DNA of 30,694 bases from the IMG/VR virus record IMGVR_UViG_3300021091_000277, positions 1 through 30,694 of that record. One strand, given 5' to 3'. The stretch's first letter is position 1. Every line of letters starts with the position of its first letter. The position numbers and the translations under genes were made by a program. This document shows, piece by piece, positions 1 to 30,694 of this stretch. The stretch is from a virus. The notes beneath the pieces were generated by a model, which made no database searches, had not been told where the DNA came from, and saw only the letters and a list, made by a program, of their open reading frames with translations.

Positions 1-1
1 T

Positions 2-1303
2 CCAAGCAATTTAGATAGTATTACAGATGTAATTTTTACAAATTTAGTACCAAATCAAATTTTAAAATATAACGGGACAAATTGGATTAATTCTGCCGAA
101 GCTGCTGGACCACAAGGACCTGCTGGTGCCACTGGAGCACAAGGACCTGCTGGTGCCACTGGAGCACAAGGACCACAAGGAGACACTGGACCTGCTGGTG
201 CCACTGGAGCACAAGGACCACAAGGAACTATTGGACCTGCTGGACCACAAGGACCACAAGGACCACAAGGACCACAAGGACCACAAGGAGATACCGGAGC
301 TATTGGTCCACAAGGAGTTCAAGGAATACCAGGAAATCCTGGATTGGTAAATTGGAATATAGCCGCAGATGACAGCACACAAAGGACAATTAACAGCGGT
401 GAAACTGTAAAATTTATAGGTGCTAGTAATATTACAACTTCTAGCGATGCGGAAGGAAACATTACAATAACAGGTCCTAATCTTACTCCTTTTGCGTTAA
501 CAGCAAATGTTCCTGTAAACTTAGACGACCTACAGGATGTACAATTGCCTAGTAATATACCTTCAGGATATGTTTTAAAATTTGACGGAGCAAAATGGAG
601 TGCAGCAGCGGATGCTACTTCTGGAGGATTAGGCACAGATGCTGATACACTAGACGGATTTGATAGTTCATATTTTTTAAATTATAATAATTTAAACAAT
701 AAACCTAACTTATATTTTCAACTGGCGGCTGATGATAGCACAATTAGAATTATTAATAACAATTCCACTATTCAGTTTATAGGAACTAATGGCATCAGTA
801 CCACAAGTTCTGCAGATGGAGTAATTACAATATCAGGAACTTTACAAGATCTTAGTCCATATGCCACAACTGCATTTGTTCTACAAGAATTAAACAATAA
901 ATTAAATCTGAATCAGCAATACAAATTTAATATTGCTGCGGACGACAGCACACAAGTAGTGATACAAAAAGATGAAACATTACAGATAAGTGGCGGGATA
1001 GGAATTTCAACAAACATAGATACAGAAGGTAAAATTACAATATCGGGATTTAGTGGAGACTATAATGATCTTACAAATAAACCTAGTGTTTTTGGTTCAC
1101 TACAAGTTTATGATGAAGGATCAACTCATTTTCAAAATATAAGTTCTATGAATTTTAAAGGACCAGGAGTCACTGTTACCAGTCCTATAAATGGCACTGT
1201 AGATGTGAATATAGATACAGCTTTGTTTGGTCTTAATTTAGACGGCGGACATCCTGATTCAATTTATGGTGGAGTTAATCCAATAGACGCGGGGCATATA
1301 TAA
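2..1303 (+). CDS. Collagen-like tail fibre protein (5' partial)
   Basis: The frame is open from the first bases of the window, so the true start lies upstream. About 35 leading residues precede a collagen-type Gly-X-Y stretch (positions 107-343, roughly 26 triplets rich in GPQ, GPA and GAT). The remainder is beta-rich sequence with three copies of an AADDST-containing module (AADDST at 362-379, 725-742 and 935-952), each followed by a GETV..I.G..GI-type segment. Collagen triple helices and such beta modules are typical of trimeric phage fibres, so this is probably a host-binding fibre. An Asp/Gly-rich tail ends in TAA, whose last base is the first base of the next ATG (TAATG), indicating coupling to the next gene. 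Fibre assignment is good; the exact tail position is unknown. Confidence 0.85.
107..343 (+). repeat. Collagen-type Gly-X-Y coding repeat
   Basis: Five perfect 9-bp units (GGACCACAA, coding GPQ) lie in tandem at 242-286. Three copies of a 27-bp unit beginning GGACCTGCTGGTGCC lie at 116-142, 143-169 and 188-214. All keep the Gly-X-Y frame, so copy-number change would lengthen or shorten the fibre shaft without breaking it. Confidence 0.9.
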
Positions 1304-1602
1304 TGGCTATCCAAATTCAACTTAGAAGAGGGTCTTCTTCCTTATGGGCAAGTCAAAATCCCATATTGGCACAAGGTGAGTTAGGATTAGATCTTACATC
1401 ATCTAGATTCAAAATAGGGGATGGTATCAAAACATGGAATGTACTTCCATATACTGATCAAGGCCTCATATCTAATCTTTACGATGTGCAAATATCCACT
1501 AGCCCTATAGATGGGTCAGTCTTGGTATACCAAAGTAACATAAATAAGTGGGTAGATACCATAGACCTTGATAAACAAATTATGGATGGCGGTTATTTTT
1601 AA
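1303..1602 (+). CDS. Short tail protein with Mtd-N-like fold
   Basis: A 99-residue protein opening with IQIQLRRG, then NPILAQGELGLD, FKIGDG and TWNVLPYTD. This series (basic RRG strand, GELG, KIGDG, W..LPY) is the signature of the N-terminal domain of phage major-tropism-determinant-like and other fibre proteins, where it forms the attachment or trimerisation base. Here it is almost the whole protein, with only a short acidic tail, so it may act as an adaptor or fibre base. It starts in the TAATG overlap with the fibre upstream and ends 19 nt before the giant fibre gene. Confidence 0.75.
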   Translation: MAIQIQLRRGSSSLWASQNPILAQGELGLDLTSSRFKIGDGIKTWNVLPYTDQGLISNLYDVQISTSPIDGSVLVYQSNINKWVDTIDLDKQIMDGGYF

Positions 1603-1621
1603 AAAAATCGGAGCGATTTGA

Positions 1622-4600
1622 ATGGCATCAATATTAAAAATTAAAAGAAGTTTAAATGCTAATGCACCAGGATCACTTAATACTGGTGAATTAGCTGTTA
1701 CTTTTGGCGCAGGATTGCAAAATAACAGTGGAGATCGTGTTTTTGTTGGTGGGCTTGGAGTAGGTAATGACATTAACGGAGCTTCTGGACCACCAATCAT
1801 AATTGGTGGAAAATACTTTACAGATCTAATGGATCATGTCCACGGCACATTGACTGCAAGCAGCGCACTTATAGTTGATTCTAGTAGCAAATTAGACAAT
1901 TTAAAAGTAGATAACTTAGACCTTAACGGTAATACTATTAGTAGTACCAATAGTAACGGCAATATTACCCTTGATCCTAATGGTACTGGTGACGTTGTAA
2001 TAACAGCAGGAGCAGAACTACAGATAACCGATTTAACAGCGGGAAGAATTTTATTTGTTGGAACGAACGGCGCCTTAAAGGATAATAGCAATTTTACTTT
2101 CAACAACGGTACAGGTGACACCGGAATCGCTGGCAGCCTTACCGTAGATAATATCAAATTGGACGGAAATGTTATTAGCTCTATCGATAATAACGGAGAC
2201 TTAGATCTTAATCCAAATGGTACCGGTAAAGTAAAAATAGCAAATACTTGGTACTTACCGCGAATTGGAGGAAATGCTAATCAGGTATTAACTTCTGATG
2301 GTGCTGGTAATTCTACATGGTCCGCCCCTGCAACTACTTTAAGTATAAGCGGAGATAGTGGAGCTAACACTTCTATCGATTTATTGACTGAAGTTTTAGA
2401 CCTAGAAGGGGTTGGCGCGATTAGTACACTCAGCGTTCCAGGAAGTGATAAAATACAATTTAGTGTAGCAGATGCCACAGTTACTACAAAAGGCGTGGCA
2501 AGTTTTGCCGCCGCTAATTTTACAGTAAGCAATGGTGCAGTTACTACAAAAAGTATTACCTTAGGATCTAGCGTATTAGATGTAGGCAGTACAACTACAG
2601 ACATTGCTGGATTAACACAACTACAGGTTGACAACTTAGATTTTAACGGTAATACAATTAGCTCTACTGATGTAAATGGTAATATTACCTTAGATCCGAA
2701 TGGTACAGGCGATGTAGTAATTGCCGCTGGAGCAGAACTTAAAATCACAGATTTAACAAGTGGAAGAATGGTATTTGTGGGTTCTAGTGGAGCATTAGTT
2801 GACGATTCTGATTTGACTTATGATAGCACAACAAATACTATTGCAGTTCCCAATATCAGCGTTAGTACAGAAGCAACATTAGCTAGTGCTATTGTTAGCG
2901 ATTTGACAGCAGGCCGTGTAACGTTTGCTGGTGCTAATGGTACATTGGTAGATGACGGTGCATTAACATTTAACAGCGGCACTGGAACACTAAGCACAGC
3001 AAACGCAGTTGTGACAAGTTTAACACCAACTCGTGTAGTGTTTGTTGGTGCAAATGATGACCTGATTGACAATTCAGACTTGACATATACAGCAGGAACA
3101 AATACTTTATCAGTATCTAACGTAACTGTCGGCACATTGGCTACAGTAGCAAGTGCTAAAGTAAGTGATCTAACATCTGGGCGTGTTACTTTTGCAGGTA
3201 CAGCCGGACAATTGGTCGATACCGCAAACTTCACATTTGATTCTGGTACCAGTGCATTATCTTTAACTGGTGAATTAACTGTAGATCAAATTAATATTAA
3301 TGGTAGTACAATTTCAACTGTAGGAGCTACAGATCTTTTATTAAACACTAATGGTGGTACCAATAGCGGGTTTATTAAAATTAATGACGGTGTAAATGGT
3401 AATATCGAAATTAGCCCAAATGGCACTGGTCAAGTTATAATTGGTGGTCAAAACTTTACTGCATTTAATGGTGATACTTGGTTTGTCAGTGCAGACAGTG
3501 GTGTTAACACCAATGACGGTCGTAGAATGAATACAGCTTTTGCTACAGTAGCTTACGCTTTAAGTGTGGCTCAAAGTGGAGACACTATTCAAGTTTTACC
3601 AGGACTCTATCAAGAAGTATTTCCACTAACTGTGCCTGCTGGGGTTACTGTAAGAGGTGCAGGTATTCGCAGCACAAAGATTGTACCAACTGCTTTGACA
3701 AATACCAACGACTGTTTCTTACTGAACGGTGAAACCACTGTAGAAGAATTAACTATTGCAGATATGCGTTATAACAGTGGTGCTGATACTGGGTATGCAT
3801 TTAGATTTAACACAGCAGCAATGGTTACTGTAAATCTACGCAGTCCATACATAAGAAACATTACAGTGATAAACAAAGGTTCTGGTGCTAGTGCCAGTGA
3901 CCCTTATGGATTTTTAAGTAACAATGCTGGACGTGGCGCTTTAGTTGACGGAAGTAGAGTAACTCGTGCTAGTATAGAAGCTGCAATACTGTTTAACGAA
4001 TGCACATTTATTGTTCCTAATAGTCGTGGTTTAATTATGACAAACGGCGCAAGAGTGGAATGGTTGAACTGTTTCACATATTTCGCTGACTTAGCCATTG
4101 AAGGTAAAGTGGGCGCTACTGGTCGTGCTGGTGATGGAAAAACACGTATATCATTTGGTAATGTAACTGGTGCGTTCCAAGCAAATGATGTTGTTACAGT
4201 AGACTATGCTGACAGCACTGACATTACATTTACAATAGAAAGTATTGAAAATAATGGCACTACAGCGGTTGTAGATGGGTCTCTTAACACATTAGAAGGA
4301 AAGGATTTTACTCCTGTTAGTATTTCAGGTAGCATTTCTGGAGCAACTGCACAAAATATCACAAGATACGATAGAGCTGAATTTGCCGCAGAAATGCGCA
4401 GTATTAGCAGCGCGAACGTTTATGGAAATCAAGGTGTAAGGGCAGACGGTGATGATGTTCTTATTCAATTAATGGCACATAATTTTGCCTATATCGGAAC
4501 AGGAGCTGATCTTACAAATAATAAATTATCGGTCGTACAAGCAGATGAAGTTATAGAAGCAAATGGTGGTAGAGTTTATTATAATAGTGTTGATCAAAGC

Positions 4601-6595
4601 GGTAATTTTAGAATCGGAGATTTTTTCGCTGTTGACTTTGCTACAGGAAATGTAACATTCAACGCTCCACAATTTAATGTCAATAATACAACAGGATTTA
4701 CATTTACCAACGGAGTGAATGTAACTACCATCAGCGGTTCTGGTCTTGTTGCTAATAATATTACTATTAGTGGAAATACTATAAGTTCGTCTACCGGAAA
4801 TATCTTTATTGATCCAACAGGAAATCAAGATGTTATCATCGATGCTGATACCAGCATTAATGGTGTTTTAACTATTAATAACGAGTACAGTTTTCCAACT
4901 CTTGACGGAACTAATGGGCAGGTACTTACCACTAATGGAAATGGACAGATAAGTTTTCAAACAATCAGTACAAGCCTAAACATTTCGGGTGATACGGGCA
5001 CTGATGCAGTTTCATTATTAAATGACACCTTAGCCTTTAATGGAGGTGAAGGTGTCGATGTTGCTGTAACAAATAATACGGTAACTATTAGCGGTGAAGA
5101 TGCTAGTGATACTAACAAAGGTATAGCAAAATTTTCATCTACTTATTTTACTGTAACCAATGGTGATGTTGCTATTGATGATGCCACAATTACTACAAAG
5201 GGTATTGCTAGTTTTAACACAGATGGGTTTAATGTTAATGCAGGAGCAGTAAGCCTTAAAGCAAATGTTGTTCAAAGCATCACAAGCGATAGCGGTGCAA
5301 TGACTATCACAGGAAATGCTGTATCTATACTTGGTGGTGAAGGTATGGAGGTAACACATGCTGGCACAACGATCACAGTAGCAGGTGAAGATGCAAGTAG
5401 TAATAATAAAGGCATTGCTAGTTTTAGCCCAACCTATTTTACTGTAACTAGTGGTGATGTTGCTATTAATGATGCTACAATAACTGATAAAGGTATTGCC
5501 AGTTTCGCTACCGCAAACTTTACTGTAACAGCTGGCGCTGTAGCTGCAAAGAGCATTACACTAGGAACCACTGTTTTAGATTTAGGCAGCACTGATCTTA
5601 CTCTTGCCGGTCTACAACAATTAGATGTTGATAATATACGTATAGATGGTAATGAAATTAGTAGTACCAATGCAAATGGTAACATTAGCATTAATCCAGA
5701 TGGCACTGGAACTATTGATGTTAACAGTGCAAGGATAACAAGCCTAGGAACTCCAACACAAGCAACTGATGCTGCTACTAAGGATTATGTTGATGCTGCT
5801 CGTAGCGGATTAGATGTAAAACAAAGCGTTAGAGCAGCCTCAACAGGAAACTTAACATTAAGCAATACACAAACAGTTGACGGTGTAGCTCTTAGCGTGG
5901 GCGATCGTATTTTAGTCAAAGACCAAACTACAGCTAGTCAAAATGGTGTTTATGTTGTGGCTAACGGAGCTTGGTCAAGAGCCACAGATTTTGATGAACC
6001 GTTTGAAGTAACTGCTGGAGTGTTCTTTTTCATAGAGGAAGGTACTGTTAATGCAGACAATGGCTTTGTTATTACAAGCAATAATCCATTAGTGGTAGGC
6101 ACAGATCCATTAACATTTACACAATTTAGTGGCGCCGGTCAAATTACAGCAGGAGATGCTTTAACAAAAACTGGCAATAGACTTGACGTTGTTGTAGCAG
6201 CTGATGGCGGTCTTGAAATTAGTGGCGACGCACTACAACTTAAGAGCACTGTAGCAGGTGCTGGATTAACCTACAGTCAGGGTGTTATAGATATAGGAGG
6301 CACTAATAATAGGATTACAATTAATACAGATTCTATTGACATCGCCAGCACATACATTGGTCAACCCAGTATAACAACTTTAGGAACTATTACTTCCGGT
6401 GTTTGGAATGGAAGTATAATTGGCGCGGCTTATGGCGGAACAGGATTCGGTGCTTACTCATCAGGTGATTTATTACGTGGTAATTCGGTTGGAACTTTAA
6501 GTAAACTTACTTTAGGAGCTGCTGGTAAGTTTTTACAGGTAAATGCAAACGGAGATGATCTTGTTTATGGCGACTTTGACGGTGGAACTTTTTAA
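1622..6595 (+). CDS. Giant repeat-rich tail fibre with embedded beta-helix
   Basis: A 1657-residue structural adhesin. The N-terminus (LKIKRSLN...GELAV) is an Mtd-N-like base. About six copies of a GNTISST..NGNITLDPNGTG module follow (near nt 1927, 2167, 2647, 3300, 4774, 5650), with five copies of a DLTAGR..FVG..G.LVD module (2035-3240) and several TKGIASF..FTVT.GAV modules. Residues of about 617-940 resemble a right-handed beta-helix (WFVSADSGVNTNDG, GDTIQVLPGLYQE, GVTVRGAG). A segment with HNFAYIGTGADLTNN and GGRVYYNS follows; I recognise this type from large tail proteins of marine T4-like phages. The C-terminal part has ATKDYVDAA, GDRILVKDQT..NGVYVV and GVWNGS...YGGTG, usual in fibre tips. 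GGAG lies 10 nt before the ATG. The receptor is unknown. Confidence 0.85.
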   Translation: MASILKIKRSLNANAPGSLNTGELAVTFGAGLQNNSGDRVFVGGLGVGNDINGASGPPIIIGGKYFTDLMDHVHGTLTASSALIVDSSSKLDNLKVDNLDLNGNTISSTNSNGNITLDPNGTGDVVITAGAELQITDLTAGRILFVGTNGALKDNSNFTFNNGTGDTGIAGSLTVDNIKLDGNVISSIDNNGDLDLNPNGTGKVKIANTWYLPRIGGNANQVLTSDGAGNSTWSAPATTLSISGDSGANTSIDLLTEVLDLEGVGAISTLSVPGSDKIQFSVADATVTTKGVASFAAANFTVSNGAVTTKSITLGSSVLDVGSTTTDIAGLTQLQVDNLDFNGNTISSTDVNGNITLDPNGTGDVVIAAGAELKITDLTSGRMVFVGSSGALVDDSDLTYDSTTNTIAVPNISVSTEATLASAIVSDLTAGRVTFAGANGTLVDDGALTFNSGTGTLSTANAVVTSLTPTRVVFVGANDDLIDNSDLTYTAGTNTLSVSNVTVGTLATVASAKVSDLTSGRVTFAGTAGQLVDTANFTFDSGTSALSLTGELTVDQININGSTISTVGATDLLLNTNGGTNSGFIKINDGVNGNIEISPNGTGQVIIGGQNFTAFNGDTWFVSADSGVNTNDGRRMNTAFATVAYALSVAQSGDTIQVLPGLYQEVFPLTVPAGVTVRGAGIRSTKIVPTALTNTNDCFLLNGETTVEELTIADMRYNSGADTGYAFRFNTAAMVTVNLRSPYIRNITVINKGSGASASDPYGFLSNNAGRGALVDGSRVTRASIEAAILFNECTFIVPNSRGLIMTNGARVEWLNCFTYFADLAIEGKVGATGRAGDGKTRISFGNVTGAFQANDVVTVDYADSTDITFTIESIENNGTTAVVDGSLNTLEGKDFTPVSISGSISGATAQNITRYDRAEFAAEMRSISSANVYGNQGVRADGDDVLIQLMAHNFAYIGTGADLTNNKLSVVQADEVIEANGGRVYYNSVDQSGNFRIGDFFAVDFATGNVTFNAPQFNVNNTTGFTFTNGVNVTTISGSGLVANNITISGNTISSSTGNIFIDPTGNQDVIIDADTSINGVLTINNEYSFPTLDGTNGQVLTTNGNGQISFQTISTSLNISGDTGTDAVSLLNDTLAFNGGEGVDVAVTNNTVTISGEDASDTNKGIAKFSSTYFTVTNGDVAIDDATITTKGIASFNTDGFNVNAGAVSLKANVVQSITSDSGAMTITGNAVSILGGEGMEVTHAGTTITVAGEDASSNNKGIASFSPTYFTVTSGDVAINDATITDKGIASFATANFTVTAGAVAAKSITLGTTVLDLGSTDLTLAGLQQLDVDNIRIDGNEISSTNANGNISINPDGTGTIDVNSARITSLGTPTQATDAATKDYVDAARSGLDVKQSVRAASTGNLTLSNTQTVDGVALSVGDRILVKDQTTASQNGVYVVANGAWSRATDFDEPFEVTAGVFFFIEEGTVNADNGFVITSNNPLVVGTDPLTFTQFSGAGQITAGDALTKTGNRLDVVVAADGGLEISGDALQLKSTVAGAGLTYSQGVIDIGGTNNRITINTDSIDIASTYIGQPSITTLGTITSGVWNGSIIGAAYGGTGFGAYSSGDLLRGNSVGTLSKLTLGAAGKFLQVNANGDDLVYGDFDGGTF

Positions 6596-6602
6596 TCTTT
6601 AA

Positions 6603-7880
6603 ATGGCTAACACGCTCAAACTAAAAAGATCTGCAGTACCAGGAAAAACTCCTGCCAACGCAGATCTAGTTCTAGGAGAACTAGCTGTCAACACCTTTGA
6701 CGGAAAATTATTTTTTAAAACAGATAAGAGCGGAATACAAACTGTAATAGGTTTAAGTAGAGATTATAATGATTTAATTAACACACCATCTGACTTTAGT
6801 TTCAATATAGCAGCCGACGATAGCACACAAAGAACTATCAACAAAGGTGAAACAGTAAAGATTTCTGGAGCTAATGGAATAGGTGTTACATCAGACATAG
6901 AAGGAAATTTAGTTGTAAGCCTTGAACAATCTAATCTTACTGTCAGTAATATAAATTCTGCAAATGCTATTTCAAATGAAATAGATAATGTTGTTGCAAT
7001 GAGATTTGACAGTGATAGTGGTTTTGATATTGTGGATCTAGGTAACGGCGCTATTAAAATTCAGATGAATAGCACTTTTAAAACTCTGAAAGTTGCTGGA
7101 GAAGATGACTTAATAGCAGAAGGATTAGATACTTTAGAATTTGTTGCCGGACCAGGTATTACAATTGACACGAATCCTTTGGCAAATCCTGACAAACAGC
7201 TTATTTTCGGAACTCCTGAAAAAAGTGTTTTTATGTATCAGGATGGAAATCTTACAGTAAAAAATGGAACTACAAGATGGTATGCTCCTTATGCTCTTGT
7301 AATTAGTAAAATTATAGGAAGATTAGCAGGGCCAGGTGATGATACCATCCAGTTTAGAGTAAGAAAAAGTAATATTATTGTTGCTACAGTAAGTTTTTTG
7401 GCAGGTGATATTAAGGAAGAGAATAATGTTTCTATCAGCATGGCTGTGGATGATTTTCTTACTGTTGATGTTTTTAATGTAGGTAATTCACAGCCTGGAT
7501 ACGGCCTTAGTGTAGAATTTAAGTACAATTTTATATCAGCAACAGGAATAGCATCTTCTGCTGCTAACTTAGCTATAGAAGAAAAAGGAACTATATCTTT
7601 AGCGACAACTGCATTAACGAATGTGGATAGCTGGTCTATTAGCGCTCATAGAAGTGCTAAGTATTTGGTCAGCATAAGTCAAGGGTCTAACTTCCAGACT
7701 AGTGAAATACTGGTTACGCATAATAATATTCAGGCGTTTATTTCCGAATATGGTGTAATAGAAACTCAAAATCCTTTAGCCACCTTTTCTGTAGCGATAT
7801 CAGGCGGAAACCTAATACTTAGAGTCTCAATGGTATCAGCTACAGCAGCAGACATAAACTTTAGTAAACGATATATCTAA
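6603..7880 (+). CDS. Tail fibre protein with Mtd-N-like base and AADDST module
   Basis: A 425-residue protein. The N-terminus (LKLKRSAVPGK, then VLGELAVNTFDGKLFFK) is an Mtd-N-like attachment domain. Residues of about 60-105 carry the same AADDST..I..GETVKI.G module as the collagen-like fibre (AADDST at 6810-6827). The C-terminal half is beta-rich with no motif I can assign. It starts 7 nt after the giant fibre gene without an obvious Shine-Dalgarno sequence, suggesting translational coupling. It is the last large gene of the fibre cluster and is followed by a late-promoter motif. Confidence 0.75.
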   Translation: MANTLKLKRSAVPGKTPANADLVLGELAVNTFDGKLFFKTDKSGIQTVIGLSRDYNDLINTPSDFSFNIAADDSTQRTINKGETVKISGANGIGVTSDIEGNLVVSLEQSNLTVSNINSANAISNEIDNVVAMRFDSDSGFDIVDLGNGAIKIQMNSTFKTLKVAGEDDLIAEGLDTLEFVAGPGITIDTNPLANPDKQLIFGTPEKSVFMYQDGNLTVKNGTTRWYAPYALVISKIIGRLAGPGDDTIQFRVRKSNIIVATVSFLAGDIKEENNVSISMAVDDFLTVDVFNVGNSQPGYGLSVEFKYNFISATGIASSAANLAIEEKGTISLATTALTNVDSWSISAHRSAKYLVSISQGSNFQTSEILVTHNNIQAFISEYGVIETQNPLATFSVAISGGNLILRVSMVSATAADINFSKRYI

Positions 7881-7888
7881 CTAAATAT
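7881..7888 (+). promoter_or_regulatory. Putative T4-type late promoter (CTAAATAT)
   Basis: CTAAATAT lies 25 nt before the ATG of the next gene. It belongs to a set of TAAATA octamers found before structural genes in this window and resembles the T4 late consensus TATAAATA. Confidence 0.5.
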
Positions 7889-7912
7889 ATTAAATTATAA
7901 GGTAGATTACTT

Positions 7913-8317
7913 ATGGCTATTGTTTTTACAAATTCCGGCGAGCTGATAGCATTAAAAAATATTCTTAATCATACAGCACCGCAAACACTGGAACTTAAAC
8001 TGTATTCAAATAATAAAGTGCCAGCTAAAACTGATACAGTAGCAGATTATACTGAAGTAACTGGGTTTGGTTATGCCGCAGTTACATTAAATCCTGCTGA
8101 TTTTGTTTATACACCCGGCGATCCCAGCACTGCTGCTTTTCCTCAAATTACATTCACTTTTACAGGGCCGGCTGGTGCTATTAATGGATATTTTGTTGTA
8201 CAGGCAACTTCAAATCAATTAATGTTCGCCAATAGATTTGCAAATGCTCCTATTACTGTAATAAACAATGGAGATGAAATAAGAATTACATTAACATTAT
8301 CCTTGAATAACCCATAA
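7913..8317 (+). CDS. Small structural protein, unknown role
   Basis: A 134-residue protein of mostly beta-strand character: N-terminal ALKNIL...LELKLYSNN, then a GFGYAAVTLNPADF stretch, FTFTGPAG.INGYFVV and a C-terminal beta segment. This resembles small virion-associated proteins sitting among tail-fibre genes in marine T4-like phages, but I cannot name a function. AAGGT lies about 10 nt before the ATG and a late-promoter motif lies just upstream, so it heads a late transcript. It joins the next gene through a TAATG overlap. Confidence 0.65.
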   Translation: MAIVFTNSGELIALKNILNHTAPQTLELKLYSNNKVPAKTDTVADYTEVTGFGYAAVTLNPADFVYTPGDPSTAAFPQITFTFTGPAGAINGYFVVQATSNQLMFANRFANAPITVINNGDEIRITLTLSLNNP

Positions 8318-8682
8318 TGGCAAGTTTATCAGAAAAAAAAATCGTTGACAGAGTTAAAGAAACAAGTAACAGCGCTGGAACAGGTGATTATAGTCTAGAT
8401 GGAGCTGCTATTGGTTTTGTAACTTTTTCTTCTGTCTGTGTAGACGGTGATGTTTTTGATTACGCAGTTAATTCTGTCAATAGTGTAAATTGGGAAACAG
8501 GTTTAGGAAGATATAACGCAGCAACAAATACTATTACAAGATTAGAAATACAAGCTAGTTCTTACAGCAATGGACCAGTGAATTGGGGTTCGGAATTCAA
8601 AGTTATTTTTATTAGCCTGAACGCAATAAGTATTAAGCAAATCAGCGATGAAGTTTTAGTTAATTCTATTATTTTTGGATAA
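8317..8682 (+). CDS. Small tail-associated protein (DRVKETS..GTG family)
   Basis: A 121-residue protein with the pattern DRVKETSNSAGTGDYSLDGA...GFVTF, a WETGLGRYNAATNTITR segment and IQASSYSNG. This series (DRV.ETS, GTG, WE.G.G.Y, R..I..SS.NG) recurs in many short phage tail or baseplate-associated proteins; the molecular role is not established to my knowledge. The start overlaps the upstream stop (TAATG), and 3 nt separate its stop from the next ATG, placing it in one late operon with its neighbours. Confidence 0.7.
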   Translation: MASLSEKKIVDRVKETSNSAGTGDYSLDGAAIGFVTFSSVCVDGDVFDYAVNSVNSVNWETGLGRYNAATNTITRLEIQASSYSNGPVNWGSEFKVIFISLNAISIKQISDEVLVNSIIFG

Positions 8683-8685
8683 ACA

Positions 8686-9270
8686 ATGATATTTGGATCA
8701 GAAGCTATTGGTTCAACCGCAATAGCAGAAGCTATAGGGCCTAATATATATCAAGAATCTCTAGTAGGTCAATTAATAATTAATGGCACAAGTATCAATT
8801 TACAAAGTCCTTTCTTTGACAGCGTAATTGAAACAAGTTCCTTTAATATTACTATAAATGTAGACTCGCCACACATATTCAAACTTAATTCGATAGAATC
8901 AAGTCTGCTGGTATACAATGCCACAGAATTTAGCAATAAATCATATTTTGAAGGAATTCATCAAACTGATTTTTTTGTATCAGGCATAACTAATAACTTC
9001 ATAAAATTAAATCAACTAGATGTAGCGCCACTTTCTATAATAGGTCCTCCATTAGGAGGAGTCTTTCCTGTAATACCTGAAGTAAGTCTAGGAGGTCTAA
9101 TATTTGGATCACAAACATTCAGCCAACACTATACATTCTTATTACAGGAATTCGATAATAACGAAGCTAAGTTAGCAATTAATGGCAACAGCGGAGAAAT
9201 TTATGTTATTGGAGGTAGTGAAGGTGGCGGAGGAGGCATTAGTGATATTCCGCAGATTTGGATTGGATAA
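8686..9270 (+). CDS. Hypothetical structural protein with Gly-rich C-terminus
   Basis: A 194-residue protein, probably beta-rich. It contains two IFGS-type segments (near residues 2-4 and 148), short hydrophobic strands and, near the end, EGGGGG followed by DIPQIWIG. No catalytic or binding motif is visible. Its place at the end of the fibre cluster, in tight succession with the previous two genes, suggests a virion component such as a fibre-tip or baseplate accessory. It converges on the minus-strand gene at 9569-9300, with about 30 nt of AT-rich DNA between. Confidence 0.6.
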   Translation: MIFGSEAIGSTAIAEAIGPNIYQESLVGQLIINGTSINLQSPFFDSVIETSSFNITINVDSPHIFKLNSIESSLLVYNATEFSNKSYFEGIHQTDFFVSGITNNFIKLNQLDVAPLSIIGPPLGGVFPVIPEVSLGGLIFGSQTFSQHYTFLLQEFDNNEAKLAINGNSGEIYVIGGSEGGGGGISDIPQIWIG

Positions 9271-9299
9271 ACCACTAATGCTGTATAAAAATTTTTATT

Positions 9300-9569
9300 T
9301 TATTTCTTAGAGCCAGCTGCGTTAACAAATGCATACATCTTTTCTGCGGTTTGTAAAACTTGCTCTAAACCTGGAAAATTTGGCATCCCAACGGTGGTAG
9401 TGACAACACCTTTGTCATCACGTTGAACACTAAGTTCCCAACCATGAAATTTACTATGGTATTCTTCTGCCATAAGATCTTTAGCCATCTTAAGAATATC
9501 TGAGCGAATTTCATATCCGTTCTTATTGAATTTTACTTCTGGTAATTTCATTTCTGATAAATTAGACAT
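9300..9569 (-). CDS. Conserved-type hypothetical protein, 89 aa
   Basis: An 89-residue soluble protein with a PEVKFNKNGYEIRSDILKMA core, a central HGWELSVQRDDKG strand region and a C-terminal helix (LEQVLQTAEKMYAFVN). The NGYEIR..IL.MA and VL..AEKMY.FVN elements look like a compact helix-strand-helix domain often found in marine phage genomes. I cannot assign a function. A strong Shine-Dalgarno sequence (AAGGAG) lies about 6 nt before the ATG. It is the last gene of the minus-strand operon and converges on the fibre genes. Confidence 0.65.
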   Translation of the reverse strand: MSNLSEMKLPEVKFNKNGYEIRSDILKMAKDLMAEEYHSKFHGWELSVQRDDKGVVTTTVGMPNFPGLEQVLQTAEKMYAFVNAAGSKK

Positions 9570-9598
9570 TATCTTTCTCCTTGTGTGTATGTCTTATG

Positions 9599-9889
9599 TT
9601 AGGTTTTTTGTTCTGCGCGATTCTGCGTAGTCCAGGCATCCCAACCTGCCTTAAACCAATCAATATTAAATGGATTTAACATATTTTCAATTTTTGTTTG
9701 TAGAACTTCATGTCCACAAGTTGTAATTATTCTCGTGGTAGCATCGATTGCCGTATGTAAGAATTTACTTTGAGCATCAATATATATAATAAGGTTATTT
9801 TTAATATCTTGATTTCTAACATATTTGTGTACAAATTGCTTTTTAGCATTTTGTACACTGTCAATGAACAGTGATGGTTGGTTAATCAT
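9599..9889 (-). CDS. Helical hypothetical protein, 96 aa (loosely phasin-like)
   Basis: The frame is open from 9946, but the ATG at 9889 is preferred because GGGAGA lies 6 nt before it and the extra 19 residues look like non-coding leader. The 96-residue product is largely alpha-helical (SVQNAKKQFVHKY, YIDAQSKFLHTAIDATTRI) and ends NPFNIDWFKAGWDAW. The helical heptads, DAQ.KF element and NP..DW ending loosely recall phasin-type granule proteins, but this is a weak impression only. It sits between the tiny membrane-protein gene and the 89-residue gene in the same minus-strand operon. Confidence 0.6.
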   Translation of the reverse strand: MINQPSLFIDSVQNAKKQFVHKYVRNQDIKNNLIIYIDAQSKFLHTAIDATTRIITTCGHEVLQTKIENMLNPFNIDWFKAGWDAWTTQNRAEQKT

Positions 9890-9960
9890 AAAAGTGTCTC
9901 CCTGTATGTGTAACTTAATACTACACAAATTATTTATACAGGACAAAGATTACGGTAAAA

Positions 9961-10092
9961 TTATTTGTTAACTAAAAAATTTATTACATTTAGAAAACAA
10001 AGCAGTGGACCGAACATTAATACAATTATTATCAGCCACATGTTTTTATCGAATTTTTTATAATCTTTCTCGCCTTCCATCCATTCTTTCAT
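9961..10092 (-). CDS. Tiny single-pass membrane protein, 43 aa
   Basis: A 43-residue product. The N-terminus is charged (MKEWMEGEKDYKKFDKN) and is followed by one hydrophobic helix at about residues 19-41 (WLIIIVLMFGPLLCFLNVI...), then a short NK end. The start lies 1 nt after the stop of the upstream 35-residue gene, so translation is probably coupled; no clear Shine-Dalgarno sequence was seen. Single-pass phage micro-proteins of this shape often act at the inner membrane, but no function can be read from the sequence. The plus-strand frame across this region looks like its antisense shadow. Confidence 0.6.
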   Translation of the reverse strand: MKEWMEGEKDYKKFDKNMWLIIIVLMFGPLLCFLNVINFLVNK

Positions 10093-10093
10093 A

Positions 10094-10201
10094 TTACCTA
10101 TTCATTAATTTCACAGCACTACGCCATTCTCCTTTTTTTGTAAGTTGGCTAGCTAAGATTGCTTGGTATATGACTTCTGTTAATGTTGTAATTAGTTTCA
10201 T
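10094..10201 (-). CDS. Tiny hypothetical protein, 35 aa
   Basis: A 35-residue product beginning MKLITTLTEVIYQAIL and ending in a basic stretch (KKGEWRSAVKLMNR). It looks like a short amphipathic helix followed by a positive tail. Its ATG overlaps the stop of the upstream 36-residue gene (ATGA), and GAGGG lies about 8 nt before it, both supporting real translation. It is not recognised as a known family. Confidence 0.5.
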   Translation of the reverse strand: MKLITTLTEVIYQAILASQLTKKGEWRSAVKLMNR

Positions 10202-10308
10202 GACCAAGACCCTCTGTGTAAATTAATGTATCTTTTAGCGCGAGACTCACCGTTTCTTTCTAAGGCCTTATAGAATCTATAGGCCAATGATGTTAAAAAT
10301 TTTATCAT
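10198..10308 (-). CDS. Tiny basic protein, 36 aa
   Basis: A 36-residue product (MIKFLTSLAYRFYKALERNG... then SRAKRYINLHRGSWS). It is strongly basic with an amphipathic N-terminal helix. Both ends overlap neighbours by ATGA: its start overlaps the stop of the 58-residue gene and its stop overlaps the start of the 35-residue gene. Such double coupling is unlikely by chance. Small Arg/Lys-rich phage peptides can bind RNA, DNA or RNA polymerase, but no motif decides this. Confidence 0.55.
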   Translation of the reverse strand: MIKFLTSLAYRFYKALERNGESRAKRYINLHRGSWS

Positions 10309-10481
10309 TTGTAATATTCCTTATGAGAATTGTAGTCAAACTCTTTCATGTAAAGTTCAAGAGTTGCAGCATCTGTAATGCTTTTTGTACTGAGATATAT
10401 TTCGAGCCGACTTTGGTAATTGTCGCTGATATATTCAGTTATGTGCTCAAAGATATTGAGCAAAATTTTGTTTATTGTCAT
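10305..10481 (-). CDS. Small hypothetical protein, 58 aa, first gene of minus-strand operon
   Basis: A 58-residue, mostly helical, acidic product (MTINKILLNIFEHITEY..., SRLEIYLSTKSITDAATLEL, ending KEFDYNSHKEYYK). GAGGAAAT lies 6-8 nt before the ATG, which makes this start convincing. Promoter elements lie about 50-75 nt upstream. It leads the cascade of four coupled tiny genes and the two larger genes downstream on the minus strand. The SxxLExYLS...xxLEL pattern is vaguely like small proteobacterial helical proteins; I do not assign a family. Confidence 0.6.
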   Translation of the reverse strand: MTINKILLNIFEHITEYISDNYQSRLEIYLSTKSITDAATLELYMKEFDYNSHKEYYK

Positions 10482-10511
10482 TTTTTTATTTCCTCTATAT
10501 ATGTGTACATG

Positions 10512-10519
10512 TATTTATT
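10512..10519 (-). promoter_or_regulatory. Putative late-promoter motif (AATAAATA), minus strand
   Basis: On the minus strand AATAAATA lies about 30 nt before the ATG of the 58-residue gene, downstream of the sigma70-like elements at 10556-10530. The operon might be read both early and late. Confidence 0.35.
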
Positions 10520-10529
10520 GCGGCGCAGC

Positions 10530-10556
10530 ATTATATAATATATTATTCCTTGTCAA
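10530..10556 (-). promoter_or_regulatory. Sigma70-like promoter of the minus-strand operon
   Basis: Reading the minus strand, a perfect TTGACA (10556-10551) and a perfect TATAAT (10535-10530) are separated by 15 nt, slightly shorter than the optimal 17. The promoter lies in the divergent gap between the minus-strand micro-operon and the plus-strand gene at 10591. Confidence 0.55.
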
Positions 10557-10562
10557 TTTATG

Positions 10563-10570
10563 TTAAATAT
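10563..10570 (+). promoter_or_regulatory. Putative late-promoter motif (TTAAATAT)
   Basis: TTAAATAT lies 20 nt before the ATG at 10591, the same distance class as the motifs at 7881 and 18687. Confidence 0.4.
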
Positions 10571-10590
10571 ACTAAAGGGATTATGAAATT

Positions 10591-10848
10591 ATGCGTAAAA
10601 GCACAAGATCAATTTTAACCGAACTTACTGATCTAGGAGTCAGCAGAAATAGAGATCATGTGATCGAAAGTAGAGGCAGTAATCTCATCGAAAGCGCAAT
10701 CAATCTCATAACTTTAATACGTGAACATTACGATTTAGAAACTGCTGCAGAAATTGAACGTCGGTTTATAAATGCTATTAAGAGTCAAGAGCCAATTAAA
10801 TTTAAACGTGGAATGAGAAAACTTAAAGAGAACAAAGATGTTAAATGA
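10591..10848 (+). CDS. Small helical hypothetical protein, 85 aa
   Basis: An 85-residue, very basic and probably all-helical protein: MRKSTRSILTELTDLG, then ESRGSNLIESAINLITLI, YDLETAAEIERRFINAIKSQEP and FKRGMRKLKENK. The ESRG.N.IESAINL and ERRFINAIK..EP.KF.RG..K pattern looks like a conserved small protein of T4-like marine phages, with no assigned function that I know of. AAAGGGA lies about 10 nt before the ATG. It overlaps the nucleotidyltransferase gene by 11 nt, so the two are likely co-translated. Confidence 0.7.
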   Translation: MRKSTRSILTELTDLGVSRNRDHVIESRGSNLIESAINLITLIREHYDLETAAEIERRFINAIKSQEPIKFKRGMRKLKENKDVK

Positions 10849-11629
10849 AGCAACAGGTAATGCTATATTCTCTGACACAGAACCAATTAATCCACTTTAT
10901 GTAAAATCTGTGAGAAAAATAGTAGCAGTTGAACTGGCTCAAATAGGTTTAGAATTAGTTCCTGTTGGCAGTAGTTGGAAAGAGGAACCCGACGAACGTA
11001 GTCCAGAAGAATATAGTGGGGATGTTGACACAATGGTAGATCTAGACAGTATAATAGCTGTGTTTAAGGTAGAACCTGATCTAAGTCGTAATAAGAAGGA
11101 CACTATAGAAGCTGCTGGACGCAGAGCACTTAGAAATTATTTTGAACAAAAGGGATATGAAGCAAAGCAAGCTGGTGTGAATGTTTTTGTAAGAGTGCCT
11201 TTTAAAGATAAATTTTACCAATTGGATATAGAATGTATACGTAAAGTTTCTAAAGTCAGTCGTTACCATCAACATGATATTCCTAAAGGCAGTCCTTATA
11301 AGGGTGTTAGTAAACAATTAATGCTATCGGTATTAGCTAAACAAAAAGGTTATTTGTATAGTGCATGGGAAGGTTTATTTACTAGAACTAGTGATAATAA
11401 AAAAGGCGAATTAGTAACTGATGATTGGGACGAAATAGCAGAACGTTTAATAGGCAAAAAAGATGGCAGAGCTATAGATAGTGTAGAAGCAATCATGCAG
11501 GCATTACCACCTAATCAAGGTTCGGCATTATTAGCATATGTAAAACAGGACAAAAATTGGGTAGAACGGAAACGACCTACTCAAGTAGGAACTAATGAGT
11601 GGTTTCGCAAGATTCTTAATAAATTATGA
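10838..11629 (+). CDS. Polymerase-beta-type nucleotidyltransferase-like protein
   Basis: A 263-residue protein. The pattern VGSSWKEE (G44-S45) ... YSGDVDTMVDLD (D62, D64) ... YQLDIE (D130) matches the GS / DxD / D triad of the polymerase-beta nucleotidyltransferase superfamily, which transfers NMP to nucleic acid, small molecules or protein. The C-terminal half (RYHQHDIPKGSPYKGVSKQ, WEGLFTR) is unassigned and could bind substrate. The residues after the start (LNE) fit the [IL]-x-E type of prohead-protease site. It overlaps both the 85-residue gene and the ligase-like gene (ATGA), implying joint expression with the latter. The substrate cannot be read; an inactive homologue is possible but less likely with all three carboxylates kept. 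Confidence 0.65.
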   Translation: MLNEATGNAIFSDTEPINPLYVKSVRKIVAVELAQIGLELVPVGSSWKEEPDERSPEEYSGDVDTMVDLDSIIAVFKVEPDLSRNKKDTIEAAGRRALRNYFEQKGYEAKQAGVNVFVRVPFKDKFYQLDIECIRKVSKVSRYHQHDIPKGSPYKGVSKQLMLSVLAKQKGYLYSAWEGLFTRTSDNKKGELVTDDWDEIAERLIGKKDGRAIDSVEAIMQALPPNQGSALLAYVKQDKNWVERKRPTQVGTNEWFRKILNKL

Positions 11630-12762
11630 GAGCTAAAGAATTTATAATTGAAAACACAGTGAAAAAACTGGGTCGTACTTTTAATCATTTAGAAGATCTA
11701 GTGTTCTTTTACGGCAGTCAAGGAACCATAGAAGCTCTTGAGCATATAAGAGAAATGCTAAGTGACCAACTTTCACCTAGTATTAGAGTAAAATGGGACG
11801 GTAATCCACAGATTTATTGGGGAAGAGAAATTAAAAATGGTCCATTAATTTTATCAGGACATAATGGATGGAGTAGAGGGGTTAAGACGGATAATCCTAA
11901 AGATTTAGCAAGGTTTATAGCATATGGAAGTGGCGATCCTAAGACAGACGCAGAAAAGAAAGCTCGCATAGCTTTTGCGAAACAGTTTGCTGGATTGTAT
12001 GACATTTTTGATCAGTCTACCCCTCTTGACTTTGTTGGATTTGTCTATGGTGATGCGTTATTTCTTAGTAAACCACAAATTGATGCAGAAGGAAATTATA
12101 CGTTCTGTCCTAATCCTAAAAGTGAAACCTGTTATCATGTTAATCCTAAAAGTAATTTAGGTAAACAGATATCAAACGCTCAAATTATGGTCGTAGGTCA
12201 TGCATATTATCCAAAATTTGGGTTAGACGACAGTGAGCAGCAACCTGTAGATGATTTCAGTCAATTTAATCAAAATGCTTCGCTTATTGTGCAGGGACCA
12301 GTATATGTTACAAATCCTACTAAATTTGATACTAAAAAGATCGATGAAGTAGAACAGGATCTTGCTAGTAGTTCAAGGCTTATAGATAGTTTTTTACAAG
12401 AAACTCCGGGATTGGGTGATTTAAAAAATATTCTTTATACCTATGTTAACCAAACAGCCAAATCAAAACAATTAGGAAATTTAGGTACTCAAAGTTTTCT
12501 CAGTTGGCTCAAGAGCAGCAAGGTAAGCACGCCTAAACAGGGTAAGATTGAACAAAAGCTTTCTGAGAATCAAGGTGCTTTAGATGCTATTTTTAATTTA
12601 GTTACTAAAATAATGACACTTAAGGATCAGATAATTGATCAAGTTGAGAACCAGCGTGGAGAGATATGGGCCACTAATGGTGAAGGCTATGTACGATATG
12701 GAGCAGGCAAACAGTTTGGTAATGTGAAACTAGTACCAAGAAAACGTTGGACTCCTAAATAA
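11626..12762 (+). CDS. ATP-grasp-independent ligase-like protein (KxDG nucleotidyltransferase), candidate internal head protein
   Basis: A 378-residue protein. VKWDGNPQIYWGRE holds K56-W-D-G, the motif I form (KxDG) of covalent nucleotidyltransferases: ATP-dependent DNA ligases, RNA ligases and capping enzymes, which form a lysyl-AMP. Matching downstream motifs are LDFVGFVYGDALFL (about 134-147, motif III/IIIa-like), EGYV (353-356, motif IV-like) and VKLVPR (367-372, motif V-like). An insertion of about 150 residues between the latter sets is unusual. The N-terminus MRAKEFIIEN closely resembles the T4 internal-protein capsid-targeting peptide (IPIII: MKTYQEFIAE), including an IxE cleavage-type site. 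Coupled by ATGA to the nucleotidyltransferase upstream and followed by a terminator. The ligase assignment rests on short motifs. Confidence 0.6.
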   Translation: MRAKEFIIENTVKKLGRTFNHLEDLVFFYGSQGTIEALEHIREMLSDQLSPSIRVKWDGNPQIYWGREIKNGPLILSGHNGWSRGVKTDNPKDLARFIAYGSGDPKTDAEKKARIAFAKQFAGLYDIFDQSTPLDFVGFVYGDALFLSKPQIDAEGNYTFCPNPKSETCYHVNPKSNLGKQISNAQIMVVGHAYYPKFGLDDSEQQPVDDFSQFNQNASLIVQGPVYVTNPTKFDTKKIDEVEQDLASSSRLIDSFLQETPGLGDLKNILYTYVNQTAKSKQLGNLGTQSFLSWLKSSKVSTPKQGKIEQKLSENQGALDAIFNLVTKIMTLKDQIIDQVENQRGEIWATNGEGYVRYGAGKQFGNVKLVPRKRWTPK

Positions 12763-12778
12763 TTTTATTCGCTGTAAT

Positions 12779-12800
12779 ATGCCCTATTAGGGCATTTTTT
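12779..12800 (+). terminator. Rho-independent terminator
   Basis: Stem ATGCCCT / AGGGCAT with a 3-nt loop (ATT), followed by a run of six T. It lies 17 nt after the ligase-like gene and ends that transcript. Confidence 0.85.
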
Positions 12801-12810
12801 AGTAAATTTG

Positions 12811-12818
12811 GTAAATAA
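12811..12818 (+). promoter_or_regulatory. Putative late-promoter motif (GTAAATAA)
   Basis: GTAAATAA lies directly after a terminator and about 50 nt before the next ATG, consistent with a separate late transcription unit for the 119-residue gene. Confidence 0.4.
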
Positions 12819-12867
12819 TAATACAAAGGCCTATTGAGAGTAGGACCAGCCAGCGAGGAGAATTAAA

Positions 12868-13227
12868 ATGGCAAGTGTAACAAGAGTAAATCCAACAGCA
12901 CCAGCTCTTGGTGATGTACAAAGAAATTTTCAACTAACAGTTTTTAAAGTTGTGTTAAGTAATACAGGTGTTGCAACAGCACGCACCGCTGATACAGCTA
13001 GAAATTTAACTGACGAAGTCGGCACAACATCGCAGATCATTCAAGTTAAGAGTGACGGTTTAGCGATGCTTCTTGTGGGTGATCGTCATAACCTAGATGT
13101 TGATGCATTGGCGATTCGTTTAGGTCGCATCGTTGCGGCAGGATCACTTACTTCATCTGGAGTATGGACATTCACAGGTGGCGGCACTTTAACAGTAACA
13201 GAGCCAACAAGTTTATATTCAATGTAA
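12868..13227 (+). CDS. Monocistronic small virion-type protein, 119 aa
   Basis: A 119-residue protein beginning MASVTRVNPTAPALGDVQRNFQL and rich in Thr, Val, Ala and Gly. The C-terminal half (TSSGVWTFTGGGTLTVTEP) is beta-rich. An excellent Shine-Dalgarno sequence (GAGGAG) precedes the ATG. The gene stands alone between two strong terminators with its own late-promoter motif, the layout expected of a highly expressed structural or decoration protein. This role is inference; no family is recognised. Confidence 0.7.
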   Translation: MASVTRVNPTAPALGDVQRNFQLTVFKVVLSNTGVATARTADTARNLTDEVGTTSQIIQVKSDGLAMLLVGDRHNLDVDALAIRLGRIVAAGSLTSSGVWTFTGGGTLTVTEPTSLYSM

Positions 13228-13240
13228 TTTGAATTATCAA

Positions 13241-13267
13241 AGGCCTAGTTTTTCTAGGCCTTTTTTT
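13241..13267 (+). terminator. Strong Rho-independent terminator
   Basis: Perfect 8-bp stem AGGCCTAG / CTAGGCCT with a TTTTT loop and a T7 tract, 14 nt after the 119-residue gene. Confidence 0.93.
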
Positions 13268-13274
13268 ATGACTG

Positions 13275-13282
13275 TTAAATAC
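13275..13282 (+). promoter_or_regulatory. Putative late-promoter motif (TTAAATAC)
   Basis: TTAAATAC lies directly after the terminator and only 4 nt before the ATG at 13287. If used, the mRNA would have almost no leader. Confidence 0.35.
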
Positions 13283-13286
13283 ACCG

Positions 13287-13661
13287 ATGATTTACAGTCT
13301 TTACACCCTAGTTGATATTACAGAGACTAGAACTTACCGTAGTCGCAATGACCTGGAAAGGCTCCAGCAACAGAACTTTGATACTGTTATTAATGTAATA
13401 AGCCTAAACGGAAATATTTACTACGATTACTCTCCTAAAAGGGTACCTGCTGATATTTTTGGAATGTCGAATCAAGAGTGCTGGTATTTTGAATGGCGTA
13501 TGGAATTAGAAGGATTATTTGAACGTAACAATGATCCAATTTTTAAACTTAAAAAAAGCTTTGAATTTGTGCCGTATATACACGGTTTAACTGAACCGGT
13601 ACAATTTGAAAGACCAATTTTTGTTCTTGGGCGTAATATTATTTTTGACTTTAGACACTAA
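13287..13661 (+). CDS. Conserved-type hypothetical protein, 124 aa
   Basis: A 124-residue protein opening MIYSLYTLVDITETRTYR and containing QQQNFDTVINVISLNGN, a WYFEWRMELEGLF segment and a C-terminal beta segment (GRNIIFDF). The LVDITET..YR...QQQNFDT opening is one I associate with conserved T4-like marine phage genes of unknown role. No Shine-Dalgarno sequence is visible, and the gene begins 20 nt after a strong terminator, so it may be read from a leaderless or near-leaderless late transcript. A late-promoter motif overlaps its stop. Confidence 0.65.
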   Translation: MIYSLYTLVDITETRTYRSRNDLERLQQQNFDTVINVISLNGNIYYDYSPKRVPADIFGMSNQECWYFEWRMELEGLFERNNDPIFKLKKSFEFVPYIHGLTEPVQFERPIFVLGRNIIFDFRH

Positions 13662-13665
13662 ATAT
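13658..13665 (+). promoter_or_regulatory. Putative late-promoter motif (CTAAATAT)
   Basis: CTAAATAT, identical to the motifs at 7881 and 18687, overlaps the stop of the previous gene and lies 58 nt before the preferred ATG at 13723. Confidence 0.45.
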
Positions 13666-13722
13666 ATTGTAAGGCACACAAAAGGCATTTTCAAAGGCTA
13701 TCTTTTTTTTAAAGGAATGAGA

Positions 13723-14124
13723 ATGTCTCTAAATGGTATAGACGAGCGTGTAGGCGTTGTTGAAACGAAGGTGCAGTATCTTAATGAAAAAATCGACGAC
13801 CTAAAGGTTGATGTAAAAAATCTGCATGATTGTCTTGACAGGATAGATAATTCATTTAAAGCAAAATTAGATGAAATGGTCATAGAATATCGAGTAAACC
13901 GTGATAGATATTATGAAATGTTAGCCGAAAATAAATTGGCTGCTGATAAAGCTCATAATGATCAAGAAGGATCAATTAGAAAAATAAGTGATAAACTGGA
14001 TTCATTTGAAAAATTTAAAACTAGAGGTACTTATATTGCTGTAGGTATTGCCGCATTTTTAGCAGGCACAGGATATCTTACTCATGGTGAAGTGGCAAAG
14101 ATAATTAAATTAATAGCCGGATAA
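13723..14124 (+). CDS. Coiled-coil protein with C-terminal membrane helix
   Basis: The frame opens at 13606, but the ATG at 13723 is preferred: AAAGGA lies 6 nt before it, and the upstream part overlaps the preceding gene. The 133-residue product has long heptad-like helices (VETKVQYLNEKIDDLKVDVKN, then NRDRYYEMLAENKLAADKA, KISDKLDSFEKFK) and ends in a hydrophobic segment at about residues 104-120 (TYIAVGIAAFLAGTGYL) and a short basic tail. A coiled coil plus a C-tail anchor suits a membrane-tethered accessory, for example a lysis or XhlA-like factor, but this is a guess. It lies 6 nt before the next gene. Confidence 0.7.
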   Translation: MSLNGIDERVGVVETKVQYLNEKIDDLKVDVKNLHDCLDRIDNSFKAKLDEMVIEYRVNRDRYYEMLAENKLAADKAHNDQEGSIRKISDKLDSFEKFKTRGTYIAVGIAAFLAGTGYLTHGEVAKIIKLIAG

Positions 14125-14130
14125 TTATGA

Positions 14131-14847
14131 ATGTATCTCCAAGAATTTCAAGAAGGTATAGTAGATCAAGCAGTCAAATTTAATGACAAACTTAATCCTT
14201 TACTGTTCGATAATAATAAATTAAAACAAATTGTAAGATATAAGTTACTTTTAATTGCACAAAATTTTGTAAACTTTATAGATATTCCAAGATTAAATCT
14301 AACTGATATAACATTAAGCGGCAGTAATGCAGCATATACCTATACCGAACATAGCGACATTGATCTACATCTAATTGTAGATGTACCAAGGGCAGCAGAA
14401 TTTCAGTATAAACAACTTTTTGACGCTAAGAAAAATCAATATAACTTTAACCATGATATAAGAATTAAAGGTATTGATGTTGAATTATACGTGCAAAACA
14501 GTAAAGATCCACATTTTAGTGCAGGAATCTACAGTGTATTAGATGATAAGTGGTTAGAAGAACCAAAGTTATTAAGAGCTAATATTAAAGATGATGATGT
14601 AGAGAAAAAGGTAGAAAATTACGTAAATAAAATAAAACTAGCACTTAGAACAAAAAATATTACAAAGGCAAATACTGTAAAATCAGAAATAACTAAACTT
14701 AGAAAATCAGGACTAGAAACTACTGGCGAATTTGGTGTGGAAAATATTGCTTTTAAAGTTTTGAGAACACAGGGCTGGATAGACAAGTTAAGGCAGCACA
14801 TCTATGACTTAGAGGATCAAAATCTAAGTTTAAAGGAAAGAAAATGA
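14131..14847 (+). CDS. Nucleotidyltransferase-like protein (GS/DxD/D), candidate internal protein
   Basis: A 238-residue protein. TLSGSNAAYTYTEHSDIDLHLIVD gives G64-S65 and D76-x-D78, and IDVELYV gives D116, the full metal-binding triad of the polymerase-beta nucleotidyltransferase superfamily. SDIDLHLIV is especially typical of the small nucleotidyltransferases. The C-terminal half is helical (KVENYVNKIKLALRT..., GVENIAFKVLRTQGWIDKLRQHI). The N-terminus MYLQEFQEGIV recalls T4 internal-protein leaders, with LQE as a possible prohead-protease site. It is coupled to the next gene by ATGA. The acceptor is unknown; it could modify host RNA, protein or a small molecule. Confidence 0.75.
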   Translation: MYLQEFQEGIVDQAVKFNDKLNPLLFDNNKLKQIVRYKLLLIAQNFVNFIDIPRLNLTDITLSGSNAAYTYTEHSDIDLHLIVDVPRAAEFQYKQLFDAKKNQYNFNHDIRIKGIDVELYVQNSKDPHFSAGIYSVLDDKWLEEPKLLRANIKDDDVEKKVENYVNKIKLALRTKNITKANTVKSEITKLRKSGLETTGEFGVENIAFKVLRTQGWIDKLRQHIYDLEDQNLSLKERK

Positions 14848-16088
14848 AGCGTGATGAAATATTAAGTGAATTTAAAAAAGGTGTAAAAGCCCGGAAATAT
14901 AATCGACATTATATAGATCCAGATAGAGAGTCTGAAACGCTGATAGCACCACGCACTCTTCCTAAGAAAAAAGATGATGTAAAAGAGCAAAGATCCGATT
15001 ATACAAAAGATGAAATTGTAGCAGTTCTTACTGGACAGAGAACTCAGGCAGAAGTTGATGCAGAAGCTTTAAGAACACGTGGTCCTGATAAAGGATCAAC
15101 AGCAACTCCTACTACAAGGCCTACTACTACGACAACAACTCCAGTGAAGGCTAAAGAAGCCACAGGTGACGCAGTTGGTAAAATTACAAAGGTAGATCCA
15201 AATACAAAAAAAGCAACAATAAGTAAACCTGATGGCACTACACAAGAAATAGACTCAACTGAACTTAAACCAACACCAGATGGCAAGATGCAAATGGATG
15301 CTCCAGATACAGATGAAATCAAAACTGGCACAGATGTGGTCAGCACAGAAGAAGCATTATCTCAGCCAGGTTATAGTCAAAGTCCTATACACGGCGGGGA
15401 AGACCATGATGAAATAAGTAAACTATTAGTTCAAAGGTTACGCAAACTTGCAGGATTACAAGAAGAACCAGATGCTGCCACAGGTCAATATGGTGATGGA
15501 CAGGTTGAAGCTACAGCAGAAGAAATAGGTAATGAGCCTAAAGAAGATGCGCAACTTGAAGCTGATGCGGGTAAAATAAATGGCTGGAATATTCCACCTA
15601 TGCCTGATATAAGTGGACTACAGCCAGGACAGACCAAAGATCTTGGTGACGGGCAGAGAGTAGAAATAGGTAGAGATGGAAACGTTAATTACTCAGGAGG
15701 ATTCGGTAAAGTGGTTTATAGTCCTCAGGGTAAGCCTCTTTCATACGATAGTCCTAGAGTTGGAGGTGTGGGAATGAAACGAGACTTAGGTACTGGAGAT
15801 ACTACTACATCATATAGTGCAGGCCCTATGCATGTAAGTCAAGTTCAAAATCCTCAAGGGCAGACTACTGCGTCTAAAGGTACTTTCAGAGTAGGGGACG
15901 GGTCCTTTAGTATAGATCAGGAATATAAAGATGGACAGCCTACCATACAAACAAGAACTGGCGCCGGTAGTCAAGCCAACGCAGATCTTGTAAAAAATCA
16001 AGACACACTCAACAGAGCTAGACAGGCTAGGCCTACTGCTGAAGATAAACAACTAGAAGCCTTGCTACACATCGCAGGACTAAGATGA
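14844..16088 (+). CDS. Disordered acidic protein with Thr-rich linker and repeated LAGL motif
   Basis: A 414-residue, low-complexity protein. The basic N-terminus (MKRDEILSEFKKGVKARKYNRHY) contains LSE, a possible prohead-protease site. Residues of about 86-100 are a Thr/Pro linker (TATPTTRPTTTTTTP). A short beta domain follows (ITKVDPNTKKATISKPDG). An RLRKLAGL motif (198-205) recurs as LLHIAGLR at the extreme C-terminus (407-414). The final third is Gly/Gln/Asp-rich. Disorder, acidity and a repeated short helix suggest a scaffold, head-core or other assembly protein rather than an enzyme. ATGA overlaps on both sides show tight coupling with its neighbours. Confidence 0.65.
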   Translation: MKRDEILSEFKKGVKARKYNRHYIDPDRESETLIAPRTLPKKKDDVKEQRSDYTKDEIVAVLTGQRTQAEVDAEALRTRGPDKGSTATPTTRPTTTTTTPVKAKEATGDAVGKITKVDPNTKKATISKPDGTTQEIDSTELKPTPDGKMQMDAPDTDEIKTGTDVVSTEEALSQPGYSQSPIHGGEDHDEISKLLVQRLRKLAGLQEEPDAATGQYGDGQVEATAEEIGNEPKEDAQLEADAGKINGWNIPPMPDISGLQPGQTKDLGDGQRVEIGRDGNVNYSGGFGKVVYSPQGKPLSYDSPRVGGVGMKRDLGTGDTTTSYSAGPMHVSQVQNPQGQTTASKGTFRVGDGSFSIDQEYKDGQPTIQTRTGAGSQANADLVKNQDTLNRARQARPTAEDKQLEALLHIAGLR

Positions 16089-16300
16089 AAGTCAGTGAAG
16101 TGTTAAAACATTTTACTATATTCATGACCAATGAGGAACGTGCTATGCTTCCTCGGTTGCGTCAGCCTAGACCGTTGAACAGTTTTCCAGAACACGACCA
16201 ATTCACAATAGAGGGTATGATTCGAAAAAGTTTGGTAATTAAGATAGGAGAACAAAGTCCTAAAGTTGTTGCAAATGAGTACAAAATTAAAAGATATTAA
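16085..16300 (+). CDS. Small hypothetical protein, 71 aa
   Basis: A 71-residue basic protein (MKVSEVLKHFTIFMTNEERAML, then FTIEGMIRKSLVIKIGEQSP, VVANEYKIKRY). The pattern TNEE..ML ... IRKSLV.KI ... VV.NE looks like a conserved phage miniprotein and may be a small helix-turn-helix-like fold, but the evidence is thin. It starts within the stop of the disordered protein (ATGA) and overlaps the next gene by 26 nt. Confidence 0.6.
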   Translation: MKVSEVLKHFTIFMTNEERAMLPRLRQPRPLNSFPEHDQFTIEGMIRKSLVIKIGEQSPKVVANEYKIKRY

Positions 16301-16700
16301 AAAATGGTGCGAAAAAGAGATACATGAAAATCTACCTGTAGCCATCTTATCAGATAAAAGTATTTCATATAAAAATTATAGAATTAAACAGAATAAAATA
16401 TATTGGGAATTAACTAAAAAAAATTCAGATATAGTTATTGAAAAATTTAACACAAAAACAAGTGCTTTATTGGCTGCTAAATTTTACGATTCATACAATT
16501 ACAATAAACTTGTTGACATTAAAAACTTAGACAGAAAATATTATTACAATCTGATAGATATTGAAATATATAAAGACAAATTAAAACGTACAAAAAATTT
16601 AGAAAGAAGAGATATTTTAATTAATAGGAAAGAACTTTCTGAACAAAAAATTGCACTTTATAAGCTTGAAATAGCTAATCATTTTAAAAACGAGTTTTGA
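16275..16700 (+). CDS. Basic coiled-coil hypothetical protein, 141 aa
   Basis: An in-frame TTG lies at 16266, but the ATG at 16275 is preferred. The 141-residue, Lys- and Tyr-rich protein has an N-terminal helix (LKDIKKWCEKEIHE), a beta segment (YKNYRIKQNKIYWELTKK), a FNTKTSALLAAKFYDSY segment and a long charged C-terminal helix (IYKDKLKRTKNLERRDILINRKEL...). No function is recognised. It overlaps the preceding gene, and its stop lies inside a late-promoter-like octamer belonging to the next gene. Confidence 0.6.
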   Translation: MSTKLKDIKKWCEKEIHENLPVAILSDKSISYKNYRIKQNKIYWELTKKNSDIVIEKFNTKTSALLAAKFYDSYNYNKLVDIKNLDRKYYYNLIDIEIYKDKLKRTKNLERRDILINRKELSEQKIALYKLEIANHFKNEF

Positions 16701-16706
16701 TAAATA
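16699..16706 (+). promoter_or_regulatory. Putative late-promoter motif (GATAAATA)
   Basis: GATAAATA, the closest match in the window to the T4 late consensus TATAAATA, lies 26 nt before the preferred ATG at 16733. Confidence 0.5.
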
Positions 16707-16732
16707 AAAGTAGATCCTTTAGGAATTTAAAA

Positions 16733-17650
16733 ATGCAGATTAGAGACCTTTCTCATCCAAAAAATAGTCAAAAATTAAATGAAAGTTTAGCTCAAAAATT
16801 TGGCTACAAATTAAATCTTGACAGTTTTACTCTAGAACAATTACAAATTGCACGCGATCGCGTATTGGATAAAATTGCTAATTTTGAACAAAGTAAAGAA
16901 TTTGATGCTGTGTATGAAAGCAATGAATACCAAAAAGATAGAATGTTTTTAGATATTATTACAACTGCAATAAGCGAACGTAGTCTCAGTCCTAAAGAAG
17001 AGAATAAAAAAGAAAAATATTTTAAAGGCATGAAAAAAGTAAGAGGCGATTTTCATAAACGGTATGGCGATAAAGGTGAAGAAGTGATGCATGCTACGGC
17101 GACGAAAATGGCTAAAAAAGAAAGCTTGGATGAAGCCATGGAAATACTTCGTGATGTTTTGAATCGTCGAACCCTTAAAGAAGGAGAAGAAGAAAAGGCC
17201 GCTCTAATTATGAGCGCAAGAGACATGGTTGATAAGATTACAGGTTGGCTAGAGGATACTGCTTCTCTTAAATCTGAAACCATGTTAGAACTAGTTGACT
17301 CTATAAGAGATGAATTAGGCAGCGATGTAAGTGGTCAGTTTGCTAGTAAAGTTAAACCAGCCTTAGATGAAATTTATCAAACTTTAGAAAATAATCGGCA
17401 AACACTAGCACAGGCAGTTGCAATACTAACAGGCGAAGAAGCTCCCGGATCTAATGAAGGTGCACCGCAACCTGCTCCGGGAGAAGAAATGACGGCCAGT
17501 CCAACAAGCGCAGAGGAATTTCCCACTGGTGATGCGTTTGCTGCCTCTGAACCTGCGACAGGCGGAGTAAGTCCTACAGGAAGAGAAAAACGTGAATCTA
17601 TTGATTATAGTCGTAGATTAGGCACAATTCTTAGTTCAAAAAAAAAATAA
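16733..17650 (+). CDS. Structural-type protein ending on an A10 run
   Basis: An in-frame TTG at 16697 overlaps a late-promoter motif. The ATG at 16733 is preferred because AGGAAT lies 8 nt upstream and the motif is then free. The 305-residue protein is mostly helical: MQIRDLSHPKNSQKLNESL, a KEEN..KEKYFKGMKKVRGDF..RYG segment, a RDMVDKITGWLEDTASLKSE region and a Pro/Gly/Ala-rich linker (about residues 235-285). It ends SSKKK at an A10 run directly followed by TAA. KLNE near the N-terminus fits a prohead-protease-type site. It is probably a virion or head-assembly component. A -1 shift in the A run would join it to the downstream frame (17635-17973). Confidence 0.65.
   Translation: MQIRDLSHPKNSQKLNESLAQKFGYKLNLDSFTLEQLQIARDRVLDKIANFEQSKEFDAVYESNEYQKDRMFLDIITTAISERSLSPKEENKKEKYFKGMKKVRGDFHKRYGDKGEEVMHATATKMAKKESLDEAMEILRDVLNRRTLKEGEEEKAALIMSARDMVDKITGWLEDTASLKSETMLELVDSIRDELGSDVSGQFASKVKPALDEIYQTLENNRQTLAQAVAILTGEEAPGSNEGAPQPAPGEEMTASPTSAEEFPTGDAFAASEPATGGVSPTGREKRESIDYSRRLGTILSSKKK
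17638..17647 (+). other. A10 homopolymer, candidate -1 frameshift or slippage site
   Basis: Ten A residues directly precede the zero-frame TAA (17648-17650). The run contains A AAA AAA heptamers, the simplest slippery sequence. A -1 shift gives ...SSKKK-ITESAETLIRILLQ... and runs on to 17973. The downstream frame has no ATG and no Shine-Dalgarno sequence near its beginning. Confidence 0.5.
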
Positions 17651-17688
17651 CAGAGAGTGCTGAAACCTTAATTCGTATTCTACTCCAG

Positions 17689-17973
17689 TTGCGTAATCAA
17701 GCAGATAGTAAACAAGAAATTGCTGCATTTACATGGGACCAAATTTCTGACATGTTAAAAAATGTCAGCGGTATCCAAGTAGATTATGAAACATTTAAAG
17801 TTCAATATGATAATCTTCCTCAACTTTCTAAAATAGTAGATAAATTTGATGATCAGGGTATAACACTAAAAACAAAAAATCAACCAACAGATACGAGTGG
17901 TGCAGATAATAAAAATGCTTTAATGACATCTGCCAAAAGAGCAGCAAATAATACACTACAACAACCTGGTTGA
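17689..17973 (+). CDS. Downstream partner of the A10-ending gene (possible frameshift extension)
   Basis: The frame is open from 17635 to 17973. The first conventional start is TTG at 17689, without a Shine-Dalgarno sequence. The sequence before it (ITESAETLIRILLQ) already looks coding. Downstream it reads TWDQISDMLKNVSGIQVDYETF, LPQLSKIVDKFDDQGITLKTK, then a Ser/Asp/Asn linker and a C-terminal SAKRAANNTLQQPG. I favour expression as a -1 frameshift extension of the previous protein, or a single gene broken by a homopolymer error. An independent TTG-started 94-residue protein is the alternative. No family function is known to me. A consensus promoter overlaps its stop. Confidence 0.6.
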   Translation: MRNQADSKQEIAAFTWDQISDMLKNVSGIQVDYETFKVQYDNLPQLSKIVDKFDDQGITLKTKNQPTDTSGADNKNALMTSAKRAANNTLQQPG

Positions 17974-17998
17974 CAATCTTTTAATAAGGCTATATAAT
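17970..17998 (+). promoter_or_regulatory. Consensus sigma70 promoter
   Basis: TTGACA (17970-17975), a 17-nt spacer and TATAAT (17993-17998) form a perfect match. Initiation would fall at about 18004-18006, on or beside the ATG of the nuclease gene. Confidence 0.85.
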
Positions 17999-18003
17999 AG
18001 ATT

Positions 18004-18690
18004 ATGACCTTATTGAACCATAAGTATAATTATAAAATCTTAAAAAAAGAAGAATCGTCAGGCACTAGATTTTATGCGACTCCTGAAGGACATAGAGTTC
18101 CTAGTGTTACAAGTATCATAGATAAAACAAAGCCTTTAGAGAAACGTCAAGCATTAGCTAATTGGCGTAGATCAATCGGCGAAAAAAAAGCTCAAGAAAT
18201 TACAGTTGAAGCTGCAGGCAGAGGAACTAGAATGCACAAGTTCCTAGAAGATCACATTAAAGGCTTGCCTCTAAAAGACAATTTAACCAATCCTTATGCT
18301 CAACAAAGTCTTGATATGGCTAAAATAGTTATAAGCCAAGGTTTTCATAGTATTGATGAAATTTGGGGCAATGAAGTTCCATTGTATTTTCCTGAACTTT
18401 ATGCTGGGACTACTGACTGTGTAGGCATTCACCAAGGGCAGGAAGCAATTTTAGACTTCAAACAAACTAATAAACCTAAAAAAGAAGAGTGGATAGATGA
18501 TTATTTCTTACAATTAACTGCATATGCACTAGCACATAATGAAGTTCATGGCACTAATATACGCAAAGGTGTTATATTGATGTGTAGTAAAGATATGGAG
18601 TATCAAGAATTCATCCTTAAACCGCAAGACTTTGAACAATGGGTTAATCGCTGGTGTGACAGGGTAAGTGAATACTACAAAATCAGCTAA
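18004..18690 (+). CDS. RecB-family PD-(D/E)XK exonuclease-like protein
   Basis: A 228-residue protein with the RecB/AddB-type nuclease signature in order: GRGTRMHKFLE with H78, E124 in GNEVPLYF, AGTTDCVG with D138, AILDFKQT with D151-x-K153, and QLTAYA with Q170 and Y174. VPSVTSII (32-39) is a usual N-terminal element. These residues form the two-metal DNA-cleaving site. Cas4-type iron-sulfur cysteines are absent in pattern. The role is probably phage DNA recombination or host DNA degradation. It is driven by a perfect sigma70 promoter with no room for a leader and no Shine-Dalgarno sequence, suggesting an early, leaderless mRNA. VPSVTSII would be lost from any later Met, which supports this start. 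Confidence 0.85.
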   Translation: MTLLNHKYNYKILKKEESSGTRFYATPEGHRVPSVTSIIDKTKPLEKRQALANWRRSIGEKKAQEITVEAAGRGTRMHKFLEDHIKGLPLKDNLTNPYAQQSLDMAKIVISQGFHSIDEIWGNEVPLYFPELYAGTTDCVGIHQGQEAILDFKQTNKPKKEEWIDDYFLQLTAYALAHNEVHGTNIRKGVILMCSKDMEYQEFILKPQDFEQWVNRWCDRVSEYYKIS

Positions 18691-18694
18691 ATAT
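18687..18694 (+). promoter_or_regulatory. Putative late-promoter motif (CTAAATAT)
   Basis: CTAAATAT overlaps the stop of the nuclease gene and lies 18 nt before the ATG of the tail-spike candidate. Confidence 0.5.
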
Positions 18695-18711
18695 TCTAAA
18701 GAGGATATCTT

Positions 18712-20379
18712 ATGGCTGTGGTTCAAATCTCTAAAATCCAAATACGCAGGGGACAGAAAAATCAAGGTACTGGATTACCGCAATTAGCAAGCGGTGAAAT
18801 GGCCTGGGCTATAGATACCCAAGAGCTATTTATTGGAAATGGCGCAGTCGGTGAAGGTAGTCCAGCTGTAGGAAATACAAAGATTATAACGCAGCGTGAT
18901 AATCTTTTAGATTTGGTTAACCAGTACAAATATAAAAGTGATAATCCGTTAATATTCACTCCTGTAACAAGGAATCTTAAACAGCGCCTAGACGAAAGAT
19001 TAACAAATGCCTCTTATGGTATTTTGCCTAATGGTGATAATATGGCGAATGCATTACAGTTTGCTATTAACAATCTTTTTATCACCAATAAAATTACCGG
19101 TTTAGATTCTAGAGTGACTTTAGAATTTCTTCCAGGAAGATATGTAATTGAAAAAACAATTTATATACCAAGTTACGTATCTATTATAGGAGCTGGGAAA
19201 GATAAAACAATTTTTGAATATACCGGGTCATCTGGTCCTGCTTTTAGATTTGTAAATGATATTTCTACAATTAACACTCAGCACTACAGTTTTGGGTTAC
19301 CATCCCCCAATCAGTCAGGTACATATAATCAACAGCCAAAATTTATTAATTTAAGTAATTTTTCTATTAAGACTGCAAATACGGACGTCACTGCTTTTTT
19401 AATGGAAAGCGTGAGAGATAGTGCCTTTGTTGATATTTCCATATTAGGAAATTATGATTGGAATGAAGGGGCTGATTCAACAACATTTAACCCTGAATCT
19501 TCCAGCGCTTTTAATTTAAAAGCCCTTTCAAGTCTTATTACCTGTAAGAATAATATATTTAAAAATGTAGACATCTGTAGATTCATAGGATGTGTGTATA
19601 GTGATTTTGACATTAGTAATAACACTTGGGACAATTGTTATTTTAAAGAATCTAAATTTGGAATAAGGTTCGGAGAAATTCCTAGCTCTGTTGTAGGTAA
19701 TAGATATGGTGCTAGATACAATATAATTAAAAATAGTTTCTTTTATGATATTAAAGAAGAGGGTCTTTATATTGAAAAAGGATTCGGAAACCTTTCAAAT
19801 AATAACTTATATACAGATGTAGGAAATGATGGGGCAGGAAATTCAGTTTCTGCCAATGGGACCAGTGTAATTAAATTTCTTCAACAGGGCAATGTATCAA
19901 GTGATGATATTTTTGACAGAGCCTTCAATAAAACTTATGTTGAAGGAGCTGTACCTCCCGATCAATCTACAGGATTAGCAAACACTTTTGTTTACAAGTA
20001 TTATCCTGAGTTAGAAGGTCCTGCTTATTTTAAAAATAATGCAGCTAATGTAATTAATGTAGCTCGGAATACTACCAGTTTTACCAACTTGTTTAGAATA
20101 CCAGTTTCTGATAATTCAAACGTAACTGTAAAATATCATATAAGTATGCCTAACGGCAATCAAATGCGCAGAGGCTGGCTGTGTTTGGCAGTTGATTATG
20201 ATAATAATTCTGTGAGTATCACAGATGAATATGATTATATTGGAACCTCTGGTCAAGATATTAATATCAGTTTTTCAGCTGTGTTTGATACTGTTAATTC
20301 TTGTATTAATATCAAGTACGTAAATTCAAACACAGCATATGATTCTATCTTGACATACGTTTATTCTGTATTATCTTAA
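18712..20379 (+). CDS. Tail spike or fibre with Mtd-N-like base and beta-helix
   Basis: A 555-residue protein. Residues 4-44 (VQISKIQIRRGQ, LASGEMAWAIDTQELFIGNG) form an Mtd-N-like attachment domain. Residues of about 97-330 resemble a pectate-lyase-like right-handed beta-helix: LPNGDNMANALQFAINN, VTLEFLPGRYVIEKTIYIPS, VSIIGAGKDKTIFEYTG, and repeated Asn-rich turns (NNIFKNVDIC, NNTWDNCYF). The C-terminal 100 residues form a separate beta domain. Such architecture is typical of spikes that bind or cleave surface polysaccharide; no clear catalytic Asp/Glu pair can be fixed from sequence alone. AGAGG precedes the ATG. It lies about 10 kb from the main fibre cluster. Confidence 0.8.
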   Translation: MAVVQISKIQIRRGQKNQGTGLPQLASGEMAWAIDTQELFIGNGAVGEGSPAVGNTKIITQRDNLLDLVNQYKYKSDNPLIFTPVTRNLKQRLDERLTNASYGILPNGDNMANALQFAINNLFITNKITGLDSRVTLEFLPGRYVIEKTIYIPSYVSIIGAGKDKTIFEYTGSSGPAFRFVNDISTINTQHYSFGLPSPNQSGTYNQQPKFINLSNFSIKTANTDVTAFLMESVRDSAFVDISILGNYDWNEGADSTTFNPESSSAFNLKALSSLITCKNNIFKNVDICRFIGCVYSDFDISNNTWDNCYFKESKFGIRFGEIPSSVVGNRYGARYNIIKNSFFYDIKEEGLYIEKGFGNLSNNNLYTDVGNDGAGNSVSANGTSVIKFLQQGNVSSDDIFDRAFNKTYVEGAVPPDQSTGLANTFVYKYYPELEGPAYFKNNAANVINVARNTTSFTNLFRIPVSDNSNVTVKYHISMPNGNQMRRGWLCLAVDYDNNSVSITDEYDYIGTSGQDINISFSAVFDTVNSCINIKYVNSNTAYDSILTYVYSVLS

Positions 20380-20393
20380 TGGTTAATCATGAT

Positions 20394-20421
20394 TTGACAC
20401 AGAATAATAATTGTGTATAAT
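20394..20421 (+). promoter_or_regulatory. Near-consensus sigma70 promoter of the nrd operon
   Basis: TTGACA (20394-20399), a 16-nt spacer and TATAAT (20416-20421). It lies about 100 nt before nrdA, leaving a leader of roughly 90 nt. Confidence 0.85.
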
Positions 20422-20428
20422 GATACAC
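20413..20428 (+). promoter_or_regulatory. Inverted repeat over the nrd -10 box, candidate operator
   Basis: GTGTAT-AATG-ATACAC is a perfect 6-bp inverted repeat with a 4-nt centre covering the -10 box and the probable start site. It is 16 bp long like an NrdR box, but its half-sites run in the opposite sense. Confidence 0.35.
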
Positions 20429-20486
20429 CTACAGAAGATAAGTTAAGTATTCAGCTGATAAAAAGAGAGATATGTGTTTAGCTCTC

Positions 20487-20494
20487 AATAAATA
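20487..20494 (+). promoter_or_regulatory. Putative late-promoter motif (AATAAATA)
   Basis: AATAAATA lies 25 nt before the nrdA ATG and could give additional late transcription. Confidence 0.3.
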
Positions 20495-20518
20495 ATCGTC
20501 TACAAAAGAGCAAAACAT

Positions 20519-22858
20519 ATGTCGCAAATTACCGTAATTAAACGAAATGGCAGTAAAGAAAAATTAACACTAGAAAAATGGCAAGCACAAATCGCAAAAA
20601 TTTGTAATGGAATAGCTGATGTCAGTCAAAGCATGATAGAAATTAAGGCACAGCCGCATTTTTATGATGGTATTACTACTAGAGAAATTGACGATATTAC
20701 ACTCAGAGCAGTTGTAGATCTTATAGACGTCGAACATAATCCAGATGTAGGCCATACAAATTATCAATTCGTGGCAGGAAAACAACGGCTGAGTATGCTG
20801 CGTAAAGATGTATATGGCGATTATGATGTGCCAAGATTATATGAAATAGTAATCCGAAATATAAAAACGGGATTATATACTCCAGAACTGCTGGAATGGT
20901 ATAATGAAGCAGACTGGGACAAAATGGACGAAATAATAGATCATGACAAGGACGAATTATATAGTTATGCTGCAATTGAACAACTTATTGAAAAATATCT
21001 CGTAAAAAATCGTAGCACAAAAGACACATACGAAACTCCACAGATACGCTACATGATAGCAGCCGCCACAATATTTCACAAAGAGGAACCCAATAATGCG
21101 AGAATGCGTTATATCAAAGAATACTATAGTGCTGCCAGTGATGGTCTTTTCACTCTTGCTACTCCTGTGCTGGCTGGGCTTGGCACTCCAACTAAACAGT
21201 TTAGTAGTTGCGTTCTTATCCGTAGTGATGACGACCTTGATAGTATTTTTGCTAGTGGTGAAATGATGGCCAAGTATGCTAGCAAACGTGCTGGCATAGG
21301 TCTTGAGATAGGAAGATTACGTCCATTAGGTAGTCCTATTCGTGGTGGAGAAATTATGCATACTGGCATGATTCCGTTCTTAAAGAAATGGTTCGGTGAT
21401 TTGCGTAGTTGTAGTCAAGGAGGTATTCGCAATGCTAGTGCAACTGTATTTTATCCTATTTGGCATCATCAGTTTGATGATCTTATTGTGCTTAAAAACA
21501 ATCAAGGAACCGAAGAGACAAGGGTCCGACATATGGATTATGGGGTTGTGCTTTCGAGTTTCTTCTGGCGAAGATTCAGAGAACAAAAAAACATAACTTT
21601 TTTTGACCCTAATGAAGTTCCAGATCTCTATGAAGCGTTCTATACAGATACGGAACTGTTTGAAGAATTATATGTAAAATATGAAAAACAAAATGGCCTG
21701 CGTAAAAAGACCATGGGCGCCGAAGAGGTATTTAAGGGTGGAATTTTAAAGGAGAGGACTGACACAGGAAGAATCTATCTTGTATTCATAGACAACGTTA
21801 TGAATCAAGGACCTTTTGATACCACATACCACACAATTTATCAGTCAAATTTATGTTGTGAAATCTTGTTACCTACGAAATCATTTAAGAGGCTTGACGA
21901 CACAGAAGGCCGAATCGCTCTTTGCACCTTGGGGTCTATTAACTGGGGATGTTTCCGCCATCCTGAGGATATGCGCCGTGCTTGCCGTATACTACACCGT
22001 AGTCTTTGTAACATACTTGATTATCAAGATTACCTAAGCATACAGAGCAAGGCCAGTAATGATGAAATACAGCCGTTAGGTATTGGCGTCACTAATCTAG
22101 CCTACTGGCATGCAAAACGTGCATTAAAATATGGAGATAGTGATTCTCTTTCAGAAGTAAAAAGCTGGGCAGAGCATCAAGCATTTTTTTTAACAGAAGC
22201 AACCATAGACCTGGCAAAAGAACGTGGAAGGTGCAAGGATAGTGATAAAACTTTTTATGGCAAAGGGATATTTCCTTGGGAGCGTAGAGCAAAAGGAGTA
22301 AACGATTTAACAGATTTTACACCAGAATTAGATTGGGAAACACTTCGTGAACAAATGAAACTTTATGGAGTGAGAAATGCTACCTTAATGGCAATAGCTC
22401 CGGTTGAAAGCTCTAGTGTGGTTATCAATTCAACCAACGGAATAGAAATGCCAATGAGTCTTATAAGCACTAAAGAAAGCAAGGCCGGAAGTTTTACACA
22501 GGTAGTGCCTGACTATCAAAAATTTAAAAACAGGTACCAACTAATGTGGAATCAGAAGGATTGTATAGGATACATAAAAACAGCCGCCGTACTAGCGGCC
22601 TACGTGGATCAAAGTATTAGTACCAATACTTTTTACAATCCAGCACACTTTTCAGATAGAAAAGTTCCAACAACGCTAATTGCAAAAAATCTAATGCAGG
22701 CTCATTATTGGGGCATTAAAACTTTTTATTACAGCCTAATTAATAAAGCCGGTAGTAGATCAATGGATGAACCAAAGATTAATGGAAGCCATACTGTAAA
22801 CCTAAATAGGTTACATGAAATTGAACTAGAAGAGGACTGTGAATCCTGTAAATTATGA
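20519..22858 (+). CDS. nrdA: Class Ia ribonucleotide reductase, large (alpha) subunit
   Basis: A 779-residue cytoplasmic enzyme reducing ribonucleoside diphosphates to deoxy forms, with NrdB. The N-terminal ATP-cone (TVIKRNGSKEKLTLEKW) indicates allosteric control. Active-site elements are complete: FSSCVLIRSDDDLDS (C231), RAGIGLEIGRLR, NLCCEILLPT (N444, C446, E448), ALCTLGSINWG (C469) and TFYYSLIN (the Tyr pair that relays the radical). The C-terminal CESCKL (C774, C777) is the swinging dithiol re-reduced by glutaredoxin or thioredoxin. Length is as in E. coli NrdA (about 760). AAGAG lies 9 nt before the ATG. It heads nrdA-nrdB-55 aa-glutaredoxin, the standard T4-like nucleotide-supply block, behind a strong host-type promoter. 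Confidence 0.97.
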   Translation: MSQITVIKRNGSKEKLTLEKWQAQIAKICNGIADVSQSMIEIKAQPHFYDGITTREIDDITLRAVVDLIDVEHNPDVGHTNYQFVAGKQRLSMLRKDVYGDYDVPRLYEIVIRNIKTGLYTPELLEWYNEADWDKMDEIIDHDKDELYSYAAIEQLIEKYLVKNRSTKDTYETPQIRYMIAAATIFHKEEPNNARMRYIKEYYSAASDGLFTLATPVLAGLGTPTKQFSSCVLIRSDDDLDSIFASGEMMAKYASKRAGIGLEIGRLRPLGSPIRGGEIMHTGMIPFLKKWFGDLRSCSQGGIRNASATVFYPIWHHQFDDLIVLKNNQGTEETRVRHMDYGVVLSSFFWRRFREQKNITFFDPNEVPDLYEAFYTDTELFEELYVKYEKQNGLRKKTMGAEEVFKGGILKERTDTGRIYLVFIDNVMNQGPFDTTYHTIYQSNLCCEILLPTKSFKRLDDTEGRIALCTLGSINWGCFRHPEDMRRACRILHRSLCNILDYQDYLSIQSKASNDEIQPLGIGVTNLAYWHAKRALKYGDSDSLSEVKSWAEHQAFFLTEATIDLAKERGRCKDSDKTFYGKGIFPWERRAKGVNDLTDFTPELDWETLREQMKLYGVRNATLMAIAPVESSSVVINSTNGIEMPMSLISTKESKAGSFTQVVPDYQKFKNRYQLMWNQKDCIGYIKTAAVLAAYVDQSISTNTFYNPAHFSDRKVPTTLIAKNLMQAHYWGIKTFYYSLINKAGSRSMDEPKINGSHTVNLNRLHEIELEEDCESCKL

Positions 22859-22867
22859 GAGCGAGAA

Positions 22868-23968
22868 ATGTCAAAAGCACAGTATAAATTAAACACAAAA
22901 ACAGACTACATACACCGTAAAATGTTCCTTGACCCTGCAGGTCCTGTCACAATACAACGGTTTGAAGAGGTAAAATATAACAAAATATCAGATTTTGAAA
23001 AAACTGCCCGGGGATTCTTTTGGGTACCAGAAGAAATAAGCCTAACAAAAGATGCGCAAGATTTTAAAGAGGCTAGTGAAGCGGTCAAACATATATTCAC
23101 CAGCAACCTACTTAGGCAAACAGCACTAGACAGCCTGCAAGGACGTGGACCAAGTCAAATATTCACTCCAGTAATAAGTCTACCTGAACTAGAAGCCCTA
23201 GTCTATAACTGGACATTTTTTGAAACTAATATTCACAGTCGCAGCTATAGTCATATAATTCGCAACATCTACAATGTGCCTAAGGAGGTCTTTAATACCA
23301 TTCACGACACTGCGGAAATCGTCAATATGGCCAGCAGTGTTGGTCGGTACTATGATCACTTGCACATGGTAAATTGCGAACGAGAACTTGAAGTTCCTGT
23401 CAAAGAAGAAGCGCATGTCAAGGCAATTTGGTTGGCGCTTAATGCTAGCTATGCACTAGAAGCATTTAGATTTATGGTCAGCTTTGCTACTAGCCTTGCT
23501 ATGGTTGAAAACAAAATCTTTATTGGTAATGGCAATATTATCAGTCTTATCCTACAAGATGAACTTTTACACAAGGGATGGACCGCATGGTTAATAAATC
23601 AAGTTACAAAAGAAGATGCAAGATTCGCGCAGTGCAAAATAGAATGTGAAACAGAGGTATATGCACTGTATATGGATGTGATAAAAGAGGAAAAACTTTG
23701 GGCAGATTACCTATTTCGAAAAGGTCCTGTTATAGGACTTAATGCGAACATTCTTAAGGAGTTTGTGGACTACACGGCAGCCGCAGCTCTGAAAGAAATT
23801 GGCCTAAAATATCATGCTAATTCTCCTCGCAGCACTCCTATTCCTTGGTTCAACAAACATAGTGATACAAGTAAAAAACAAACAGCACTGCAAGAAAACG
23901 AATCGACTAATTATGTGATAGGAGTAATGAGTGATAGCATAAACTATGAAGAACTTCCTATTCTATAA
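22868..23968 (+). CDS. nrdB: Class Ia ribonucleotide reductase, small (beta) subunit
   Basis: A 366-residue di-iron tyrosyl-radical subunit. Metal ligands and radical Tyr are visible: LDSLQGRGP (D88), WTFFETNIHSRSYSHI (E119, H123, Y127), LEAFRFMVSF (E198) and LQDELLHKG (E232, H235). Compared with E. coli and T4 NrdB (FSETIHSRSYTH), this protein has one extra residue between the Glu and His ligands (ETNIH instead of ETIH), so ligand geometry may differ or the helix may bulge. FFWVPEEISL and ADYLFRKGPVIGLN are further family landmarks. The C-terminus (NYEELPIL) would dock on NrdA. It starts 9 nt after the nrdA stop with a GAGAGCGAGAA stretch as Shine-Dalgarno sequence. Confidence 0.96.
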   Translation: MSKAQYKLNTKTDYIHRKMFLDPAGPVTIQRFEEVKYNKISDFEKTARGFFWVPEEISLTKDAQDFKEASEAVKHIFTSNLLRQTALDSLQGRGPSQIFTPVISLPELEALVYNWTFFETNIHSRSYSHIIRNIYNVPKEVFNTIHDTAEIVNMASSVGRYYDHLHMVNCERELEVPVKEEAHVKAIWLALNASYALEAFRFMVSFATSLAMVENKIFIGNGNIISLILQDELLHKGWTAWLINQVTKEDARFAQCKIECETEVYALYMDVIKEEKLWADYLFRKGPVIGLNANILKEFVDYTAAAALKEIGLKYHANSPRSTPIPWFNKHSDTSKKQTALQENESTNYVIGVMSDSINYEELPIL

Positions 23969-23977
23969 GGATAAAAG

Positions 23978-24145
23978 ATGGCTAAAATACATGAGGAACT
24001 TATCTTAATTAAATTAAGTAAACTACATAAAGAAAATCAATTAGTTGAGCCCTTGACAGGTGAGGAAATGCTTACTAATTTAGAAGTCGTTGTACAGGAA
24101 TTAGTAGGAGCAGGCATAGTGGTAGAAGTGGAGAAAGCAGAATGA
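23978..24145 (+). CDS. Small acidic hypothetical protein, 55 aa
   Basis: A 55-residue product: MAKIHEELILIKLSKLHKEN, then VEPLTGEEMLTNLEVVVQELVG and GIVVEVEKAE. It is short, acidic and probably alpha/beta. AAGGA lies 6-8 nt before the ATG and its stop overlaps the glutaredoxin start (ATGA), so it is very likely translated. A small gene in this position, between nrdB and glutaredoxin, is known to me from T4-like marine phages, without a function. It could modulate the reductase, but only location suggests it. Confidence 0.75.
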   Translation: MAKIHEELILIKLSKLHKENQLVEPLTGEEMLTNLEVVVQELVGAGIVVEVEKAE

Positions 24146-24372
24146 AAGCCATACTCTGGAGTAAGTATCATTGTGTTTTTTGTGATAGAGCACGACGATT
24201 ATTAGAACAACGAGGTTACTTGATAGAAGAACGTAAGATCGGAGATGGATATACCAAAGAAGAATTATTAGAAGTAGCGCCAAATGCGAGAACTGTTCCT
24301 CAAATTTTTATTGATGAACAGCTGATTGGCGGATACACAGAATTAGAAAAATACTTAGAAAAGGCAGCATAA
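24142..24372 (+). CDS. grx: Glutaredoxin
   Basis: A 76-residue glutaredoxin. The active site is YHCVFCDRA (C11-V-F-C14) after the first beta strand (KAILWSK), followed by the cis-proline loop RTVPQIFID and the glutathione-binding GGYTEL element. It would reduce the C-terminal dithiol of NrdA. The middle residues VF replace the PY of bacterial dithiol glutaredoxins, and T4 NrdC also has a variant pair there. The ATGA overlap with the 55-residue gene and the TAATG overlap with the Sm-like gene show tight coupling in the nrd operon. It could also exchange iron-sulfur clusters with the IscU/IscA encoded nearby, but that is speculative. Confidence 0.92.
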   Translation: MKAILWSKYHCVFCDRARRLLEQRGYLIEERKIGDGYTKEELLEVAPNARTVPQIFIDEQLIGGYTELEKYLEKAA

Positions 24373-24686
24373 TGTTATTAGAAAAACCAAAATTTAAAGA
24401 AGGCGAAATTATTAGTTTAAAGCTGATAAGCGGTGAAGAAGTTATTGGTAAATATATCAGTGAAGATATAACAGATATAGTGCTTAAAAATCCTGTGATG
24501 CTGGCTATGACACAAAAAGGGCCGGCTATGGCTCCGTTTATGATTACCGTAGAACAAGATAAGGAATACAATATAACTAAATCTGCAATTATGCTGAAAG
24601 GTCATACTATTAAAGAAATATCTGATCAATATACATTCCAGACTACTGGCATTCAACCTGTAAGAGCTGGTAGTATTGTAACTTAA
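24372..24686 (+). CDS. Small beta-barrel (Sm/Lsm-like) phage protein
   Basis: A 104-residue protein: FKEGEIISLKLISGEEVIGKY, then DIVLKNPVMLAMTQKGPAMAPF and a C-terminal ITKSAIMLKG..IKEISDQY segment. The SLKLISGEEVIGKY..ED..DIVLKNP pattern resembles the Sm1-type strands of the Lsm/Hfq fold (V.LKL..G..V.G......N..L..). Proteins of this kind are common in T4-like marine phages and could bind RNA, but binding residues cannot be assigned. It is translated from a TAATG junction with glutaredoxin. Confidence 0.65.
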   Translation: MLLEKPKFKEGEIISLKLISGEEVIGKYISEDITDIVLKNPVMLAMTQKGPAMAPFMITVEQDKEYNITKSAIMLKGHTIKEISDQYTFQTTGIQPVRAGSIVT

Positions 24687-24696
24687 AGAGAATAAT

Positions 24697-25275
24697 ATGG
24701 CTGTCACATTTACGGCAACAAAAGCTATCCTTGCAGCTCAAGCAACTGCTCTTGCTGCGGAAGCTACTACAGCGGGATTATCTGCCCTTGCAACTGCTTT
24801 GACTAATTTGTCTAGTGAAATATCCGGACAAAATCCAACCGAAAGAGAATTCCTTGGCGGAGGATATGAAAATTATAGTTTTACCGGAGGTGGCGGAGGA
24901 AGCGGCTCAGGTGAAGACTGGGATTCAGCAGCAATGGTTTGGTCTAGCATTCTAACATCAGCAGCTCAAGTTATAAGAACCAAGATTGCTAATAATGTAG
25001 CTGCTGACGTAAATGCCATAGCGACAGATATAGATGCCATAGCAACAGATATAGATACGATAGCAACAAAGCAAACTGTTTTAGCAGAAAAGACTACTGA
25101 TATTAGAGATTATCAATTAGCAATTAAAAATTGGGCAGAAAATGATGGTATTCATGTTAAAAGTCCATGGGAGTACCTAGGGGTATATTCTATTATAAGG
25201 TACTTTGAAGAAGAAGGTATTGACTACAGCAATGCAAGAGCTATAGTGGAATCTAAATTAAGGCATAGACAATAA
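24697..25275 (+). CDS. Tail-tip or baseplate-associated helical protein
   Basis: A 192-residue protein. The N-terminus is Ala/Thr-rich helix (TATKAILAAQATALAAEATTAG), a Gly/Ser linker (residues of about 68-74) follows, then a helical region with heptad repeats (AIATDID twice, then TIATKQT), and a folded C-terminal domain (WEYLGVYSIIRYFEEEGIDY). The coiled coil suggests oligomerisation. It overlaps the PAAR gene by TAATG, so it is likely a partner of the tail-tip protein, for example an adaptor. I do not recognise a named family. Confidence 0.6.
   Translation: MAVTFTATKAILAAQATALAAEATTAGLSALATALTNLSSEISGQNPTEREFLGGGYENYSFTGGGGGSGSGEDWDSAAMVWSSILTSAAQVIRTKIANNVAADVNAIATDIDAIATDIDTIATKQTVLAEKTTDIRDYQLAIKNWAENDGIHVKSPWEYLGVYSIIRYFEEEGIDYSNARAIVESKLRHRQ
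25015..25077 (+). repeat. 21-bp tandem repeat coding AIATDID heptads
   Basis: Two 21-bp units (25015-25035 and 25036-25056) differ at one base; a third (25057-25077) is degenerate. Each encodes one heptad of the coiled coil in the 192-residue protein. Confidence 0.8.
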
Positions 25276-25538
25276 TGCCAGGAATTGTTCGTGATGCAGG
25301 AAAAGATGTCACAGGTGGCCGTAATATTCAAGGATCTCCTACTGTATTTGCCAATAACAAACCTGTAGTAAGAGTTGGCGATTTTATTCTACCTCATGGA
25401 ACAGGAGTTCATGCCGGACCAAGGATGGTACAGGGAAGCTCGAATGTTTTTACTAATAACATTAGAACTTGTAGAAGAGGTGATTCTGCTAATTGTGGTC
25501 ATAGAGCTTCAGGCAGCTCAAATGTCTTTGTCAACTAA
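25275..25538 (+). CDS. PAAR-domain tail-tip protein
   Basis: An 87-residue PAAR-family protein: MPGIVRDAGKDVTGG, then QGSPTVFANNKPVVRVGDFILPHG, PRMVQGSSNVFTNN and CRRGDSANCGH..SGSSNVFVN. The repeated GS..VF.N beta hairpins, with VRVGD, HG and NCGH metal-type residues, are the PAAR signature. PAAR proteins cap the central spike of contractile tails (T4 gp5.4) and sharpen it for membrane piercing, usually with a zinc or iron ion held by His/Cys. The protein is of typical length. It is coupled to the helical protein upstream by TAATG. Confidence 0.93.
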   Translation: MPGIVRDAGKDVTGGRNIQGSPTVFANNKPVVRVGDFILPHGTGVHAGPRMVQGSSNVFTNNIRTCRRGDSANCGHRASGSSNVFVN

Positions 25539-25565
25539 CCAAGATTTTTTAAACAATGAGTTAAT

Positions 25566-25760
25566 ATTGATATTAATAATACAAATTATATAGCATTACT
25601 ACATGTCATATTGTTCATATTTGCTTTATTCTTTTTAGCACTTGCAACAAGTGAGAAGAAAGATGTGAAAGAATTGAAAGATGTAAACGAGGAAATTGAC
25701 GAAGCTGACCACAAAAAAGAACTCAAGTGGGTGAGTCCCGGCGTTTATCGGAGAAAATAG
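25566..25760 (+). CDS. Small membrane protein, start codon uncertain
   Basis: The frame is open from 25560 to 25760 and has clear coding character: a hydrophobic segment (YIALLHVILFIFALFFLAL), a charged helix (EKKDVKELKDVNEEIDEADHK) and a WVSPGVYRRK end. There is no in-frame ATG. Possible starts are ATT at 25566, which keeps the full membrane helix, or TTG at 25611, which cuts it. An ATG at 25556 is one frame away, so a frameshift or sequence error is also possible. The coding call is firmer than the start. The product is probably a single-pass inner-membrane microprotein. Confidence 0.5.
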   Translation: MDINNTNYIALLHVILFIFALFFLALATSEKKDVKELKDVNEEIDEADHKKELKWVSPGVYRRK

Positions 25761-25844
25761 CCAATAAAGAAGCTAATTATTCATTAAAATAACAATAAAT
25801 ATTATTGTTGGCAATGCTTTAAGTTGTAAGAGGGTTAATGAATA

Positions 25845-25976
25845 ATGTTTGATATTTTAATTTGGATATTGATTGGCGCATTTATTGGATGGCACTTCCC
25901 AGAACCTTTTTGGGCAAAAGTTATTAAAGAAAAAGCCCTAAATATGATTAACAAAAATGGTAAAAAAACTGAATAA
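25845..25976 (+). CDS. Tiny membrane protein, 43 aa
   Basis: A 43-residue product: MFDILIWILIGAFIGWHFPEPFWA, then a basic tail (KVIKEKALNMINKNGKKTE). One N-terminal membrane helix is followed by a W..P.P.WA element, a shape I associate with small phage membrane proteins. AGAGGG lies about 10 nt before the ATG. An AATAAATA motif lies at 25794-25801 inside a perfect 8-bp inverted repeat (25791-25809). The gene sits just before iscU; function is unknown. Confidence 0.6.
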   Translation: MFDILIWILIGAFIGWHFPEPFWAKVIKEKALNMINKNGKKTE

Positions 25977-25995
25977 ATTTTTGAAAGGGATATAA

Positions 25996-26382
25996 ATGGC
26001 ATATTCTTCACAAGTTTTAGATCATTACGAAAATCCACGTAATGTAGGCAGCTTCGAAAAAAGTGATACTAGTGTAGGAACAGGAATGGTAGGGGCCCCT
26101 GCCTGTGGCGATGTAATGAAACTACAGATAAAGGTAGAAGATGGCGTGATAAAGGATGCTAAATTCAAAACCTATGGATGTGGCTCAGCCATTGCAAGTA
26201 GTTCGCTTGTTACGGAATGGGTTAAAGGTAAATCGTTAGAAGAAGCGGGAATGATAAAAAACACTCACATAGCTCAAGAGTTGGCACTTCCTCCTGTCAA
26301 GATTCATTGTTCAATCCTAGCAGAAGATGCGATAAAAGCTGCTGTAGAAGACTATAAGAAAAAACATGATATCTCTAACTGA
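25996..26382 (+). CDS. iscU: Iron-sulfur cluster scaffold IscU
   Basis: A 128-residue IscU of full typical length. It keeps the three cluster cysteines and the assembly Asp: GAPACGDVMKLQ (C37, D39), TYGCGSAIASSS (C62) and KIHCSILAEDAIKAA (H104, C105). LPPVK (98-102), the peptide recognised by the HscA chaperone, is intact, although no hscA or hscB is seen in this window. IscU receives sulfur from IscS and builds [2Fe-2S] clusters. GAAAGGGA lies about 7 nt before the ATG. It overlaps iscA by 17 nt. Together with IscS downstream this gives the ISC core, presumably working with host HscAB and ferredoxin. Confidence 0.96.
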   Translation: MAYSSQVLDHYENPRNVGSFEKSDTSVGTGMVGAPACGDVMKLQIKVEDGVIKDAKFKTYGCGSAIASSSLVTEWVKGKSLEEAGMIKNTHIAQELALPPVKIHCSILAEDAIKAAVEDYKKKHDISN

Positions 26383-26686
26383 AGCTGCGGCATTAAAAGT
26401 AAAGTATAATCTTGAAAAACGAGGCAAAGGCTTAGGAATTAGGGTAGGAGTAAAAACTACAGGTTGTAGCGGACTTTCTTACGTATTAGAATACGTTGAC
26501 ACAATTTTCGATGGAGACTTGATTTATGAAAACAACGGAGTTTTAATATGTGTGGATCAGCGTAATTTAATTTATCTCGATGGGCTTCAAATGGATTGGG
26601 TAAAACAAGGATTAAATGAAGGTTTTGAGTTTACTAATCCAAATGAAAAAAGTAAATGCGGGTGTGGTGAAAGTTTTAGTGTCTAA
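26366..26686 (+). CDS. iscA: A-type iron-sulfur carrier IscA
   Basis: A 106-residue A-type carrier (HesB/IscA/SufA family). ISLTEAAALKVKY opens the domain; TTGCSGLSYVLEY holds C34 and KSKCGCGESFSV holds C98 and C100, the complete three-cysteine set binding iron or an iron-sulfur cluster. GFEFTNPNEKSKCGCGESF is the usual family C-terminus. It would accept clusters from IscU and deliver them to target enzymes. The start lies inside the 3' end of iscU, so the two are translationally linked. Confidence 0.95.
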   Translation: MISLTEAAALKVKYNLEKRGKGLGIRVGVKTTGCSGLSYVLEYVDTIFDGDLIYENNGVLICVDQRNLIYLDGLQMDWVKQGLNEGFEFTNPNEKSKCGCGESFSV

Positions 26687-26703
26687 TAATATTTTATTAA
26701 GGC

Positions 26704-27057
26704 ATGGGTATAATAAAAATGTATAGTGTTTGGACAAGGACACATACTCAAGATTGGATTAGTCAAGTAGAAAACCGATTAGAGGATATAGATTACTATC
26801 TAAGCAGGACGGTTGAATATTGTGAAAACAACGGTATTTGGGATGATATCAAGGTTTTTTCAATTAGTTTTGTTGTAGTAGTTTGGGTCTGTAATATGCG
26901 CGAAGAAAAAGTAAGTAGGCAAGAAATTCTTGAACTACTTGGAATGGAAAAATTTTATAACGCCGAAGACGCGGAAGTTTCTCTTTCAGATAAATTACAA
27001 AATAAAGATTTTGAAGAATTATTGCCAATCTTAGCAAAATTTTGCGAAAATCAGTAG
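26704..27057 (+). CDS. Hypothetical protein, about 117 aa
   Basis: A protein with a DWISQVENRLEDIDYYLSRTVEYCENNGIWDD helical first half, a hydrophobic stretch (VFSISFVVVVWVC) and a C-terminal acidic helical region (VSRQEILELLGMEKFYNAEDAE, then FEELLPILAKFCENQ). The hydrophobic stretch could be a buried strand or a weak membrane segment. A second possible start is the Met at 26719. No J-domain HPD or other Fe-S helper motif was found, despite its place right after iscA. It overlaps the region before the next gene. Confidence 0.55.
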   Translation: MGIIKMYSVWTRTHTQDWISQVENRLEDIDYYLSRTVEYCENNGIWDDIKVFSISFVVVVWVCNMREEKVSRQEILELLGMEKFYNAEDAEVSLSDKLQNKDFEELLPILAKFCENQ

Positions 27058-27113
27058 ATTTCTACCAAAATATAGTGTATACTAAAGATACTTTATACTC
27101 TTTTGGAGAAATT

Positions 27114-27509
27114 ATGAGTATGCACATGGTGGGGCCTTGGTTATCTACTACAGGAAAACGGAAAGGTAAGCCAAAATTTAGAAATGCCGATGAAGCTAGA
27201 AAGGCTAGAGAATTGGAAATGAGTTGGCTAGAACTACAAAAACGCCTAGGAGTAGAACTAGAGGATAAACGTCGTAAACGGGCAATGACTGCTAAGGTTT
27301 ATGTTCCTCCTAAATTGATGTATAGAGGAATGGATGAACCTAGACCTCGTAGCCTTAACCAAGGAATTGACAGTGCAGCAGCCACAAAGTCAGCCCCTAA
27401 GGTCTATACTGGGACTAAGATTAAGGGTATTGGCACTATGCATAAAAGCAATGCTATTCCTATTTTTTCAGATGAAGAAGCTATAGATATCGCACATATG
27501 CGTAGATAA
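27114..27509 (+). CDS. Conserved basic phage protein (GPWLSTTGKRKGK family)
   Basis: The frame opens at 27042, but the ATG at 27114 is preferred because TTGGAG lies 7 nt upstream. The 131-residue, basic protein begins MSMHMVGPWLSTTGKRKGKP and has a helical centre (KARELEMSWLELQKRLGVE), a basic patch (DKRRKRAMTAK) and a C-terminal VYTGTKIKGIGTMHKSNAIP segment ending IAHMRR. I recognise this as a protein found in many T4-like marine phages with no known function. Its charge suggests nucleic-acid binding. Confidence 0.75.
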   Translation: MSMHMVGPWLSTTGKRKGKPKFRNADEARKARELEMSWLELQKRLGVELEDKRRKRAMTAKVYVPPKLMYRGMDEPRPRSLNQGIDSAAATKSAPKVYTGTKIKGIGTMHKSNAIPIFSDEEAIDIAHMRR

Positions 27510-27518
27510 CCAAAATCA

Positions 27519-27547
27519 ATGACAACCTATAGAAACTACTGTATAAT
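27519..27547 (+). promoter_or_regulatory. Sigma70-type promoter
   Basis: ATGACA (27519-27524), a 17-nt spacer and a perfect TATAAT (27542-27547). It lies 43 nt before the small membrane-protein gene and would drive it together with the LPP20-like lipoprotein. Confidence 0.75.
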
Positions 27548-27589
27548 TCGAAGTGTAGTAAATATTAACCCACAGACATAGAGGATTTT

Positions 27590-27751
27590 ATGGTTAAATG
27601 GATCTTTATCGTAGTGCTAGTAGTTTTGGCACCCACGTTTGTCATTAATCTATTTTCAAATGGCGTAATGTTTGTCAGCAACCAAGGCAAGGCTCTAACT
27701 ACAGAAGTTGTTAAAGAAGCCAGCAAAACCATTCAAGAGGCACAAAAATGA
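27590..27751 (+). CDS. Small signal-anchor membrane protein, 53 aa
   Basis: A 53-residue product: MVKWIFIVVLVVLAPTFVIN is a signal-anchor helix, followed by a short periplasmic-type segment (NQGKALTTEVVKEASKTIQEAQK). GAGGAT lies about 5 nt before the ATG. The stop overlaps the start of the lipoprotein gene (ATGA), so the two are likely made together and may interact at the envelope. No enzymatic motif is present. Confidence 0.65.
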   Translation: MVKWIFIVVLVVLAPTFVINLFSNGVMFVSNQGKALTTEVVKEASKTIQEAQK

Positions 27752-28215
27752 AGAAACTTTTACTAGTTCCTATTATTGCCAGCTTGACTGCCTGCTCAAG
27801 TCTTCAAACAGTCGAAGAGAGAAAAACTTTTGCTCAGCCTGACTGGTATTCTAAATGTGTTCAGAATGGCACGGAAGGTTGGTTCTGGTGGAGTAAAGAT
27901 TACGTCTATGCTTGTGGCGCAGGTGAAAGTGTTTATGCCCAGGCCGCAGAAGAACAGATGTATGCTATTGCCATGAATAACTTTGCCAAACGTATTAACG
28001 GCCGTGTCAACAGCGAAACTGCTATTAAGTTTGACAACGATAAACGTACCACCCATACTCACATTGCTTATAAGGTCACTGACACTATTGTGCGGCAGCA
28101 CATGAAGCAAGAACAGGGACGCTTTACTATGGCAGGTAGGCACTATACTTTTGTAAGGCTTAAGATGCCTAAAGATGTTTTTGATAGATTAGTTGCAGAA
28201 AACAGTGTTAGGTAA
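27748..28215 (+). CDS. LPP20-like lipoprotein
   Basis: A 155-residue lipoprotein. MKKLLLVPIIASLTAC is a signal peptide with lipobox LTAC (lipidated C16). The mature part begins near a QPDWYSKC segment, then WFWWSKDYVYACGAGES, AAEEQMYAIAMNNFAKRINGRVNSE, a beta region and MPKDVFDRLVAE. The P.WY ... YVYACGAG.S ... A..QA...A...FA..I pattern resembles LPP20-type lipoproteins of Gram-negative bacteria. It probably sits in the outer or inner membrane of the infected cell, perhaps in superinfection exclusion or envelope remodelling; that role is inference. It is co-translated with the signal-anchor protein upstream. Confidence 0.8.
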   Translation: MKKLLLVPIIASLTACSSLQTVEERKTFAQPDWYSKCVQNGTEGWFWWSKDYVYACGAGESVYAQAAEEQMYAIAMNNFAKRINGRVNSETAIKFDNDKRTTHTHIAYKVTDTIVRQHMKQEQGRFTMAGRHYTFVRLKMPKDVFDRLVAENSVR

Positions 28216-28260
28216 TTCATTTACTGTATTTTAGTGTAGTTTAATAAAATGAATAAGTAA

Positions 28261-29472
28261 ATGATGAACAGACCAATTTACTTAGACTATTCTTCTACTA
28301 CTCCGGTTGATCCTAGGGTAGCAGGCACAATGATTAAGTTTCTTACAGAAGAGTTTGGAAATCCTGCCAGCAGAAGCCATAGCTTCGGTTGGGAAGCAGA
28401 AGCAGCAGTTGAACAAGCAAGGAAAAATGTCGCAGAATTAGTAGGTTGTGATGCCAAGGAAATTATTTGGACAAGCGGCGCTACTGAAAGTATTAATTTA
28501 GCAATTAAAGGAGCTGCTAAATTTAACCAACTTAAAGGTAGACATATAATTACTGTAAAAACAGAACACAAGGCAACATTAGACACCTGTAGAGAGCTTG
28601 AAAGAGACGGGTATGAAGTAAGTTATCTTAATGTTAATGATAAAGGTATTTTAGAAACAGATGCGTTTATATCAGCTATCCGTGCTGATACTGTAATTGC
28701 TAGTGTAATGATGGTTAATAATGAAATTGGAGTTATACAAGATATAGATAAAATTGGGAAAATTTGTAGAGACAATAAGATTATATTCCATGTTGATGCT
28801 GCCCAGGCTACTGGGAAAGTAGAGATAGACCTTAACAATTTAGCTGTTGATCTTATGTCTTTTTCTGCTCACAAATCTTACGGACCAAAAGGTATCGGAG
28901 CACTATTTGTTAGACGTAAACCTAGAGTAAGAATTGAAGCGCAGATACACGGCGGAGGGCATGAACGAGGCATGAGATCTGGAACTTTACCCACACACCA
29001 GATTGTAGGAATGGGAGAAGCATTTAAACTGGCAAAAGAGGAAATGTCTGTTGAAATCTTAAGGATAAAACTACTAAGAGATAAATTGTGGAATGGACTA
29101 AGGGACTTAGAAGAAGTTTATTTAAACGGTTGTGAAAGTCAAAGGGTTCCTCATAACCTTAATGTAAGTTTCAATTATATTGAGGGCGAAAGTATGATGA
29201 TGAGTCTAAAAGACATGGCTGTTAGTTCAGGCAGTGCCTGCACCAGTGCTAGTCTAGAACCCAGTTATGTGCTAAGAGCACTTGGCAGGAGTGATGAACT
29301 TGCTCATAGCAGTATTAGATTTACAATAGGAAGATTTACCACAGAAGACGAAGTTGATAAGGCTATAAAATTAGTCAAAGATAAAGTAGGCAAGCTAAGA
29401 GAATTAAGTCCATTATGGGAAATGCATAAAGATGGTATAGATTTAAATACTATTGAATGGGCTACCCATTAA
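28261..29472 (+). CDS. iscS: Cysteine desulfurase IscS
   Basis: A 403-residue PLP enzyme removing sulfur from cysteine and passing it to IscU. Landmarks: [35 protein letters not shown] (H103), [10 protein letters not shown] (D179, Q182), [20 protein letters not shown] (PLP lysine K205), [12 protein letters not shown] and [21 protein letters not shown] (catalytic C327). It is almost the same length as E. coli IscS (404), and its C-terminus [20 protein letters not shown] closely follows the E. coli IscS tail that docks IscU, identifying it as housekeeping IscS rather than SufS. No Shine-Dalgarno sequence precedes the ATG; a second Met follows at once. It lies about 1.6 kb from iscA on the same strand. 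Confidence 0.96.
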
Positions 29473-29474
29473 TC

Positions 29475-29705
29475 ATGTTAGGTAAGTTTAGACCTCAACA
29501 CTTCAATCCTTTGTTTAATCTTAGAAGTCTTTACAAAGTTGGAAGATATAATTGGATATTAAGGGCTGAATGGACATTAAATAGTTATTTAATTAAAGTT
29601 CATAGCCAGCTACACTATAGAAGTAGTCATGCGCCTTGTGCTGTTCGTAAGAAATGGCGAAAGGTTACTGATATATTTGAAAAGAAGCACCATAAAATCA
29701 TATGA
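29475..29705 (+). CDS. Small basic hypothetical protein, 76 aa
   Basis: An in-frame ATG at 29457 overlaps iscS; the ATG at 29475, 2 nt after the iscS stop, is preferred. The 76-residue, strongly basic product is Trp/His/Arg-rich (MLGKFRPQHFNPLFNLRSLYK, then YNWILRAEWTLNSYLIKVHSQ, CAVRKKWRKVTDIFEKKHHKII). No family is recognised. The stop overlaps the start of the next lipoprotein gene by ATGA, which supports translation. It could be a nucleic-acid- or membrane-binding peptide, but nothing decides this. Confidence 0.6.
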   Translation: MLGKFRPQHFNPLFNLRSLYKVGRYNWILRAEWTLNSYLIKVHSQLHYRSSHAPCAVRKKWRKVTDIFEKKHHKII

Positions 29706-30028
29706 AAAAAACTATTTTTTTGTTAGTTGTTGTGTTAGCAGGTTGCACTTCTAATCCTAAGCAAACAGCACACGCTCCATTCTGTTATACAAATAAAGAT
29801 ATTCGTGTGACTAACGGAGATCGTGTTAGTAGTGAAACTAGACTTCAATGTAGTGATAATCCTGTAGAACGTATGGCTATACGTAATTATGGAATTAGTC
29901 CTCACTGCGGAGAATACAAATATTTTATGACTATAAACGGAAAAGTTGTAGAAAGGAGAGGCTATGCCTGCCAAAAAATTGATGGGACTTATGAAATTGT
30001 GCCTCATCCTAGCGTATACCAACGTTAG
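29702..30028 (+). CDS. Small Cys-rich lipoprotein
   Basis: A 108-residue lipoprotein with signal peptide MKKTIFLLVVVLAGC (lipobox LAGC, lipidated C15). The mature part holds four further cysteines (APFCYTNKD, RLQCSDN, PHCGEYKYF, GYACQKIDG), likely two disulfides, and ends PHPSVYQR. A small disulfide-stabilised periplasmic domain is likely. Role unknown; a superinfection-exclusion or envelope-decoy function is possible. Its 3' end overlaps the next gene by 65 nt, which carries its own strong Shine-Dalgarno sequence inside this gene. Confidence 0.75.
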   Translation: MKKTIFLLVVVLAGCTSNPKQTAHAPFCYTNKDIRVTNGDRVSSETRLQCSDNPVERMAIRNYGISPHCGEYKYFMTINGKVVERRGYACQKIDGTYEIVPHPSVYQR

Positions 30029-30380
30029 TGCCCAAAGTTGGGAAAAACCACATAATAATCCATTCGCTGGCCAGTTAAGTGGAACTGCATGGTTTTTAGG
30101 CAAAATTTTTGAAACTAGAATGGACAAAATTGATCAGGCCTACCATAGCCAAGCAGTTTATCATGCTCTTAACAATACAGCTGAAGGACAGGATGTTACT
30201 TGGTTTAATGATAGCGTAGGAAGTCAAGGATTGGTTAGAATTGTTTATACTCATCCTAGCCCAGGAGGATGGTGTCGTAGAGTTCATAGTTCAGTAAAAT
30301 TTAAAAACTTACAAAAGTCCTATGAAGACACAGCCTGTTATAATACACATACAAATACTTGGAGTTGGATTTTAAAATGA
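29964..30380 (+). CDS. Secreted protein related to the rickettsial 17-kDa surface-antigen family
   Basis: A 138-residue protein with a signal peptide (MGLMKLCLILAYTNVSA, likely cut before QSWEK). The mature part has an AGQLSGTAWFLGKIFETRMDKIDQAYHSQAVYHAL segment resembling the region after the glycine zipper in 17-kDa-type antigens, then GQDVTWFNDSVGSQG, GGWCRRVHSSVKF and DTACYNTHTNTWSW, matching the C-terminal W...G..G ... CR.F ... ACR..DG.W pattern of RT0821/Lpp0805-type proteins. The glycine zipper itself is missing. A very strong Shine-Dalgarno sequence (AAAGGAGAGG) fixes the start at 29964. Probably periplasmic or outer-membrane in the host. Confidence 0.7.
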   Translation: MPAKKLMGLMKLCLILAYTNVSAQSWEKPHNNPFAGQLSGTAWFLGKIFETRMDKIDQAYHSQAVYHALNNTAEGQDVTWFNDSVGSQGLVRIVYTHPSPGGWCRRVHSSVKFKNLQKSYEDTACYNTHTNTWSWILK

Positions 30381-30694
30381 AAAATTATTTCCTTTTAGCT
30401 ATTGTTTCCTTTGTCTTAAGTTCATGTGGCGGCGGGGGATCTGATTTTACTCCAGCTAAATTAGCCATCTCTCCATCTATATCAAAACCTGAATTACTTA
30501 CCAGTTTCCATGAAGATTTACAGGGCTATAATGATTCATGTTGCTATCTTTTTAGATCAGGAATTTTAGCAGATCTAGATAATGACGGAACAAATGAATT
30601 TGTTTTTACGGTAACTTCTTATCCTAACGCAGTACCACTTCCTGTATATGTATTCGGTCATAAAAAAGACTCGTTGAATCTAACGAATACTCTT
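30377..30694 (+). CDS. Lipoprotein with FG-GAP/VCBS-like Ca-binding motif (3' partial)
   Basis: Signal peptide MKNYFLLAIVSFVLSSC with lipobox LSSC (lipidated C17) and a GGGG linker. The mature part includes a CC pair (NDSCCYLF) and ILADLDNDGTNEFVFTV, the D-x-D-x-D-G loop and following hydrophobic strand of FG-GAP/VCBS beta-propeller repeats, which usually bind calcium. The window ends after 106 codons; a complete protein would likely hold more repeats. It starts in an ATGA overlap with the preceding secreted protein, so it belongs to the same envelope-gene operon. Confidence 0.7.
   Translation, partial: MKNYFLLAIVSFVLSSCGGGGSDFTPAKLAISPSISKPELLTSFHEDLQGYNDSCCYLFRSGILADLDNDGTNEFVFTVTSYPNAVPLPVYVFGHKKDSLNLTNTL

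What the first reader, a model, noticed from the sequence alone, without database searches (positions are those of the whole stretch)
11626..14880. T4-style capsid-targeting peptides on enzyme-like proteins: candidate injected effectors
The ligase-like protein starts MRAKEFIIEN, very close to the T4 IPIII capsid-targeting leader MKTYQEFIAE and with an IxE site where the gp21-type prohead protease would cut. The nucleotidyltransferase at 14131 (MYLQEFQEG), the disordered protein at 14844 (MKRDEILSEF) and the proteins at 10838 (MLNE) and 16733 (KLNE) also have [IL]-x-E near the start. If real, these enzymes would be packaged in the head and injected with the DNA, as T4 Alt and the internal proteins are.
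Basis: partly seen in the sequence, partly recalled or inferred. Interest (0 to 1): 0.75.

Follow-up and report, generated by a model that had tools for sequence, protein, structure and literature searches.

The report
Head-packaging leaders on phage enzymes
Two proteins in this freshwater T4-like phage, and probably a third, begin with a short peptide like the one phage T4 uses to pack proteins into its head. The same kind of tag sits on dozens of unrelated proteins in related phages, so it may reveal which phage proteins travel with the DNA into the bacterium.

Summary
The N-termini quoted are all in the sequence. The loose [IL]-x-E motif alone is near chance, but the stricter T4-type leader (acidic/polar–F/L/I–I/L/F–x–Glu) is real for the 11626 product (MRAKEFIIE|N) and the 14844 product (MKRDEILSE|F), plausible for 14131, and weak for 10838 and 16733.

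The decisive evidence lies outside the window. In ~110 related contigs, 28 protein families carry the strict leader, against 1.3 expected after shuffling. One sub-form, MRAxEF[ILM]xE, precedes 33 unrelated protein families in IMG/VR. In cyanophage S-CREM2, whose virion was analysed by mass spectrometry, F[FILM]xE within ten residues occurs on 5 of 28 detected non-structural proteins and 0 of 167 undetected ones. The S-CREM2 homologue of the 14131 product was detected in the virion.

Relatives encode the gp21-type protease, and their capsid protein has a matching site. The 10591 and 16733 genes have T4-like late promoter elements. 11626 is a KxDG ligase-like enzyme; 10838 and 14131 are Pol-beta-type nucleotidyltransferases.

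Best reading: a T4-type capsid-targeting system loading enzymes into the head. Packaging is well supported by inference; cleavage and injection in this phage are not shown.

The parts
10562..10569 (+). GTTAAATA, a late-promoter-like element 21 nt before the 10591 start codon
   Evidence: Conserved as (A)GGTTAAATA or CGGTAAATA at about the same distance in some 25 relatives; resembles the clade's GATAAATA late element. Function inferred.
10591..10848 (+). Small conserved protein MRKSTRSILTEL, first gene of the cassette
   Evidence: Matches PHROG 11854 'virion structural protein', E 2.6e-13; N-terminal motif conserved in the family.
10838..11629 (+). Pol-beta-type nucleotidyltransferase; candidate very short leader MLNE|A (weak)
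   Evidence: Model mean pLDDT 89.5; best PDB matches are DNA polymerases beta/lambda (E about 1e-6); invariant G44, D62-x-D64, nearly invariant S45. A distant relative, L270, carries a full MRAHEFLLE leader.
11626..12762 (+). DUF6267 protein, KxDG ligase-like covalent nucleotidyltransferase
   Evidence: Pfam DUF6267 E 2e-21; invariant K56-W57-D58-G59; VIA second look led by RNA and DNA ligases, Z up to 6.3; Foldseek E only 0.12.
11626..11652 (+). Capsid-targeting-type leader MRAKEFIIE, predicted cut before N10
   Evidence: Conservation; same leader on unrelated families; residues 1-11 have pLDDT under 50.
12779..12795 (+). Terminator-like hairpin behind the 10591-12762 gene group
   Evidence: Consensus scan only.
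14131..14847 (+). Nucleotidyltransferase; homologue of S-CREM2 gp156
   Evidence: Pfam NTP_transf_2 E 2.8e-4; G64, D76, D78, E118 invariant and S65 nearly so; S-CREM2 gp156 E 8e-36, detected in virions with 6 unique peptides (PMC10665884).
14131..14154 (+). Candidate leader MYLQEFQE; cut possible after E5 (YLQE|F) or E8 (FQE|G)
   Evidence: L3 and E5 (nearly) invariant in the family; S-CREM2 gp156 begins MKKLISE|L and S-CRM01 g125 has the same LISE.
14844..16088 (+). Disordered protein with leader MKRDEILSE, predicted cut before F10
   Evidence: 22 of 23 distinct members of the relatives' family have the motif in the first 13 residues, none at four interior control stretches; relatives MKRNEIISEF, MKRNEILGEH, MKIEQLLNEH.
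16085..16300 (+). 71-aa protein MKVSEVLKHF; relatives MKINELI(K/G)EF
   Evidence: Leader-like in relatives, p=0.02 in the window; the cleavage Glu is missing in the window copy.
16699..16706 (+). GATAAATA late-promoter element, 26 nt before the 16733 ATG
   Evidence: Same element before the orthologues in two 364-383 kb relatives.
16733..17650 (+). Late gene, probable virion protein; conserved LNE|S at residues 15-18
   Evidence: PHROG 14154 'virion structural protein' E 2.6e-8; LNES or LNEG kept in relatives. Not a typical targeting leader.

Best explanation
The 11626 and 14844 proteins, and probably 14131, carry a T4-type capsid-targeting leader of about nine residues. They are made late and the leader puts them into the prohead core. 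The gp21-type (peptidase S77) prohead protease then cuts after the conserved glutamate, and the mature enzymes stay in the head with the DNA. They would enter the next host with the DNA, where the ligase-like protein and the nucleotidyltransferases could act on nucleic acid or on host defence before any phage gene is expressed. Shown here: the leader, its conservation, its sharing across unrelated families, the protease and a matching capsid cleavage site in relatives, late-type promoter elements at the cassette, and published virion detection of a homologue. Inferred: targeting, cleavage and injection in this phage, and the substrate of the enzymes.
For: T4 leaders read from the record: ipII and ipIII MKTYQEFIAE|A, alt MELITELFDE|D, gp24 MAKINELLRE|S, gp22 MLKEQLIAE|A. 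S-CREM2 virion mass spectrometry (PMC10665884 Table 3) set against N-termini: F[FILM]xE in the first 10 residues on 5/28 detected non-structural proteins and 0/167 undetected, Fisher p=4e-5. The five are gp6 SAM lyase MKDFDSFLEE, gp13 MKDLHSFLTE, gp14 kinase MKRFDAFLTE, gp136 MQTFSMFFSE and gp154 cytidylyltransferase MKNFSSFLTE. gp12, annotated Cas9, has FASFMAE at residues 19-25. The S-CRM01 kinase reported in its virion begins MISFDQFLSE. In the clade: 28 families with the strict leader against 1.3 after N-terminal shuffling, maximum 7. MRAxEF[ILM]xE in IMG/VR: 124 ORFs, 122 of at least 60 aa, 33 unrelated families, an upstream in-frame stop within 30 codons in 107 of 123. Known enzymes carry the leader ahead of their domain: Fe-SOD with 20 residues before the Pfam domain, pterin dehydratase. 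The same family can carry different leaders: HAD-like MRASDFINE versus MKILDIITE. Protease S77 in relatives. Capsid protein with ...YLAE|SATGG. S-CREM2 gp156, homologue of 14131, is in virions.
Against: No virion data exist for this clade. The window has no protease gene, and the contig is a fragment of 30.7 kb. The window sequences alone score modestly. DUF6267 proteins of marine cyanophages and of S-CRM01 lack the leader, so it is not essential to the enzyme. The S-CREM2 authors could not exclude contamination of the virion preparation. S-CREM2 gp199 has the motif by residue 12 but was not detected. Some leader proteins could be core components destroyed in the head rather than injected.
Confidence: 0.75

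Rival explanations
1. Leader-bearing proteins are prohead core or scaffold components, like T4 gp67, gp68 and gp22, that are targeted and then digested or retained as structure, not injected effectors.
For: T4 gp22 and gp24 share the leader form. Several leader proteins are small, basic or disordered, for example 14844 and MRAKEFIIERKKRRKKSKSR. Two cassette genes match 'virion structural' PHROGs.
Against: Many carry known or predicted enzymes: ligase-like, nucleotidyltransferases, SOD, cytidylyltransferase, pterin dehydratase, SLT. In S-CREM2 leader-bearing enzymes persist in finished virions.
Confidence: 0.2
2. The motif is a by-product of N-terminal composition or translation constraints in these phages (Lys/Arg, then hydrophobic, then Glu).
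For: The loose [IL]xE form is frequent at N-termini generally.
Against: Shuffling the N-terminal residues gives 1.3 families against 28 observed. The conservation pattern keeps P4, P3 and P1 while P2 is the most variable position. Association with virion detection, p=4e-5.
Confidence: 0.05
3. The 14131, 10838 and 16733 proteins reach the virion, if at all, by another route, and their short [IL]xE motifs are chance.
For: Matrix scores p=0.11, 0.58 and 0.88. Many 10838 relatives start MSKNVIF without a site.
Against: 14131: invariant E5 in 27 relatives and a virion-detected homologue with LISE. 10838: MI(L)xE[GAS] kept in most of the family and a distant relative with the full leader.
Confidence: 0.45

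Closest known systems
T4 capsid-targeting sequence of internal proteins IPI-III and Alt
   Same: About 10 N-terminal residues, E-[FLI]-[ILF]-x-E, on unrelated proteins; cut by gp21 in T4. PMC3012670 describes T-even internal proteins as diverse with only the targeting sequence in common; PMC12373910 shows Ip2 and Ip3 block type IV restriction enzymes.
   Different: Different phage lineage; the cargo includes predicted enzymes (ligase-like, nucleotidyltransferases, SOD, HAD-like) rather than only small inhibitors; the leader has a recurrent MRAxEF form; processing and injection untested.
Virion-associated enzymes of cyanophages (S-CREM2, S-CRM01, S-SCSM1)
   Same: Enzymes found in virions by mass spectrometry, including a homologue of the 14131 product.
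   Different: Those reports do not mention a targeting leader (no capsid-targeting paper on cyanophages was found apart from one T4 review) and leave contamination open.
Ejection proteins of giant Salmonella phage SPN3US
   Same: Many head proteins carried with the DNA and processed by a prohead protease (PMC7411985, PMC10052503 abstracts).
   Different: Another phage group; its propeptides were not compared here.

Membership tests
T4-type capsid-targeting sequence / internal head proteins | Short N-terminal leader ending in [ILF]-x-E shared by otherwise unrelated proteins | tested here: met
   11626 and 14844; 28 strict-leader families versus 1.3 shuffled; 33 unrelated families with MRAxEF[ILM]xE.
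T4-type capsid-targeting sequence / internal head proteins | gp21-type prohead protease in the same phage | tested here: inconclusive
   Window is a fragment without it. Present in 3 of 10 related records, the three largest, and in 4 of 17 further leader-bearing records, including all three over 140 kb.
T4-type capsid-targeting sequence / internal head proteins | Same cleavage rule in a known substrate (capsid protein) | tested here: met
   gp23 of three relatives has ...RKYLAE|SATGG or LSE|SASTG ahead of the mature part; the cut itself is inferred.
T4-type capsid-targeting sequence / internal head proteins | Proteins present in the mature virion | tested here: inconclusive
   No data for this phage. 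Homologue of 14131 (S-CREM2 gp156) and leader-bearing S-CREM2 enzymes detected.
T4-type capsid-targeting sequence / internal head proteins | Leader removed and proteins injected | not testable with these tools
   Needs N-terminal peptides from virions and infection assays.
T4-type capsid-targeting sequence / internal head proteins | Late expression | tested here: inconclusive
   GATAAATA before 16733 and GTTAAATA before 10591, conserved; no transcript data.
Covalent nucleotidyltransferase (RNA/DNA ligase) superfamily: 11626 | KxDG motif I | tested here: met
   K56-W57-D58-G59 invariant in 36 sequences.
Covalent nucleotidyltransferase (RNA/DNA ligase) superfamily: 11626 | Ligase fold | tested here: inconclusive
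   Foldseek top matches are DNA ligases but E 0.12; VIA Z 5-6.3, nearly all RNA or DNA ligases, below the level the tool calls safe.
Pol-beta-type nucleotidyltransferase: 10838 | GS...DxD catalytic motif and fold | tested here: met
   G44 and D62-x-D64 invariant, S45 nearly so; PDB polymerase beta/lambda matches E about 1e-6.
Pol-beta-type nucleotidyltransferase: 14131 | GS...DxD...E motif | tested here: met
   G64, D76, D78 and E118 invariant, S65 nearly so; Pfam NTP_transf_2.

The most novel reading that the evidence does not exclude
Environmental T4-like phages use an interchangeable N-terminal leader as a general delivery tag for dozens of unrelated proteins, among them ligases, nucleotidyltransferases, superoxide dismutase, HAD-like proteins, kinases, SAM lyase and a Cas9-like nuclease. 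Phage-injected effectors could then be listed from sequence alone.
Probability: 0.6. Interest if true: 0.8.

Novelty: new variant of a known kind. Interest (0 to 1): 0.68.

Why it matters
T4's capsid-targeting sequence is best known from a few small anti-restriction proteins and Alt. If the same kind of leader marks packaged enzymes in abundant aquatic T4-like phages, it offers a sequence-only test for which unknown phage proteins are delivered with the DNA. It also speaks to a question the S-CREM2 authors left open, whether enzymes found in cyanophage virions are cargo or contaminants: those with the leader are the ones expected to be cargo. The predicted cuts are exact to the residue and can be checked in existing or new virion proteomes.

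Tried and rejected
T4 late promoter TATAAATA as a timing test: only one in the window against 5 expected, so not used by this clade; k-mer enrichment then found GATAAATA (31 versus 2.75 expected). The loose [IL]xE motif as evidence: rejected as near chance. F[FILM]xE alone across the three large relatives: few hits, because their leaders use L or I at P4 and start calls vary. Pfam and PHROGs on most MRAxEF cargo: no match. I suspected ADP-ribosyltransferase-like cargo (L187, L251, L279) by eye; Pfam, and for L279 a PDB sequence search, gave nothing, so I do not claim it. Direct sequence match of 11626 to S-CREM2 proteins: none. My first single-linkage family count lumped unrelated proteins (10 families); the coverage-aware count is 28.

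Full report
What was checked. The window is a 30.7 kb fragment of a virus record, with tail and fibre genes upstream and nrdA/nrdB downstream. The N-termini named in the finding are present. T4's own leaders, read from its record, are MKTYQEFIAE|A for ipII and ipIII, MELITELFDE|D for alt and MAKINELLRE|S for gp24; the bars mark the expected cut, and the X04567 record annotates the ten-residue ipIII leader as removed. The 11626 product (MRAKEFIIE|N) and the 14844 product (MKRDEILSE|F) have the same form.

Is it more than chance? On the window alone, only modestly: p=0.028 and 0.013 with a matrix from known or probable sites, and no support for 10838 or 16733. Loose [IL]xE motifs occur on many ordinary proteins. 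The weight comes from relatives. In the 11626 family (DUF6267) the leader reads M-R-A-x-E-F-[LI]-x-E; the residue between the hydrophobic pair and the glutamate is the most variable, and a linker of variable length follows before the conserved GRAFNHLEDLVFF domain. 43 of 51 distinct members keep the strict motif close to the domain. Of the other eight sequences, those with an inserted NCSNPKGFSQKAHCAGRKK segment carry the leader further upstream, for example MRAFEIITEKWS. The predicted structure leaves residues 1-11 at low confidence.

Sharing across unrelated proteins. In about 110 related contigs, 28 families carry a strict leader against a mean of 1.3 and a maximum of 7 in 300 shuffles of the N-terminal residues. 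Searching IMG/VR for DNA encoding MRAxEF[ILM]xE gave 124 ORFs before the scan stopped at its limit; 122 are at least 60 aa or run off the contig, 107 of 123 have an in-frame stop within 30 codons upstream, and they fall into 33 unrelated families once the first 12 residues are removed. Known enzymes carry the leader ahead of their normal start: an iron superoxide dismutase beginning MSYEFIKGFIAEG, a pterin dehydratase MKIKDLIQEG, and cytidylyltransferase-like proteins MRLRxLFE (by motif, no Pfam match for the one tested). One HAD-like family (by its FDIDDTLF motif) has MRASDFINE in one phage and MKILDIITE in another, so the leader is interchangeable.

Link to virions. The S-CREM2 paper lists 52 virion proteins (PMC10665884). 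Comparing their N-termini with the rest of the genome: F[FILM]xE in the first ten residues on 5 of 28 detected non-structural proteins and 0 of 167 undetected proteins, p=4e-5. They include a SAM lyase, a kinase and a cytidylyltransferase; the protein annotated Cas9 has the motif at residues 19-25. The S-CRM01 kinase that the same paper cites as virion-associated begins MISFDQFLSE. S-CREM2 gp156, homologue of the 14131 product (E 8e-36), was detected with six peptides and begins MKKLISE|L. The authors did not connect this to a targeting leader and left contamination open.

The machinery. Three large relatives encode portal, gp21-type protease (Pfam S77), scaffold and gp23 in T4 order, and their gp23 has a candidate site YLAE|SATGG or LSE|SASTG after about 43 residues. 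The clade's late promoter element is GATAAATA, found by enrichment. It stands before tail and baseplate genes and, in the window and two relatives, before the 16733 gene. A related GTTAAATA stands before 10591 in about 25 relatives.

The cargo. 10838 and 14131 are Pol-beta-type nucleotidyltransferases with intact catalytic motifs. 11626 has the invariant KWDG of covalent nucleotidyltransferases; fold comparison points to RNA and DNA ligases but only moderately. A role in nucleic-acid repair or in countering host defence on entry is my inference, by analogy with T4's injected internal proteins.

Mechanism and confidence. Packaging by a T4-type targeting leader: about 0.8 for 11626 and 14844, 0.65 for 14131, 0.4 for 10838, 0.3 for 16733. 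Injection follows from T4 precedent and is not shown. DUF6267 in marine cyanophages and S-CRM01 lacks the leader, so packaging is not a universal property of that family.

Novelty. The kind of system is known from T4. What is new, as far as the held literature shows (one search found one paper joining capsid targeting with cyanophages, a T4 review), is its breadth of cargo in environmental T4-like phages and its agreement with virion proteomics.

Noticed in passing
window 25996-26382, 26366-26686, 28261-29472: By eye, IscU-like, IscA-like and IscS-like genes: a phage-borne iron-sulphur cluster assembly set; relatives also encode a DnaK/HscA-like protein (G001 272332-274209).
   Followed up: no
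G001, G005, G006 (364, 270, 383 kb relatives): Clade-specific late promoter element GATAAATA, 31 upstream regions against 2.75 expected, usually about 20-30 nt before the start codon; T4's TATAAATA is not enriched in the window.
   Followed up: partly
L122 7704-10313 (S-CREM2 gp12): Protein annotated Cas9 and detected in virions has FASFMAEA at residues 19-26; if its start codon is misplaced the leader would be near the true N-terminus.
   Followed up: no
G001 284529-285083: Fe-superoxide dismutase with leader MSYEFIKGFIAEG between nrdA and nrdB; the cluster has four distinct members in relatives, the window has none.
   Followed up: partly
L278 178-549: The largest MRAxEF family (61 of the ORFs found) is a 124-aa protein without Pfam or PHROGs match.
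   Followed up: no
window 2-1303: Tail-like protein with collagen-type GPQGPQ repeats; the long reverse-strand open frames there are probably artefacts of the repeats.
   Followed up: no
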